64,000 nucleotides of DNA from Neorhizobium sp. SOG26 (GTDB lineage Bacteria; Pseudomonadota; Alphaproteobacteria; Rhizobiales; Rhizobiaceae): contig NZ_CP025512.1 in NCBI RefSeq assembly GCF_003491345.1, positions 1,550,001 to 1,614,000 of the forward strand, read 5' to 3'. Positions 1 to 64,000 of the stretch are shown piece after piece (within the stretch, counting starts at the first letter, position 1; each line of letters starts with the position of its first letter). The translations under genes were made by a program, and so were the position numbers. Below the pieces are notes generated by a model. It was not told the DNA's origin, did no database searches, and worked only from the letters and a program-made list of their open reading frames with translations.

Positions 1-362
1 CCGATCGACACGATACCCGCCAGCTTTCCCTCCTGCTCCACAGGCACGTGCCTGAAGCGTCCGGCGCTCATCATGCCCATCAGTTCATCGACGGTCGTGT
101 CTTCCGTGCAGCGCTGCACGGTGGATGTCATCGCCGAGCGTACCGGCTGATCGAGGACCGAAGCGCCGGACCCGGCGACGGCCCGCACGAGGTCGCGTTC
201 AGTAAAGATGCCTGCGACCCTTCCATCGACGCCGGTGATGACGACGGCACCGATCTTGTTGTCATTGAGGACACGGGAGACGTCGAGCAATGTCATGTCG
301 GGTTTTACGGTCACGACATCACGGCCTTTTGCATCCAGCATATTCTTGACGTTGATTGCCAC
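1..362 (-). CDS. CBS domain-containing protein (partial, C-terminus outside window)
   Basis: The reverse strand reads from a GTG at 362 (preceded by a GGAGAG ribosome site) into the window edge without a stop. The visible 120 residues form a tandem CBS (Bateman) module: an N-terminal MLDAKGRDVVTV stretch, then the typical VVITG..GRVAGIFTERDLVRAV pattern and a second repeat ending in GRFRHVPV..GKLAGIVSIG. CBS pairs bind adenosine nucleotides and usually sense energy state; stand-alone versions of about 145 residues are common in rhizobia. Nothing is fused upstream, so this is probably a stand-alone protein. The exact role cannot be told. Confidence 0.88.
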   Translation of the reverse strand, partial: MAINVKNMLDAKGRDVVTVKPDMTLLDVSRVLNDNKIGAVVITGVDGRVAGIFTERDLVRAVAGSGASVLDQPVRSAMTSTVQRCTEDTTVDELMGMMSAGRFRHVPVEQEGKLAGIVSI

Positions 363-492
363 AGGTCTCTCCTCAAACCATTCGGCTTCCGGGTCCCCCT
401 CCCCAGGACGGCACCGGACGCGCTTCTTTGTCCCACGCGCTGGCGAAAGTTTAGGACGGTCTGATATGGAGATCAAGCTTGCGTGAATGCAG

Positions 493-1251
493 TCAGCGTC
501 GTGCAGGCACCGGATCAAACAGGCCAAAGGTAAGGAAGCCGAACAGCAAGCCGCCGATATGGGCATCCCAGGCGATCGGTCCCACATCTGCGCCAAACAG
601 CGTTACCCCAAAGGCAACGAGCAGGTTCCCGAGGAACCACATGGCAGTGAAGATCACTACCGTCCGATTGCGGAAGGCGCCGAGGATCGATTGCCGCGGC
701 AGAAGGTGTCCGTACATGCGGTCATAGCCGCGCTCGCCCGGGAAGGCGAAACGGCAGGCAGCGCCCATCAGCGCGGATACAACGCCGGAAGCGCCGATCA
801 GCAGTGTTTCGTCACCCCAGTTGATCCAGGCATGGAAGAAGGCGGAGGCGACAGCCGATAGCGCCCAAAAGACCAGGTAGCGGACTGTCCCGATGCGACG
901 TACAACAGGCGCGCCGAACGCCATCAGCCACAGGCTGTTGAAAAGGATGTGCTCGATACTGCCGTGGAGCAGCGAATAGGTGACGGGCGTCCAGAGCCAT
1001 TCATATCCCTGCTCCGCCAGCGGGTAGGCATAACGGAGCGGCGCGAAGGCCAGGTCGATAACAAGGTAGGCCCGTTCCTCAGGGCCGAGCAGATATTCCT
1101 GCACGACATAGATGAGGGCGAGCAGCGCGAGCGTGAAAACGAGGCTGTTCGGCAGGTTGAATATGGGCGGCGACGGCTCGATCTCCTGCCCGCTGCCTTC
1201 CGGCTCCGCCGGCGTGTCCCGCCCATCAACCATCATAACCTCACCATGCAT
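493..1251 (-). CDS. Rhomboid family intramembrane serine protease
   Basis: A 252-residue multi-spanning membrane protein with the rhomboid signature. An acidic cytoplasmic head of about 35 residues is followed by six or so hydrophobic helices. The H101/N105 pair lies in the HILFN helix, the nucleophile Ser155 is in GASG and the catalytic His231 is in the DAHIGG helix. Rhomboids cleave substrate transmembrane helices inside the membrane; no substrate can be inferred here. The frame stays open further upstream, but ATG at 1251 has a GAAGGGAA ribosome site while the upstream part (to 1398) looks non-coding. An ATG pair at 1236 is a second option. The gene diverges from the PAS gene at 1438. Confidence 0.9.
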   Translation of the reverse strand: MHGEVMMVDGRDTPAEPEGSGQEIEPSPPIFNLPNSLVFTLALLALIYVVQEYLLGPEERAYLVIDLAFAPLRYAYPLAEQGYEWLWTPVTYSLLHGSIEHILFNSLWLMAFGAPVVRRIGTVRYLVFWALSAVASAFFHAWINWGDETLLIGASGVVSALMGAACRFAFPGERGYDRMYGHLLPRQSILGAFRNRTVVIFTAMWFLGNLLVAFGVTLFGADVGPIAWDAHIGGLLFGFLTFGLFDPVPARR

Positions 1252-1437
1252 GTTCCCTTCGAGCCATACAGAAGCGCCCGGCCAAAGGAAAGGCGCAGCA
1301 AAGTCTGTTGGCCACGACGCATTGCCGCAACCAATCCTTAACCATGGCGAGCCTGCCATGGCACGCTTTTCGCTGAAGGGAAGCGAACGGTCGCGCATGA
1401 CGCGCGACTTTGGAATGAAATGTTACAGGTGCAGTGA

Positions 1438-2022
1438 ATGCAAAACCATGCAAGCCGGTCCATTTTCGACTACTGGCTGAACATCAAGGGCGATCGGATC
1501 GCGCCGCTACGAACCCAGGTTGATCCATCCGCACTGCGCCATCTCCTGCCGGACCTGTTCATCATCGCAAAGAGCAACACCGGCGCGCCAACGTTCCGCC
1601 TGGCGGGGACCCGTCTCTGCGACCTGTTTGATCGAGAGTTGAAGGACCAGTCCTTCGGTTATCTCTTCAGCGGTTCCAACGCGACCGATGGTGCCGATCT
1701 GGCACGCAAGGTGCTCGAATACGAGACGCCGGCGCTTCTTGAGCTCGTTCTCACTGAGTTTAGAAAGGATCAGCCATACGAGATGTTGCTGCTGCCGCTC
1801 TGGTCGACAGAGTTCGATGGCTGCGACCGGGTACTGGGATCACTGATGCCGGTCATGCCCGGCCAGCCCCGGCCACGCTCGCCTCTCCCGGGCTTCCGGC
1901 TGAGGGACTGGACCTTCCTCACCGGCAGCGACGCCCACTTCGGCGTACCACTGACGGCAGACAAGGCCGACCAGCCAAACACGCGGCGGACGCCACAGCC
2001 GATGGTGGCGCGTACAACCTGA
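1438..2022 (+). CDS. PAS domain-containing protein (PAS_5 type)
   Basis: A 194-residue soluble protein resembling the alphaproteobacterial PAS_5 family. The N-terminal half carries the family pattern: a DYW near residue 12, RIAPLRTQVDP, a LPDLFI motif, then FRLAGTRLCDLFDREL and a short acidic region. The C-terminal tail is Pro/Arg-rich and probably disordered. Members usually occur as single-domain sensors of unknown ligand, often several per rhizobial genome. It is followed after 70 bp by a PilZ protein, so the pair may belong to cell-envelope or c-di-GMP signalling, which is inference only. Confidence 0.85.
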   Translation: MQNHASRSIFDYWLNIKGDRIAPLRTQVDPSALRHLLPDLFIIAKSNTGAPTFRLAGTRLCDLFDRELKDQSFGYLFSGSNATDGADLARKVLEYETPALLELVLTEFRKDQPYEMLLLPLWSTEFDGCDRVLGSLMPVMPGQPRPRSPLPGFRLRDWTFLTGSDAHFGVPLTADKADQPNTRRTPQPMVARTT

Positions 2023-2092
2023 GGTGCAACAACCATCTGTTAACTCGGCCACGCTATTGTAGACGGGACGCACCAACAGGGCCGCACCCCTA

Positions 2093-2701
2093 ATGTATTC
2101 ATTCCAGCCGGCACCAACCCAGACGCAGGTTGCTCCCACGCAGCGGGCATTCCAGAGCGTGACGGTCAACGTGCCCGGTCGGCTGATGCTGGCGTCCTAC
2201 GAAGAATTCCCGTGTGACGCTGTCGACATGTCGCCTGGCGACGTGAGCTTCACCTGCGCCGGCCGCCCGGCCGTCGGCGAGCGCGTCGTCGCCTATCTCG
2301 ATCACCTGGGTCGCCTCGAGGGCAATGTCACCGCCCTCACCGCTAACGGCTTCGTGATGTCGATCAACGCGACGGACCGCAAGCGCGAGAAGCTGGCCGC
2401 CCAGTTGACATGGATCGCCAACAAGCACGAACTCGGCCTTCCGGAAGATCGCCGACATGATCGCCTTGCTCCGCGCAACACCCGCGCCGAGATCACGCTT
2501 GATGACGGCCGCCGTTATGCCTGCCGCATCATGGACCTTTCGCTGTCCGGCGCGGCAATCGACATCGATATCCGGCCTGCCCTTGGCACGGCCGTGCGCC
2601 TCGGCAGCATGCGGGGCCGCGTGGTTCGCCATTTCATGGAAGGCGTCGCGATCGAGTTCAGCTCGGTCCAGTCGCGCGAAACTCTGACCGAGTTCCTCTA
2701 A
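2093..2701 (+). CDS. PilZ domain-containing protein (two PilZ-like halves)
   Basis: A 202-residue soluble protein. Residues about 20-100 form a degenerate PilZ-like barrel (VPGRLMLASYEEFPC, a DMSPGDVSF strand), and residues about 120-195 a canonical PilZ domain with an RLAPRNTRAEI approach, the DLSLSGAAI (D-x-S-x-x-G) motif and GVAIEF. PilZ domains bind cyclic di-GMP through an RxxxR and a D/NxSxxG motif; the second half has both elements (arginines near residues 122-128), the first lacks a clear RxxxR. This points to a c-di-GMP receptor, possibly controlling motility or polysaccharide. No partner gene is adjacent. Confidence 0.87.
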   Translation: MYSFQPAPTQTQVAPTQRAFQSVTVNVPGRLMLASYEEFPCDAVDMSPGDVSFTCAGRPAVGERVVAYLDHLGRLEGNVTALTANGFVMSINATDRKREKLAAQLTWIANKHELGLPEDRRHDRLAPRNTRAEITLDDGRRYACRIMDLSLSGAAIDIDIRPALGTAVRLGSMRGRVVRHFMEGVAIEFSSVQSRETLTEFL

Positions 2702-3203
2702 ACCTCATCCACTCACTCTGCGATCAGCCCGTGACGACCTAAAGCGCCTGCGCCATGCGCATGCGCGCGATCACCTGTGTCATTTGTCGACATCACACCT
2801 CTGCTGTCCCATTACGACCAGAAAAAAATGTGCCGTTTCGAGATTTTTTTCTTGAGACGTTGCGGCGTAAAACCGGCGTGTGACGTGATTTTTCATGACA
2901 GCTTGTATGGATCAGCGCATCTCAGCCAGGCTTCGCGTTAACCTTTCACCGCGGTCTGCCACCATCGACCTGCTTCTTCCCCCTCGAACAAGCCCGAGTT
3001 CATTGGCCGACGAGCATTCCGCCGCGGTTACGGACGCTCTTCCGGCGTGCCATCTTCGATAACCCGATCGATCTAATTTTATCTGTATTCGATTGGTAAT
3101 TTAGCAGAATTGAGTTCAAATAAGCATTTGTTTTTACTACGAGATTTTGCCGTCGCTCAAACCCTGTCTGGCATTGTCCTTCCCATAACGGGGAGACAAG
3201 AAC
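2702..3203. other. Intergenic region of about 500 bp, no gene seen
   Basis: No open frame with rhizobial codon character was found on either strand; the frames that cross it are the antisense of the downstream peptidase. The region is noticeably AT-richer around 2820-2860 and 3060-3150. It holds an imperfect inverted repeat (2834-2843 with 2850-2859) whose loop is a run of T, and probably the promoter of the gene at 3204. A small RNA here is possible but unsupported. Confidence 0.5.
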
Positions 3204-3815
3204 ATGAGCCACCTCAAGGGAATACGCCTCGCAGCCATCACCGCCGTCATGGCCGTAATCTCGGCCGGATCGGCCTTCTCCATGCCCGCCGGCGCCATGC
3301 GCGTCATCGGCCAGGCGAACCCGCCGATCGGGCATTACGAGTTCTGCAAGACCTATACGAGCGAGTGCACGGCTTCCTACAAGGATCGCGGGCCGATGAC
3401 GCTGACCGAAGAGAAGTGGCGCACCCTTCTCGACGTCAACTACACCGTCAATTCGTCGATCACCCCGATGACGGACCAGGAGATCTACGGCGTCGAAGAG
3501 CGCTGGGCCTATCCGCGCACCGTCGGCGACTGTGAAGACTTCGTGCTTCTGAAGCGCAAGATGCTGATGACCAAGGGCTTCTCTCCCTCGGACCTGCTGA
3601 TCACGGTCGTCCTGCAGCCGAATGGCGAAGGCCATGCCGTGCTGACCGTTCGCACCGATCGCGGCGACTTCGTTCTCGACAACATGCGCAACAAGGTGAT
3701 GGTGTGGACCGACACGGAATACACCTTCCTCAAGCGACAGGCGAGCGACAACCCTGCGCGCTGGGTCAAGCTCCAGGACGGCCGCGCCATGGCCGTGGGT
3801 GCGGTCTCGAAGTGA
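3204..3815 (+). CDS. Secreted transglutaminase-like cysteine peptidase (BTLCP family)
   Basis: A 203-residue protein with a signal peptide (hydrophobic residues about 8-26, SAFSMPAGA) and the bacterial transglutaminase-like cysteine proteinase fold (Peptidase_C93, LapG-related). The catalytic triad is visible as Cys110 in TVGDCEDF, His144 in GEGHAVL and Asp159 in VLDN. ATG at 3204 is preceded by a clear GGGGAGAC ribosome site. LapG-type relatives are periplasmic and cleave surface adhesins under c-di-GMP control, but this short alphaproteobacterial subgroup has no assigned substrate. Two Cys residues at 48 and 55 could form a disulfide. Confidence 0.92.
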   Translation: MSHLKGIRLAAITAVMAVISAGSAFSMPAGAMRVIGQANPPIGHYEFCKTYTSECTASYKDRGPMTLTEEKWRTLLDVNYTVNSSITPMTDQEIYGVEERWAYPRTVGDCEDFVLLKRKMLMTKGFSPSDLLITVVLQPNGEGHAVLTVRTDRGDFVLDNMRNKVMVWTDTEYTFLKRQASDNPARWVKLQDGRAMAVGAVSK

Positions 3816-3974
3816 TCGTCAGGCGGATACTTCAGCTCTGCTTAGCGTCCGCCTCCACGCATTTACTCCGCATTAACCAAGACACGCCAGAGTGACCGTC
3901 GCTTCGTCTTGCTGCGTTTCGGGTTCATCCCCACCCACGCGCGACGAGCCAACGACGACGGAGCGCATCTGGCA

Positions 3975-4703
3975 GTGTCTGGCCATCATTCTCAAACAGA
4001 AGAGGCACCGCTGATCTCCAACCGGTTCATCTACCGGTTGACGACCGTGGTTGCCCTTCTCGCACTCCTGACTGCCGGAATCAGCCTTGGCGGTCGCTGG
4101 TTCGGCGAAAAGATCTCCCTCGCCGGGCATACGGACAGCGAAGAACTGGTTTCGCTGCAGATCGGCCAGGATAAGCTCGAACTGCCGGCCAACATCATCC
4201 GCTTCCGCGACCAGCGCCGCTCCGGGACATCCGAGCGGGCCGATCTTTACCTGACATGGCCGGAAATGTCGGGCTTTCGCCCTGAGTTGCGCGCGCGCTT
4301 CGATGACGCTGGCCAATCCTCCACCCTGATTTTCCTGCAGCTCTCGCAAAGCACCATGTCGCGCGACATGTCGGGTCGGGTCGATCCCATCTACTCAAAG
4401 CTGTTCGACGGACCACCGGAACAGGCGGAGTTCGGCCTCACCCTTCATCGACTCGATCCCGAGGCCGGCTATGGCCCGGAAGTGCTGCTGACCGCGTCAC
4501 GTCCTGGCGAAGATGACTATGCCGTTCGCTGCCTCCTGCCTGCTGCGGGAGAGAGGTCGACGGGTGGTGACTGCCAGCGTGACATCCACGTCGGACAGGA
4601 TCTTTCTGTGCTTTATCGCTTCTCCAGCGACCTTTTGGAGGACTGGCAACATATTGATGCCGCAGTTCGATCCTTTGTCGAAGCCCGGCTCTCCACCAGG
4701 TGA
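3975..4703 (+). CDS. Conserved-looking membrane-anchored protein of unknown function
   Basis: An open frame with good codon character encodes one N-terminal transmembrane segment (VVALLALLTAGISL) followed by about 200 periplasmic residues, including an ELVSLQIGQDKLELPANIIRF region and two Cys near the C-terminus. No ATG lies in frame near the N-terminus. The start is uncertain: TTG at 3909, GTG at 3975 (weak GGAG upstream), or CTG at 4011 (good AGAAGAGG 8 bases upstream, immediately before the membrane helix). I do not recognise the family. It sits just upstream of a peptidoglycan carboxypeptidase, so an envelope role is plausible but inferred. Confidence 0.75.
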   Translation: MSGHHSQTEEAPLISNRFIYRLTTVVALLALLTAGISLGGRWFGEKISLAGHTDSEELVSLQIGQDKLELPANIIRFRDQRRSGTSERADLYLTWPEMSGFRPELRARFDDAGQSSTLIFLQLSQSTMSRDMSGRVDPIYSKLFDGPPEQAEFGLTLHRLDPEAGYGPEVLLTASRPGEDDYAVRCLLPAAGERSTGGDCQRDIHVGQDLSVLYRFSSDLLEDWQHIDAAVRSFVEARLSTR

Positions 4704-4842
4704 AATGCCCGCTGCTCCGCAAGGTTCGGATGCAGCAAACCGGGGCAACGGATTGTTCATCATAAACCTCTTGGTAACGCTATTCCCCTAGATTGCTGGA
4801 TAACGGCTGCGATCGGGGGAGCGGCCGGATGTAATAACGTGA

Positions 4843-6360
4843 ATGCAAGCGATGAGTGCGGCAGTGTCAAAAACAGTGTTTTCCGCATCCCCTAAGAAGG
4901 ATGCTGCGGCCATCCCGGGGTGGTTCCTCGGTTATCTTCTCACCCTCGTGATAACCCTGACGGCGTTTGCGGCTCCCGCGGCTGCGGCTCCCAAATATGC
5001 CGGCATCGTTGTCGACGCCAAGACCGGCAAGGTGCTCTATTCGGAAGATCCGGATGGCCTGCGTTATCCGGCGTCGCTCACGAAGATGATGACCCTCTAC
5101 CTCACCTTCGAAGCGCTTGAGGCCGGCCGCATCCGCCTCGACAGCACCGTTCCCGTTTCCGCCAATGCCGCCAAGGAGCCTCCGTCCAAGCTCGGCGTCC
5201 GCGCCGGTGGCTCGGTCACGGTTGACCAGGCGATCCGCGCCCTTGTCACCCGTTCGGCAAACGACATCGCAACGGCTCTCGGCGAATTCGTTGGCGGATC
5301 CGAATCCCGCTTCGCGCAGATGATGACCAGCAAGGCCCGTGCGCTCGGCATGACCCGCACCACCTACCGCAACGCGCATGGCCTGCCGAACACGGCGCAG
5401 ATGACGACGGCACGCGATCAGGCTCGCCTTGGCATCGCGCTTCGCCAGCACTTTCCGCAGTACTACCACTATTTCAGCATCCGCAGCTTCAACTTCGGCA
5501 AGCAGGTCATCGGCAACCACAATCGCCTGGTTGGCTCGGTGAAGGGTGTCGACGGCATCAAGACCGGCTATACCCGCGCCGCCGGCAGCAACCTCGCAAC
5601 CTCCGCGGAACTTGACGGCCGCTCCATCGTCGCCGTTGTACTTGGTGGTCGCTCCAGCGCCGCACGTGATGCCACCATGCGCAAGCTGGTCGCCGAATAT
5701 CTGCCGAAGGCATCGCGCGGCGGCACATCGAACCTGATCGCCCAGGCTGCACCGACCGCACCGGTTGCCGTCCCGACCGCGCCAGTTCGCTCCGAGCCGA
5801 AGGTTTCCGAAGCCCGCCAAATGGCAGCGCTTGACCTGCCGCCGGATGGTCCGCGTCCGGAATCCCGTTACAGCGAACAGCCCGCTGCATCGATCGCTCC
5901 CGCTGCTACCGCCTATGCCGGCGAATCGTCGCAGAAGAAGGTGATCAACCAGGTCATGGACAAGGCGATGGCGAATGTCTCCGCCGTCCCGACGCCTGCG
6001 CCGGAATTCATCCCCGAGCGCCGCGAAGAAGTCGCTGCCGTTCGCACCAACAAGCCGGCGCTCGACCAGGTCACCACAGCGTCGACCAAGGCTTCCAAGG
6101 CTGCAGCCCTTCCGCAGGGCTGGGTCATCCAGATCGGTGCGTCGCCTGACGAGAAGATGGCGCAGGGCCTGCTTCAGAATGCGCAGGACAAGGGTGGCAA
6201 GGTGCTGCGTTCCGCAACGCCGTTCACGGTTGCCTTCACCAACAATGGCGAACAGATGTACCGCGCCCGTTTCGGTGGCTTCGGCGACCAGAAGAAGGCG
6301 GTCGAGGCCTGCAACATGCTCAAGAAGAAGGGCATCAGCTGCTGGGCTGCCCAGCAGTAG
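4843..6360 (+). CDS. D-alanyl-D-alanine carboxypeptidase with C-terminal SPOR domain
   Basis: A 505-residue low-molecular-weight penicillin-binding protein (peptidase S11). After a signal sequence (about 28-49, ending AAPAAAA), the three active-site motifs are intact: S78-L-T-K81, S138-A-N140 and K240-T-G242. A Pro/Ala-rich linker (about 290-420) leads to a SPOR domain (about 424-505, starting at GWVIQIGA), which binds denuded glycan strands at the septum. The enzyme removes the terminal D-Ala from pentapeptides and is probably recruited to division sites. Translation could start at 4843 or at a second in-frame ATG at 4852. DacF/DacC-like enzymes with this architecture are standard in rhizobia. 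Confidence 0.93.
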   Translation: MQAMSAAVSKTVFSASPKKDAAAIPGWFLGYLLTLVITLTAFAAPAAAAPKYAGIVVDAKTGKVLYSEDPDGLRYPASLTKMMTLYLTFEALEAGRIRLDSTVPVSANAAKEPPSKLGVRAGGSVTVDQAIRALVTRSANDIATALGEFVGGSESRFAQMMTSKARALGMTRTTYRNAHGLPNTAQMTTARDQARLGIALRQHFPQYYHYFSIRSFNFGKQVIGNHNRLVGSVKGVDGIKTGYTRAAGSNLATSAELDGRSIVAVVLGGRSSAARDATMRKLVAEYLPKASRGGTSNLIAQAAPTAPVAVPTAPVRSEPKVSEARQMAALDLPPDGPRPESRYSEQPAASIAPAATAYAGESSQKKVINQVMDKAMANVSAVPTPAPEFIPERREEVAAVRTNKPALDQVTTASTKASKAAALPQGWVIQIGASPDEKMAQGLLQNAQDKGGKVLRSATPFTVAFTNNGEQMYRARFGGFGDQKKAVEACNMLKKKGISCWAAQQ

Positions 6361-6442
6361 GCGAGGGTCTCGCATGACGTAATGCCCGCGCCGGCTGTCG
6401 GCGCGGAGAAATCTCGAGAGTATAGCGTAAGCGGGGTTTCCT

Positions 6443-6712
6443 ATGGGACTGAACGAAAACAGCGCGGATCTTGCATTCCGCAGTCCGTCTAAGAACCGGG
6501 CACGGGGCATTGCCCTCAATCCGCTTCACGAGGCGGCGATGCGTCTGGCCGGCATCGGGATCGGCCGCTCCAAGGAGAAGACGCGCGATCTCGTGGCACT
6601 GCTGCTCAGCCATGGTGCCCGGGCATGGCGCCACACGCAGCCGGAAGCGCAGATCCATCTGCACGTCGCCGGCCGCTCCGGGCGGGCCCCGGTTCGTCTG
6701 AAAATCCGCTAA
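6443..6712 (+). CDS. Small hypothetical protein (89 aa)
   Basis: A short frame with GC-rich third positions typical of its neighbours encodes a basic soluble protein with a middle helix (PLHEAAMRLAGIGIG) and a C-terminal Arg-rich tail. The start ATG at 6443 has only a weak GGGG upstream. It ends 5 bases before the convergent DUF1489 stop. I recognise no domain. It could be a genuine small rhizobial protein or a chance frame; codon usage favours the former. Confidence 0.5.
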   Translation: MGLNENSADLAFRSPSKNRARGIALNPLHEAAMRLAGIGIGRSKEKTRDLVALLLSHGARAWRHTQPEAQIHLHVAGRSGRAPVRLKIR

Positions 6713-6716
6713 GAGA

Positions 6717-7154
6717 TTACAGCAAGCCAAGCTCGGCGAGTTCGCGCCGAAGCTCTTCAGGAAGCGCCGTCAGGTCCTCGCCGAGATTTCCGAGGTCACG
6801 CGGCGCTTCTTCATGTTTCAGGTACCGCCAGCCCTGGAACGGCCGCTTCGGCTGAGGCGCCGTCTCGATCACTTCCGTGCCGAGGAATAGCTGGCAACGC
6901 TGGATACCGTCGCCGCCGGTCACCGTCTCGATCTTGAGCAGCTTCTGCCGCGCCATCACCTGGCCCTTGATCACCCAATAGAGCGAGCCATTTTCAAGCA
7001 GCTCGTCGATGCGCTTGGGAACCATGCGCGTGGTGTGCACGCTGTGCGGCTCGAGGCCGGCAGCGATCGCATTGAGGGCGCGTTCGGCAACCCAGTCCCG
7101 CAGATCCTGAATGGAATCGGCCCCGACGCAAAGCTTGATCAGATGTAGCGACAT
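6717..7154 (-). CDS. DUF1489 family protein
   Basis: A 145-residue soluble protein that begins MSLHLIKLCVGA and continues with RDWV, TRMVPKR, GSLYWVIKG and CQLFLG, the pattern of the alphaproteobacterial DUF1489 family. The function of the family is unknown. The start at 7154 follows a strong GAAGAAGGGG ribosome site; the frame extends upstream to 7196 but that stretch is unlike the family. It lies 70 bp downstream of sdaA on the same strand and may be cotranscribed with it. Confidence 0.9.
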   Translation of the reverse strand: MSLHLIKLCVGADSIQDLRDWVAERALNAIAAGLEPHSVHTTRMVPKRIDELLENGSLYWVIKGQVMARQKLLKIETVTGGDGIQRCQLFLGTEVIETAPQPKRPFQGWRYLKHEEAPRDLGNLGEDLTALPEELRRELAELGLL

Positions 7155-7224
7155 CCCCTTCTTCAAGACCCATTCGCCGTGGAGGTCAAGGCGCATGACC
7201 TCCCCTCCACAGCGACGAAACGAC

Positions 7225-8625
7225 TCAGCACTCCACCACGTTGACGGCGAGGCCGCCGGTCGAGGTTTCCTTGTATTTCTCGCTCATGTCGTTGCCGGTC
7301 TGGCGCATGGTCTCGATGCAGGCATCAAGCGGCACGAAATGGGCGCCGTCACCCTTCAGCGCCAGCGATGCTGCGGTGACTGCCTTCACGGCTCCGAGCG
7401 CATTGCGTTCGATGCAAGGCACCTGGACGAGCCCGGCCACCGGGTCGCAGGTCATGCCAAGATGGTGCTCAAGCGCGATCTCGGCGGCGTTCTCGATCTG
7501 CTCCGGCGAACCACCCATCACGGCGGCAAGCCCTGCCGCGGCCATGGCGGCAGCAGAACCGACCTCACCCTGGCAGCCGACCTCGGCACCGGAGATGGAG
7601 GCGTTGTGCTTGATGATTCCGCCGATGGCGGCCGCGGTCAGCAGGAAGTTGCGGATATCCTCCTGCGTCGCATCCTCATGAAAATGCAGGTAATAGCGAA
7701 CCGTTGCCGGTATGACGCCGGCCGCGCCATTGGTCGGTGCCGTCACAACGCGGCCACCGCCGGCATTCTCCTCGTTCACCGCCATGGCGTAGACGGAGAG
7801 CCAGTCATTGGCGAGCAGCGGATTGAGCCGATTGCTGCGCCATTCCTCATTCAGCTTGTCATGGATCGCGCGGGCCCGGCGCCGAACCTTCAGCCCACCC
7901 GGCATGATGCCGTCGACCTTGAGACCGCGGTCGATACAGCTCTTCATCGCTTCCCAGATTTCGTCGAGCCCCGCATCGAGATCTGCGCGGCTCATCCTGG
8001 TCTCTTCGTTGGCACGCTTCATCTGCGCGATGGTGAGCCCGGAGCCTTGCGCCATCTCGAGCATCTGCTTGGCAGTGGAGAAGGGATACGGCACCCGCGC
8101 ATCGCTGCTGGACTTCTTCGAATCCCGCATGGCCTCAAGCTCGGTATCGGTAACGACGAAACCGCCGCCGATCGAATAATAGATCCGCTTCAGGAGAAGC
8201 CGGCCATCGCGATCGAAGGCGGAGAAGCTCATGCCGTTCGCGTGGCCCGGAAGAGGCTGCTTCTTGTCGAAGATCAGGTCGGTCTTCGGCTGGAACTCGT
8301 AAATCGGATGGCCGGGAGGCGAAACCCGTCCGGTCCGCTCTACCTCTGCGATGATCTCGTCCATGCGGTCGGGATCGACCTTTGCCGGCGCCTCGCCCAT
8401 CAGGCCCAGGATGACCGCCCTGCCCGTTCCATGGCCGATGCCGGTAAAGGCAAGCGAGCCATGCAGGCTCACCTTCAGCGCTGCGACATGCGTGCCCGCC
8501 GGGCGCGGCCAATCATTGGAAAGTATCAGCTCGAGGAAGCGATTGGCAGCCGACATGGGTCCCATCGTGTGGGAGCTTGAAGGGCCTACACCAATCTTGA
8601 AAACGTCGAAGACGGAAAGAAACAT
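7225..8625 (-). CDS. sdaA: L-serine ammonia-lyase (L-serine deaminase), iron-sulfur type
   Basis: A 466-residue single-chain enzyme converting L-serine to pyruvate and ammonia. The N-terminal beta domain starts [24 protein letters not shown], with the SSSHT motif that is invariant in the family. The alpha domain carries the three conserved Cys that ligate the catalytic [4Fe-4S] cluster (in [15 protein letters not shown] and VPCIERN). Length agrees with E. coli SdaA (about 454). It feeds serine, including serine made from glycine, into pyruvate, which links it loosely to the gcv and pdh genes elsewhere in the window. About 500 bp of mostly non-coding DNA precedes it. Confidence 0.96.
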
Positions 8626-8779
8626 CTGTATCCCGCTGACTAACCCGATGATGAAGTCTAGGTCGTCAGTTCCTATAGTTCAGGTGGTGATCCGACATCC
8701 ACTTGGATGGCCGCGACACTGTTCTGAAATAGGAACGGCGCGGTAGCAATACCACGCCGCCAGGATCTTTTTAGGCTGA

Positions 8780-8905
8780 TCAGAATGCGCCGAAGAGGTA
8801 GGCGAGCGCGAGAGCTCCTGCAAATCCTGCAAGCGCCTTGAAGGTTACGCTCCAGCAGGATGTCTGTGCAGTCTCTTCCATATCGTCTCCAAGGTCTCTA
8901 GACAT
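8780..8905 (-). CDS. Candidate small single-span membrane protein (33-41 aa)
   Basis: A short frame in an otherwise gene-free 495-bp region. The product has a polar, acidic head, a CWSVTFKALA stretch and one transmembrane helix (about 20 residues, ending YLFGAF). Two starts are possible: ATG at 8905 (AAGGA 9 bases upstream) or ATG at 8881 (GGAG 5 bases upstream, the better spacing). A near-match to a CtrA box (CTAA-N7-TTAA, 8934-8948) lies about 30 bp upstream. The rest of 8626-9120 shows only presumed promoters for sdaA and the DUF599 gene. No family recognised; too short for confident calling. Confidence 0.42.
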   Translation of the reverse strand: MSRDLGDDMEETAQTSCWSVTFKALAGFAGALALAYLFGAF

Positions 8906-9120
8906 TTTTCTACGTCCTTGCGCGGCCGTATGGCTAACCGTCTATTAAATTACCGCCGGCTCCGCAATCACTAAGATGGCGGAAAGAAGGCGGCAGCCAC
9001 AGCTTTGTCATGTTTCAATGCTGCTGGGGCGTCCAAGTTCCCTCCTGCCCTCTGACTCTTGCGAGACTCTGAGAAACCTCTCATGAGAGAAGCACGACCA
9101 CCGTCCTTCAAGGTTGCCCC

Positions 9121-9819
9121 ATGACGACGCTCGACTATGCCGCACTAGCCCTCTTCCTCGTGCTCTGGTGGGTCTATTCGTGGATAACTGCCGGGTCCGG
9201 TGCGCGGCTGCTTCCGCGTGCGAGCCTCAACCGCGCCATGGCGGAACGACGCAAGCTGTGGATCTACAATTCCCTGCGGCGGGACCTGAAGATGATCGAC
9301 ACGCAGATCATGGCCGGCCTGCAAAACGGCACGGCCTTTTTCGCCTCCACCTCGATCTTCGCCATGGGCGGCTGTTTTGCGCTGCTCGGCGCCACCGACC
9401 AGGTCGATGCCGTGTTTCGCGACCTTGCCTTCGTCGCCTATAGCGGCCGCACGACCTTCGAGCTGAAGGTAGCTGGCCTTACCGTGCTGTTCGGCTATGC
9501 GTTCTTCAAATTCGGCTGGTCCTACCGGCTCTTCAACTACTGCACGATCCTGTTTGGGGCGTTGCCGATGATGCACGAGACCAATGTCGACCGCGCAGCT
9601 GCGGAAAAGGCGGCGGACCAGGTGGTGGAGATGAACATCATCGCGGCGCGGAACTTCAATGCCGGGCTGCGAGCGATTTTTCTGTCGATCGGTTATCTCG
9701 GCTGGTTCGCCGGGCCTTATATGTTCATGGCGACGACGGTGGTTGTGATCGCCGTCCTGACGCGCCGCCAGTTTTTCTCCGAGGCACGGCTCGCCTTGAT
9801 GGATCCCGACGCCAATTAA
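9121..9819 (+). CDS. DUF599 family membrane protein
   Basis: A 232-residue polytopic membrane protein with four or five helices and the DUF599 pattern: an N-terminal helix followed by RASLNRAMAERR..W, a central GTAFFASTSIFAMGG helix, a FKFGWSYRLFNYC segment and a basic C-terminus after the last helix. The family is widespread in Proteobacteria and has no established role. The next gene starts 28 bp downstream on the same strand, so the two may form an operon. Confidence 0.9.
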   Translation: MTTLDYAALALFLVLWWVYSWITAGSGARLLPRASLNRAMAERRKLWIYNSLRRDLKMIDTQIMAGLQNGTAFFASTSIFAMGGCFALLGATDQVDAVFRDLAFVAYSGRTTFELKVAGLTVLFGYAFFKFGWSYRLFNYCTILFGALPMMHETNVDRAAAEKAADQVVEMNIIAARNFNAGLRAIFLSIGYLGWFAGPYMFMATTVVVIAVLTRRQFFSEARLALMDPDAN

Positions 9820-9847
9820 GACGCCAGGTAAAAAACGAAAGATCCCC

Positions 9848-10843
9848 GTGACAGTCGCCGACGCTTCCCACACCTCCACGAAATTCCCACGTATCCCACT
9901 GATCGACACGCTGCGCGGCGTCGCGCTGGTGGCGATGGCAACCTACCACTTCACGTGGGACCTGGAGTTCTTCGGATACCTGGAGCCCGGAACGGCAACC
10001 CAAGGCTTCTTTCGCATCTACGCGCGCTGCATCGCCAGCAGCTTCCTTTTCCTGGCCGGTGTGAGCCTCGTGCTTGCCCACTACCCGGTGATCCGCTGGT
10101 CTTCCTTCTGGAAGCGTTTTGCGGTGGTGGCGGGTGCAGCGCTGTTGATCAGCATTGCGACACTCATCGCCGTTGCGAACGAGTGGATCTATTTCGGCAT
10201 CCTGCACAACATCGCCCTGTCCAGCGTCGTGGGATTAGCGTTCCTGCGCGCGCCCGTTGCACTCACGGCGGCCTGCGTTCTTCTGGTGATCATCCTGATG
10301 GTTGCCGACAGCAGTTTCGCACCAGGCTTCCTCCACGCGCCTCTGTTCGACACGCGATGGCTGAGCTGGCTCGGTTTTGCAGTCACCCCGCCCCGGTCGA
10401 ATGATTACGTGCCGCTGTTTCCATGGGTTGCCGCTTTGCTGGCTGGCATTGCCGTCATACGGCTGGCGCTGTCACGCAACTGGCTACCCCAGCTTGTAGC
10501 CGTTCAGCAACGGACAAATATCCTGTCGAAGGCCGGCCGCCACAGCCTGGCGATCTACCTGTTGCACCAGCCGGTGCTGATTGCATTTGTTTATCTGTTC
10601 TCGCTGGTGTCGCCTGCCCAAGTGCCGGATCCACGCACGACCTATAACCGCAGCTGCGAGGCCGGCTGCCTACAACAGGGCAATGATGCGAAAATATGCG
10701 AGAACTTCTGCGGATGCACCGCAGACCAGCTGGCATCACAATCGCTGCTCACTCCACTTCTCCAGGGAAGCATCAAGCTGGAGGACGACCGCGTGCAGAT
10801 GATCGCGCAGGAGTGCTCGGCGATCGCCCAGCCGCAGGAATAA
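9848..10843 (+). CDS. DUF1624 (heparan-alpha-glucosaminide N-acetyltransferase-like) membrane protein with Cys-rich tail
   Basis: A 331-residue membrane protein of the acyltransferase/HGSNAT-like superfamily. The start of the first helix carries RIPLIDTLRGVALVAMATYH and the next loop DLEFFGYL, the DUF1624 signature, followed by some seven further helices. It probably starts at GTG 9848. The last 70 residues, after the final helix, form a polar tail with a CEAGC, a CENFCGC and one more Cys, unlike the usual family end. The catalytic substrate is unknown; transfer of an acyl group across the inner membrane is the family expectation. Confidence 0.85.
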   Translation: MTVADASHTSTKFPRIPLIDTLRGVALVAMATYHFTWDLEFFGYLEPGTATQGFFRIYARCIASSFLFLAGVSLVLAHYPVIRWSSFWKRFAVVAGAALLISIATLIAVANEWIYFGILHNIALSSVVGLAFLRAPVALTAACVLLVIILMVADSSFAPGFLHAPLFDTRWLSWLGFAVTPPRSNDYVPLFPWVAALLAGIAVIRLALSRNWLPQLVAVQQRTNILSKAGRHSLAIYLLHQPVLIAFVYLFSLVSPAQVPDPRTTYNRSCEAGCLQQGNDAKICENFCGCTADQLASQSLLTPLLQGSIKLEDDRVQMIAQECSAIAQPQE

Positions 10844-10862
10844 CTCTACAGATTGGTGGAGA

Positions 10863-11249
10863 TCAGGTACCGACGCCGATTTCCGCGAGGCGCGTGAGGC
10901 AGGCTTCTTCGGCCGTGTCCAGCTCGCTCAGCGTCTCGTCAATGTCGCGACGCTTCTGGCGCAGCTCGTCGCGCTTCTCATCGATGCGCTTCATCATCAG
11001 CTTCAGCTGGCCCAACTCGCCCGGTGGCTCCTTGTAGACCTGGATGATCTCGCGGATCTCGGCGATGGTGAAGCCGATACGGCGGCCCCGCAAAATTTCC
11101 TGCAAGAGACGGCGGTCAGCAGCGCGAAACAGCCGTGTGCGGCCACGCCTTTCCGGATGGATGAGGCCCTCATCCTCGTAGAAACGAAGAGTCCGAGTGG
11201 AGACCCCGAATTCCCGTGTCAGCTCCGTAATGGTATAATACTTGTTCAC
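10863..11249 (-). CDS. MerR family transcriptional regulator
   Basis: A 128-residue regulator. Residues 1-70 form the MerR winged helix (YTITELTREFGVSTRTLRFYEDEGLI, then RLFRAADRRLLQEIL), followed by a long coiled-coil dimerisation helix (about 78-118). There is no C-terminal Cys metal-site signature apart from a single Cys in EEACLTRL, so a metal sensor is unlikely. The short all-helical C-terminus resembles LiuR-type regulators of branched-chain catabolism, but no target operon lies next to it. It faces the DUF1624 gene convergently and is followed upstream by mgtE on the same strand. Confidence 0.9.
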   Translation of the reverse strand: MNKYYTITELTREFGVSTRTLRFYEDEGLIHPERRGRTRLFRAADRRLLQEILRGRRIGFTIAEIREIIQVYKEPPGELGQLKLMMKRIDEKRDELRQKRRDIDETLSELDTAEEACLTRLAEIGVGT

Positions 11250-11313
11250 GTTCTCGCCCTGCTTACGAGCAGAAGCCTAAGTGACTTTTACGTTCAAGTC
11301 AATTTTCAGGGCG

Positions 11314-12729
11314 TCATGGCAAAAGCCAGATCGTGGCCAGCCCGAGAAACGCGAAGAATCCTGTGGTGTCGGTAATGGCGGTCACGAAGACAGCAGACGA
11401 CACGGCCGGATCCGCGCCGGCCCGATCCAGCAGCAGCGGAATCATGATGCCTGCCATGGCCGCCGCAAACATGTTGATGAGCATGGCGGTCGCGATCAGC
11501 CCGCCGATATGGGGATCCTGAAACCATAGGCCTGCCACGGTGCCGACAAGAACCCCGATCACGACGCCGTTGATAAGCCCGACCCCTGCTTCGCGCCGGG
11601 CCACGCGCCAGGCGTTGTGGATGTCGAGATTGCGTGTCGCAAGCGCCCGCACGGTCACAGTCATCGTCTGCGAGCCGGCATTGCCGCCCATGCCGGCGAC
11701 GATCGGCATCAGAATCGCCAGTGCGACGACTTCCTCGATCGTTGCCTCGAAAAGCGAGATGACCGAGGCGGAAATGAAGGCAGTGAACAGGTTGACGAGC
11801 AGCCAGGGAATGCGTGACCGCGATGTCTGTTTCACGGAGTCGGACAGTTCTTCGTCACCCACGCCGGAGAGGCGCATGATGTCCTCTTCCGCCTCTTCCT
11901 GGATGACGTCCACGACATCGTCGATCGTCAGCACGCCGACGAGGCGGCCGTTGTTGTCAACGACGGCGGCGGAGAGAAGGTCGTATTGCTCGAAAAGCTG
12001 CGCGGCCTCTTCCTGGTCCATGTCGGCGGGAACCGGATAGTTGGTTTCCCGCATGATCGCCTCGATCTTCACCCCGCGCTTGGTGCGCAGGATCTTGTCG
12101 AGATAGACCACGCCAAGCAGCTTGAAGGTCGGGTCGACGACAAAGATCTGCGTAAAGCTTTCCGGCAGGTCCGCTTCTTCGCGCATGTAGTCAATCGTCT
12201 GCCCCACCGTCCAGAACGGCGGCACGGCGACAAACTCCGTCTGCATGCGGCGCCCGGCTGACTGCTCGGGATAATCCAGCGCCCGGCGCAGCCGCACCCG
12301 CTCGGTAAACGGCAGTTGCGCGAGGATCTCTTCGCGATCCTCCTGGTCGAGGTCTTCCAGAATGTAGACGGCGTCATCCGAATCAAGATCGCCGATCGCC
12401 GCTGCGATCTGCGCATTCGGCATCTGGTCGACGATTTCCATGCGGATCGCTTCATCGACCTCGGTCAGCGCCGTCAGGTCGAAATCGTCGCCAAGCAGCC
12501 GAACAAGCGCCAGACGCTGTTCGGGCGGAATCGATTCCAGCAGGTCGCCAAGCTCGGACTCATGCAGGCGCGCCACATGCTTGCGCAGGAAAGAGGTATC
12601 GGCATCGGCGATGGCCGCACCAACGGCGGCAAGGAAATCGCCCCGGATCGAGCCGTTTTCGGCGTAGATGTCGGCAGTTGCCTCATCAAGCTTGGTGCGG
12701 GGGCGAATGTCTTCACCGGTATCGCTCAT
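11314..12729 (-). CDS. mgtE: Magnesium transporter MgtE
   Basis: A 471-residue transporter in the full MgtE arrangement: an N-terminal superhelical domain (about 30-135, with LLESIPPEQRLALVRLLGDD), tandem CBS domains (about 140-265), a plug helix and five C-terminal transmembrane helices with the LAILMPIVAGMGGNAGSQ pore signature. The cytosolic part senses Mg2+ and closes the channel when Mg2+ is abundant. The start at 12729 is supported by GAGGGCGG upstream; earlier codons to 12783 look non-coding. The gene diverges from the deformylase-like gene with about 200 bp between them. Confidence 0.96.
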   Translation of the reverse strand: MSDTGEDIRPRTKLDEATADIYAENGSIRGDFLAAVGAAIADADTSFLRKHVARLHESELGDLLESIPPEQRLALVRLLGDDFDLTALTEVDEAIRMEIVDQMPNAQIAAAIGDLDSDDAVYILEDLDQEDREEILAQLPFTERVRLRRALDYPEQSAGRRMQTEFVAVPPFWTVGQTIDYMREEADLPESFTQIFVVDPTFKLLGVVYLDKILRTKRGVKIEAIMRETNYPVPADMDQEEAAQLFEQYDLLSAAVVDNNGRLVGVLTIDDVVDVIQEEAEEDIMRLSGVGDEELSDSVKQTSRSRIPWLLVNLFTAFISASVISLFEATIEEVVALAILMPIVAGMGGNAGSQTMTVTVRALATRNLDIHNAWRVARREAGVGLINGVVIGVLVGTVAGLWFQDPHIGGLIATAMLINMFAAAMAGIMIPLLLDRAGADPAVSSAVFVTAITDTTGFFAFLGLATIWLLP

Positions 12730-12931
12730 CTGCCGCCCTCGCCGTTTGACGTTCACTGGAACACCTGGGACAGGACCGGCCACGACGCAAACGACTCTGC
12801 CGGACCCACCCTATCAACCGTCTGCTAAAACAATCGGTTGGAGGCGTCCAGCCAAGAACCTAATTCCGCAGCTTGAGCCGCCAAGCCCCCGCCGGCTAAG
12901 TGTCTGGCGAAAAGATTTAAAAGAGGCTGCC

Positions 12932-13426
12932 ATGACCGTGCTTCCGCTGGTGAAATATCCCGATCCACGCCTTTCACAACCCTGTGACGCCGTGACGACC
13001 TTCGATGACGAACTATCAAGATTCGCGCATGACCTGCTGGACACGATGCGGGCTGCCCCCGGCGTCGGCATTACGGCGGCGCATGTCGGCGTGTTGCAGC
13101 GCCTCGTCGTGCTTGAGCTGTCTGCGGAAATCGGACCGCGCTTCTACGTTAATCCCGAACTTCTCGATGCCTCTGCGCAGACCATGCGCCACATGGAAGG
13201 CAGTGTCTCGATGCCGGGCGCGACCGAAGAAGTGGAGCGTCCGCGGCGGATCCGCTTTCGCTATCAGGATCTGAAGGGCGAGACGCACGAGGAGGAGGCA
13301 CAGGACTTCTACGCCATCTGCATGCAGCACGAGATCGACCAACTGAACGGTATCTTCTGGCTGAAGCGCCTCTCGCGGTTGAAACGCGACCGCGTCATCC
13401 GCAAGTGGGAAAAGGGAAAATCGTGA
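12932..13426 (+). CDS. Peptide deformylase-like protein, active site degenerate
   Basis: A 164-residue protein with the peptide deformylase fold but altered motifs. Motif 1 reads GVGITAAHVG instead of GxGLAAxQ. Motif 2 reads EGSVS instead of EGCLS, losing the Cys metal ligand. Motif 3 reads QHEIDQLNG instead of QHExDHLxG, keeping the catalytic Glu but losing one His ligand. It is therefore unlikely to bind the catalytic Fe2+ normally. Several rhizobia encode such a deformylase-like paralogue in addition to a functional Def. The start at 12932 has AAGAGGCTG upstream. Its role is unknown; binding of N-terminal peptides without deformylation is a possibility. Confidence 0.88.
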   Translation: MTVLPLVKYPDPRLSQPCDAVTTFDDELSRFAHDLLDTMRAAPGVGITAAHVGVLQRLVVLELSAEIGPRFYVNPELLDASAQTMRHMEGSVSMPGATEEVERPRRIRFRYQDLKGETHEEEAQDFYAICMQHEIDQLNGIFWLKRLSRLKRDRVIRKWEKGKS

Positions 13427-13563
13427 GCCGCGCCAGAACCAAAACCCGCTTCGTCCGTTGTTTGTCCACAGACGCGTCAGGCGTGCCCTGACCGGTAACG
13501 CGGTGCCTACTCCAGCCAGTTGAAACGCTCGGGGACGCACCGGACACACGACAGGAGACAGAC

Positions 13564-14061
13564 ATGCCAGCCAAGCGCAACGTCGACGAGATCAACAGGG
13601 AAGAAGACTTCCGCGACTACGACACTCGCAACATTGATCAGGGCTGGCCATACGACGACGCCAGCGGCGCCGGCGCCAAGCCGATCGAAAACGCGGCCTA
13701 TGGTGACCCCAACGCCAATTTCGATGATGAGCGCAACCGCGGCTTCACCGTCGACAAGACAGAGGCCGACGGCCAGGAAGAGCGCCTTGTCGACAGCGAC
13801 CGGCCGGGTACCGAGGGCCTGGAAGAATCGGACGATCTCGAAGAGCGCATCACTGACGCGATTGAGAACCTTGACCTCGTCGACATGGCGCTGATCGACA
13901 TCGATGTCGAAGACGGGGTCGTGACGATCGACGGCGGAGTCGACGATGCGCAGACGTCCCGCACGATCGGCCGCCACATCCAGGCCCTGCGAGGCGTCAG
14001 AAGCGTCGTCAACAACCTGCGTATCGAGGGCGTCGACGCCCGCATACCTGACGACGACTAG
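13564..14061 (+). CDS. BON domain-containing protein
   Basis: A very acidic 165-residue protein. The first 95 residues are polar and probably disordered; residues about 95-160 form a BON domain (LEERITDAIENL, then VTIDGGVDDAQTSRTIGRHIQALRGVRSVVNNL). BON domains bind phospholipid and occur in osmotic-shock proteins such as OsmY, but this copy has no signal peptide, so it may be cytoplasmic. A GGAGACAGAC ribosome site precedes ATG 13564. The stop overlaps the convergent OsmC-family stop by four bases. Confidence 0.88.
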   Translation: MPAKRNVDEINREEDFRDYDTRNIDQGWPYDDASGAGAKPIENAAYGDPNANFDDERNRGFTVDKTEADGQEERLVDSDRPGTEGLEESDDLEERITDAIENLDLVDMALIDIDVEDGVVTIDGGVDDAQTSRTIGRHIQALRGVRSVVNNLRIEGVDARIPDDD

Positions 14062-14480
14062 GAGGTTGTCACCTCGAAAGAAGGAGAGCCCTTGAGCGTA
14101 TTGCTGACGGTGCAGATCTCTTCCGCAAGGTGGATGATCTGCATCTTCTCGTTGGCGCCAAAGTCCCCATCGATCGCGAAGTCGATGGTGAACTGCTCGA
14201 TCCGGGTTGGCTCGCCTTCAGCCTTTTCACCCGTCACATGCACCCTCACCTCGACAAGCCGATCCAGAAGCTGGAGGCGGCTTGCCGCGATGCGCGCGCT
14301 CAGCACAAGGCAGGCGGCAAGTGAGGAGAACATCAGGTCGAGCGGGTTGAAGCCCGGCTCCGACGCGCCGGTGACAATGGCCAGTCCACCGCCGGTCTCG
14401 CTTGTCACCTGCGGGTGACCATGGCGGCCGACTGTGGCGGTTGCGCCGATCGGGCGCGGCTTTACCTTGATGTCGACCAC
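14058..14480 (-). CDS. OsmC family protein
   Basis: A 140-residue OsmC-like protein. The first conserved Cys is in SSLAACLVLSAR (about residue 58) and the second in EEICTVSNTL (about 126), the two peroxidatic residues of OsmC/Ohr enzymes, which reduce hydroperoxides. This shorter form groups better with the general OsmC/YhfA type than with Ohr. Its start lies one base from the lipB stop (14482), so it is very likely cotranscribed with lipB. Confidence 0.9.
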   Translation of the reverse strand: MVDIKVKPRPIGATATVGRHGHPQVTSETGGGLAIVTGASEPGFNPLDLMFSSLAACLVLSARIAASRLQLLDRLVEVRVHVTGEKAEGEPTRIEQFTIDFAIDGDFGANEKMQIIHLAEEICTVSNTLKGSPSFEVTTS

Positions 14481-14481
14481 C

Positions 14482-15207
14482 TCAGCGCGGCCCCTCGTTT
14501 ACAGTCGGGCCAAAGATGTCTTCGAATGCTTCGCGCAGGCGCATGTCGACATCGGCCATCATCACCGGCAGCCCGAGGTCAACAAGGCTGGTGACGCCAT
14601 AGGCGCTGATTCCGCAGGGCACGATCCCGCTGAAATGCGAAAGATCCGGATCGACATTCAACGACAGTCCGTGGAAGCTCACCCAGCGCCGCAACCGGAT
14701 GCCGAGGGCGGCAATCTTGTCCTCCGCCATCGAACCATCGGCAAGCAGCGGCTTTTCCGGCCGGCGCACCCATACGCCCACCCGGTCCTCGCGCCTCTCA
14801 CCTTTGACGTTCATCATGTCGAGGGTGCGGATCACCAGCTCCTCCAGTGCCGCAACATAAGCCCGCACATCCTGGCGGCGGCGCTTCAGGTCAAGCATGA
14901 CATAGGCCACACGCTGGCCGGGGCCATGATAGGTATATTCGCCGCCACGGCCGGTGGCATAAACGGGAAATCGATCCGGCTCGATGAGGTCACCCGCATC
15001 GGCGCTCGTACCGGCGGTGTAAAGCGGTGGATGCTCGAGAAGCCAGACAAGCTCGTCCGCCCGCCCCTCGGCGATTGCTGCAACTTCCGCCTCCATCTCT
15101 GCCACCGCCTGCTCATAAGGCACAAGGCTGTCGGAGATTCTCCAGCGCACGGGCGGCGAACCTTCCTTGGGAAACATGGTGGCGTTGAGTTCGGTGCGCG
15201 TCAGCAT
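14482..15207 (-). CDS. lipB: Octanoyltransferase (lipoate biosynthesis)
   Basis: A 241-residue enzyme that transfers octanoate from acyl carrier protein to lipoyl domains, the first step of lipoate assembly. The family motif [12 protein letters not shown] occupies residues 87-98, the acyl-accepting Cys198 is in GIVPCGI and the catalytic Lys164 in EDKIAALG. The substrate proteins GcvH, PdhB and PdhC and the next enzyme LipA are all encoded in this window. ATG 15207 is the likely start; ATG at 15177 is an alternative. An AT-rich promoter region of 110 bp separates it from the divergent tRNA promoter. Confidence 0.96.
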
Positions 15208-15320
15208 GGAAAATCTTCTTCTAAGGGCTGTTCAAGGGTCGAGACAGGGCGCGAATATGCCCGGTTCATATAGGGATGAAGAACCAAAAATTTTATCCCT
15301 GAAAAATCTGTCGCAGTGCA

Positions 15321-15349
15321 CTTGTGCCCGCCAAATCCTTTTGCTACAT
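15321..15349 (+). promoter_or_regulatory. Sigma-70 type promoter of tRNA-Leu
   Basis: CTTGTG at 15321-15326 and CTACAT at 15344-15349 are separated by 17 bases, close to the rhizobial CTTGAC/CTATAT pattern, and the predicted start lies about 30 bases before the tRNA. The match is by eye. Confidence 0.5.
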
Positions 15350-15384
15350 GCTCCCCCGCCGGCGCAAGTCGGACCTACCACGAT

Positions 15385-15469
15385 GCGGTCGTGGCGGAAT
15401 TGGTAGACGCGCAGCGTTGAGGTCGCTGTGTCGCAAGACGTGGAAGTTCGAGTCTTCTCGACCGCACCA
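15385..15469 (+). tRNA. tRNA-Leu (anticodon GAG)
   Basis: An 85-base class II tRNA. The acceptor GCGGTCG pairs perfectly with CGACCGC before discriminator A and an encoded CCA. The D arm contains AATTGGTAGACGC, the anticodon stem CAGCG/CGCTG encloses a TTGAGGT loop giving anticodon GAG, a long variable arm follows, and the T loop reads TTCGAGT. It decodes CUC and CUU leucine codons. No integrase, direct repeat or att-like duplication is visible next to it. Confidence 0.97.
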
Positions 15470-15473
15470 AATC

Positions 15474-15497
15474 AACCCGGCTTCGGCCGGGTTTTTT
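15474..15497 (+). terminator. Rho-independent terminator of tRNA-Leu
   Basis: A perfect 8-bp stem AACCCGGC/GCCGGGTT around a TTCG tetraloop, followed by a T run, begins 5 bases after the tRNA CCA. Confidence 0.95.
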
Positions 15498-15554
15498 GTT
15501 GTTTTAGCCACCGCTGATCAACTCTGGTGCATGGGCTGTGCAAAAGGGCGGATT

Positions 15555-15569
15555 TTAACCTCTCGTTAA
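15555..15569 (+). promoter_or_regulatory. CtrA-like box (TTAA-N7-TTAA)
   Basis: TTAACC followed by TCTCGTTAA gives an exact TTAA-N7-TTAA, the consensus for the alphaproteobacterial cell-cycle regulator CtrA. It lies 50 bases upstream of the likely start of the small membrane protein at 15619, a position consistent with promoter control. A short motif like this also arises by chance, so this is suggestive only. Confidence 0.4.
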
Positions 15570-15618
15570 TCTTGCCGTCGCCATGTTCCCCTTCGCTATC
15601 ACTTGTGCGGAGTACGAT

Positions 15619-15777
15619 ATGCGCGCGTCCAATACCGGCTTGCTTCTGCTTGTCCCCCTCATAGCTCTCCTCCTGTTCGGCGTCTCGGTTGCTTGGGATC
15701 GCCTCGAAACCATTGATCCGACTGTGACTGGTTCGATCGGCGTCTTCGAGACCCGACCGCCCGCTCCGGTGCCCTGA
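15619..15777 (+). CDS. Small single-span membrane protein (52 aa)
   Basis: The frame encodes a short basic head, one strong transmembrane helix (residues about 7-25, TGLLLLVPLIALLLFGVSVAW) and a polar tail ending in a Pro-rich RPPAPVP. ATG 15619 has GGAG with good spacing; an in-frame ATG at 15583 lacks a ribosome site and would put charged residues out of context. No family recognised. It could be a signal-anchored regulator or assembly factor, which is speculation. A CtrA-like box lies upstream. Confidence 0.62.
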   Translation: MRASNTGLLLLVPLIALLLFGVSVAWDRLETIDPTVTGSIGVFETRPPAPVP

Positions 15778-15853
15778 GCGTCAGCCGATTTCCCGCGGGA
15801 ACAAAGGGCGATGCTTCAGGTTGGTCAGCCAGACTTCTATGGAGGCGACCCCG

Positions 15854-16267
15854 ATGAAACTGACGATCCTTGCGGCATCTGCTGTGCTTTCCATCTCGTC
15901 CACGCTGGCACTCGCGCAGGCACCGACTGACGCGCCCGCCACGCCTCCGGCCTCGCCGGCTGACGCGGAGCGACGGCCTGAAGCACCACCCGCGCCATCT
16001 GAAGGCGACCGCGACGAAGCCGACACCGCGACCTCCCGTTCCTGGCGCGAGCGCGCCGCTCGTTTTCGCATCGAGGCAGGCGGAACGGTGATCGATTTCC
16101 GGTGTGCGGAAGGCGAGCCGACCAAGGAATGTGCCGACCTGCTCATCCAGGTCCTCGATCGCCTGCGCGTCGAGCCTGGAGCCGATAATGAACGGCGCAG
16201 CTACGACCGCGATTCCGGCCGTGATCGGAATGATTTCCGGCCGAGATCACGGGACGACTTTCGCTAG
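15854..16267 (+). CDS. Secreted hypothetical protein with Pro/Ala-rich linker
   Basis: A 137-residue exported protein. A signal peptide (MKLTILAASAVLSIS, cleavage after LALA) is followed by a Pro/Ala/Asp linker (about 22-60), a small region with two Cys (FRCAEGEPTKECADLL) that may form a disulfide, and an Arg/Asp-rich tail. ATG 15854 has a GGAGG ribosome site. I do not recognise the family; rhizobial genomes contain many such periplasmic proteins. Confidence 0.72.
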   Translation: MKLTILAASAVLSISSTLALAQAPTDAPATPPASPADAERRPEAPPAPSEGDRDEADTATSRSWRERAARFRIEAGGTVIDFRCAEGEPTKECADLLIQVLDRLRVEPGADNERRSYDRDSGRDRNDFRPRSRDDFR

Positions 16268-16345
16268 AAATCCGCCAACTCTGGGCGACACAAATTTTTC
16301 TGCGCAAAGCATGGAACGATCGGCGAAGAAGATCATTATGTGCAT

Positions 16346-16414
16346 GTCGCGAGGGCAGTCCCCCCGTCCCCCCGGTAAGAGATTCCCCCCATCTCGCGCC
16401 CTCGCGACGCCCCC
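16346..16414. repeat. Inverted repeat enclosing C-tracts (G-quadruplex potential on minus strand)
   Basis: An 11-bp perfect inverted repeat (GTCGCGAGGGC at 16346-16356, GCCCTCGCGAC at 16398-16408) encloses three six-base C tracts (16360-16365, 16368-16373, 16385-16390); a five-base C tract follows at 16410-16414. It lies in the 312-bp gap between the secreted protein and the DMT transporter, otherwise occupied only by a candidate 31-residue ORF. The minus strand has four G tracts able in principle to form a quadruplex. Confidence 0.6.
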
Positions 16415-16426
16415 TCTCAAGGTTTA

Positions 16427-16522
16427 ATGATGCTGCAGAACGTAACCATCATCGGCGTGGCCATTGCCGCGATCTTCGTGACGGCGAATCTGGCCCAGAG
16501 CGTCCTGTTCTTCCTGCTCTAG
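16427..16522 (+). CDS. Candidate membrane microprotein (31 aa)
   Basis: A complete short frame encodes an almost wholly hydrophobic peptide (VTIIGVAIAAIFVTANLAQS, then VLFFLL). AAGG lies 6 bases before the double ATG. It sits 58 bp upstream of the DMT transporter start, so it could also be a leader. No homology can be judged from this length; it is listed because the hydrophobic composition over the full length is unlikely in random GC-rich DNA. Confidence 0.35.
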   Translation: MMLQNVTIIGVAIAAIFVTANLAQSVLFFLL

Positions 16523-16579
16523 AGCTTGAAGAAGCCGTTTGGCTGTGGTTGAACCGCTGCTCATCGAAAGCGGCTCGCC

Positions 16580-17500
16580 ATGAATCATTCCACCCCTGAA
16601 AATCCGATCAAGGGCATGGCCCTCATGGCAAGCTGCATGGTGGTCCTTCCCGTCATGGATGCGATTGCCAAATACATGGCGACATTCGAGGCGATGTCGC
16701 CCGGCCAGGTCACCTTCTACCGGTTCTTTTTCCAGCTCGTCTGCCTGCTGCCCCTGGCGGTGGTGACGGGTTCGGCGCTCATCCACTCGCGACGGCCATG
16801 GATGAACCTGCTGCGGGGCGTGTTGCACGCGGCGGCCAGCCTGATGTTCTTCACGGCGGTCAAATACATGCCGCTTGCGGATGTCTTCGCCATTTATTTC
16901 GTTGAACCCTTCATGTTGACGATGATGTCGGCGATTTTCCTCGGCGACCGGGTGGGCTGGCGGCGCTGGCTCGCCATCATCGTCGGGTTTGCCGGGGCGA
17001 TGATCGTCATCCAGCCGAGTTACGCGATCTTTGGCTGGACGGCGCTGCTGCCGGTGGTCTGCGCCTTCCTGTTCACGCTCTATCTCTTCCTCAACCGCGC
17101 GATTGGTGATGGCGATTCGCCGCTCGTGATGCAGACCATGGCCGGCGTTGGCGGCACTGTGTTCATGGCTGCAGCCTTGCTGGTGGGGGATGCGCAGGGG
17201 ATTGTCGATTTCGAGCCCTCTCTTCCGGCGACATGGCCTGGCCTGATCCTGCTGGTCGTGCTCGGCTCGCTCTCCGGCTACGTCCACCTGCTGGTGGTCC
17301 GCGCTTTCCGGCTGGCGCCTTTGTCGCTGCTGGCGCCATTCCAGTATTTCGAGATCATCTCGGCAACCGTGCTTGGTTATGCGCTCTTCGGTGATTTCCC
17401 GACCGCCTCGAAGTGGGTTGGCATCGCCATCATCGTCGGGTCGGGCCTCTTCATCATCTGGCGAGAGCGTGCAAGGGAGGCACAGGCGGCCTCTGCCTGA
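16580..17500 (+). CDS. DMT family (EamA) transporter
   Basis: A 306-residue protein with about ten transmembrane helices in two EamA repeats. The first half shows the pattern GMALMASCMVVLPVMDAIAKYM, FYRFFFQL, and FTAVKYMPLADVFAIYFVEPF; the second half starts GWTALLPVVCAFLFTLYLF and ends with FQYFEIISATVLGYALFGDFP. Members export or import amino acids, nucleobases, SAM or related metabolites; the substrate here cannot be assigned. Ends in a short cytoplasmic Arg/Glu tail. Confidence 0.92.
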   Translation: MNHSTPENPIKGMALMASCMVVLPVMDAIAKYMATFEAMSPGQVTFYRFFFQLVCLLPLAVVTGSALIHSRRPWMNLLRGVLHAAASLMFFTAVKYMPLADVFAIYFVEPFMLTMMSAIFLGDRVGWRRWLAIIVGFAGAMIVIQPSYAIFGWTALLPVVCAFLFTLYLFLNRAIGDGDSPLVMQTMAGVGGTVFMAAALLVGDAQGIVDFEPSLPATWPGLILLVVLGSLSGYVHLLVVRAFRLAPLSLLAPFQYFEIISATVLGYALFGDFPTASKWVGIAIIVGSGLFIIWRERAREAQAASA

Positions 17501-17598
17501 CGCGGCGGTAAACCAGCGTTAAGCATGTCTCCGCACCGCGCCTCAACTTCTCGAGGCAGCGCTCCACATCTTGTGCTGGATGAAAATGGAGATGGAAG

Positions 17599-18330
17599 AT
17601 GAGCGCGTCCCGCTTCTCGTTTCCGGCCTGTGTCATCGCCGGCGCAAACCGTATCTCGACCGATGAAATCCTGCTGCTGCGTAAATACACCTTTCCGGAC
17701 GGTGTTCGCACGCTGGAAGACGCTCGCACGCTTCTTGCACTTGCACATTGCTGCCCGGAAGCGTCTCCGGAATGGGAGGTCTTCTTCATTGAAAGCCTGA
17801 CGCGTTTCCTTGTCCAAGAGACGCCGCCGAGAGGTGCGATTAGTGAAGCGGGCGCTCGGTGGCTGATGCGAAACATTTCCGATGACGGCGTGGTCACGTC
17901 CGTGCTGGAACTAGAACTGCTTCTGCATGTGATGGAGGTATCCGCCGAGGTGCCGGACAGCCTCTCCGCCTTCGCGCTGGACCAGATGCGGCACGCGATC
18001 GTCTCGCGTACAGGAGGCTATGCGGTGAGCCGCCCGGACTCGCGCGGCGTCTGCATCCACGATCTTCATTATCTCTGGCGGGTCTTGAGAGGCGCGCTTG
18101 TGCGCGGCCGGCTGATGTTGTCATCCCGCGAGGGGGCCATCCTCAAGGCAATCGACCGTGCCGCTCCCACATCGGAGCATCATCCGGCATGGCGAGAAAT
18201 GATGGTTCTGGTCGTGACACTCGATCGGCCGGCCGACGACTTGCGAAGCGACGATGGCTGGAGATGGATAATCTGCCGCCTTTGGACGATGACATCGCTG
18301 CCTGAACGTCGATGGCTGCAATCCCATTGA
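17599..18330 (+). CDS. Unrecognised soluble protein (243 aa)
   Basis: A good-codon frame with ATG 17599 preceded by a purine-rich GGAGATGGAAG. The product is alpha-helical and soluble, with an N-terminal ISTDEILLLRKYTFPDGVRTLEDARTLL-like segment repeated in looser form in the middle (LELELLLHVMEVSAEVPDSL) and near residues 170-185 (LMLSSREGAILKAIDRAA). This repeated E-LL-H/R-TF pattern recalls TerB-like helical repeats but I cannot assign a family. It lies between a DMT transporter and a GNAT; no operon logic is evident. Confidence 0.7.
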   Translation: MSASRFSFPACVIAGANRISTDEILLLRKYTFPDGVRTLEDARTLLALAHCCPEASPEWEVFFIESLTRFLVQETPPRGAISEAGARWLMRNISDDGVVTSVLELELLLHVMEVSAEVPDSLSAFALDQMRHAIVSRTGGYAVSRPDSRGVCIHDLHYLWRVLRGALVRGRLMLSSREGAILKAIDRAAPTSEHHPAWREMMVLVVTLDRPADDLRSDDGWRWIICRLWTMTSLPERRWLQSH

Positions 18331-18362
18331 CATGATCGTCGGAACGAGTTCCAAAACGTTCC

Positions 18363-18977
18363 ATGATCGAAGAACATCCCGCTCTTTCCACCGGCTACCA
18401 CGCCTTGCCTCCGGGCAAGATCGCGACCATCGTAACCTTCCTCCAAATGCACGCCAGACCCGCCGTCAGGCCGGTGCGCGACCCTGGCGCTTTTGCCTGG
18501 ACACGCTGGCACCCGGCGTCGCTGGATGAGTACCGGGCGCTGTTTCGCAAGGTCGGTGAATACTGGCTGTGGGAATCGCGCGTTGTCATGCCCGATGAGA
18601 AGCTCAACGCGATCCTCACCCATCCGCAGATCGAGCTTTATACGCTGCAGGATCAGGGGCGGCCGGTAGGCCTCGTGGAACTGGACTTTCGCGAGGAAGC
18701 GGAGTGTGAACTTGTGTTTTTTGGCCTGGTGGGTGATGCGATCGGCAAGGGCGCCGGGCGTTTCATGATGAACCAGGCCATCGAAACGGCGTGGTCGAGG
18801 CCGATCAAGCGATTCTGGGTGCATACCTGCCACCTGGATTCGCCCGAAGCACTGTCGTTCTACCAGCGCTCCGGCTTCACACCTTATGCGCTGAAGGTCG
18901 AGGTCTTGAACGACCCGCGACTGACGGGGCTCCTTCCCCGCAGCGCCGCGCCCAACGTTCCGGTGATCGACCCTTAA
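18363..18977 (+). CDS. GNAT family N-acetyltransferase
   Basis: A 204-residue acetyltransferase. The GNAT core runs from about residue 55 to 175: a VGLVELDFR strand, an acetyl-CoA-binding segment GKGAGRFMMNQAIETAW (a variant of Q/RxxGxG/A), HTCHLDSPEALSFYQRSGF and a C-terminal strand. The substrate is unknown. The start at ATG 18363 lies 33 bases after the preceding gene; cotranscription is possible. Confidence 0.9.
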   Translation: MIEEHPALSTGYHALPPGKIATIVTFLQMHARPAVRPVRDPGAFAWTRWHPASLDEYRALFRKVGEYWLWESRVVMPDEKLNAILTHPQIELYTLQDQGRPVGLVELDFREEAECELVFFGLVGDAIGKGAGRFMMNQAIETAWSRPIKRFWVHTCHLDSPEALSFYQRSGFTPYALKVEVLNDPRLTGLLPRSAAPNVPVIDP

Positions 18978-19094
18978 GCAAGCAAGTCGTTGTGACTGCG
19001 CAATCGTCGGTTCCCGCTTGAGCCGACGCATCGGCACGTGGCAAAGTCCGGCCGAAACAAAAACAGATTCTAGAACCCTCAAGGGAGAGACACC

Positions 19095-20222
19095 ATGGAT
19101 GTCCGCGCCGCCGTCGCCGTTCAGGCTGGAAAACCGCTCGAAGTGATGACCGTGCAGCTCGAAGGGCCGCGCGCCGGCGAAGTGCTGATCGAAGTGAAGG
19201 CGACCGGCATCTGCCATACCGACGACTTCACGCTCTCGGGCGCCGACCCGGAAGGTATCTTCCCCGCCATCCTTGGCCACGAAGGCGCAGGCATCGTCGT
19301 GGACGTCGGCCCGGGCGTCACCTCGGTGAAGAAAGGCGATCACGTCATCCCGCTCTACACGCCTGAGTGTCGCGAGTGTTATTCCTGCCTGTCGCGCAAG
19401 ACCAACCTCTGCACCGCGATCCGCGCGACGCAGGGCCAGGGCCTGATGCCGGACGGCACGAGCCGCTTCTCGATCGGCAAGGACAAGATCCACCACTACA
19501 TGGGCTGCTCGACCTTCGCCAACTACACGGTGCTGCCGGAGATCGCGGTGGCAAAGATCAACCCCGACGCGCCTTTCGACAAGGTCTGTTACATCGGCTG
19601 CGGCGTCACCACCGGCATCGGCGCCGTCATCAACACGGCCAAGGTCGAGATCGGATCGACGGCAATCGTGTTCGGCCTCGGCGGCATTGGCCTCAACGTG
19701 CTGCAGGGCCTGCGGCTCGCCGGTGCGGACATGATCATCGGCGTCGACATCAACCCGGACCGCAAGGCCTGGGGCGAAAAGTTCGGCATGACGCATTTCG
19801 TCAATCCGAAGGACGTCGGTGATGACATCGTGCCCTTCCTCGTCAACATGACGAAGCGCAACGGCGACACGATCGGCGGCGCCGACTACACCTTCGACTG
19901 CACCGGCAACACGAAGGTAATGCGCCAGGCGCTCGAATCGGCGCACCGCGGCTGGGGCAAGTCTGTCATCATCGGCGTTGCCGGCGCCGGGCAGGAGATC
20001 TCGACGCGACCGTTCCAGCTGGTCACCGGCCGGCAGTGGATGGGCACAGCCTTCGGTGGCGCCCGTGGCCGCACCGACGTACCGAAGATCGTCGACTGGT
20101 ACATGCAGGGGAAGATCCAGATCGACCCGATGATCACCCACACCATGCCGCTCGAGGACATCAACAAGGGCTTCGACCTGATGCACCGGGGTGAAAGCAT
20201 CCGGGGCGTCGTCGTCTATTGA
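19095..20222 (+). CDS. frmA: S-(hydroxymethyl)glutathione dehydrogenase (class III alcohol dehydrogenase)
   Basis: A 375-residue zinc enzyme that oxidises S-hydroxymethylglutathione, the adduct of formaldehyde and glutathione, with NAD+. Catalytic zinc ligands Cys40, His62 and Cys168 and the structural zinc site (Cys92, 95, 98, 106 in PECRECYSC and TNLC) are all present, as is the NAD-binding [10 protein letters not shown]. Class III members show the long [10 protein letters not shown] loop seen here. The cluster continues with an ElaA-type GNAT (overlapping by one base), a YaiI-type gene and S-formylglutathione hydrolase, making a formaldehyde detoxification operon. Often called adhI or flhA in other alphaproteobacteria. 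A GGGAGAGA ribosome site precedes the ATG. Confidence 0.96.
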
Positions 20223-20680
20223 TGACGGCGCAGCCCTACAAGGTCGACGTGCGGAGCCTGGACGCATTCTCCGCGCGTGACCTCTACGCCATGCTGAAGC
20301 TGCGGGTGGATGTGTTTGTGGTGGAGCAGGAATGCCCTTATCCTGAACTCGACGGAAACGACCCGCAGTGCCTGCACCTGCGCCTGCTCGATGGAACCGA
20401 CCTGCTGGCCTGCGCCAGGATCTGGCGCCCGGACCCGCAGCGCCCTCCCCGCATCGGCCGCGTTGCCGTCTCCCCGGTCCATCGCGGAAAGCGGCTGGGC
20501 GAAGCGCTGATGCGCGAGGCGATCGCCGAATGCGAAAAGCTTCACCCTCATGAGCCGATCGAACTGTCTGCCCAAAGCCACCTCGTGAAGTTCTACGGAT
20601 CCTTAGGCTTTGAGCCCGTATCGGAGGAATATCTCGAGGACGGCATCCCGCACACCGACATGCGCAGGCCCGCCTCATGA
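20222..20680 (+). CDS. ElaA-type GNAT acetyltransferase
   Basis: A 152-residue GNAT of the ElaA group. The characteristic LYAMLKLRVDVFVVEQECPYPELDG..P QCLHL region comes first, then RIGRVAVSPVHRGKRLGEALM (acetyl-CoA site RxxGxG/A) and AQSHLVKFYGSLGFEPVSEEYLEDGIPH at the end. The ATG shares its A with the frmA TGA, so translation is coupled. The substrate of ElaA proteins is unknown; why one is embedded between the formaldehyde enzymes is not obvious. Confidence 0.92.
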   Translation: MTAQPYKVDVRSLDAFSARDLYAMLKLRVDVFVVEQECPYPELDGNDPQCLHLRLLDGTDLLACARIWRPDPQRPPRIGRVAVSPVHRGKRLGEALMREAIAECEKLHPHEPIELSAQSHLVKFYGSLGFEPVSEEYLEDGIPHTDMRRPAS

Positions 20681-21126
20681 TCTATGTCGACGCCGATGCC
20701 TGCCCGGTGAAGCCGGAAGTGCTTAAAGTGGCCGAACGGCACGGGCTTGAAGTGACCTTCGTCGCCAACTCAGGCTTGCGCCCATCGCGCGATCCGATGG
20801 TCCACAACGTGATCGTCTCCGGCGCATTCGACGCGGCGGACGACTGGATCGCCGAACGGGCCACGACGGGCGACATCGTCATCACGGCGGATGTGCCGCT
20901 TGCGGGGCGATGCGTGGCCAAGGGAGCGCTCGTTACTGGTCCCACCGGCCGTGTGTTCGACGAGGGCAATATCGGCATGGCGACCGCCATGCGCGACCTC
21001 GGCGCTCATCTGCGCGAAACCGGCGAGAGCAAGGGTTACAACGCCGCGTTCTCTGCGCGCGACCGCTCCAAATTCCTCGAAACCCTCGACAGGCTTTGCC
21101 GCCGCGCCAAGAACACCCAATCCTAG
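20677..21126 (+). CDS. YaiI/YqxD family protein (DUF188)
   Basis: A 149-residue protein with the full DUF188 signature: N-terminal IYVDADACPVKPEV, VANSGLRPS, a DDWIAERATTGDIVITADVPLAGRCVAKGA segment and the FDEGNIG motif. The conserved Asp residues suggest a PIN-like, metal-dependent nuclease fold, but no activity is established for the family. ATGA overlap with the preceding acetyltransferase indicates translational coupling within the formaldehyde operon. Confidence 0.93.
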   Translation: MIYVDADACPVKPEVLKVAERHGLEVTFVANSGLRPSRDPMVHNVIVSGAFDAADDWIAERATTGDIVITADVPLAGRCVAKGALVTGPTGRVFDEGNIGMATAMRDLGAHLRETGESKGYNAAFSARDRSKFLETLDRLCRRAKNTQS

Positions 21127-21136
21127 GAAGAACTCC

Positions 21137-21970
21137 ATGAAAGTCATCTCCCAGAACACCGCCTTTGGTGGCATGCAAGGCGTCTTTCAGCACGAATCCG
21201 AAACGTGTCACTGCGAGATGACATTCGCAGTCTTCGTTCCGCCCCAGGCGGTCCACGAGCCGCGCCCGGTGCTCTGGTACCTGTCCGGCCTCACCTGCAC
21301 CCATGCCAACGTGATGGAAAAGGGCGAGTATCGTCGACTGGCAGCGGAGCTCGGCCTGATCATCGTCTGCCCGGATACGAGCCCGCGCGGCAGCGATGTC
21401 GCGGATGAATTGACGAACTGGCAGATGGGCAAGGGCGCCGGCTTTTACCTCGACGCCACCGAGGCACCTTGGGCAGAGCATTACCAGATGTACTCCTACA
21501 TCACACAGGAACTGCCTGCCCTGATCGGCCAGCAGTTCCGCGCCGACATGAGCCGCCAAGGCATCTTTGGCCATTCCATGGGTGGCCACGGCGCCATGAC
21601 GATCGCGCTGAAGAACCCCAGTCGTTTCAAGAGCTGCTCGGCCTTCGCACCGATCGTCCAGCCTTCAACGGCCGACTGGTCTGCACCTGCGCTCGAAAAA
21701 TACCTCGGCGCTGACCGGGCTGCATGGCGCGCCTACGACGCTTGCGCACTCGTGGAAGATGGGGCGCGTTTCCCGGAGTTCCTCATCGACCAGGGCAAGG
21801 CGGATAGCTTCCTGGAGAATGGGCTTCGACCGTGGCTGTTCGAGGAGGCGATCAAGGACACTGAGATCGGGCTGACGCTGCGCATGCACGAGCGTTACGA
21901 CCACTCCTACTACTTCATCTCGACCTTCATGGACGACCACCTGCGCTGGCATGCCGAGCGCCTGGGGTAG
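21137..21970 (+). CDS. fghA: S-formylglutathione hydrolase
   Basis: A 277-residue esterase that hydrolyses S-formylglutathione, the FrmA product, to formate and glutathione. The nucleophile elbow GHSMGGHG places Ser147; the Asp is in FLIDQGKADSF and the His in RYDHSYYF near residue 258. The conserved YLSGLTCTHANV and RGSDVADE segments are also present. The start at 21137 has AGGAAG upstream, 10 bases after the previous stop; earlier in-frame codons belong to the overlapping yaiI gene. It completes the glutathione-dependent formaldehyde pathway. Confidence 0.96.
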   Translation: MKVISQNTAFGGMQGVFQHESETCHCEMTFAVFVPPQAVHEPRPVLWYLSGLTCTHANVMEKGEYRRLAAELGLIIVCPDTSPRGSDVADELTNWQMGKGAGFYLDATEAPWAEHYQMYSYITQELPALIGQQFRADMSRQGIFGHSMGGHGAMTIALKNPSRFKSCSAFAPIVQPSTADWSAPALEKYLGADRAAWRAYDACALVEDGARFPEFLIDQGKADSFLENGLRPWLFEEAIKDTEIGLTLRMHERYDHSYYFISTFMDDHLRWHAERLG

Positions 21971-22008
21971 CTTGATTTGCTTCAAGCTTGGATACATATT
22001 CAATATGC

Positions 22009-22287
22009 ATGGACATTCACTGGCCTGAAGAGAAGGCGCTGCTGCTCAAGCAGAAATTCGGCTTTGGCTTCGAGCGGATCATCGTGGCGTTGGCCGACGG
22101 CAAGCTTCTGGATGACCGGCGTCATGTGAACACGGAACGCTATCCGCACCAGCGACAACTGGTTGTCGACGTCGAAGGATATGCGTTCATTGTGCCGTAT
22201 GTTGAAAATGAAGACGGCGTCTTCTTCAAGACGTTCTTTCCGAGCCGGAAAGCCACGCGAGATTATCTGGGAAAGGAGAAATCGTGA
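22009..22287 (+). CDS. BrnT-like toxin of a type II toxin-antitoxin pair
   Basis: A 92-residue protein that begins MDIHWPEEKALLLKQKFGF, like the W-x-x-x-K-x-x-x-N/L-x-K pattern of BrnT RNase toxins, and ends in FFKTFFPSRKATRDYLG, matching the R-I-I-S-A-R-K-A end of that fold. BrnT toxins are RelE-like ribonucleases inhibited by a ribbon-helix-helix partner. The partner gene follows with a GTGA overlap, in the toxin-first order typical of brnTA. The start could also be an upstream TTG at 21988. The ribosome site is weak. Assignment to BrnT versus a neighbouring DUF4258-type toxin is uncertain. Confidence 0.75.
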   Translation: MDIHWPEEKALLLKQKFGFGFERIIVALADGKLLDDRRHVNTERYPHQRQLVVDVEGYAFIVPYVENEDGVFFKTFFPSRKATRDYLGKEKS

Positions 22288-22550
22288 AGGATCAGAAACA
22301 GCTTTCAGATCCGACCGAGGACGATGTCATCGCTCTTTCTGAGACCGGGGACTGGGTTCCCGTTGGCGATCTTTCTGAACGGAAGGCTTTATGGAAAGAC
22401 AGGGCTGGCCGGATGATCGACGGCAAGCGACAACGCATTTCGATTTCGATCCCCGAACGTGATCTGGCAAGGTTGAAGGCCAAGGCACTTGAAGAGGGCA
22501 TGCCCTACCAGACGCTGATCAACTCAATCCTGCATAAATATGTGTCCTGA
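22284..22550 (+). CDS. CopG/BrnA-like antitoxin with ribbon-helix-helix domain
   Basis: An 88-residue protein starting at GTG 22284 inside the toxin stop, with GGAAAGGAGAA as ribosome site. Residues 1-50 are acidic and presumably wrap the toxin; residues 50-88 form a ribbon-helix-helix (ISISIPERDLARLKAKALEEG, then MPYQTLINSILHKYV), as in BrnA/CopG antitoxins that also repress their operon. The neutralising partner of the gene directly upstream. Confidence 0.82.
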   Translation: MKDQKQLSDPTEDDVIALSETGDWVPVGDLSERKALWKDRAGRMIDGKRQRISISIPERDLARLKAKALEEGMPYQTLINSILHKYVS

Positions 22551-22552
22551 CG

Positions 22553-23041
22553 TCACGGAAACAGCGCATTGACGATGGCGGGCCGTCCGGGACCATCCAG
22601 GCGAAACTCGGTGGTGATCCGGTCTGCGATCCGCTGGGCCAGCGCTCGGTCGGCGCCGGCATTGTCGAGCAGGAAGACGGATGTCTTGAATGACCCTTCG
22701 GCGATAGGGTCGCCGCTTGCGACGGCAATCACCTTGACCGTCACCTTCGCCTCGTGACGGCTGCCGATCATCAGCGGCAACCTGGAGATCTGGTCGATCC
22801 GCACCGAGATAATCGTCCGCGGCAGCATAGTCTTGCGCACCGTTGCGCGAACCGCCTCGTCCACCAGCATGTCCGTGGCGATGACCAGCTCTTGTGGTAC
22901 GGTCGGGCGCGCTGTCACAAACACGCCGCGAACGTCGTAAAGTAGGCTTTCGAGTGATTCACTGGCTGCCGGCATCCGGAATGCCATCAATGGCAGGACG
23001 GTCAGGGCAACCAGAACGGGACGCGATACACAACGGAACAT
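22553..23041 (-). CDS. Exported conserved-looking hypothetical protein
   Basis: A 162-residue protein with an N-terminal signal (VLVALTVLPLMAFRMPAAS) and a mature part in which YDVRGVFVTARP, VDEAVRATVRKTMLPRTIISVRIDQI and SRHEAKVTVKVIAVASG form alternating beta/alpha segments. The start is ambiguous: ATG 23041 lacks a ribosome site and a TTG at 23080 also lies in frame. A perfect 8-bp inverted repeat lies just upstream of ATG 23041. I do not recognise the family. It converges with the antitoxin gene, leaving two bases between stops, and lies after the ATP12 chaperone gene on the same strand. Confidence 0.7.
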   Translation of the reverse strand: MFRCVSRPVLVALTVLPLMAFRMPAASESLESLLYDVRGVFVTARPTVPQELVIATDMLVDEAVRATVRKTMLPRTIISVRIDQISRLPLMIGSRHEAKVTVKVIAVASGDPIAEGSFKTSVFLLDNAGADRALAQRIADRITTEFRLDGPGRPAIVNALFP

Positions 23042-23042
23042 G

Positions 23043-23068
23043 GAGGAACCCGAAAACGACGGTTCCTC
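23043..23068. repeat. Perfect inverted repeat at a gene start
   Basis: GAGGAACC (23043-23050) and GGTTCCTC (23061-23068) are separated by 10 bases and sit immediately before ATG 23041 of the exported hypothetical. It could be an operator or a 5'-leader hairpin that hides the start. Confidence 0.5.
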
Positions 23069-23097
23069 ATGTTGTTCCAAACACGGTTAGAGAAGCT

Positions 23098-23889
23098 TTA
23101 AGCCCGACGCCCCAGCGCGTAAAAAACCGCGGCGGCTGCCTGCAGTTCTTCGTGCCGCTTCTCGCGCCGATGCTGGGCCTCGGCATCCGTGCCCCAATGC
23201 TCGTTGGTCCAGTCTTCGTCGAGATGGGCAAGATCCCAGACCTCTTCAGCAGACAGGCGCCCTTCTGCAAAGGCAAGAGCAAGGATGGCCGACCCCGTCA
23301 GCGTTGTGACCGTATGGAGCGCCGCAAGCTCGACGGGGCTCTGGTACTTCCGCAGCGTCACCGAAAAGGCCGCTGTCGCATCCCGCGGCTGTTCCTGAGG
23401 CATGATGCCTTCGATCAGGATGAATCGCGCGCCGAGATCATTGGCCGCCCAGTCGATGATCGGATCCCAGCGCTCGGTCTGGCGGGCAACGAGGTTGTCC
23501 GGTCCGTCGGCGCGGTAGCAGAGCATGTCGCTGGAGGAAAACCGCAGTATGTCCTCGAAGACCGGCTGCGGGTCGGGCGCGATCCCGTCAAGCGCCGTGT
23601 TCATGAGCCGAGTGATCGGCATGATCCGCGGGTCGATGACCTCGACCTGATTCGCCCATTCATCACGAATGAGTTCGGCAAGCTCGGACGTCGATGCTGT
23701 CAGGGCCTGCCGCGCGGGCGTCTTCACCGGCTTTCCATCGAGGTGAATGGCATACCCCCCATCCACTTCGGCAACCGAGACCTCCTTGTAGAAGCGCTTC
23801 GGAAGCGGCTTCTGCATCTGGATCTGGGCGCGTCGGGTGGGGTCCTCGTGGCTGAGGATTTCGGACGGATCGGGAAAAATGTCACGCAT
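23098..23889 (-). CDS. ATP12 family chaperone (F1-ATPase assembly)
   Basis: A 263-residue protein homologous to mitochondrial Atp12/ATPAF2, which binds free F1 alpha subunit during assembly of the ATP synthase. Family segments visible: LPKRFYKEVSV, DGKPVKTPARQAL, AELIRDEWANQ, a DPRIMPITRLMNTALD region and DMLCYRADGP, ending in the conserved SAILALAFAEGRLSAEEVWDLAHLDEDW. Length agrees with alphaproteobacterial members. The ATG 23889 leads directly into the domain after about 28 residues. It lies downstream of a HAD phosphatase, rluC and crcB, all on the minus strand. Confidence 0.93.
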   Translation of the reverse strand: MRDIFPDPSEILSHEDPTRRAQIQMQKPLPKRFYKEVSVAEVDGGYAIHLDGKPVKTPARQALTASTSELAELIRDEWANQVEVIDPRIMPITRLMNTALDGIAPDPQPVFEDILRFSSSDMLCYRADGPDNLVARQTERWDPIIDWAANDLGARFILIEGIMPQEQPRDATAAFSVTLRKYQSPVELAALHTVTTLTGSAILALAFAEGRLSAEEVWDLAHLDEDWTNEHWGTDAEAQHRREKRHEELQAAAAVFYALGRRA

Positions 23890-23926
23890 GCGTATAAACC
23901 TGCCAATGAACCAATGTGCGCCGGAT

Positions 23927-24580
23927 TTAACCGATCAGCGCAAGAAGCTCTCGCGGATGATGGACGATGGCGTCGGCACCGGCCTGCCTGAGATCGTCAA
24001 TGGAGGCATAACCCCAAGCCACGCCGATGGCAGTCGCGCCGGCTGCCTTTGCCATCTGCATATCGTAGATGGCGTCGCCGATAACAAGGGTTTGGGCTGG
24101 ATCGACGCCGGTTTCGCTGCAACATTCCGTCACCATGGCCGGATGCGGTTTTGACGGACAATCATCAGCCGTGCGACCGACGATGAAGTACTTGTCGAAG
24201 GCGTGCGTCTCCATCACCAGGTTCAGGCCGCGCCGCGACTTGCCGGTGACGGCGCCGATCAACAGGTCGTCCCGCGGACCGATCGTATCGATGACCTCCC
24301 GAATACCGTCGAAAAGCGGCTCGCGGAAACCAAGATCCTGGCGCACCACCGAAAACAGTGACTTGTAGTAGGCCATCATCTCGACGGCCTCGTCGTCTGC
24401 ATGCGGCTTACCCTGCATGCGCGCAATCGCGATATCGAGAGTGAGGCCGATGATCGACTTCGTTGCTGCGATCTCGGGCTCCGGCTTGCCGAACTGGACA
24501 AAGGTTCGGCGCATGGTTTCGTGGATCAGCGCCGCGCTGTCGACCAGCGTGCCGTCGCAATCGAAAAGAACAAGTTTCAT
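23927..24580 (-). CDS. HAD family hydrolase (phosphoglycolate phosphatase-like)
   Basis: A 217-residue HAD-IA hydrolase. Motif I is FDCDGTLVDS (nucleophile Asp7, acid Asp9), motif II lies in GAVTGKSRRG, motif III Lys in CPSKPHPAM and motif IV in VIGDAIYDMQMAKAAG. The cap of about 70 residues is of the C1 type seen in Gph and PGP-like phosphatases. Its ATG overlaps the rluC stop (ATGA), so the two are translationally coupled; pairing of a HAD gene with rluC is common in rhizobia. Substrate not certain. Confidence 0.92.
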   Translation of the reverse strand: MKLVLFDCDGTLVDSAALIHETMRRTFVQFGKPEPEIAATKSIIGLTLDIAIARMQGKPHADDEAVEMMAYYKSLFSVVRQDLGFREPLFDGIREVIDTIGPRDDLLIGAVTGKSRRGLNLVMETHAFDKYFIVGRTADDCPSKPHPAMVTECCSETGVDPAQTLVIGDAIYDMQMAKAAGATAIGVAWGYASIDDLRQAGADAIVHHPRELLALIG

Positions 24581-25569
24581 CAGTCGTCGTCCCGCGCACC
24601 ATTTTCCATGTCGAAGCCGAGCAGGTTCCAGCTCTGGACCATGTGCGGCGGCAGCGGGGCCGTGACGCGCAGGCGCCCGCCGCTCGGATGCGGGATGTCG
24701 ATATGGCGCGCGTGCAGGTGAAGCTTCTTCTGGATGCCACCCGGGAACGCCCAATTCGGATCATCGTCGAAATATTTCGGATCCCCGATGATCGGATGGC
24801 CAATGTGGAGGGCATGAACGCGAAGTTGGTGCGTGCGGCCCGTGTAGGGCTCCATTTCCAGCCATGCGAGCGTCTGCGCTGCCGTCTCGAGCACGCGATA
24901 ATAGGAGATGGCGTGGTCCGCCCCCTCCTCGCCGTGCCTGGCAATACGCATGCGGTCGCCGTCCGGCGTCTGCTCCTTGACGAGCCAGGTGGACAGCTTG
25001 TCCTCGTGCTTGCGCGGTACGCCCTTCACCAGTGACCAATAGGTCTTCTTCGTGTCGCGTTCGCGGAATGCGGTCGTCAGCTTCTGCGCAGCGCCACGTG
25101 TGCGGGCAATGACAAGGACGCCGGACGTATCGCGGTCGAGCCGGTGCACGAGGCGCGGCTTTTCGCCCTTCGGGCTGACGAAGGCGTCGAGCATCTGGTC
25201 GATATGGCGGGTGACGCCGGATCCACCCTGGACTGCAAGGCCGGCAGGCTTGTTCAGCACGATCACCTTGTCGTCTTCATGAAGGATCATGCGTGACAAG
25301 AGTTCGAAGTCGCTCGAATGCTTGAGGTCCTTGCCGGCGATCGGCCCGGACTTCTTGGCATCCACGTCCATGGGCGGAACGCGGACCGTCTGGCCAGGCT
25401 GCAACCGCGCATCGGTCTTCACCCTGCCGCCATCGACGCGCACCTGACCCGAGCGAAGCAGCTTCTGCAACGCTCCGAAGCCTAGGCCCGGATAGTGGAT
25501 CTTGAACCAGCGGTCGAGACGCATCCCTGCCTCGTCCGCCTCAACGCGAACATGCTCGATGCCTGCCAT
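24580..25569 (-). CDS. rluC: RluA family pseudouridine synthase (RluC-like)
   Basis: A 329-residue enzyme with an N-terminal S4 RNA-binding domain (about 8-60, RLDRWFKIHYPGLGFGALQKLLRSGQVRVDG) and the RluA catalytic core with the key Asp in HRLDRDTSGVLVIA. RluC modifies three uridines of 23S rRNA; assignment to RluC rather than another RluA-type enzyme rests on the S4 domain and overall architecture. The start is ATG 25569, which follows AGAAAGAGCTTTG. It overlaps the HAD gene downstream by four bases. Confidence 0.92.
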   Translation of the reverse strand: MAGIEHVRVEADEAGMRLDRWFKIHYPGLGFGALQKLLRSGQVRVDGGRVKTDARLQPGQTVRVPPMDVDAKKSGPIAGKDLKHSSDFELLSRMILHEDDKVIVLNKPAGLAVQGGSGVTRHIDQMLDAFVSPKGEKPRLVHRLDRDTSGVLVIARTRGAAQKLTTAFRERDTKKTYWSLVKGVPRKHEDKLSTWLVKEQTPDGDRMRIARHGEEGADHAISYYRVLETAAQTLAWLEMEPYTGRTHQLRVHALHIGHPIIGDPKYFDDDPNWAFPGGIQKKLHLHARHIDIPHPSGGRLRVTAPLPPHMVQSWNLLGFDMENGARDDD

Positions 25570-25604
25570 CAAAGCTCTTTCTATTCTTGGATCGGCCCTG
25601 CCCT

Positions 25605-25982
25605 TTAGAGCATTGCCCGTCCTAAAGCCAGCCCGCCGAATACGGCTGCAAGCGAGATCACGACACTGAGGGCCAGATAACCGGCTCCCGCGAAGCCCGA
25701 TCCCCGTTCAAGCAGCGCTACGAAGTCCAGCGAGAAGGCCGAGAAGGTGGTGAAGCCGCCGAGCATGCCGGTGATCAGCAGGAGCCGCATCTCGCTCGAC
25801 GCCCCAAGACGCCGGATGATCCATTCGCTCAGGAAGCCGATCAGGAAGGAGCCAAGGATGTTGACGGACAGCGTTCCCCAAGGGAAGCCCGGCCCGAACT
25901 GCCGGAGCGTCCAGGCGCCGACGAGATAACGGCAAACGGAACCGAAGGCGCCGCCAACTGCGACAAGGAGCACATTGATCAT
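25605..25982 (-). CDS. crcB: Fluoride exporter CrcB (Fluc)
   Basis: A 125-residue four-helix membrane protein with the Fluc signature: GGAFGSVCRYLVG, FPWGTLSVNILGSFLIG and the pore motif GGFTTFSAFSLD. Fluc channels work as antiparallel dimers that let fluoride escape. I looked for a fluoride riboswitch in 25983-26100 and saw none. It precedes rluC, HAD and ATP12 on the same strand with 35 bp to rluC. Confidence 0.95.
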   Translation of the reverse strand: MINVLLVAVGGAFGSVCRYLVGAWTLRQFGPGFPWGTLSVNILGSFLIGFLSEWIIRRLGASSEMRLLLITGMLGGFTTFSAFSLDFVALLERGSGFAGAGYLALSVVISLAAVFGGLALGRAML

Positions 25983-26100
25983 GATGTTTGGTGTAATTCG
26001 CTACAGGAAAACGTCAATTCGTTAAAATGCGAACGTCGCTGTTAATCACTGGCCAGTTGCTTTGCCCTTAGGCTCCTGCGATCGATGAACGGTGAGACCA

Positions 26101-26379
26101 ATGACCCTCGTAGCAAGCATATCGGCGAACACGGCTGCAGTCGCCATAGAAGCGATCAAGCACCCGCGCCGGCTGGCGAAGAAGGATCAGGTCGCTGACG
26201 TGAAGGCGGATGCCGAACGCAACGCACAGCGCGTCGCCAACGGCGGCGCCCCCAACGGCATCCACACGGCCCCGCCTCCAACAACCATATCGCTTGATCT
26301 GTTGGGCGCAGAGCGCCAGGCCCATCAGCAGGCGACCCTGCACCAGGCACGTGCGGCGTATCGCGATCTCGACGTCTGA
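26101..26379 (+). CDS. Hypothetical protein (92 aa)
   Basis: A short frame with codon use like its neighbours. ATG 26101 follows GGTGAGACC. The product is soluble, begins TLVASISANTAAVAIEAI, has a basic middle (KHPRRLAKKDQV), and a polar Ala/Gln-rich C-terminal helix. I recognise no family. It lies between crcB and the copper chaperone, diverging from crcB. Confidence 0.5.
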   Translation: MTLVASISANTAAVAIEAIKHPRRLAKKDQVADVKADAERNAQRVANGGAPNGIHTAPPPTTISLDLLGAERQAHQQATLHQARAAYRDLDV

Positions 26380-26391
26380 CCTGTCGTAGAG

Positions 26392-26913
26392 CTAGTTGTG
26401 CTGGTGCCCAGCGGGGCCGGCAGCACCCACGGGGAGCACAAGGTCAATGGACCCCGCCTTCTCGAAGGTCAATGTCAGCGGAACGCTTCCGCCAGCCTTG
26501 AACGGCTCCTTGACCTTCATGAACATGAGATGCAGCCCGCCGGGCTTCAGTTCCACGGTCGCGCCTGCCGGAACGGGTATGCCATCGTTCAGTTTGCGCA
26601 TGCGCATGACCTCGCCCTGCATCGCCATCTCATGCAGTTCGACCATGTCAGCGATCGGGGAAGATGCGGAGACGAGTCTATCGTTGCTCGCGCCCTTGTT
26701 GTGGATGGTCAGGTAACCGCCACCGACCGGCTGGCCCGGCAGCATGGCCTTGGTGAAAGCGCCGGAAAGCTCAAGGTCACCCACCCTCACCGATGCTGGA
26801 GCCTCGGCAGAATGCGCCGCATGGCTAGCGCCATGTGCATGCTGGGCGGACGCCGCACCTGGCCCCGCAACAGCAATCAATCCGGCAAGAGCAATCAGGC
26901 CAAGCGTTTCCAT
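26392..26913 (-). CDS. Periplasmic copper chaperone PCu(A)C family
   Basis: A 173-residue exported protein. A signal peptide (LGLIALAGLIAVAGPGAASA) is followed by a short His-rich segment (AQHAHGASHAAHS) and the PCu(A)C domain with its copper ligands: His-Glu-Met in ELHEMAMQGEVMRM and His-Leu-Met-Phe-Met in GGLHLMFM, i.e. the H(M)X10MX21HXM motif. These proteins deliver Cu(I) to the CuA site of cytochrome oxidase. The protein ends HQHN, another potential metal site. The start ATG 26913 has GGGAAGGGAAG upstream. Confidence 0.92.
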   Translation of the reverse strand: METLGLIALAGLIAVAGPGAASAQHAHGASHAAHSAEAPASVRVGDLELSGAFTKAMLPGQPVGGGYLTIHNKGASNDRLVSASSPIADMVELHEMAMQGEVMRMRKLNDGIPVPAGATVELKPGGLHLMFMKVKEPFKAGGSVPLTLTFEKAGSIDLVLPVGAAGPAGHQHN

Positions 26914-27089
26914 GGATCTTCCCTTCCCGAGCCGCGGCTCAAATCTGAGGCCGACATACCCCAAAACATGGGCTGCCGCAAAAGGCGTTCTGTCGCGTTC
27001 AGCCGGCGTGGTTCTGCTGCGACATAAATGATGTTGGTGGCGACAGGGGGGACTTGCCAAATTGCCGCACCAGCCGATAATACCAACGC

Positions 27090-27256
27090 ACTCGCTGGGA
27101 GAAGCCGCTTCAATGCGGTGCCGAAGGAGCAACCGCCCCGGAAACTCTCAGGCAAAAGGACCAGTGGGTAACCGACAGGACTCTGGAGAGAGGCCTTCCC
27201 GAAAGGGAGGCTCGCCGAAGGGATAACAATCTCAGGCGACAAGGACAGAGGGGGCT
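27090..27256 (+). promoter_or_regulatory. Tandem glycine riboswitch upstream of gcvT
   Basis: Two consecutive glycine aptamers are visible. The first has GGGAGA, CCGAAGGAGCAA, the CCCGGAAACTCTCAGGCAAA core and a GGACC closing segment; the second has GACTCTGGAGAGA, CGCCGAAGGGATAAC, AATCTCAGGCGACAAGGACAGAGG. The linker is about 20 bases. It lies about 70 bases before the gcvT start. Glycine riboswitches of this tandem type turn on the glycine cleavage genes when glycine is abundant. End points are approximate. Confidence 0.93.
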
Positions 27257-27324
27257 CAAACACTGGCGCGTCACTGTGCCCGAATCTGAGCCGGCGGAAT
27301 CCGCCAAACCTGGAGGTGTCCCCA

Positions 27325-28473
27325 TTGGGTGACCAAACCAACGACCAGACCGTTCTCAAGCAAACGCCGCTGCATGCGCTGCATCTGTCGCTCAATGCGA
27401 AGATGGTGCCGTTTGCAGGTTATGATATGCCGGTGCAGTATCCGCTCGGCGTCATGAAGGAGCACCTTCATACCCGCGCCGCTGCCGGGCTTTTCGATGT
27501 CTCCCACATGGGCCAGGTCATCGTCCGCGCCAGGTCGGGGTCCTATGCCGATGCCGCACTGGCACTGGAGAAGCTTGTCCCCGTCGACATCCTTGGCCTG
27601 AAGGAAGGCCGGCAGCGCTACGGCTTCTTCACCAACGAGAACGGCGGCATCCTCGACGACCTAATGATCACCAACCGCGGTGACCACCTGCTCGTCGTCG
27701 TCAACGCCGCCTGCAAGGATGACGACGTCGCCTACATGAAGGCGAACCTCGCCGACTGCGACGTCACGCTGCTCGAAGAGCGTGCACTGGTGGCACTCCA
27801 GGGCCCGCGTGCGGAAGCCGTGCTGGCCGAGTTCTGGCCGGACGTGACCGGGATGAAGTTCATGGACGTCCGCGATGTCACCATTCATGACGTCTCCTGC
27901 ATCGTCTCCCGCTCTGGTTATTCCGGCGAGGATGGATTCGAGATCTCCATTCCGGCCGACAAGGCCGAGCACGTTGCCAAGGCATTGCTCGAAGATCCGC
28001 ATTGTGAAGCGATCGGCCTCGGCGCGCGCGATTCCCTGCGGCTTGAAGCCGGTCTTTGCCTCTACGGCAACGATATCGACACGAACACCTCTCCGATCGA
28101 AGCCTCGCTCGAATGGGCAATCCAGAAGGTTCGCCGTCCGGGTGGCGCCCGCGCCGGCGGATATCCGGGTGCTGAGCGCATCGAGGAAGACCTTGCGAAC
28201 GGCCCGGTGCGCCGCCGCGTCGGCCTGAAACCGGAAGGCAAGGCACCAGTGCGCGCCCATGCCGGCTTGTTTGCCGAAGATTCCCCTGAGTCACCGATCG
28301 GTGAAGTCACCTCCGGCACGTTCGGACCTAGCATCGAAGGTCCTGTTGCCATGGGTTATGTGCCCGCCTCGCTCGCAGAACCGGGAAGCCGGGTCTTCGC
28401 GGAAGTACGCGGCAAGTACCTGCCCCTGACCGTAACCGCCCTTCCTTTCATCACCCCCACCTACAAGCGATAG
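27325..28473 (+). CDS. gcvT: Glycine cleavage system aminomethyltransferase (T protein)
   Basis: A 382-residue enzyme that transfers the methylene group from the H protein to tetrahydrofolate, releasing ammonia. Family segments are LHALHLSLNAKMVPFAGYDMPVQY, GLFDVSHMGQV, an Asp in the folate site (LNDDLMITNR-like DDLMITNRGD), and SGYSGEDGFEIS. A TTG at 27325 is the likely start, with GGAGGTG well placed upstream; the GTG at 27316 lies inside that ribosome site. First gene of gcvTHP, controlled by the riboswitch upstream. Confidence 0.95.
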   Translation: MGDQTNDQTVLKQTPLHALHLSLNAKMVPFAGYDMPVQYPLGVMKEHLHTRAAAGLFDVSHMGQVIVRARSGSYADAALALEKLVPVDILGLKEGRQRYGFFTNENGGILDDLMITNRGDHLLVVVNAACKDDDVAYMKANLADCDVTLLEERALVALQGPRAEAVLAEFWPDVTGMKFMDVRDVTIHDVSCIVSRSGYSGEDGFEISIPADKAEHVAKALLEDPHCEAIGLGARDSLRLEAGLCLYGNDIDTNTSPIEASLEWAIQKVRRPGGARAGGYPGAERIEEDLANGPVRRRVGLKPEGKAPVRAHAGLFAEDSPESPIGEVTSGTFGPSIEGPVAMGYVPASLAEPGSRVFAEVRGKYLPLTVTALPFITPTYKR

Positions 28474-28488
28474 TCTCCGGAGAGAACC

Positions 28489-28847
28489 ATGCTGAAATTC
28501 ACCGCTGAACACGAATGGCTGAAGCTCGAAGGCGATGTCGCCACTGTGGGCATCACCACGCATGCTGCCGAACAGCTCGGCGACCTCGTTTTTGTTGAAC
28601 TGCCGGAAGTCGGCACCGAACTGACGAAGGATGGCAATGCCGCGACCGTCGAGTCGGTGAAAGCCGCGTCTGATGTCTACGCGCCACTCGATGGCGAGGT
28701 GACCGAGGTCAACCAGGCGATCGTTGACGACCCATCGCTCGTCAACTCGGACCCGCAAGGCGCCGCCTGGTTCTTCAAGCTGAAGCTTAAGAACCCCGCC
28801 GATGCCGATGCTCTGCTGGATGAATCTGCCTACAAGGACCTGATCGG

Positions 28848-28851
<4 letters not shown>
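28489..28851 (+). CDS. gcvH: Glycine cleavage system H protein
   Basis: A 120-residue lipoyl carrier protein. The lipoylated Lys58 lies in [14 protein letters not shown], and the fold begins [20 protein letters not shown]. It shuttles the aminomethyl group from GcvP to GcvT and is reoxidised by a dihydrolipoyl dehydrogenase such as the one at 54.1 kb. A GGAGAGAAC ribosome site precedes ATG 28489; the stop overlaps the gcvP start (ATGA). Confidence 0.97.
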
Positions 28852-31724
<2,873 letters not shown>

Positions 31725-31740
31725 AGGAATGGGGGATCGT

Positions 31741-31763
31741 GGGACGCCGGCAACCGGCGTCCC
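31741..31763. repeat. Perfect 10-bp inverted repeat after gcvP
   Basis: GGGACGCCGG-CAA-CCGGCGTCCC, a perfect 10-bp stem with a three-base loop, 16 bases after the gcvP stop. There is no T run, so it may protect the 3' end or assist the terminator 55 bases downstream. Confidence 0.7.
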
Positions 31764-31816
31764 ATGCCTGTGACAACGGGCGCGGCGTATGCGTTTCGGG
31801 CGTCTAAAGACTAAAA

Positions 31817-31850
31817 AAGAAGGCCCTGAGTTCTCGCTCAGGGCCTTCTT
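31817..31850. terminator. Bidirectional terminator between gcvP and fpr
   Basis: A perfect 14-bp stem AAGAAGGCCCTGAG/CTCAGGGCCTTCTT with a TTCTCG loop, preceded by a run of A and followed by TTCTT, so it can stop both the gcv transcript and the convergent ferredoxin reductase transcript. Confidence 0.93.
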
Positions 31851-31879
31851 CTTGATAGCAGATGAACTGAAAAGACGTT

Positions 31880-32707
31880 TCAGCCGACGAAGGCGCGTTC
31901 GATGACGAACTCGCTCGGCTTGTTGTTGGCGCCTTCGGTCAGGCCCGCCTTTTCGAGCAGGTCCTTGGTGTCCTTCAACATGGCAGCCGAACCGCAGATC
32001 ATGCCGCGGTCAACTTCCGGGTTCAGCGGCGGCACGCCGAGGTCGGTGAAGAGCTTGCCGCTTTCCATCAGGTCTGTGATCCGACCCTGGAACGGATAGT
32101 CTTCGCGGGTGACCGTCGGATAATGCTTCAACTTGTCACCAACCACTTCCGCAAGGAACTCGTGGTTGCGGATCTCTTCCATGAGGTCGAAGCCATATTT
32201 CAGCTCCGCCACTTCGCGGCAGGTATGGGTGAGAATGACCTCTTCGAACTTCTCATAGGTCTCCGGATCGCGGATCAGGCTCGCAAACGGCGCGATGCCC
32301 GTACCGGTCGAGAACATGTAGAGGCGCTTGCCGGGTGTCAGCGCGTCAAGCACCAGCGTGCCCGTCGGCTTCTTGCGCATCAGCACGGTGTCGCCCGGCT
32401 TGATCGCCTGCAGGTGCGAGGTCAGTGGGCCTTCCGGCACCTTGATCGAGAAGAATTCCAGTTCCTCGTCCCAGGATGGGCTTGCGATCGAATAGGCGCG
32501 GTAGATCGGCTTGTCGCCGACCATCAGGCCGATCATGGCGAACTCGCCGGAACGGAAGCGGAAGCCGGCCGGCCGCGTCATGCGGAAGCGGAACAGGCGG
32601 TCCGTGTAGTGCTCGACGGAAAGCACGGTCTCAGCATAAACGCCATCGGGAATCTTCACCGCTGCGTTCTGGACCGCAAACTCGTCTGTCTTCGCTGGAG
32701 CATTCAT
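31880..32707 (-). CDS. fpr: Ferredoxin/flavodoxin-NADP+ reductase
   Basis: A 275-residue FAD enzyme of the bacterial subclass. The FAD motif RAYSIASP (about residue 70), the NADP-binding STGTGIAPFASLI and a LTHTCREVAELKY segment are visible, and the end has AFVG, the shortened subclass C-terminus. It passes electrons between NADPH and ferredoxin or flavodoxin. It lies 70 bp after the DUF934 gene and may be the electron source for the sulfite reductase encoded upstream, because no CysJ-like flavoprotein is near. Confidence 0.94.
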   Translation of the reverse strand: MNAPAKTDEFAVQNAAVKIPDGVYAETVLSVEHYTDRLFRFRMTRPAGFRFRSGEFAMIGLMVGDKPIYRAYSIASPSWDEELEFFSIKVPEGPLTSHLQAIKPGDTVLMRKKPTGTLVLDALTPGKRLYMFSTGTGIAPFASLIRDPETYEKFEEVILTHTCREVAELKYGFDLMEEIRNHEFLAEVVGDKLKHYPTVTREDYPFQGRITDLMESGKLFTDLGVPPLNPEVDRGMICGSAAMLKDTKDLLEKAGLTEGANNKPSEFVIERAFVG

Positions 32708-32779
32708 GCCAATCGTCTTTCAGTCTCGTGTCTCACGAGGCGAAATATACCATCTGCCTCAAGTTTTAAAGCGCGTGCG

Positions 32780-33292
32780 TCAAGCGGTCGCTCGCCGGCG
32801 CCAGCTATAGCCGCCGGACTTCTCAGCCGGACGCGCCGTCGGCTGGTAATGTACCGCAATGCCGGGCAGTCGGCCCTCTTCCAGCCGCTTCAGCGCCGTC
32901 GCGTTCTTCACGGCAAAACTGTCGATGCCACACCGCAGCATCAGCGGAATCTGGTCGATCAGCACATCGCCGACCGCTCGGATTTCGTTCCGGAACGCCA
33001 GCCGTTCGCGCAACAGCGAAGCGTGGGAGAAGGCTCGGCCGTCGTTGAAGGCCGGGAACTCAACCGCAACGATCTCCAGGCGGTAAAGATAGGGCTCGAG
33101 CTTGCGGACGTCATCCCCCGGCTTGATCAACACGCCGAGGCCAACGTCGTTGCTCGATTCCGCCTTCTCGATCAGGTCCGCGAGCGGCAGAAGCGCCTTC
33201 TGCTCTTCGCTCGCCGTCACCTCGTCGCTTTCGATCACCCAGGGGTCGTTCTCGACGAACCCCGTTTCTCTCCAGATCCGTGCGTCCGTCAT
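32780..33292 (-). CDS. DUF934 domain-containing protein (sulfur assimilation operon)
   Basis: A 170-residue protein with DUF934 features: a central VLIKPGDDVRKLEPYLYRLEIVAVEFPAFNDGRAFSHASLLRERL stretch with the conserved FPxFxDGRxFS motif, then DQIPLMLRCGIDSFAVK. DUF934 genes sit next to cysI or cysH in most Alphaproteobacteria; the function is unknown, though it is thought to assist sulfite reduction. ATG overlaps the cysI stop (ATGA), so translation is coupled. Confidence 0.93.
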   Translation of the reverse strand: MTDARIWRETGFVENDPWVIESDEVTASEEQKALLPLADLIEKAESSNDVGLGVLIKPGDDVRKLEPYLYRLEIVAVEFPAFNDGRAFSHASLLRERLAFRNEIRAVGDVLIDQIPLMLRCGIDSFAVKNATALKRLEEGRLPGIAVHYQPTARPAEKSGGYSWRRRATA

Positions 33293-34965
33293 CACGCTGC
33301 CTCCGCCTTGGCGTCACCATAGAGCGCTTCCTTGAACGGCTGCGGCCCGACACGGCGATAGGCTTCGAGGAAGGTTTCTTCCCTGGAGGTTCGCAGACCC
33401 AGATAGGTATTGACGATCGTCTCGATCGCATCCGTCACCTTGCTCGGTTCGAAACCGCGACCGATGATTTCGCCGACCGAGGTGTGTTCGTCGGCCGAAC
33501 CGCCTAGCGTGATCTGGTAGAGTTCGGCGCCCTTCTTCTCCACACCCAGCAGGCCGATATGGCCGACATGGTGGTGGCCGCAGGCGTTGATGCAGCCGGA
33601 GATCTTTATCTTCAGCTCGCCAATTTCCGCCTGGCGCTCGGGCGAACCGAAACGGGTGGAAATCTCCTGTGCCACCGGGATCGAGCGGGCATTGGCCAGC
33701 GCGCAGTAGTCCAGCCCCGGACAGGCGATGATGTCGGTGATCAGACCGGCATTGGCGGTGGCAAGGTTCTGCGCCGCCAGAGCGCGATAAAGCGGCTCGA
33801 GATCGGCAAGCGCGACATGTGGGAAGATCACGTTCTGCTCGTGGCTGATGCGGATCTCGTCATGGGCGAACTCTTCCGCCAGATCCGCCAGCGCATCCAT
33901 CTGTTCATGCGAGGCATCGCCCGGGATGCCGCCGATCGGCTTCAGCGAGATGGTCACCATGCCGTAGTCGGGATGCTTGTGAGGCTGCACGTTCTGGCTC
34001 ACCCAGCGCGCAAACGCTTCATCCTGCTTCTTCCAGCTTGCAAGCTGCGCCCAGCCTTCGCTCCGCTCAGGCAACGCCGGCGGTGCGAAGTAGGCGGCGA
34101 TCGCTGCCACATCGGCCTCCGGCAGCTTCAGCTCGCTGCCTTGGAGATGTGCAAATTCTTCTTCCACCTGACGCGACAGTTCCTCAATGCCGGTCTCGTG
34201 TACGAGGATCTTGATGCGCGCCTTGTATTTGTTGTCGCGGCGGCCGTGCAGGTTGTACACGCGCATGATCGCGGTCGTGTAGGACAACAGATCCTCTTCC
34301 GGCAGGAAGTCGCGGATCTTCTTGGCGATCAGCGGCGTGCGGCCCTGCCCGCCACCGACGTAAACCGCAAAGCCAAGCTCTCCGGCCTCATTCTTCTTCA
34401 GATGCAGGCCGATGTCATGCACCTGGATTGCGGCGCGGTCGCGCTCGGCACCGGTGACCGCAATCTTGAACTTGCGCGGCAGGAAGGAAAACTCCGGATG
34501 CACGGAGGACCACTGGCGCAGGATTTCCGCGTAAGGACGCGGATCGGCAACTTCGTCCGCCGCGGCGCCTGCGAAATGGTCGGCCGTGACGTTTCGAATG
34601 CAGTTTCCCGAGGTCTGCAGGGCGTGCATCTCGACCGTCGCAAGCTCGGCCAGGATGTCCGGCGTGTCAGACAGCTTCGGCCAGTTGTACTGGATGTTCT
34701 GGCGGGTGGTGAAATGCCCGTAACCGCGGTCATATTTGCGCGCGATATGCGCGAGCATCCGCATCTGCCTGGAGTTCAGCGTACCGTAAGGGATTGCGAC
34801 GCGCAGCATGTAGGCGTGTAACTGAAGGTACACGCCATTCATCAACCGCAGCGGCTTGAACGCATCCTCGGCGAGTTCGCCGGAAAGCCGGCGCGCGACC
34901 TGATCGCGGAACTGCTCCACGCGACCCTGGACAAAAGCGTGGTCGAATTCGTCGTAACGATACAT
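33292..34965 (-). CDS. cysI: Nitrite/sulfite reductase hemoprotein
   Basis: A 557-residue siroheme/[4Fe-4S] enzyme. The four cluster cysteines are in ACPGLDYC and SGCINACGHHH, and the siroheme domain segments YGHFTTRQNIQYNWPKL and TSGNCIRNVTAD are intact. The enzyme reduces sulfite to sulfide with six electrons. The CysG gene upstream makes the siroheme. Nitrite versus sulfite use cannot be settled from sequence alone, but the CysG and DUF934 neighbours favour sulfite. Confidence 0.93.
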   Translation of the reverse strand: MYRYDEFDHAFVQGRVEQFRDQVARRLSGELAEDAFKPLRLMNGVYLQLHAYMLRVAIPYGTLNSRQMRMLAHIARKYDRGYGHFTTRQNIQYNWPKLSDTPDILAELATVEMHALQTSGNCIRNVTADHFAGAAADEVADPRPYAEILRQWSSVHPEFSFLPRKFKIAVTGAERDRAAIQVHDIGLHLKKNEAGELGFAVYVGGGQGRTPLIAKKIRDFLPEEDLLSYTTAIMRVYNLHGRRDNKYKARIKILVHETGIEELSRQVEEEFAHLQGSELKLPEADVAAIAAYFAPPALPERSEGWAQLASWKKQDEAFARWVSQNVQPHKHPDYGMVTISLKPIGGIPGDASHEQMDALADLAEEFAHDEIRISHEQNVIFPHVALADLEPLYRALAAQNLATANAGLITDIIACPGLDYCALANARSIPVAQEISTRFGSPERQAEIGELKIKISGCINACGHHHVGHIGLLGVEKKGAELYQITLGGSADEHTSVGEIIGRGFEPSKVTDAIETIVNTYLGLRTSREETFLEAYRRVGPQPFKEALYGDAKAEAA

Positions 34966-34986
34966 GACTTTCCAGATCTTTCGGTA

Positions 34987-35301
34987 TCAGACTGCGATGA
35001 ATGCCGGATCGGCAGGACGATAACCGGCAGCATATTCCATGGTCGGCCCCTGGGCACGGATGCGCTCGCGCAAGCGGATGGGCCAAAGCTTTCCGTCCTG
35101 CTCCTGCACGTCAATAACTGCAACGTCAACGACCTTGTTCGCGCTGAAATCGCGTTTGCCGATCAGTTCGAGGGAGGCGACGGCTTCAGCGTGACGCGCA
35201 ACAAGCGCGTCCTGCAGGTTTTCAACCCACTGGCCATTGGCGTCCAGCCACACGGCGATGCCATCGGTAAGGCGGTTGGCGGTCAAAACCTTGTCGGTCA
35301 T
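34987..35301 (-). CDS. DUF2849 domain-containing protein
   Basis: A 104-residue protein whose N-terminus is KVLTANRLTDGIAVWLDANGQWVENL and which contains a DVAVIDVQEQDGKLWPIRLRERIRAQGPTMEYAAGYRP pattern, typical of DUF2849. The family is almost always encoded between cysG and cysI in rhizobia, so it probably serves sulfite reduction. The start is ATG 35301; the frame runs further upstream inside cysG but that is not family-like. Confidence 0.93.
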   Translation of the reverse strand: MTDKVLTANRLTDGIAVWLDANGQWVENLQDALVARHAEAVASLELIGKRDFSANKVVDVAVIDVQEQDGKLWPIRLRERIRAQGPTMEYAAGYRPADPAFIAV

Positions 35302-35305
35302 TTTC

Positions 35306-36745
35306 TTATTGTCCCATGTCTTCGCGAACAGCGACTTTCCCATAAGCGGAAAGCGGTTCGGACTTTTCAAAATTGGCACCGGCGACAGCCTCGCCGATGA
35401 TCACCATGACCGGGCCTGCCAGATCGTCCCGGTGCTCCAGGTCTGAGAGTTCGCCAAGCACCCCGTGCAACAGCTTGCGATCGCTGCGGCTGGCGTTCTC
35501 GACCACAGCCACGGTGGTGTCGCGGCTCAGGCCCGCGTCGATCAGACGGCCGGCCACCGAGGCGGCCACAGAGCGCCCCATGTAGACGGCGATGGTCGCA
35601 CCCGATACCGCAAGGCTTGCCCAATCCGGCAGCACGTCCCCGGCAAGGTCATGGCCGGTCGTGAAGATCAGCGAGGAGGCGACGCCACGCAAGGTGAGCG
35701 GCAAATCGAAATCGGCAGCCGCGGCAAAGGCAGAGGTGATACCCGGCACAATCTCATAGGCGATGCCGGCCTCACGCAGTGCCGCCATTTCCTCGCCGGC
35801 ACGACCATAAACCAGCGGATCGCCGGATTTCAGGCGCACGACTCGCTTGCCCTGCCGACCGAGGTCCACCAGCAGGCGGTTGATCTCACCCTGCGACTTC
35901 GAATGGCAATTCTTGCGTTTGCCAACAGACAGGCGTTCGGCGTCGCGGCGCCCCATATCGACAATCGACTGCGGCACCAGCGCATCATAAACGATCGCAT
36001 CGGCTTCCATCAGAACCCTTTGGGCACGAAGGGTCAGCAGATCCTCGGCACCCGGTCCGGCACCCACAAGCCAGATCTTGCCCTCCGCCCGACCGCTCGT
36101 CGACAGAAGAACGTTGGCCGCACGGCGGGCAGCCGCGTCATCGCTGGCGGCCACGGCATCCGCAACATCGGCGGAAAAGAACCGGCGCCAGAAAATCCGG
36201 CGCGAAACACCCCGCGGCACAAGCCGCTCGGCAGCGTCGCGATAATCGGCGGCAAGCTTTGCAAGCCGCCCGAGCGACGGCGGCAGCATCTGGTCGATAC
36301 GGGCACGGATCATCTGCGCGAGTACCGGCCCAGCGCCTTCCGTGCCGATCGCCACCGCCACGGGCGCACGATTAACGAGCGCCGGCGTATAGAAGTCGCA
36401 GAGATCCGGCTGATCCACCGCATTGGCGGGAATGCGCTTGGCGCGAGCCGCAAGAACAATTTCCCGGTCCTGCGCGCCATCACCCGTTGCAGCAAAAACA
36501 AGCGCGGCACCGTCAAGCTGATCCGGCGAAAATGGCTCGGGAAGAGCAGGAATTCCCTGGTCAACCAGCCAAGCGGCGTAATCCGCCTCAGGCTCGACGG
36601 CGTAAGCGACGATCTCGGCTTGCGTATTCCGCAGCAGGCGCGCCTTTGCATAGGCCTCGTCGCCGGAGCCGAACACGGCAACCCGCCTTCCGCTCACGCG
36701 AAAGAACGCCGGAAAGACCGACAGACGGTTCGTGCTGGACGACAT
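35306..36745 (-). CDS. cysG: Siroheme synthase (bifunctional precorrin-2 dehydrogenase / uroporphyrinogen-III methyltransferase)
   Basis: A 479-residue trifunctional enzyme. The N-terminal dehydrogenase/ferrochelatase part (about 1-200) starts with VAVFGSGDEAYAKARLL, the C-terminal SUMT part has VWLVGAGPGAEDLLTLRA, a DAIVYDALVPQSIV segment and VVRLKSGDPLVYGRAGEE. It makes siroheme from uroporphyrinogen III for CysI. ATG 36745 with AGGAAG upstream is the likely start; ATG 36763 is a second option. The stop is 5 bases before the DUF2849 start. Confidence 0.94.
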   Translation of the reverse strand: MSSSTNRLSVFPAFFRVSGRRVAVFGSGDEAYAKARLLRNTQAEIVAYAVEPEADYAAWLVDQGIPALPEPFSPDQLDGAALVFAATGDGAQDREIVLAARAKRIPANAVDQPDLCDFYTPALVNRAPVAVAIGTEGAGPVLAQMIRARIDQMLPPSLGRLAKLAADYRDAAERLVPRGVSRRIFWRRFFSADVADAVAASDDAAARRAANVLLSTSGRAEGKIWLVGAGPGAEDLLTLRAQRVLMEADAIVYDALVPQSIVDMGRRDAERLSVGKRKNCHSKSQGEINRLLVDLGRQGKRVVRLKSGDPLVYGRAGEEMAALREAGIAYEIVPGITSAFAAAADFDLPLTLRGVASSLIFTTGHDLAGDVLPDWASLAVSGATIAVYMGRSVAASVAGRLIDAGLSRDTTVAVVENASRSDRKLLHGVLGELSDLEHRDDLAGPVMVIIGEAVAGANFEKSEPLSAYGKVAVREDMGQ

Positions 36746-36975
36746 GGAGGCTTCCTGACTCATACCTGCCCAATATCGTCGATTGCGTGGGGAAGGTGAA
36801 GGAATGGATATCCCGCCTTTTCGCGATACCCGTATTTCTGTTCCTCCGATCGTCGGATTACGAGCAAAACCACCCGCGCCGCTTTCCCCAGCTTTTCCCA
36901 AAGCTTAACGGAAACACCTTCCGCAACTGCGCACCAGGCAATAAAGTCGCGGAGAACACCAGCAGAAGTGACATC

Positions 36976-37554
36976 ATGACCATAGCAGCCCGCCTCCTCG
37001 ACGTCATCGAAAACGACATCCTCCCCCTGACTGAACGCGGCGTTGCCGCAGGCAACAAGGTCTTCGGTGCGGCCATCCTGAAGAAATCGGACCTTTCGCT
37101 GGTCATTGCCGAAACCAACAACGAGCTGGAAAATCCGCTCTGGCATGGCGAGGTCCATACGCTGAAGCGCTTCTACGAAAGAAGTTCAGCTCTCAACACC
37201 AAGGACTTGATATTCCTGTCGACTCACGAGCCCTGCACGATGTGCATGTCGGCGATCACCTGGGCCGGTTTTGACAATTTCTACTCCTTCTTCAGCCATG
37301 AAGACTCGCGCGATGCCTTTGCCATTCCGCATGACCTGAAGATCCTGAAGGAGGTGTTCGGCCTGGAGCCTGGCAGCTACCGCCGCAGCAACGCCTTCTG
37401 GAATTCCTTCTTCATCGAAGAACTTGTGGAAACGGAGGAGGAGCCGCTACGGGCCGAACTGAAGGCGCAGGTTGCGCGCATCAAGGCTCGCTACGCAGCG
37501 CTCTCTGATAGGTATCAATCCGGCAAGACAAACAACAACATCCCGCTAGCCTGA
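36976..37554 (+). CDS. Nucleoside/nucleotide deaminase (CMP/dCMP deaminase superfamily)
   Basis: A 192-residue zinc deaminase. The zinc site is WHGEVH (His57, Glu59) plus PCTMC (Cys87 and Cys90), the cytidine/deoxycytidylate deaminase superfamily motifs. The substrate is not clear: the HGEV core is close to nucleoside deaminases, but the long C-terminal helix (about 145-190) is unusual and could act as a lid. ATG 36976 is in a purine-rich context. It diverges from cysG and precedes mazG by 27 bp. Confidence 0.85.
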   Translation: MTIAARLLDVIENDILPLTERGVAAGNKVFGAAILKKSDLSLVIAETNNELENPLWHGEVHTLKRFYERSSALNTKDLIFLSTHEPCTMCMSAITWAGFDNFYSFFSHEDSRDAFAIPHDLKILKEVFGLEPGSYRRSNAFWNSFFIEELVETEEEPLRAELKAQVARIKARYAALSDRYQSGKTNNNIPLA

Positions 37555-37581
37555 GCGGCAACGCCTTCCAAGGGACGGATC

Positions 37582-38406
37582 ATGGAAGCCTCCAAAGACA
37601 TATCGCGCCTGCTCGAGATCATGGCTGCTCTGCGTACCCCCGTGACCGGCTGCCCTTGGGACCTTCAGCAGGATTTTGCGACCATCAAACCGTACACGAT
37701 CGAAGAAGCCTATGAGGTGGCGGACGCGATCGAGCGGAACGACATGGACGACCTTCGCGAGGAACTGGGCGACCTGCTTCTGCAGGTAGTCTTCCACGCC
37801 CGCATGGCCGAGGAAGCGGGCGAATTCTCATTTGGTGACGTGGTGGAAGCCATCACGCGCAAGATGATCCGCCGCCACCCGCATGTGTTCGATCGCTCGG
37901 ATGCGGATACACCCGATGCCGTCAAGCTGCAGTGGGACGAGATCAAGGCAGAGGAAAAGCGCGAGCGGGCGGAACGGCGCGCACAACGTGGCATCACCGA
38001 AGACTTCAAGCAGGGTTACCTCGGCGCGGTGCACCGGGCGCAACCCGCGCTGACCGAGGCGCTGAAACTGCAACAGCGCGCCGCCAAGGTCGGCTTCGAC
38101 TGGTCGGAGGCTGAACCCATACTCGACAAGATCGAGGAGGAAGTCGGCGAACTGCGCGAAGCGCTGCGCAGCGGCCGCAAGGAAAAGGTCTTGGACGAGC
38201 TCGGTGACCTGATCTTTGCGATGGTCAATATCGGCAGGCATGTCGGGGCCGATCCCGAAGATGCGCTACGCGGCACGAACACAAAATTTCGTCGCCGCTT
38301 TCGCCACATTGAAACCGAGCTTCAAAAAGCAGGTGAGAGCCTGGAGGAAGCCTCACTCGAGCGGATGGAAGACCTTTGGCAGGCCGCGAAGGGCGTGACG
38401 GACTAA
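37582..38406 (+). CDS. mazG: Nucleoside triphosphate pyrophosphohydrolase MazG
   Basis: A 274-residue protein with the two-domain MazG arrangement. Domain 1 begins CPWDLQQDFATIKPYTIEEAYEVADAI and holds the DDLREELGDLLLQVVFHA metal-binding EExxD pattern; domain 2 has KIEEEVGELREALRSG, LDELGDLIFAMVNIGRHVG. It hydrolyses NTPs and dNTPs to the monophosphate and can lower ppGpp under stress. Length matches E. coli MazG (263). Its stop is 18 bp from hflX on the opposite strand. Confidence 0.96.
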   Translation: MEASKDISRLLEIMAALRTPVTGCPWDLQQDFATIKPYTIEEAYEVADAIERNDMDDLREELGDLLLQVVFHARMAEEAGEFSFGDVVEAITRKMIRRHPHVFDRSDADTPDAVKLQWDEIKAEEKRERAERRAQRGITEDFKQGYLGAVHRAQPALTEALKLQQRAAKVGFDWSEAEPILDKIEEEVGELREALRSGRKEKVLDELGDLIFAMVNIGRHVGADPEDALRGTNTKFRRRFRHIETELQKAGESLEEASLERMEDLWQAAKGVTD

Positions 38407-38423
38407 GGGCGCGCCGTTACCGT

Positions 38424-39761
38424 TTAGCGCTCCCAGTCCTCGCGCTCCGGCTTGGTGCCGTTGCCGAGCTTGCGTTCAAGCTCCGCCGCCTGCGCCTCGG
38501 ACAGGCGCACATCCAGCGTCACCGAACCGTCGTCGTTGTCGCTGCGTTCGTCGACCATGGCGTTGTCATAGATCCACGACACCAGCGCAAGCTTTTCCGG
38601 CGGCAACGCGATCGTCGTCTCGACCAGAACGCCGGACAAGCGCTTGGAGATCTCGTCCATCAGCCGGTCGATGCCCTCGCCAGTGATCGCCGACACGGCC
38701 ATGACGTTATCGCGTCCTGCGGCACGCTCGGCCATGGCATCATGCGCTTCCGGTTCAAGCTGGTCGATCTTGTTCCAGACCTCGATGAGCCGCGCGGCAC
38801 TTTCCTTCTCGTCGATCCCGAGATCACCAAGGATGCGCATCACGTCAGCGGACTGGGCCGCATTATCCGGATCCGACATGTCGCGCACGTGCAGGATGAG
38901 GTCGGCTTCCAGAACCTCTTCAAGCGTTGCACGGAAGGCGGCAACCAGATGCGTCGGCAGGTCGGAGATGAACCCGACGGTATCCGACAGGATCACGGTG
39001 CGACCATGCGGCAGCTTCATGCGGCGCAGTGTCGGATCTAGCGTCGCGAAGAGCATGTCTTCAGCCAACACGCCGGCACCGGTAATGCGATTGAATAGCG
39101 TCGACTTGCCAGCGTTGGTGTAACCGACAAGCGCGACGATCGGGTGCGGAACCTTGCGGCGCTTGGCGCGATGCAGCTGACGGGTTCGCACCACCTGCTC
39201 CAGTTCACGCTCCAGCCGAACAATTCGCTCCTGCAGCAAGCGACGGTCGGCTTCGATCTGGGTTTCGCCTGGACCACCCATGAAGCCCGCGCCGCCGCGC
39301 TGGCGTTCCAAGTGGGTCCAACTGCGGACAAGGCGGCCCTTCTGATAATTGAGATGCGCAAGGTCGACCTGCAGCGTGCCTTCCTTGGTGGAGGCACGAC
39401 GGCCGAAGATTTCCAGGATCAGGCCGGTCCGGTCGATGACCTTCGCGTTCCATTCCTTCTCGAGATTGCGCTGCTGGACAGGTGTGAGCGGATGGTCAAC
39501 GATGACAAGACCGGCGTCATGCTCATCGAGCAACGCCTTGATCTCCTCGATCTTGCCCGTACCCATGAGCGTCGCCGGACGCGGCTGCGCCACCGGCACG
39601 ATCAACCCTTGGACAATTTCGAGATCAATGGCCTTGGCAAGACCAACGGCTTCTTCAAGACGCGCTTCATTGGAGCGCTGCGGCACGGGGACGCCGCCGT
39701 CCACCTGCCCTGCCCTAGGCTTTGCCTGCTTGAGCACCGGCACGATGACGGCCGCGCGCAT
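38424..39761 (-). CDS. hflX: GTPase HflX
   Basis: A 445-residue ribosome-associated GTPase. An HflX-specific N-terminal domain (GLIVPVAQPRPATLMGTGKIEEI, then VVDHPLTPVQQRNLEKEWNAKVIDRTGLILEIF) precedes the G domain: G1 GYTNAGKS, G3 DTVGF, G4 NKID, and a C-terminal domain. It splits or rescues stalled ribosomes. ATG 39761 is the first canonical start but has a poor ribosome site. Twenty-one in-frame codons upstream, up to an ATT at 39824 with TAAGGA 8 bases before it, look coding and resemble the N-terminal extension seen in rhizobial HflX. The true start may therefore be ATT 39824, 12 bases after hfq. Confidence 0.93.
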   Translation of the reverse strand: MRAAVIVPVLKQAKPRAGQVDGGVPVPQRSNEARLEEAVGLAKAIDLEIVQGLIVPVAQPRPATLMGTGKIEEIKALLDEHDAGLVIVDHPLTPVQQRNLEKEWNAKVIDRTGLILEIFGRRASTKEGTLQVDLAHLNYQKGRLVRSWTHLERQRGGAGFMGGPGETQIEADRRLLQERIVRLERELEQVVRTRQLHRAKRRKVPHPIVALVGYTNAGKSTLFNRITGAGVLAEDMLFATLDPTLRRMKLPHGRTVILSDTVGFISDLPTHLVAAFRATLEEVLEADLILHVRDMSDPDNAAQSADVMRILGDLGIDEKESAARLIEVWNKIDQLEPEAHDAMAERAAGRDNVMAVSAITGEGIDRLMDEISKRLSGVLVETTIALPPEKLALVSWIYDNAMVDERSDNDDGSVTLDVRLSEAQAAELERKLGNGTKPEREDWER

Positions 39762-39835
39762 ATCGTCCCGGCGCTTTTCAGCTTCCGGGACAAGGGATTC
39801 GTTCGAGGTATCGCGATTTGAAATACTGTCTGTCC

Positions 39836-40078
39836 TTAAGCCGCGTTTTCTTCCGTCTCGAACATCTGCATGGGCTGGCCCGGCATGATCGTCGAGATCG
39901 CGTGCTTATACACGAGTTGGGAATGTCCGTCACGGCGGAGAAGGACGCAGAAGTTGTCAAAGGACGTAACAACGCCCGTCAACTTCACGCCATTGATGAG
40001 GAATATCGTCAGCGAAATCTTTTGTTTGCGGACAGTATTAAGAAATAAATCCTGAAGGTTTTGAGAACGTTCCGCCAT
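39836..40078 (-). CDS. hfq: RNA chaperone Hfq
   Basis: An 80-residue Sm-like protein with the Sm1 ([20 protein letters not shown]) and Sm2 ([10 protein letters not shown]) motifs. It begins [18 protein letters not shown]. Hfq hexamers pair small RNAs with mRNAs. It lies just before hflX on the same strand, the usual hfq-hflX pair. A terminator for the upstream dat gene separates the two. Confidence 0.98.
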
Positions 40079-40130
40079 GGCGCCGCTTCTTTCTTATTTG
40101 CCGGATACACCGGATTCTGATCAAAAATGA

Positions 40131-40163
40131 AAGGAAAAACAGGGAAACGCCCTCGTGTTTCCC
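40131..40163 (-). terminator. Rho-independent terminator of dat
   Basis: On the minus strand GGGAAAC and GTTTCCC form a 7-bp stem with an 8-base loop, followed by TGTTTTTCC. It lies 18 bases after the dat stop and before the hfq promoter. Confidence 0.75.
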
Positions 40164-40181
40164 TTCCCCTGTGTCTGGTTA

Positions 40182-41045
40182 TCAAATCGCTGTCTTTTCC
40201 GCAACGTCGAAAAAGCCATCACGTATAGCCGACGATGCTGTGCCGGGATGGCCGTTGGCAACAGGTTTTCCGTCGATTTCCACAATTGGCACGCAAATGC
40301 CGGTTGCAGACGTGAGAAATACCTCGCGCGCAGCCATCATCTCATCGACCTTGAACTCCCGCTCCACCACGGTCAAGCCAAGCTTGGCTGTCACGTCGAG
40401 GACAGTTGTTCGGGTGATACCTCTCAGGATGCCGTGCTCTGCCGGTCTGGTAATCAGTTCGCCATCCGCCGTCACCACCCACACATTCGAAGACGCGCCT
40501 TCCAGAACAATGCCGTTGCGGTCGACGAAGATGGCGTCCTGCGCCCCGGCTTCCTTCGCCTGCTGCTTGGCCAGTACATTCGGAAGCAGGCCCACCGTCT
40601 TGATGTCGACACGGTCCCAGCGGTTCTCAGACACGGTGATGACCTTGACGCCGTTGGCATACTTCCTGGTCATGATAGACGGATCGGTGCTCTTTGCGGT
40701 TATCGTCACCGTCAGCGGCGTATCCTGCGACGGGAAATAATGGTCCCGCCTGGCAACACCGCGGGTGATCTGCAGGTAGAAGAGGCCGTTGCGGACGCGA
40801 TTGCGTCGTAGCACTTCGCGGATCACCGTGGTCAGTGCTGCGCGGCTCATCGGCGACGACATCCTCAACTCGCTCAGCGAGCGATCAAGCCGCGTCAGGT
40901 GCCGGGTGAGATCGACAATCATGCCCTGGCGGACCTCGCAAACCTCGTAGACGCCATCGGCAAACTGAAAGCCGCGATCCTCGATATGCACGGCTGCGTC
41001 CGAATGCGGGAGATACCGACCGTTGACATAAGCGATACGGGACAT
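40182..41045 (-). CDS. dat: D-amino acid aminotransferase (class IV PLP enzyme)
   Basis: A 287-residue fold-type IV aminotransferase. The PLP lysine is Lys149 in RVDIKTVGLLPNVLAKQQA, and the N-terminal RIAYVNGRYLPHSDAAVHIEDRGFQFADGVYE is typical of D-amino acid aminotransferase. It interconverts D-amino acids with 2-oxo acids, mainly for D-Ala and D-Glu in peptidoglycan. BCAT/ADC lyase are related, but the ends and motifs fit DAAT. It lies 13 bp downstream of trkA. Confidence 0.9.
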   Translation of the reverse strand: MSRIAYVNGRYLPHSDAAVHIEDRGFQFADGVYEVCEVRQGMIVDLTRHLTRLDRSLSELRMSSPMSRAALTTVIREVLRRNRVRNGLFYLQITRGVARRDHYFPSQDTPLTVTITAKSTDPSIMTRKYANGVKVITVSENRWDRVDIKTVGLLPNVLAKQQAKEAGAQDAIFVDRNGIVLEGASSNVWVVTADGELITRPAEHGILRGITRTTVLDVTAKLGLTVVEREFKVDEMMAAREVFLTSATGICVPIVEIDGKPVANGHPGTASSAIRDGFFDVAEKTAI

Positions 41046-41057
41046 CTTGGACCTCGA

Positions 41058-42434
41058 CTAGAAATATTGGATGGAGACGCGGAAAAGCTGTTCGACGTCA
41101 CGCACCGCGTCGGCCGTGGCGAATAGGACGACGCGATCGCGCGCCTTGATTCTTGTCGCCCCATCGGGGTGGATCACGACACCGTCGCGGAAGATCGCAC
41201 CAACGCGGATGCCGTCCGGCAGGTGAAGCTCGCGGAAGGACTTGCCGACCAGGGGCGATGTTTCCAGCGCCTCGGCCTCGATGATTTCGGCCGCGCCATG
41301 CTGCACCGCATAAACCGAGCGGATGCGGCCCTTGCGGACGTGCTGCAACACGCGTGAGATCGTTACGGCCCGGGGGTTGATCTGCGCATCGATGCCTACG
41401 GATTGCGTGATCTGGTTGAACGAGGTGGAGTTGATCAGCACCAGGTTCGACTTGCAACCCAGCGACTTGGCCAGGAGGCCGCCCAGGATGTTGATCTGGT
41501 CGTTGTTGGTCAACATCACGATCAGGTCGGTTTCCTGGATATCCGCCTGAGACAGGATGTTCTGGTCGAGCGCCGATCCATGAAGCACGATCGTGTTGCG
41601 CAGCGTCTCGGAGATGGTGATTGCCTTGTCGCGATCGCTCTCGATGATCTTGAGCCGCGTCCGCGGCTGGTGTTCCTCGATCGTGCGCGCAACGAAATGG
41701 CCGATATTGCCGCCACCGGCGATGATGATGCGGCGCGCCTCCGGCTCCTCGTGGCCGAACAGGCCAAGCGTGCGGCGAACATGGTCACGCTGGCAGATGA
41801 CGTAAGCTAGGTCACCCACTTCCAACTGATCGGCGGAGCGAGCGACCTTCAACGAGCCCTCGCGGTAGATCCCGACCACGGTCGCCATCAGATCCGGAAA
41901 GAGGTCGGAGAGCTGGTGCAAAGGCGTCGAGACGACCGGGCAATCTTCCATGCACTCGATCGCGACCATGGCGATCTGGTCGTCCGCAAAACGCATGACG
42001 TCCGTCGCGCCGGGGAAGGAGATGCGTCGCAGCACCATCTTGCCCACTTCGACCTCCGGAGAGATCGTCACGTCGATCGACATGTTCTGCCGGCTGAAGA
42101 GATCGGCATATTCCGGCTGCAGGTAGCTCTGGGCGCGAATGCGGGCGATCTTCGTCGGCACCGAAAAGAGCGCATGCGCCACCTCGCAGGCGACGATATT
42201 GACCTCGTCAAAGAGCGTGACGGCGATGATCATGTCGGCGTCTTCGGCGCCGGCCTTTTCCAGCACGTCCGGATGGGCGCCGTGCCCGACATACCCCTTC
42301 ACATCGAGCGCTTCGGTGATCGCCGCAATCAGCGTCTGCGATGTGTCGATGACGGAGACGTCATTGTCCTCCTGCGAAAGCCTTTCGGCGATGCCGTAGC
42401 CGACCTGCCCCGCGCCGCAAATGATCACCTTCAT
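41058..42434 (-). CDS. trkA: Trk system potassium transporter, regulatory subunit TrkA
   Basis: A 458-residue cytoplasmic protein with two RCK/KTN NAD-binding domains (VIICGAGQVGYGIAERLSQEDNDV at the start, IIAGGGNIGHFVARTIE near residue 232) each followed by a TrkA-C domain. It binds the TrkH/G channel and gates K+ uptake. Duplicate length is normal. Linked to ntrX by 18 bp and placed as usual in rhizobial ntrYX-trkA-dat-hfq-hflX runs. Confidence 0.97.
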   Translation of the reverse strand: MKVIICGAGQVGYGIAERLSQEDNDVSVIDTSQTLIAAITEALDVKGYVGHGAHPDVLEKAGAEDADMIIAVTLFDEVNIVACEVAHALFSVPTKIARIRAQSYLQPEYADLFSRQNMSIDVTISPEVEVGKMVLRRISFPGATDVMRFADDQIAMVAIECMEDCPVVSTPLHQLSDLFPDLMATVVGIYREGSLKVARSADQLEVGDLAYVICQRDHVRRTLGLFGHEEPEARRIIIAGGGNIGHFVARTIEEHQPRTRLKIIESDRDKAITISETLRNTIVLHGSALDQNILSQADIQETDLIVMLTNNDQINILGGLLAKSLGCKSNLVLINSTSFNQITQSVGIDAQINPRAVTISRVLQHVRKGRIRSVYAVQHGAAEIIEAEALETSPLVGKSFRELHLPDGIRVGAIFRDGVVIHPDGATRIKARDRVVLFATADAVRDVEQLFRVSIQYF

Positions 42435-42452
42435 CGACAGAAACTTTCGCGG

Positions 42453-43817
42453 TCAGACGCCCAGGGATTTCAGCTTGCGATGCAGCGCCGACCGCTCCAT
42501 GCCGACGAATTCGGCGGTGCGGGAGATATTGCCGCCAAACCGGTTGATCTGCGCAATGAGATAGTCACGCTCGAACATTTCGCGTGCCTCGCGCAAGGGC
42601 AGCGTCATGATGTGATAGTCGCCCTTGGTGGACACCTTTGGCAGCATGTCGCCAAGATCGGTCGGCAGCATGTCGGCGGAAATCGGGGTATCCGGACCAT
42701 CGGTGCGGGCGAGAATCATCAGCCGCTCGATATTGTTGCGCAACTGGCGGATGTTGCCAGGCCAATCATGAGCCTGGAGGACCGCCATAGCATCTTCACC
42801 GATGCGGCGCGGGCGAATGCCGGCCTGCTCCGAGATCTGCCGCATGAACATGTCCACCAGAAACGGGATATCCTCGCGCCGTTCTGCAAGTGCTGGAACC
42901 TTCACCGGAACCACCGCAAGGCGGTGATAAAGGTCTTCGCGGAACGAGCCTTCGGAGATCAGGTTCTCGAGGTTATAGGCCGTCGACGAGATGATGCGGA
43001 CGTCGACCTTCACCCGCTTTGATCCACCCACGCGCTCGAACTGCTGGTCCACCAGCACGCGCAGGATCTTGTTCTGCGTCTCGCGCGGCATTTCACCGAC
43101 CTCGTCGAGGTAAAGGATGCCGCGATGCGCTTCTTCCAGCGCGCCGATCTTGCGCGGCTGCCCGGGTGCGCCTTCCGTGCCGAACAAGGCCACTTCCATC
43201 CGGTCCGGCGTGATCGTCGCGGCATTGAGCGCCACGAAGGGCCCGCCCGAACGGGCCGATCGCTTGTGGATCATCCGCGCGACCAGTTCCTTGCCCGACC
43301 CCGATGGCCCGAGGATCATGATGCGGCTGTTGGTCGGCGACACCTTGTCGATCGTCTGTCGAAGCTGGGAGACGGCAACCGACGTGCCGACGAGTTCGGC
43401 CGCATCGCCGGTGCGTTTCTTGAGTTCGGTCACCTCACGCTTCAGCTTCGAGTTCTCGAGCGCCCGCTCGGCAATCAGGATCAGCCGGTCTGCCTTGAAC
43501 GGCTTCTCGATGAAATCGAACGCACCACGCTTGATGGCCGACACGGCAGTCTCGACATTGCCGTGACCGGAAATCATCACCACCGGCAACTCGGGATGGC
43601 GGCTCTTGATCTCATCCAGCAGCGCCAGCCCGTCGAGCTTGGAGCCCTGCATCCAGATATCGAGGAAGACGAGGCGCGGCACGCGATCGGAAATCGCCGC
43701 CAGCGCGCTATCGCTGTCGTGGGCCGTGCGGGTTTCATGCCCTTCGTCAGAAAGAATGCCGGATACAATATCGCGAATATCGGCTTCGTCATCCACGACC
43801 AGAATATCAGACGCCAT
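42453..43817 (-). CDS. ntrX: Nitrogen assimilation response regulator NtrX
   Basis: A 454-residue response regulator: receiver domain (about 1-125, DDEADIRDIVSGIL, phosphoacceptor in LVFLDIWMQGS), AAA+ domain with Walker A GPSGSGKE and Walker B YLDEVGE, and a Fis-type HTH (GGNISRTAEFVGMERSALHRKL) at the end. The loop that should read GAFTGA reads GTEGAPGQ, so direct sigma-54 activation is unlikely. It pairs with the NtrY kinase, whose stop overlaps it by 11 bases. NtrYX senses redox and nitrogen state in rhizobia and Brucella. Confidence 0.96.
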   Translation of the reverse strand: MASDILVVDDEADIRDIVSGILSDEGHETRTAHDSDSALAAISDRVPRLVFLDIWMQGSKLDGLALLDEIKSRHPELPVVMISGHGNVETAVSAIKRGAFDFIEKPFKADRLILIAERALENSKLKREVTELKKRTGDAAELVGTSVAVSQLRQTIDKVSPTNSRIMILGPSGSGKELVARMIHKRSARSGGPFVALNAATITPDRMEVALFGTEGAPGQPRKIGALEEAHRGILYLDEVGEMPRETQNKILRVLVDQQFERVGGSKRVKVDVRIISSTAYNLENLISEGSFREDLYHRLAVVPVKVPALAERREDIPFLVDMFMRQISEQAGIRPRRIGEDAMAVLQAHDWPGNIRQLRNNIERLMILARTDGPDTPISADMLPTDLGDMLPKVSTKGDYHIMTLPLREAREMFERDYLIAQINRFGGNISRTAEFVGMERSALHRKLKSLGV

Positions 43818-46092
43818 ATGCCAGTTCCTTGTTATTATCGTCCGTACCCGGGACGGCCGCCTTGTTGAGACGCGGCAGCACGACCCTGATCATGGCGCCT
43901 TTGCCATGATCGAAATCGGCGGGAGCATCGTGCAATTCCAACTGCCCGCCATGTTCTTCGATGATCTTCTTGACGATCGCCAGTCCGAGGCCGGTACCCT
44001 TCTCCCGCATCGTCATATAGGGCTCCAGAATCCGGTGCCGGTTCTCCGTAGGCAGGCCGCTGCCATTGTCGATGATGTCGACAACGTAGGCGTCGCGGTT
44101 CGCGTCAAGATAAGAGCGGACCTTGACCTTGCGCCCATCCCGCTCTTGATCACTCGGCACTGCCTCGATGGCTTCCACCGCGTTCTTGACGAGATTGCCG
44201 AAGGCTTGGCCAAGCATGCGCGCGTCGAACATGCCGCGCAGCGGCTCGTCGCCAAGTTCACGGATGAAGTCGACGTGGGTCGTCCCCATTTCGCGCAGGA
44301 AGACGGCGTCGCGGACAACATCCCGCAGGTCAGCCTCTTCCTTGGAAGGCTTCGGCATCCGCGCAAACGAGGAGAACTCGTCGACCATGCGCCCGATGTC
44401 GCCCACCTGCCGAACGATCGTGTCGGTGCATTGGTCGAACACCGCCCGATCGTCTTCCGCAATATGCTTGCCATAGCGGCGCTTCAGGCGCTCTGCCGAC
44501 AGTTGGATCGGCGTCAGCGGGTTCTTGATTTCATGCGCAATACGCCGCGCGACATCCGCCCAGGCCGTCGAGCGCTGTGCGATCACCAGATCGGTGATGT
44601 CGTCGAGCGTGATGACGTAGGAATCTTGTGACGAGCGTTGCTCCTCGCGCGTGACCTGCACCGAAAGCGTCCGCTCCTTGCCGCCGCGCATCAGGTTCAC
44701 CTGCTTGCGGAACTCGCCGCGGGCACGGGCCCGCGCTTCGGTGAGCACCTGCTCGATCTCCGGCGCCACGTCCTGCAACTTCTCGCCGATAAGCTCCTCT
44801 GCCGGTACACCCAGGAAGGCTTCGGCGGTCGGATTGACGATGGTGATGCGCCGGTCTTCCTCGACGCCAATGACGGCCGCAGTGACGCCGGACAACACGG
44901 CCTCGATGAAGCGGCGACGGTCATCCACCTCGTCCTTGGCCTCAAGGATTTCGTCGCGCTGGCCGCGAATCTCGGAAATCATCTTGTTGAAGGTGCGCGA
45001 TAGGTTGCCGACGTCGCCATCGGCTGCCCTCACCGGTACGACGACGTTGAGATTGCCGGTCGCAACGCTGTCCGCCGCGCTGATGAGGAGGCGGATCGGC
45101 CGCACGATGCGGTCAGCGACCGCGATGGCCGTCCAGATGGCCGCAAGCAGAACGATCAGTGCAAAGCCGAGGTAGAGCACGGCAAAGGCGATCTGCAGCG
45201 AGGTCCGGCCCGCCTCCATCGCCTGATACTCGGCGGTGTTTTCTTCCATCATCCGCATTGCGGCGATGACCTTCGGGTCGACGGCGCGGATCGTGTAAAG
45301 GAAGGCGCCGGGCACCGCATCCATTTTGATGACGGCACCAACAAGGTTGGTGACACCCGGGGGGATCAGTGTCGGCTGCCCGGCAGCGGCAGATTGCAGC
45401 GCATCCTGCGGGATGGCAGGAAGCGGCTTCTCCGTCTTGATGTCAGCCTGGACGATCGCCTGGCCGTCCTCGCGCACCAGGAAGGCGCCGAGCATGCCGC
45501 GACCTCGGGCCTGGCGCGTCATCAGTTCGATGAAGCCGGTTCGATCGAGATAGAACATCGCACGGTTGCGTTCGAGGTCGTTCGACATCGAAACCGTCTG
45601 GCCCTGCAAATAGCTGGCGTTCTCCAGCATATAGGCCCGCGCCACGTCCTGCGACGACTGGACGATCGACTGCGTGCGCAGCGAAAACCAGCGATCAAGC
45701 CCGACATTCAAGGTCAGGCTTGCGAAGATCGCGACCAGCACTGCCGGGGTGATCGCCACGATCGAGAACAGCACGACGATGCGCACATGCAGCCGGGCCG
45801 CTGCCCGGCCACGATTGCGGGCTCGCACCAGCCGTGCCACCTCACGACCGATAAGGTACATCAACCCGAGAATGAACAGGGAATTCACCGCCGCGGACGC
45901 AATGACCACGTTGGTCGTCGGCGCGATCGGCGTCAGGCCAAGCAGAACAAAAAGCGTGAGCGAGGCACAGATGAGCGCGCCGCCAGCCAGCAGCAGCCCC
46001 GGAAGCGCAAACGACGCCCGGCGGTCCTGCCCGCCTGCCTCGCCGCCCGACACGTCATCTTCGGTCGCCGGCGCTGTCACACCCTGCATCAT
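43807..46092 (-). CDS. ntrY: Sensor histidine kinase NtrY
   Basis: A 761-residue membrane sensor kinase. After three or so N-terminal helices it has a periplasmic loop, another helix, a HAMP domain (about 345-395, AVADRIVRPIRLLI), a PAS domain, the H box HEIKNPLTPIQLSAERL (His near 540) and the ATPase part with N, G1 (DNGSGLP) and G2 (GTGLGLAIV) boxes. It phosphorylates NtrX. ATG 46092 (GGAG 8 bases upstream, then a second ATG) is preferred; the frame is open to 46164. Confidence 0.95.
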   Translation of the reverse strand: MMQGVTAPATEDDVSGGEAGGQDRRASFALPGLLLAGGALICASLTLFVLLGLTPIAPTTNVVIASAAVNSLFILGLMYLIGREVARLVRARNRGRAAARLHVRIVVLFSIVAITPAVLVAIFASLTLNVGLDRWFSLRTQSIVQSSQDVARAYMLENASYLQGQTVSMSNDLERNRAMFYLDRTGFIELMTRQARGRGMLGAFLVREDGQAIVQADIKTEKPLPAIPQDALQSAAAGQPTLIPPGVTNLVGAVIKMDAVPGAFLYTIRAVDPKVIAAMRMMEENTAEYQAMEAGRTSLQIAFAVLYLGFALIVLLAAIWTAIAVADRIVRPIRLLISAADSVATGNLNVVVPVRAADGDVGNLSRTFNKMISEIRGQRDEILEAKDEVDDRRRFIEAVLSGVTAAVIGVEEDRRITIVNPTAEAFLGVPAEELIGEKLQDVAPEIEQVLTEARARARGEFRKQVNLMRGGKERTLSVQVTREEQRSSQDSYVITLDDITDLVIAQRSTAWADVARRIAHEIKNPLTPIQLSAERLKRRYGKHIAEDDRAVFDQCTDTIVRQVGDIGRMVDEFSSFARMPKPSKEEADLRDVVRDAVFLREMGTTHVDFIRELGDEPLRGMFDARMLGQAFGNLVKNAVEAIEAVPSDQERDGRKVKVRSYLDANRDAYVVDIIDNGSGLPTENRHRILEPYMTMREKGTGLGLAIVKKIIEEHGGQLELHDAPADFDHGKGAMIRVVLPRLNKAAVPGTDDNNKELAYGV

Positions 46093-46177
46093 CGAAATCA
46101 CTCCGATCCCCAAGCCCTCGCGGGAGATCGTTTTCAACCCGCCCGGCGGGAAAACGACAGCCACCTCAGCGATCTGT

Positions 46178-46246
46178 CAGTGCACTTGAAGCACTGTCGC
46201 GAACCGCCACTCCACCACCGGCACTGCGTTGCCTTTAAGCAACGCA
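46178..46246. promoter_or_regulatory. Two inverted repeats in the ntrC-ntrY intergenic region
   Basis: CAGTGC-N7-GCACTG (46178-46196) and TGCGTTGC-N6-GCAACGCA (46225-46246) lie 85 to 155 bases upstream of the ntrY start. Both are perfect dyads of regulator-binding size. The inner ATGC content and the position before ntrY suggest operator sites, but no regulator can be named. Confidence 0.4.
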
Positions 46247-46305
46247 ATGTGGCGAAAATGCAACGATCGGCGAGTCCTGTCAAGAAGGCTGGAACATTCC
46301 TCAGC

Positions 46306-47753
<1,448 letters not shown>

Positions 47754-47757
<4 letters not shown>

Positions 47758-48914
47758 TTCAAGCTTCCTGTGGAATGCGAGGCGCGATCGTCAGCCGCCT
47801 CTTCCTTGTGCATGGGCATCAACACCCGGAATGTCGTGCGGCGGGCCTGGCTGTCGCATTCGACGATGCCACCGTGGGCGCCGATGATCTTGGCAACCAG
47901 CGCAAGCCCGAGACCGGAACCGTTCGTCTTGGTGGTGATGAAGGGATCAAAGAGATGCGGCAGCAGATCCGCCGGCACGCCCGGACCGTTGTCGATGACG
48001 CAGAATTCGAGCGGCAGCGAAATTTTCTCGCGTGTACCGGAGACCGAGAGCTTGATCCCCGGACGATAGGCCGTCGTCAGCATGATCTCCGCATCCGGCT
48101 GGTCGCCCACTGCTTCCGCTGCATTCTTCACCAGGTTCAGGAAGACCTGAACCAACTGGTCGCGGTTGGCAAAAACCGGCGGCAGTGACGGGTCGTACAT
48201 CTCCGAGATCTTGATGTTGCGACCGAAGCCTGCCTTCGCAACCGCCTTCACATGATCGAGCACCGAATGGATATTGAGCGGCGTTCGCTGCACCGGGCGC
48301 TCGTCGGAGAACACTTCCATACGGTCGACCAGCGAGACGATACGGTCCGTTTCATCGCAAATGAGACGGGTCAGGGCGCGGTCCTCGTCTGGCACCGACG
48401 TTTCGAGAAGCTGGGCGGCACCGCGAATGCCGGAAAGCGGGTTCTTGATCTCATGCGCCAGCATGGAGGCAAGACCGGTGACAGAACGGGCTGCCGCACG
48501 ATGCGTCAACTGCCGGTCGATCTTGTCTGCCATGGAGCGTTCCTGGAAGACCACGACAACCGAGCCAGGTTCGCTCACCACCGGCGCGACATAAAGGTCA
48601 ACGAGCTTGTCCTGGCCAAGACGGGGAGACGATAGATCGACCCGGTATTCATTGACCGGCGCCTTGCGCTCACGCACCTGGTCGATCAGTGCGAGAAGCG
48701 GGCTGCCGAAGGGAATGAAGGTGGAGATCTCGTTTTTGGCGAGATAGGTTGCGCTCGCGCCGAAGAAGGACTCCGCTTCCCAATTGGCGAAGGCAACCTT
48801 GCCGGCCGAATCGACCAGGATCACAGGATTCTGGACGGAGTTCAGAACCGCCATGGCAAGCGTATTGCCGACCGCGGCACCCAAAGCTCCGTTGGCTCCT
48901 TCGGCCTTGCTCAT
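47754..48914 (-). CDS. ntrB: Nitrogen regulation sensor kinase NtrB
   Basis: A 386-residue soluble kinase with a PAS domain ([22 protein letters not shown] near 30-50), the H box [20 protein letters not shown] (His near 155), and the ATPase N ([10 protein letters not shown]), G1 (DNGPGVP) and G2 (GSGLGLALV) boxes. It phosphorylates or dephosphorylates NtrC according to PII signalling. Its stop overlaps ntrC and its start overlaps dusB, so all three are cotranscribed. Confidence 0.97.
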
Positions 48915-49930
48915 GCAGCCTTCCTTTGCTTCTCGCCATCCTCACCGGCAAAGGCCAACCTCATTCGAGACATGACGTCCTGCGGGTCCTTCGAGATCAT
49001 GATCGCTGCCTTTTCCTCCATGGCAAGTGACGGCGCATAGCGGTCAAGATACCAGCCAAGATGCTTGCGGGCATGCCGCAGCCCCGGCTCGCGGCCGTAA
49101 AGCTCCAGCATCGCCTCGTAGTGCTCGCAAACGAGGTCCGGGATCTCGTTGGTAGCCGGACCCCGCTCGCCTGCAAGTTGGCCGACATGCCATGGCCGGC
49201 CCTGCGCGCCGCGGCCAAGCATGACGGCGTCGGCGCCGGAGCGACGGACGATCTCCGCCGCATCCTCGGGCGTCTCGACGTCCCCGTTGGCAATCAGGGG
49301 AACTGATATGACCTCACGCACAGCACGAATGGCGTCCCAGTCCGCCCTGCCCTCATAGAACTGCATCCGGGTGCGGCCATGGATGGTAATCAACTGAACG
49401 CCGGCGTCTTCAGCACGCTTGGCGATCTCCGGCGCGTTGATCGAGTTCTCATCCCAGCCGAGCCGCATCTTCAGCGTGACCGGCACCGAAACGGCCTTGA
49501 CCGTTGCCTCGATCAGCGTAAGCGCGTGGTCTGGGTCCCGCATCAGGGCGGAGCCCGAATAACCGCCGGTCACCTTCTTGGCGGGACAGCCCATGTTGAT
49601 GTCGATGATGTCGGCGCCGTTGTCGGCCGAGATTTTGGCAGCCTCGCCCATCCAGTGGGCTTCACGGCCAGCCAGCTGAACCATATGGGGGTTGATGCCG
49701 GTGCTCTTCAGCCGCGCCCAGGATTCACCGCGGTTCATCACCAGTTCACGGCTGGCGACCATCTCCGTCACCACCAGGCCGGCGCCGAACCGCCAGGCGA
49801 TCTGCCTGAACGGCAGGTCGGTGACCCCCGACATGGGCGCCAGGACAACACGGTTCCTGATGTCGACAGACCCGGTCCGAAAAGGCGTGGAGAGATCCTG
49901 AAGCGGCAAATGATGATCTTTCGGGCACAT
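48911..49930 (-). CDS. dusB: tRNA-dihydrouridine synthase DusB (NifR3)
   Basis: A 339-residue FMN enzyme that reduces uridine to dihydrouridine in the tRNA D loop. [13 protein letters not shown] is at the start and the catalytic Cys lies in [19 protein letters not shown]. The dusB-ntrB-ntrC order is standard in rhizobia, where it was first called nifR3. The start is uncertain: ATG 49930 has no strong ribosome site and an internal start is possible. It diverges from ispDF with 150 bp between. Confidence 0.95.
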
Positions 49931-50083
49931 GATGCTACTGCACTATTTTTATTCACCTCAACTGCATTTGCCAAGAGCAAATCAGGAGATGCGCAATATT
50001 TAGCTTGCTGGCTGGATTACCCGCCTTTCATTCTATAGTTCTGCGCCTGTCAATCCTCCAGTATCGAGAAACAGGTGCGGCGC

Positions 50084-51322
50084 ATGGGCGACAACGCCAT
50101 GACAAACAAAGCCATGACGAATGACCACATGCTCATCGGGATCGTCATTGTTGCGGCCGGGCGTGGCGAACGTGCCGGATCCGCCGAGGAAGGGCCGAAA
50201 CAGTACCGCCCGATTGGTGGCAAGCCCGTGCTGGCGCACACCCTGCAGCAGTTCGTGACCTGGCCCCGCAGCGGGCCAATCGTCGTCGTGATCCACCCGG
50301 ACGATCGATCACTTTATGATGATGCAACGGCCGGGCTGCACGATCCGCAGCGGATCATTGTCACCTTCGGCGGCGCGACGCGCCAGCAGTCAGTCTTGGC
50401 AGGGCTGCAGGCACTGTCGGGAACGAGCGCAACGCACGTGATGATCCATGACGCCGCGCGTCCCTTCATCGATCATAGTGTTCTCGACCGGGTCGCGACG
50501 GTGCTGGACCGCGGTGCCCCCGCGGTGCTTCCTGTCATTCCCGTCACCGACACCCTAAAGCGCGGCGGAAATGATGGTCTGGTACAGGAGACGGTCTCGC
50601 GAGCCGGGCTGTATGCGGCGCAGACGCCGCAGAGCTTCCGGTTTTCCGATATCCTTGACGTTCACGCGAAAGCCGCCGCAAGCGGCCGCCATGATTTCAC
50701 CGACGATGCATCCATCGCCGAATGGGCAGGGCTTCCTGTTACTCTGGCGGAAGGGTCCGTCGACAACATCAAACTGACAGTAAAGCGTGACATGGCCATG
50801 GCCGATGAAAAACTCTCGCGATTTGTCGTTCCGGACGTGCGCACCGGCAACGGCTATGATGTGCACCAACTGGAGCCGGGTGACGGTGTCACGCTCTGCG
50901 GCGTCTTCATTCCACACCATCTGAAGCTCAGCGGCCATTCGGATGCCGACGTGGCACTCCACGCGCTGACTGACGCCCTGCTTGCGACCTGCGGCGCCGG
51001 CGACATCGGCGACCACTTCCCGCCAACGGACATGCGGTGGCGAGGCGCGGCCTCGACCATCTTCCTTGAGCATGCGGCAAAGCTCGTTCGCGACCGCGGC
51101 GGCGTCATCACCAACGCCGATGTCTCGCTCATCGCCGAAGCACCCAAGATCGCGCCGCACCGCGACCAGATGCGCAAGAATCTCGCCGATACCCTGGACA
51201 TCACGATCGACCGCTGTTCGGTAAAAGCAACCACTAACGAAAAGATGGGCTTTGTGGGTCGCAATGAGGGCATCGCCGCCATTGCCACCGCAACCGTCGT
51301 TTACCGGGGGAGTATCGAATGA
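50084..51322 (+). CDS. ispDF: Bifunctional IspD/IspF (MEP pathway)
   Basis: A 412-residue fusion of the two consecutive-but-one MEP pathway enzymes. IspD (about 15-235) has [35 protein letters not shown], the CTP-binding loop. IspF (about 248-412) begins [10 protein letters not shown] with metal ligands in DVH, and has [18 protein letters not shown], ending with [17 protein letters not shown]. IspD makes CDP-methylerythritol and IspF makes the cyclodiphosphate. The fusion is typical of alphaproteobacteria. ATG 50084 follows AGGTG; ATG 50099 or 50114 are alternatives. Overlaps cinA by four bases. Confidence 0.96.
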
Positions 51323-51816
51323 GCATCTTTCCGCCGGAGATCATCCGCAAGGCCGAACAGATCATCGCCGACTTCTCCAGCCGCGGCATGATGGCTGCCA
51401 CCGCTGAATCCTGCACCGGCGGGCTGATTGCCGGCGTACTAACCGAGGTTCCGGGCTCCTCTGCCGTCGTTGATCGCGGTTTCGTCACCTATACCAATGA
51501 AGCCAAGGCCGACATGCTCGGCGTCAGCCCCGCCACGCTTGAGGCTCATGGCGCGGTGTCAAAGGAGACGGCGCTGCAGATGGTCCACGGCGCGCTCTTC
51601 CGCTCGCGTGCGACGGTCGCCGTCGCTGTCACGGGTGTTGCCGGGCCTGGTGGCGGTTCGGCAGGAAAGCCGGTCGGCCTCGTGCACCTGGCTGCCAAAA
51701 ACCGCTCAGGAACCATCCTGCATCGCGAGATGCGCTACGGCGATATTGGCCGCGACAAAGTGCGTCTCGCGACCGTTGAGACGGCACTGGACATGCTGGT
51801 GGAAGCTGCAGTCTAA
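51319..51816 (+). CDS. CinA family protein (nicotinamide-nucleotide amidohydrolase, PncC-like)
   Basis: A 165-residue stand-alone C-terminal CinA domain: [40 protein letters not shown], then [14 protein letters not shown] and [20 protein letters not shown]. This domain deamidates nicotinamide mononucleotide in the pyridine salvage pathway (PncC). The N-terminal ADP-ribose pyrophosphatase half of full CinA is absent. Translationally coupled to ispDF; its stop overlaps the convergent RatA/COQ10 stop. Confidence 0.93.
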
Positions 51817-52268
51817 GCGTAGATCTTGTCGGCTCTCGCCTCGAATGCTTCGGCAAACATCCGAAAAGCGCGATCAAACATCGATCCCATGAGCGCACCA
51901 AGAATCATGCTCTTGAACTCATAATCGATATAAAAATGCACGACGCATGCGTCTGACGACCCATCCGCCGCCGGCTCGAACCGCCACCGGTTGTCGAGAT
52001 ACTTGAACGGCCCCTCGATATATTTGACGTCGATCGCCTGTTCCGCCGGATTGAGCAGCACCTGGGTCGTGAACGTCTCGCGGATCGCCTTGTAACCAAC
52101 CGTCATGTCCGCCAGCAAAAGCGTCTTGCCGTCCCGCTCCTTGCGTGAGCGGACCGAAAGGGCGTCGCACAGCGGCAGGAATTGCGGGTAGCGTTCAATA
52201 TCGGCAACCAGCGCATACATCTTCTCTGCACTGTGCTTCACGGGGCGGCGGATCTCAAACTTTGGCAT
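51813..52268 (-). CDS. RatA/COQ10 family START-domain protein
   Basis: A 151-residue Bet v1/START fold protein: EIRRPVKHSAEKMYALVADIERYPQFLPLCDAL, then a beta-sheet core (FTTQVLLNPAEQAIDVKYIEGPFKYLDNRWRFE) and SMFDRAFRMFAEAFEARA. In alphaproteobacteria this family corresponds to COQ10-type ubiquinone-binding proteins; E. coli RatA was once described as a toxin. A role in quinone handling is the more likely one here. The stop overlaps the cinA stop on the other strand by three bases. Confidence 0.92.
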   Translation of the reverse strand: MPKFEIRRPVKHSAEKMYALVADIERYPQFLPLCDALSVRSRKERDGKTLLLADMTVGYKAIRETFTTQVLLNPAEQAIDVKYIEGPFKYLDNRWRFEPAADGSSDACVVHFYIDYEFKSMILGALMGSMFDRAFRMFAEAFEARADKIYA

Positions 52269-52393
52269 GCCCGTGAGTTAAGCCCGCTTCCACACAATAT
52301 CAAGCTGTTGAGCGGAGCCGCGACAGAATATCCACGTGAGCGCTCGGACCTCTGCCTACGAAATTCTAGGCATGGAACGCCGGACGATCGGAC

Positions 52394-52558
52394 ATGGATT
52401 TCCTTCGCAGCCAGACAATATTATACGGGTTGTCGAAGACCATGCTGCGGCGCCTTCCCGCACCGCAGGTAGAATACGTCATGGTGTTCCGGGACTGTAA
52501 CGATGAGGATGGGTGCGGCGCGCCGGGCTTGCTGGACGACGGGTTCTGGGCCGAGTGA
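52394..52558 (+). CDS. Candidate small hypothetical protein (54 aa)
   Basis: A short frame in the 320-bp gap between the RatA-type gene and the next small gene. The product has a basic first half (LSKTMLRRLPAP) and an acidic second half with a CNDEDGCG pattern. There is no convincing ribosome site. A dyad TGCCTA-N8-TAGGCA (52353-52372) lies 22 bp upstream. Listed because nothing else accounts for this stretch; it may be a chance frame. Confidence 0.3.
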   Translation: MDFLRSQTILYGLSKTMLRRLPAPQVEYVMVFRDCNDEDGCGAPGLLDDGFWAE

Positions 52559-52588
52559 CCGCCTCCCTCCTAGCGGAAAGACGTGCAG

Positions 52589-52774
52589 ATGGATGATTTC
52601 GCCCAGATGATCAAGTTGCTGGAATCCGCCAAGCAGCTTGCTGACATGAACCAGCTACCCATGCTCGCATACCTGATCGAAATGGCAAAGGGAGAGGCTC
52701 GCGGCCACCGTTATACGCTGCGTGAGCGCCGGCGCGGGCAGGCAAAACGCCAGAAGGACGAAGCTGCGGAATAA
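52589..52774 (+). CDS. Small conserved-looking helical protein (61 aa)
   Basis: A 61-residue, all-helical basic protein: DDFAQMIKLLESAKQLADMNQLPMLAYLIEMAKGEA, then an Arg/Lys-rich tail (RYTLRERRRGQAKRQKD). GGAAAGAC precedes ATG 52589. The amphipathic helix suggests a protein-binding or regulatory role. Found as a short rhizobial gene beside lipA in my recollection; no function known. Confidence 0.6.
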   Translation: MDDFAQMIKLLESAKQLADMNQLPMLAYLIEMAKGEARGHRYTLRERRRGQAKRQKDEAAE

Positions 52775-52806
52775 AGAGAGAAGGATCGCCGCTTATTCAG
52801 CGGCGA
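52775..52806 (-). terminator. Possible terminator of lipA
   Basis: TCGCCGCT (52786-52793) and AGCGGCGA (52799-52806) form a perfect 8-bp stem overlapping the lipA stop. On the minus strand it is followed by TCCTTCTCTCTTT, a weak T-rich tail. Confidence 0.4.
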
Positions 52807-53767
52807 CCATCAGCTTCTGCTCGCGGGCTGCGCGAAGGCGCGCGAAATCGTCGCCCGCATGGTGCGACGAACGGGTGAGCGGGCTCGAGGACACCATCAG
52901 GAAGCCTTTGGAGTAAGCCACGGTCTCGTAGGACTTGAACTCCTCGGGCGTCACGAACTTCTCGACCTTGTGGTGCTTGCGGGTCGGCTGCAGGTACTGG
53001 CCGATCGTCAGGAAGTCGACGTCCGCCGTGCGCAGGTCGTCCATCAGTTGCAGCACTTCGTTCCGCTCTTCGCCGAGGCCTACCATGATGCCGGACTTGG
53101 TGAACATGGTGGGGTCGAGTTCCTTCACCCGCTGCAGCAGGCGAATGGAGTGGAAATAACGGGCGCCCGGGCGAACGGTCAGGTAGTTGCCCGCGACCGT
53201 TTCCATGTTGTGGTTGAAGACGTCCGGCTTGGCGGCCACGACGCGCTCCAGTGCACCCGGCTTCTTCAGGAAGTCAGGCGTGAGGATCTCGATCGTCGTG
53301 TTTGGCGAGGCGGCGCGGATTGCCCAGATCACCTTTTCGAAGTGCTCGGCGCCCCCATCTTCCAGGTCGTCGCGGTCGACGGAGGTGATGACGACGTGCT
53401 CGAGGCCCATCTGCTTGACGGCCTTGGCGACATTTTCCGGCTCATCGAGATCGAGTGCATTCGGGCGACCGGTCGAGACATTGCAGAATGCGCAGGCGCG
53501 GGTGCAAATCTCGCCCATGATCATGAAGGTGGCGTGCTTCTTGTCCCAGCACTCGCCGATATTTGGGCAGCCGGCTTCCTCGCAGACCGTGACGAGCTTG
53601 TGCTCCTTCACGATCGACCGAGTTTCCATGTAGCCCTTGGAGACGGGTGCCTTGACGCGAATCCACTCCGGCTTGCGCATCACTTCCGTGTCGGGGCGGT
53701 GTGCCTTCTCCGGATGGCGGACACGCTTCTCATCACTCAGAGCAGTCCTGTCGAGAATAGTGACCAT
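52793..53767 (-). CDS. lipA: Lipoyl synthase
   Basis: A 324-residue radical SAM enzyme that inserts two sulfur atoms into octanoylated lipoyl domains. The auxiliary cluster cysteines are in [12 protein letters not shown] (62, 67, 73), and the radical SAM cluster in CTRACAFC (88, 92, 95). It ends [13 protein letters not shown]. It is the next gene after the pdh/lpd cluster and uses its products PdhB and PdhC as substrates, with LipB (14.5 kb) making the octanoyl intermediates. Confidence 0.97.
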
Positions 53768-53806
53768 CGAAAACCTGCTTTCAACCGCATGCCTGCGGTT
53801 CCTTCG

Positions 53807-54052
53807 TCAACGCCTGACGAGCTTGGCAACAAATAACAAAATGCAGGAGCCGACGAAACCCTGCACGAGGTAACCCAGCCATCCGCTGGCGACATGGATG
53901 TCGGCGCTTTCGAAGATGGCATTGGCAATAACGGCACCCACGATGCCGATCACGATGTTCATGAAGATGCCGAAGCGGATGTCCATCAGCTTGCCGGCGA
54001 GCCATCCCGCCAAACCGCCGATGATGATTGCCGCAAACCAGCCCACTTCCAT
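53807..54052 (-). CDS. GlsB/YeaQ/YmgE family stress-response membrane protein
   Basis: An 81-residue three-helix membrane protein rich in Gly (WFAAIIIGGLAGWLAGKLM, a GIFMNIVIGIVGAVIANAIF helix and a GWLGYLVQGFVGSCILLFVAKLV helix), the transglycosylase-associated GlsB/YeaQ family. Members are induced in stress; no molecular role is proven. It lies between lpdA and lipA. Confidence 0.93.
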   Translation of the reverse strand: MEVGWFAAIIIGGLAGWLAGKLMDIRFGIFMNIVIGIVGAVIANAIFESADIHVASGWLGYLVQGFVGSCILLFVAKLVRR

Positions 54053-54119
54053 GCGTGTCGTCCTTCCGCTTGTCCGAGAGATATGGGCAGTCGCCTGCCC
54101 ATCTGCAAACTGTCGAGGA

Positions 54120-55565
54120 TCAGGCGTTCAGGACCTTGCCATAGGCGTCGAGAACGCTCTCCTTCATCGACTCCGAAATCGTCGGGTGCGGGAAGATCGT
54201 GTGCATCAGGTCTTCTTCCGTCGTCTCAAGGTTCATGGCGACGACGAAGCCCTGGATGAGTTCGGTGACTTCAGCACCGACCATATGCGCACCGAGGAGT
54301 TCGCCGGTCTTCTTGTCGAAGATCGTCTTCACCATGCCCTGGTCCTCGCCAAGCGCTACGGCCTTACCGTTGGCGGCAAAGGAGAAGCGGCCGACGCGGA
54401 TCTCGCGACCCTGTTCTTTGGCCTTGGCTTCGGTTAGGCCCACCGAAGCGACCTGCGGGTTGCAATAAGTGCAGCCCGGGATCTTCAGCTTGTCCATTGG
54501 GTGGACGTTCGGGACGTCGGCGATCTTTTCGACGCAGATGACCGCCTCATGCTCGGCCTTGTGGGCGAGCAGCGGCGGGCCGGCAACGTCGCCGATGGCG
54601 TAGATGCCGTCCACGCTCGTCTTGCCATAACCATCGATGACGATGAAGCCGCGATCGGTCTTGACGCCGACGGCCTCGAGCCCGATGCCTTCGATATTGG
54701 CCTGGACACCGACGGCCGAGATCATCCGGTCGGCGGTGATCTTTTCGGTCGTGCCATCTTTCTTCTCGATGGTGGCAGTCACGGAATTGGCGCCCTTCTC
54801 CACCTTGGTCACCTTGGTTTCCAAGTGGATCTTGATGCCCTGCCGGTCAAACTGCTTCTTGGCGAAGGCCGAAATCTCGGCATCTTCCACAGGCATGACC
54901 TGGCTCATGATTTCCACCACGGTCACATCGACGCCCATGGTGCGATAGAAGCTGGCAAACTCGATGCCGATCGCGCCGGAGCCCATGACGAGCAACGACT
55001 TCGGCATTTCTTCCGGCTTCATCGCCTCGAAATAGGTCCAGATCAGCTTGCCATCCGGTTCGATCCCGGGAAGCGCACGTGGACGAGCGCCGGTTGCGAC
55101 GATGATATGCTTGGCGGTGTAGGTGCCCTCACCGAGCGTGTTCTTCGGCACGGGGCCCTGCGGCTGGACGATCGGCTTCGAGATCTTGCCGACAACGATC
55201 TCGCCGGGCTTGGTGATCTTCGCCTCGCCCCAGATGATGTCGATCTTGTTCTTCTTGAACAGGAAGCCGACGCCGTTGTTCATGCGCGCCGCAATACCGC
55301 GCGAGCGTGTAACGATCGCCTTGATGTCCGGCTTGATCGAACCTTCGAGCGTCAGGCCGTAGTCCTTGGCATGGCTGGCCGTGTGCATCACATCGGCGGA
55401 CCGAAGCAGCGCCTTGGTCGGGATGCAGCCCCAGTTGGAGCAGATGCCGGCCAGGTGCTCACGCTCGACGACAGCGACCTTCATGCCGAGCTGGGCTGCA
55501 CGGATTGCGGCAATATAGCCGCCCGGACCGGCACCGATAACGATCAAGTCGTAGGATTGAGCCAT
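54120..55565 (-). CDS. lpdA: Dihydrolipoyl dehydrogenase (E3)
   Basis: A 481-residue FAD enzyme that reoxidises dihydrolipoyl groups with NAD+. FAD motif LIVIGAGPGGYIAAIRAAQLG, the redox disulfide in GICSNWGCIPTKALL (Cys pair with a Trp-Gly spacer), the NAD motif GSGAIGIEFASFY and the C-terminal HTIFPHPTISE active-site His-Glu are all present. The longer first loop differs from the CLNVGCIPSK of E. coli but is common in rhizobial LpdA. ATG 55565 begins the FAD domain; the frame to 55616 is not family-like. Part of the pdh cluster. Confidence 0.95.
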   Translation of the reverse strand: MAQSYDLIVIGAGPGGYIAAIRAAQLGMKVAVVEREHLAGICSNWGCIPTKALLRSADVMHTASHAKDYGLTLEGSIKPDIKAIVTRSRGIAARMNNGVGFLFKKNKIDIIWGEAKITKPGEIVVGKISKPIVQPQGPVPKNTLGEGTYTAKHIIVATGARPRALPGIEPDGKLIWTYFEAMKPEEMPKSLLVMGSGAIGIEFASFYRTMGVDVTVVEIMSQVMPVEDAEISAFAKKQFDRQGIKIHLETKVTKVEKGANSVTATIEKKDGTTEKITADRMISAVGVQANIEGIGLEAVGVKTDRGFIVIDGYGKTSVDGIYAIGDVAGPPLLAHKAEHEAVICVEKIADVPNVHPMDKLKIPGCTYCNPQVASVGLTEAKAKEQGREIRVGRFSFAANGKAVALGEDQGMVKTIFDKKTGELLGAHMVGAEVTELIQGFVVAMNLETTEEDLMHTIFPHPTISESMKESVLDAYGKVLNA

Positions 55566-55619
55566 AGCTTGCGCCTTTTCTCTGGGAGCCAGCCGTCGTC
55601 GCGGCTCGCCTCTCAACTA

Positions 55620-56258
55620 TTAAAGTCCGAGCATCATCCGGACGATCGGCTCGAGGCCGCGCCCGATGGCTCGCGTATTGTCTGCCGTCAGATGCACGCC
55701 ATCGATCGGCGTGGTCTTTGCGACCGATCCGGCATCAAAGAAACCGCAGCCCATGTCGTCCGCCAGGTCCCGGTAGAGCGAAGCCAGCATCGCTGACTCT
55801 TCCACGCCGCCACGGAACATGGCGGAGAACACAGGATCTGCCGTCTCGCAAAGCGGCGGAGGCGAGACGATCAGCACGTCGGGCGCATCATAGTCGAAGG
55901 AGTATTCGTGATGCCGTATCAGCCCGACAAGCCGTTGCATGCCGGAACGCGCCGCGTGCGCGGTACCGGCAATGACCGGCTTCATGTCGTTCGACCCCAG
56001 CATGATGATGACGAGGTCGAGCGGCATGTGGGTGTGAAGAACCGTCGGCATCGTCCTCACGCCGTTGCGATCGCAATCGGCCAGATGGTCGTCATAGCCG
56101 GTGGTGCGACCGTTCAGGCCTTCGGCGATCACCGTGACCTCGCTGCCGAGGGCCGCGCCAAGCACGCTTGGCCAGCGATCCTCATAGGCATGGCGACCGG
56201 GGCCATCCGGATTGTAGCCCCAGGTCAGCGAGTCGCCGAAGCAGAGAACGGTTTTCAC
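55620..56258 (-). CDS. SGNH/GDSL hydrolase (arylesterase-like)
   Basis: A 212-residue SGNH hydrolase with Ser10 in FGDSLTWG, the N90 oxyanion residue in GSND and the Asp186/His189 pair in DGVHL. It lacks a signal peptide. It resembles the alphaproteobacterial arylesterases related to Mycobacterium smegmatis perhydrolase. Its position inside the pdh operon is conserved in rhizobia in my recollection, but its part in pyruvate metabolism is unknown. Confidence 0.9.
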   Translation of the reverse strand: MKTVLCFGDSLTWGYNPDGPGRHAYEDRWPSVLGAALGSEVTVIAEGLNGRTTGYDDHLADCDRNGVRTMPTVLHTHMPLDLVIIMLGSNDMKPVIAGTAHAARSGMQRLVGLIRHHEYSFDYDAPDVLIVSPPPLCETADPVFSAMFRGGVEESAMLASLYRDLADDMGCGFFDAGSVAKTTPIDGVHLTADNTRAIGRGLEPIVRMMLGL

Positions 56259-56275
56259 AAGCCGGCCCTCCGTAT

Positions 56276-57652
56276 TTAGACGAGCATCGCCATCGGATTT
56301 TCGATGTAGCGCTTGAAGGCAGAAGCCAGTTCCGCGCCGAGCGCACCATCAATAACGCGGTGGTCGAAGGCGAAGGTGGCCGTCATGACAGTTCCGACCT
56401 CGATCTTGCCGTTGCGAACAACCGGCTTCTCCACGCCTGCACCGATCGAAACGATCGAGGCCTGCGGCAGGTTGATGATCGAGGTGAAGTTCGACACGCC
56501 GAACATGCCAAGGTTCGACACGGATGTCGTACCGCCCTGATACTCTTCCGGCTTCAGCTTCTTGTCACGCGCACGCTTGGCAAGGTCCTTGACCTCATTG
56601 GAGATCGCAGACAGCGTCTTCGTTTCGGCCTTGCGGACGATGGGCGTGATCAGCCCGTCGGCGATGGCAACTGCCACGCCGACATCGGCATGCTTGTGCA
56701 TGACCCGTGCAGTCGACGTCCAGGAGGCGTTCGCCATCGGAACGTCACGCAGCGCAAGCGCCATCGCCTTGATGATGAAGTCGTTGACCGAAAGCTTGAA
56801 GGCCGGAACCTCGCCCTTCTCGGTCTTTTTCACGGGAGCCGACGCGTTGATCTCGCCACGCAGCTTCAACAGCGTGTCGATTTCGCAATCCATGGAAACG
56901 AAGTAGGACGGAACCGTCTGACTCGACTCGGTAAGGCGCGAGGCGATCGTCTTGCGCATACCGTCATGCGGCAGAAGTTCGTAGGAACCCTGTTCGAAGA
57001 GCTTCAGCACGGCATCATCCGACTGGCCCTTGGCCGGTGCAGCAGGTGCCGCGGCGCCTGCTTCGGCTGACGCAGCAGCAGACTTCGTGCCACCGGAGGC
57101 GACTGCCTTCTCGATATCCGCCTTGACGACGCGACCATGCGGACCGGAGCCTGCAACGGACGACAGGTCGATGCCGGCTTCCTTGGCGAGACGGCGTGCA
57201 AGCGGCGAAGAGAACACGCGCTTGCCATCGGCAACCGGCGCAGGGGTCGACGGAGCAGGCTTGGCATCCGCGACAGGCGTCGAGGCCTGCTGCGCGGGCT
57301 CAGCAGCCTTCGGAGCCGGTGCGGCCTCCGCCTTTGCAGGCTCGGCCTTCGATGCCTCTGCCTGCGCAGGCGCACCACCACCGGAAGAGGCGGCTGCCGC
57401 GACATCTTCGCCTTCGGCAGCAAGGATGGCGATCAAGGCATTTACCTTCACCGCTTCCGTACCGGCCGGCACGACGATCTTCGCCACGGTACCCTCATCG
57501 ACGGCTTCCACTTCCATGGTCGCCTTGTCGGTCTCGATCTCGGCGATGACATCGCCGGACTTGACCTGGTCGCCTTCCTTCACAAGCCACTTGGCGAGGT
57601 TGCCCTCTTCCATGGTGGGAGACAGGGCCGGCATGGTAATGTTGATCGGCAT
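56276..57652 (-). CDS. pdhC: Dihydrolipoyllysine-residue acetyltransferase (E2 of pyruvate dehydrogenase)
   Basis: A 458-residue E2. The lipoyl domain (1-80) has the lipoyl Lys in [17 protein letters not shown]; an Ala/Pro/Lys-rich linker follows, then the E3/E1-binding domain (about 147-180, [35 protein letters not shown]), another linker, and the catalytic domain ending with [17 protein letters not shown]. The catalytic HxxxDG motif (DHRVIDG) is intact. It transfers the acetyl group to CoA. Confidence 0.96.
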
Positions 57653-57667
57653 CGAACGCCCTCCCCG

Positions 57668-59098
<1,431 letters not shown>

Positions 59099-59115
59099 GA
59101 AGTTCTCTCCCGCGA

Positions 59116-60174
59116 TCAGAGCAGAATATCGGTGTAGAGCTCGGACGGATCCGGCTCAGGATCGGCCTGCGCGAAGTCGGCGCTATCCGAAACAACGTCA
59201 CGGATGTCCTTGTCGATCGCCTTCAGTTCGTCCTCGCTCGCCCAGGACTTTTCCAGAAGACGCTGACGCACCTGCTCGATCGGGTCCTGCTCGGAACGCA
59301 TCTTCTGCACTTCTTCCTTGGACCGGTACTTGGCCGGGTCGGACATCGAGTGACCGCGGTAACGGTAGGTGAGCATCTCCAAGATGATCGGGCCAGCGCC
59401 ACAGCGGCAGTGAGCCAATGCTTCGTCGCCCGCAGCCTTCACGGCGCGAACATCCATGCCATCGACCTGGATGCCGGGAATGCCGAAGCCGGAACCACGC
59501 AGCGAGTAGTTCGACTGCGCGGTGGCGCGGGACGTCGAGGTGCCCATCGCATAACGGTTGTTTTCGACGATGTAGACAATCGGCAGCTTCCAGAGAGCCG
59601 CCATGTTGAAGCTCTCGTAGACCTGGCCCTGGTTGGCAGCACCATCACCGAAATACGCAACGGCAACATTGTCATTGCCGCGGTACTTGTTGGCGAAGGC
59701 CAAGCCCGTGCCGAGCGACACCTGCGCACCAACGATTCCGTGGCCGCCGTAAAAATTCTTTTCCTTGGAGAACATGTGCATGGAGCCGCCCTTCCCCTTG
59801 GAATAGCCGCCCCGACGCCCGGTCAACTCGGCCATGACGCCACGGGCGTTCATGCCGGTTGCCAGCATATGGCCGTGGTCGCGATAGGCCGTGATAACCT
59901 GGTCACCTTCCTTCTGGGCCATCTGCATGCCGACAACGACAGCTTCCTGGCCGATATAAAGGTGACAGAAGCCGCCGATGAAGCCCATGCCGTAAAGCTG
60001 GCCCGCCTTTTCTTCAAACCGACGGATCAGAAGCATCTCGCGGTAGGCGTGGAGATCCTGTTCCTTGGTGAAGTCCGGCGAATTCTGGCCGGTAAATTCC
60101 TTGGAGGAGGATTTGGAAGCAGACTTTGCCGCTGCTTTGCGGCCGGATACAGACGCGGTATTGGGTTGCGCCAT
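59116..60174 (-). CDS. pdhA: Pyruvate dehydrogenase E1 alpha subunit
   Basis: A 352-residue subunit that binds thiamine diphosphate: [31 protein letters not shown] is the ThDP motif, and [18 protein letters not shown] the phosphorylation-loop region. It begins with a basic, Ser/Ala-rich tail of about 25 residues. First gene of the minus-strand pdhA-pdhB-pdhC-SGNH-lpdA-glsB-lipA run. GGGAGGGATCG precedes the ATG. Confidence 0.96.
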
Positions 60175-60286
60175 CGATCCCTCCCTTTGAGTTCTGCGTT
60201 ATGCGAAATTGGCACACCCGCTAAGGATGCTGGAACTCCAATCCCATTTCGAGGCGTAACATAGGCAAGAAGTGGGGCCCCAGCAA

Positions 60287-60304
60287 TGCCATAATTGCAT
60301 GGCA
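60287..60304. promoter_or_regulatory. Dyad in the pdhA promoter region
   Basis: TGCCAT-AATTGC-ATGGCA (60287-60304), a perfect 6-bp inverted repeat, overlaps an ATAATTGCAT box, 113-130 bp upstream of pdhA. A likely operator or activator site; the regulator is unknown. Confidence 0.4.
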
Positions 60305-60336
60305 CACATTCCGGCTAAAGCCCTGTCATAATTACC

Positions 60337-60371
60337 AAAAACTGAAGTTAACCAGATTCTGGTTAATTCAG
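60337..60371 (-). terminator. Rho-independent terminator of the ftsB-type gene
   Basis: On the minus strand CTGAATTAACCAG pairs with CTGGTTAA plus TTCAG (one bulged C), loop AAT, then TTTTT. It overlaps the stop codon of the gene at 60368 and separates it from the pdhA promoter. Confidence 0.8.
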
Positions 60372-60685
60372 TAGTAGCTTTTGAAGATGACGATTTCGTC
60401 GCTCCGAGAGACGTTCAGCTGGTAACGCGCAATCTCGTCCAGCATATCCTTTTCGAGCGTCCCATCGCTCATCAGCCGCACCTGCCGCTCAAGGGCTTCA
60501 CGCTTGGCCGTGAGCTTTGCAAGCTCGTCCGCACGCGCCGCGCGCTGACGTTCGAACTCCTCCGTTGCAATCAGGCCAAGGTCACCATGCACGGAATGAT
60601 AGCCGAAATATGAAAGGAACGCGACGGTGATGAGGGGAAGAACAAGGCGGCCAAACTTCCGCTTCTTATGATGTTTGGTCCACAT
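60368..60685 (-). CDS. FtsB/DivIC family septum formation initiator
   Basis: A 105-residue bitopic protein. A short basic head (KHHKKRKFGRLVL) and one transmembrane helix (PLITVAFLSYFGYHSVHG) are followed by a periplasmic coiled coil (EEFERQRAARADELAKLTAKREALERQVRLM) and DEIARYQLNVSRSDEIVIF. FtsB recruits FtsL/FtsQ to the septum. In rhizobia it is encoded next to eno and the pdh genes, as here. A CtrA-like box lies about 80 bp upstream. Confidence 0.92.
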   Translation of the reverse strand: MWTKHHKKRKFGRLVLPLITVAFLSYFGYHSVHGDLGLIATEEFERQRAARADELAKLTAKREALERQVRLMSDGTLEKDMLDEIARYQLNVSRSDEIVIFKSYY

Positions 60686-60762
60686 GCCGTTCTTGATGCC
60701 CTGCTACGCTTCAACGGATCTGGAGATTCGATCCGGACAGGATCCAGATTCCCATAACTTGC

Positions 60763-60777
60763 TTAACCATTCGTTGA
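60763..60777. promoter_or_regulatory. Near-match CtrA box upstream of the ftsB-type gene
   Basis: TTAACCATTCGTTGA fits TTAA-N7-TTAA with one mismatch (G for A) and has the extended TTAACCAT half-site. It lies 78-92 bases upstream of the divisome gene start. CtrA control of division genes is known in Caulobacter; here it is only a motif. Confidence 0.3.
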
Positions 60778-60790
60778 TCGAAGCAAATGG

Positions 60791-60815
60791 AAAAGCCCGC
60801 GCCCTGCGCGGGCTT
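60791..60815 (-). terminator. Rho-independent terminator of eno
   Basis: On the minus strand AAGCCCGCG-N5-CGCGGGCTT forms a perfect 9-bp stem followed by TTCC, 43 bases after the eno stop. Confidence 0.85.
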
Positions 60816-60857
60816 GGTATTGCATCACATCGTTCTACGGGCTGACCCGAAAAGGCC

Positions 60858-62201
<1,344 letters not shown>

Positions 62202-63050
62202 TCAATTGGCCTTGGCAATCGCGTCGAAGGCGAGCAGTTTTTCGAGAAGGCGGCGCATATCTCTCAGGTGCACCATGTTCGGGCCGTCGGATGGCGCATT
62301 GTCTGGATCTTCATGCGTTTCAATGAATACGCCGGCAACGCCCACGGCAACGGCTGCCCGCGCCAGCGTTTCGACAAACTCACGCTGGCCGCCGGACGAG
62401 CCACCCTGGCCGCCTGGCTGCTGCACCGAATGGGTCGCATCGAACACCACCGGCGCACCAAGCGAGGCCATGATCGGCAAGGAGCGCATGTCGGACACAA
62501 GCGTGTTGTAACCGAAGGAGGCACCGCGTTCGCAGAGCAGTACATTCGGATTGCCGCTTTGCGTGAACTTCGCAAGCACGTTCTTCATGTCCCAAGGCGC
62601 GAGGAACTGCCCCTTCTTGACGTTGATGACGCGGCCCGTCTTTGCCGCCGCGACCAAAAGGTCCGTCTGGCGGCTGAGAAACGCGGGAATCTGCAAGATG
62701 TCGACGGTCTTAGCGACGAGGCCGCACTGCTCTTCGGTGTGGATGTCCGTCAGAACCGGAAATCCGAACTCCTTCTTGAGATCTTCGAAGATCTCCATGG
62801 CAGGCTCAAGCCCGATGCCGCGCTTGCCGGAGATGGAGGTGCGGTTCGCCTTGTCGAAGGACGACTTGTAGACCAGCCCGATGCCAAGCTCGCCGCAAAG
62901 CTCCTTCAGCGTGCCGGCAATGTCGAAGGCGTGCTCGCGTGTTTCCATCTGGCAGGGGCCGGCGATCAGCGAGAGCCTTGCATCCTGTGCGAAGACAACC
63001 TGGCCCGCGCCTTCGCCAACGAGCACACGAGAATTGGCCGCAACTTCCAT
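62202..63050 (-). CDS. kdsA: 3-deoxy-D-manno-octulosonate 8-phosphate synthase
   Basis: A 282-residue enzyme that condenses arabinose 5-phosphate with PEP for lipopolysaccharide. [41 protein letters not shown], and a TDIHTEEQC segment identify KdsA; the last Cys in IAGPCQ is found in metal-dependent forms, so this may be a metal-using Kds[26 protein letters not shown] is also typical. It uses PEP, which the neighbouring enolase produces. Three bases separate it from the VOC gene. Confidence 0.97.
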
Positions 63051-63053
63051 GAT

Positions 63054-63923
63054 CTATTCCTCAAATCCGAACAGAACGCCCTGACCGGGCGCTGCCGAAA
63101 CAAGCACCCGGCCCTCTCGGCGGATGAATGCGACGTCATTAGCAGCAAGGGTAATCTCTGTCACGGCAAGATCGGCAGTCTTGAAGATCACGGCGCAGCC
63201 CTGCAGCCCTTCCCCGCCGGCTTGAGGCGGAAGAAGGAAATGCAGCCCCAGGTCATCGTCGGACATCACCCGTGTCCGAACGCCGTTCGCTGCCACGAAA
63301 CCGGCGCCCAACTCATCCTGCTCATGCTCGAACACCTGCGCCAGCAGCGGCACGGCAGCATCGGGCTGAGATGCACCCAGGATGATCTCACTGATGCCGA
63401 TCACCGCGTTCGCATGGCTCAGCAGTTCCTCCCGCCCCGAAGGCAGTGGGTTCAATCTTTGGCAGGAGAACAGAAAGAAATCGGGTGACTGCGAATCGGC
63501 CGCAAAGGCGAGTCGGAAGCGTGCCTCCGATTCCGTGCCATCCGGTAGCTTCATCGGCCGGGCGAACTCCAGCATCTCGCCGCCGGATATGCCCTGCGCC
63601 GTGAAAGCGGCATGATCCGCCTCCGCATCATCGGTGGCGAGCACGATGGCTGAAAGTCCCTCCCGATGCCTCGTGCGACAGAAGGCAAGATTGCGCGCGG
63701 TAAACACATTGCCACGCTTCGCAGCCGCTGCGGCCTGACGACGATTGGCGAATGCGAGCGGCTCCAGATAGCTCCCATCCCGCAGGAAAACGCAGGCGTT
63801 GGCGGTGCCAAACGGGTGCAGCGCATCGGGTGCAACCGTGAACCCAAGGTCACCAAGCCGAGCCCGCGTCGCTGCCAGATCCTTCACCGGTAGGACCAGA
63901 TGATCGATTGCTCTTGCGTTCAC
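63054..63923 (-). CDS. VOC family protein (Glyoxalase_3-like)
   Basis: A 289-residue two-halved vicinal-oxygen-chelate protein. It begins IDHLVLPVKDLAATRARLGDLGFTVAP with the family H-L pattern, and HPFGTANACVFLRDGSYLEPLA; the second half restarts near ANAVIGISEIILGASQPDAAV. The metal and substrate are not clear. The stop is three bases from kdsA, and the pair is common in rhizobia, possibly after pyrG. Bases 63924-64000 after it show no gene that I can support. Confidence 0.87.
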   Translation of the reverse strand: MNARAIDHLVLPVKDLAATRARLGDLGFTVAPDALHPFGTANACVFLRDGSYLEPLAFANRRQAAAAAKRGNVFTARNLAFCRTRHREGLSAIVLATDDAEADHAAFTAQGISGGEMLEFARPMKLPDGTESEARFRLAFAADSQSPDFFLFSCQRLNPLPSGREELLSHANAVIGISEIILGASQPDAAVPLLAQVFEHEQDELGAGFVAANGVRTRVMSDDDLGLHFLLPPQAGGEGLQGCAVIFKTADLAVTEITLAANDVAFIRREGRVLVSAAPGQGVLFGFEE

Positions 63924-64000
63924 GTCATACCCCCGAGCCAGAACCGCCCCTTAAATTGGCAACCGCGACGCCAGCAGCAAGTGCTCTCACGGCCAGATCA

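Follow-up and report, generated by a model that had tools for sequence, protein, structure and literature searches.

The open reading frame at 12932..13426 on the forward strand of the window, a stretch of 64,000 nucleotides from Neorhizobium sp. SOG26, encodes a peptide deformylase (PDF)-like paralogue of the NF009484 subfamily, 164 amino acids plus stop, which was identified by its reading frame, its matches to PF01327 and NF009484 and its predicted fold. It belongs to a clade in which the metal site of PDF has been rewritten in the same way throughout. The fold, the superfamily and the NCBIfam grouping under the name peptide deformylase were known. Deformylation is essential and is a target of antibiotics, and this clade, annotated as deformylase, has been kept through the rhizobia and their relatives without two of the three metal ligands. 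If the paralogue is truly a binder only, it would act in the cell to antagonize or to time the deformylation of nascent chains on the ribosome, and if it is truly a catalyst, it would contain a new metal site within the PDF fold. Under either reading, how many "multiple deformylases" a genome is said to have, and what is expected of PDF inhibitors in these bacteria, would need correcting.

Fold and metal-site residues of the paralogue

A likely ribosome binding site, AGAGG, was read in the sequence at 12922..12926 on the forward strand, 5 nt upstream of the ATG. In profile searches, residues 4-152 matched PF01327 with 149 bits (cut-off 22.8), a score which places the protein in the PDF superfamily, and the best NCBIfam model was NF009484 (264.9 bits, cut-off 190), the runner-up being NF001159 with 128.9 bits. 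The AlphaFold2 model (pLDDT 96.7, pTM 0.91), for which the window protein and its relatives' loci were aligned in 92 rows and in which metals are not modelled, has a complete PDF fold including a C-terminal helix at residues 149-163. When compared with the solved PDFs 1n5n, 6ck7, 4az4 and 1xen (Foldseek, VIA-align), the model gave Z scores of 26.0-26.2 and rmsd values of 1.3-1.7 over 162-164 residues. For 1n5n from P. aeruginosa Z was 26.2 over 164 residues, and the E. coli structures 4az4 and 1xen both had Z 26.0. The paralogue has 39 % amino acid identity with the P. aeruginosa PDF, and the named records nearest to it are from Neorhizobium huautlense (80 % identity), followed by other Neorhizobium and by Rhizobium.

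Residues 2..164 of the model align to residues 1..163 of the E. coli chains 4az4 and 1xen, and the stretches containing the motifs are free of gaps in the alignment to the solved PDFs. Since the offset is one residue, H51, S91, H133, E134 and Q137 of the paralogue correspond to E. coli Gln50, Cys90, His132, Glu133 and His136, where we take Gln50, His132, Glu133 (the general base) and His136 to be the correct E. coli numbers. The Cys90 position is the one named for the Salmonella enzyme (PMC7683392).

The Gln of motif I, the Cys ligand of motif II (EGCxS) and the second His of motif III (HExxH) are all three absent from the paralogue. The codon of His51 is at 13082..13084 (forward strand), a position with His in 165/165 proteins of the clade and Gln in 64/64 canonical PDFs, and this change from Gln to His in motif I is a third swap, as invariant as the two ligand swaps. 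The codons of Ser91 (13202..13204, forward strand; Ser in 165/165, Cys in 64/64) and of Gln137 (13340..13342, forward strand; Gln in 165/165, His in 64/64) lie at positions by which the class was partly assigned; the type was decided on motifs II and III without the use of position 51, and it is therefore partly by construction that S91 and Q137 do not vary within a type. The first His of motif III and the general base Glu are kept as His133 and Glu134 (codons 13328..13333, forward strand), both in 165/165 and 64/64 proteins.

For these counts, PDF proteins were pulled from the fetched loci by phmmer and identical ones were collapsed, which gave 165 distinct paralogues with H51/S91/Q137 (the window protein itself, 96 sequences of the genome sample, 64 on contigs of named genomes and 4 on plasmid records) and 64 canonical PDFs with Q/C/H. 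Among the rows sorted there was no intermediate, with a single or double swap, between the two types. The first extraction contained no "other" row among 157 (the length filter lost none, and 17 were duplicates), and in the second all 19 non-paralogue rows had EGCLS and HExDH. The search behind the 64 named rows had EGSVSMPG and CxQHEIDQ among its patterns and so leans towards the swapped letters. The genome sample and the window together gave 97 rows, from 17 family codes and 26 genus codes, through profile searches in which the letters were not individually required. Over all 26 of these genus codes the changed residues were unvarying. Chance or sequencing error is excluded, since the same three letters occur in all 165 distinct relatives.

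Like the canonical type-1 Def of E. coli and P. aeruginosa (PF01327, TIGR00079), the paralogue has the PDF fold, the general base Glu, the first motif III His and a basic C-terminal helix with most of the ribosome-contact residues. Unlike canonical Def, it has Ser for Cys90, Gln for His136 and His for Gln50, mostly Val for Leu91 (V92 in 160/165), Gly at 96 (G96 in 165/165) and Phe-Trp instead of Leu-Phe after motif III (F142 in 165/165, W143 in 164/165), where R146 also replaces His or Tyr in 162/165 paralogues. Residues G46, E89, G90, R103, H133, E134 and D136 are invariant in the paralogues and in the canonical rows.

The initial annotation of this DNA, made from the sequence, had read motif II as EGSVS, motif III as HEIDQ and the end of motif I as AHVG, and both the sequence (GVGITAAHVG, EGSVS and QHEIDQL) and the structural alignment agree with these letters and their placement. 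The profile alignment to Def families which it proposed is that given above (149 bits for PF01327, 264.9 bits for NF009484). Its statements that fold-level features and the catalytic Glu remain are borne out by the predicted PDF fold (pLDDT 96.7, Z 26) and by E134 in every paralogue, and the replacements of Cys by Ser and His by Gln, for which it had considered errors of alignment or sequencing, are real, as they recur in 165/165 relatives and lie in gap-free alignment. What it had presented as a single odd case is instead a whole clade, covered by one NCBIfam model (NF009484) and including 165 distinct relatives.

Distribution, origin and selection

NF009484 was over its cut-off in 57/57 genomes of the window's genus. 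By profile score, the paralogue was present in 76 of 397 genomes of the order, 75 with a row of at least 208.8 bits and one (G436, locus L244) with a row of 195.3 bits which was checked; the sequence was read for 52 of these 76 carriers, and the other 24 were counted by score alone. Altogether 89 genomes of the order were over the cut-off, of which 13 appear to pass only through canonical Defs at 190-198 bits. The class sample contained 15 carriers among 385 genomes (12 of 380 outside the order, all 12 sequences read), and the phylum sample 24 among 398, all of them Alphaproteobacteria, with none in the sampled Pseudomonadota outside Alphaproteobacteria. All carrier counts were taken by eye from tables. 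None of the 14 control genomes was over the NF009484 cut-off. The model (PRK12846.1-5) recovers the clade, every row of at least 208 bits that was read as sequence being of the H/S/Q type, and it is also near to canonical Defs, of which 16 that were read score 186-198 bits, near or above the cut-off of 190. Two candidates were rejected as their sequences proved canonical, namely G1037, the 25th genome over the cut-off in the phylum sample, and a Methylobacterium (H14, locus L263).

Within the window's family the distribution is patchy, with the paralogue in 5/5 genomes of one genus code (g26) and 1/8 of another (g27). Named records with a member are from Rhizobium, Neorhizobium, Agrobacterium, Sinorhizobium, Bradyrhizobium and others. 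Viral contigs contained no relative (27 pattern matches, none confirmed by tblastn), and a phage origin was rejected on this ground and because the sole PHROG matched is the general phage peptide deformylase family. Members read as sequence are found on plasmid-labelled records of Shinella, Acuticoccus, Mesorhizobium, Sinorhizobium, Aminobacter and Tistrella. Judging from their size, a 3.7-Mb "pSymB" record (CP090106.1) and a 4.6-Mb Shinella record (NZ_CP069303.1) in PLSDB look like mislabelled chromosomes; CP090106.1 holds the sdaA-mgtE-def block of the window, and the replicon labels therefore look wrong. In the Mesorhizobium PLSDB records NZ_CP080528.1, NZ_CP050299.1 and CP050295.1, the query matches in two pieces, which may be broken copies carried by large plasmids.

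A PF01327 search of the strain's own genome (4.56 Mb, 3 contigs) found two genes, the paralogue and a canonical def at G000:C1:48127 (L001:1492-2004 = G000:C1:48118-48618) with EGCLS, HEIDH and GIQIG. The frame downstream of the canonical def is fmt-like, as named from its translation. The initial annotation had suggested looking for a second, intact def gene in the genome, and this is the gene found, adjoining fmt. In the genus and order tables, as read by eye, every carrier of the paralogue has at least two PDF matches, and because each has at least one further match, no carrier need rely on the paralogue.

Some further copies were noted. Two genomes of the genus have a third PDF copy (L249 in G020 and L250 in G064) with intact EGCLS and HExDH and a very long branch. 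A canonical-like PDF gene (G016:C1:2079804-2080300) is in two pieces in a genome that is 91 % complete, probably as a result of assembly errors. The paralogue of G061 (locus L129, G061:C1:70865-81349, near 5000-5500) is in two overlapping pieces, matching model positions 1-38 and 36-162, and its split is a frameshift, either real or of assembly.

Thinning at 80 % identity left 119 rows (82 paralogues and 37 canonical PDFs) for a maximum likelihood tree, calculated with columns 51, 91 and 137 removed. In it the paralogues formed one side of a branch with UFBoot 100 and SH-aLRT 97, recovered in 200/200 bootstrap trees. Canonical alphaproteobacterial PDFs are across the branch, and the clade nests among them in this tree, which was calculated without type 3 reference sequences; the root was placed at the midpoint, and the long third-copy rows L249 and L250 are unsure in place. 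Mean identity was 61 % among paralogues (from 2000 random pairs) and 59 % among canonical PDFs, and 41 % between the two. These sequence comparisons point to a single origin of the paralogue from a type-1 peptide deformylase of Alphaproteobacteria.

Among 16 genomes of the genus with both genes (120 pairs), the paralogue averages 72 % amino acid identity and Def 86 %. The median dN/dS (Nei-Gojobori) was 0.20 (0.10-0.33) for the paralogue and 0.083 (0-0.17) for the canonical gene, in a same-genome comparison limited to the 32 of 120 pairs in which both dS values were <1, from which it follows that the paralogue is constrained, though less than Def. The medians over all pairs, 0.384 for the paralogue and 0.368 for the canonical gene, show no difference, but they come mostly from distant pairs with dS near saturation and are not relied on here.

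Ribosome docking and proposed function

The C-terminal helix of the model (residues 149-163, codons 13376..13420, forward strand) carries L150, K151, R154, K158 and K161, the equivalents of ribosome-contact residues in E. coli. According to the main text of a 2025 survey of PDFs, the E. coli enzyme contacts uL22 through L149, K150, R153 and K157 and 23S rRNA through K160 and R163, and R153 bonds to E52 of uL22 (PMC12690207). Five of these six contact residues are kept in the helix of the paralogue, as in the docking helix of a type-1 PDF. Across the 165 paralogues, the equivalents are conserved in 162 (L150), 165 (K or R at 151), 163 (R154), 163 (K or R at 158) and 165 (K or R at 161) rows; the R163 equivalent is not conserved, with R in 52/165 rows and a gap in 33.

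Position 154 is R in 31/64 and M in 28/64 canonical rows. At this uL22-contact position, Arg in the paralogue is set against Met in the main canonical Def in 15/15 genomes of the genus for which both genes are among the distinct rows; in four genomes from other families (f18, f20, f42 and f45) the paralogue and the canonical copy both have Arg. Because of this canonical Arg, the claim that the paralogue docks better fails for the clade as a whole. Of the 21 canonical rows from the window's family (family code f1), 19 have Met at the position, the exceptions being L249 and L250; G020, one of the 15 genomes, has besides its two other genes a third copy with canonical motifs and R at 154. The strain's own uL22 has a Glu in the stretch KKTLESAIANAENN, which we presume to match E52 of E. 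coli uL22, and as the protein reads in this way around the site, the acidic partner seems to be present. The ribosome-facing part of the paralogue is conserved about as tightly as in Def and the metal site is not, which is the strongest hint to function, and the protein would dock at the ribosome in the manner of PDF, via its C-terminal helix.

Two kinds of PDF described earlier are partly similar. Type 3 PDFs, from archaea and trypanosomatids and as accessory copies in S. aureus and S. pneumoniae, have substitutions in motifs I and II and are mostly weak or inactive, some being reported active (excerpts of PMC12690207 and PMC5591237). The paralogue likewise has substitutions in motifs I and II, but in addition its motif III has lost a ligand, its changed letters are invariant and its C-terminal helix is kept; its clade, moreover, nests among canonical PDFs of Alphaproteobacteria, in the tree built without type 3 sequences. 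In Vibrio Def2 the motifs are intact and the Arg contacting uL22 is lost, so that this Arg differs between the two Vibrio copies (main text of PMC12690207). The paralogue resembles Def2 in being an accessory copy beside another Def and in the difference of this Arg between copies, and it is the reverse of Def2 in having lost the motifs and kept the Arg. In carrying Met at the uL22-contact position, the canonical Defs of the window's family match what is reported for Vibrio Def2 (PMC12690207).

Excerpts of a study of Salmonella PDF state that activity requires Cys90, that a C90S copy, unlike the wild type, fails to rescue zinc-stressed cells, and that NO inactivates the enzyme through S-nitrosylation of Cys90 (PMC7683392). 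A standard Fe(II) deformylase is unlikely because Salmonella needs Cys90 and C90S does not rescue; having neither Cys90 nor His136, the paralogue would not be expected to hold Fe(II) in the usual way or to do standard deformylase work. The suggestion in the initial annotation that the protein is inactive, or has another chemistry or a binding role, fits the data, as the ligands are swapped clade-wide and the Salmonella C90S copy fails (PMC7683392).

The reading we prefer, with somewhat less than an even chance of being right, is that the paralogue docks on the ribosome and binds formyl-Met ends, hydrolysing nothing or little. The protein would have split once from a type-1 PDF and then changed its use, keeping the PDF fold and cleft seen in the predicted model and docking at the ribosomal tunnel exit by the C-terminal helix. 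The formyl-methionine end of the nascent chain would be bound and not hydrolysed, or hydrolysed far more slowly than by Def, with His51, Ser91, Gln137, His133 and Glu134 acting mainly as a hydrogen-bonding pocket which replaces the metal. Occupation of the PDF site on the ribosome may then set when, or on which chains, canonical Def acts. In support of this, two of the three metal ligands are replaced in every member read, the strain's own genome has an intact canonical Def, and carriers in the genus and order tables have a further PDF match; the single origin, the purifying selection, the complete predicted fold and the kept ribosome contacts count in its favour too. Several points count against it: the general base Glu134 is invariant (165/165) and need not be kept by a pure binder, His51 is exactly where a replacement ligand could sit, the E. 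coli rRNA contact R163 is not kept, and T. brucei type 3 PDFs with altered motifs are reported active (cited in PMC12690207).

The paralogue could instead be a re-ligated metalloenzyme, a possible reading about which we are doubtful, in which His51 and His133 would bind the metal, helped by one or both of Gln137 and Ser91 or by water, Glu134 would be the general base, and formyl-Met or a related N-acyl end would be hydrolysed with another metal. It accords with the invariance of Glu134, His133, Gly46, Glu89, Gly90, Arg103 and Asp136 in both classes, with the gain of His51, a new potential ligand next to the metal position, on the branch that also lost the other two, and with the lack of any single or double swap among the rows sorted; Ser and Gln are weak ligands, however, and Cys90 is required in the Salmonella enzyme (PMC7683392). 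With the Cys ligand gone, such a site would possibly be less sensitive to NO and oxidants, a notion favoured by the inactivation of Salmonella PDF by NO through Cys90 (PMC7683392). That a PDF-fold hydrolase with a metal site rebuilt in this way (His51 in; Cys90 and His136 out) carries out ribosome-docked N-terminal processing where the thiol-ligated iron PDF fails, for instance under NO or peroxide in legume nodules or in soil competition, is unlikely.

It seems to us more improbable again that the paralogue is an active accessory deformylase which tolerates the swaps, a spare or inhibitor-resistant Def like Def2 of Vibrio cholerae. The survey does report that 80 % of PDFs carry its updated motifs and that 7.1 % of reference genomes are without any PDF of exactly these motifs, argues that the exact motifs are not always needed, and shows that an accessory PDF can reduce susceptibility to actinonin (main text of PMC12690207); NCBIfam, too, lists its model as an equivalog called peptide deformylase. 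The paralogue lacks two direct ligands, however, the Cys and both His are above the 95 % cut-off in the survey's genomes with a single PDF (PMC12690207), and no carrier in the genus and order tables is without at least one further PDF match. A decaying duplicate heading for loss is scarcely credible and is already contradicted by the present data. Its patchiness beyond the window's genus (76/397 genomes of the order by score), a rate faster than that of canonical def (dN/dS 0.20 vs 0.083) and the one genus copy split over two frames (G061) could be read as decay, but H51, S91 and Q137 are fixed in 165/165 rows, including the 97 of the genome sample and the window (17 family and 26 genus codes), the gene is present in 57/57 genomes of the genus, and all 32 dN/dS values are within 0.10-0.33. 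The view of the initial annotation that the gene is not obviously decaying thus holds, given purifying selection (median dN/dS 0.20) and swaps that are invariant over 26 genus codes. A metal-free hydrolase with Ser91, His133 and Glu134 (or His51) as nucleophile and base is also very improbable; all four residues are invariant, yet we know of no precedent for a metal-free Ser/His/Glu hydrolase in the PDF fold.

Annotation, literature and gene neighbourhood

The five annotated records that were opened label the member "peptide deformylase", and two further records carry no annotation. Some UniProt entries for rhizobia presumably read "peptide deformylase-like", and those who curate them may already be aware that the residues are missing. 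Judged by its ligand set, which argues against the function implied by the "equivalog" type and the name peptide deformylase, NF009484 does not appear to have earned either, and databases which name the paralogue a deformylase are probably wrong on what it does.

No paper and no experiment on the clade was found in titles and abstract openings of the open-access literature, and the main text of PMC12690207 has no word starting with "Rhizob" or "Agrobacterium", the hosts of the clade not being named there. In Table 4 of an S. meliloti association study, "peptide deformylase" (COG0242), copy unspecified, is among the functions linked to nodule competition (PMC8407117), a listing which is a lead and not evidence. 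An excerpt of a globin study places a peptide deformylase gene, again of unspecified copy, near some rhizobial globin-coupled sensors (PMC4648194). The "deformylase" in the excerpt of PMC3382624 is another enzyme and was set aside.

The neighbourhood of the window is shared by 12 of the 14 loci of its family that have flanks, and in an annotated S. meliloti record sdaA - DUF599 - DUF1624 - MerR - mgtE are beside the gene, with mgtE divergent. Neighbours were called crudely, as stop-to-stop frames with antisense frames included. Each of the 25 largest clusters, the smallest of which has 7 loci, represented the PDF gene itself or frames antisense to it, or was confined to the window's family, and among them no neighbour was shared outside that family; the search for an operon partner through guilt by association failed for this reason. 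There was no Rfam match at the gathering threshold at 12700-13600, and a scan of 12600-13600 for sigma-70-like and terminator-like sites found none, a result of little weight in Alphaproteobacteria. A frame of 243 amino acids at 17599-18330 of the window matched no Pfam family at E 0.001. The paralogue gene is followed by one for a BON-domain protein, at 13564-14061 of the window.
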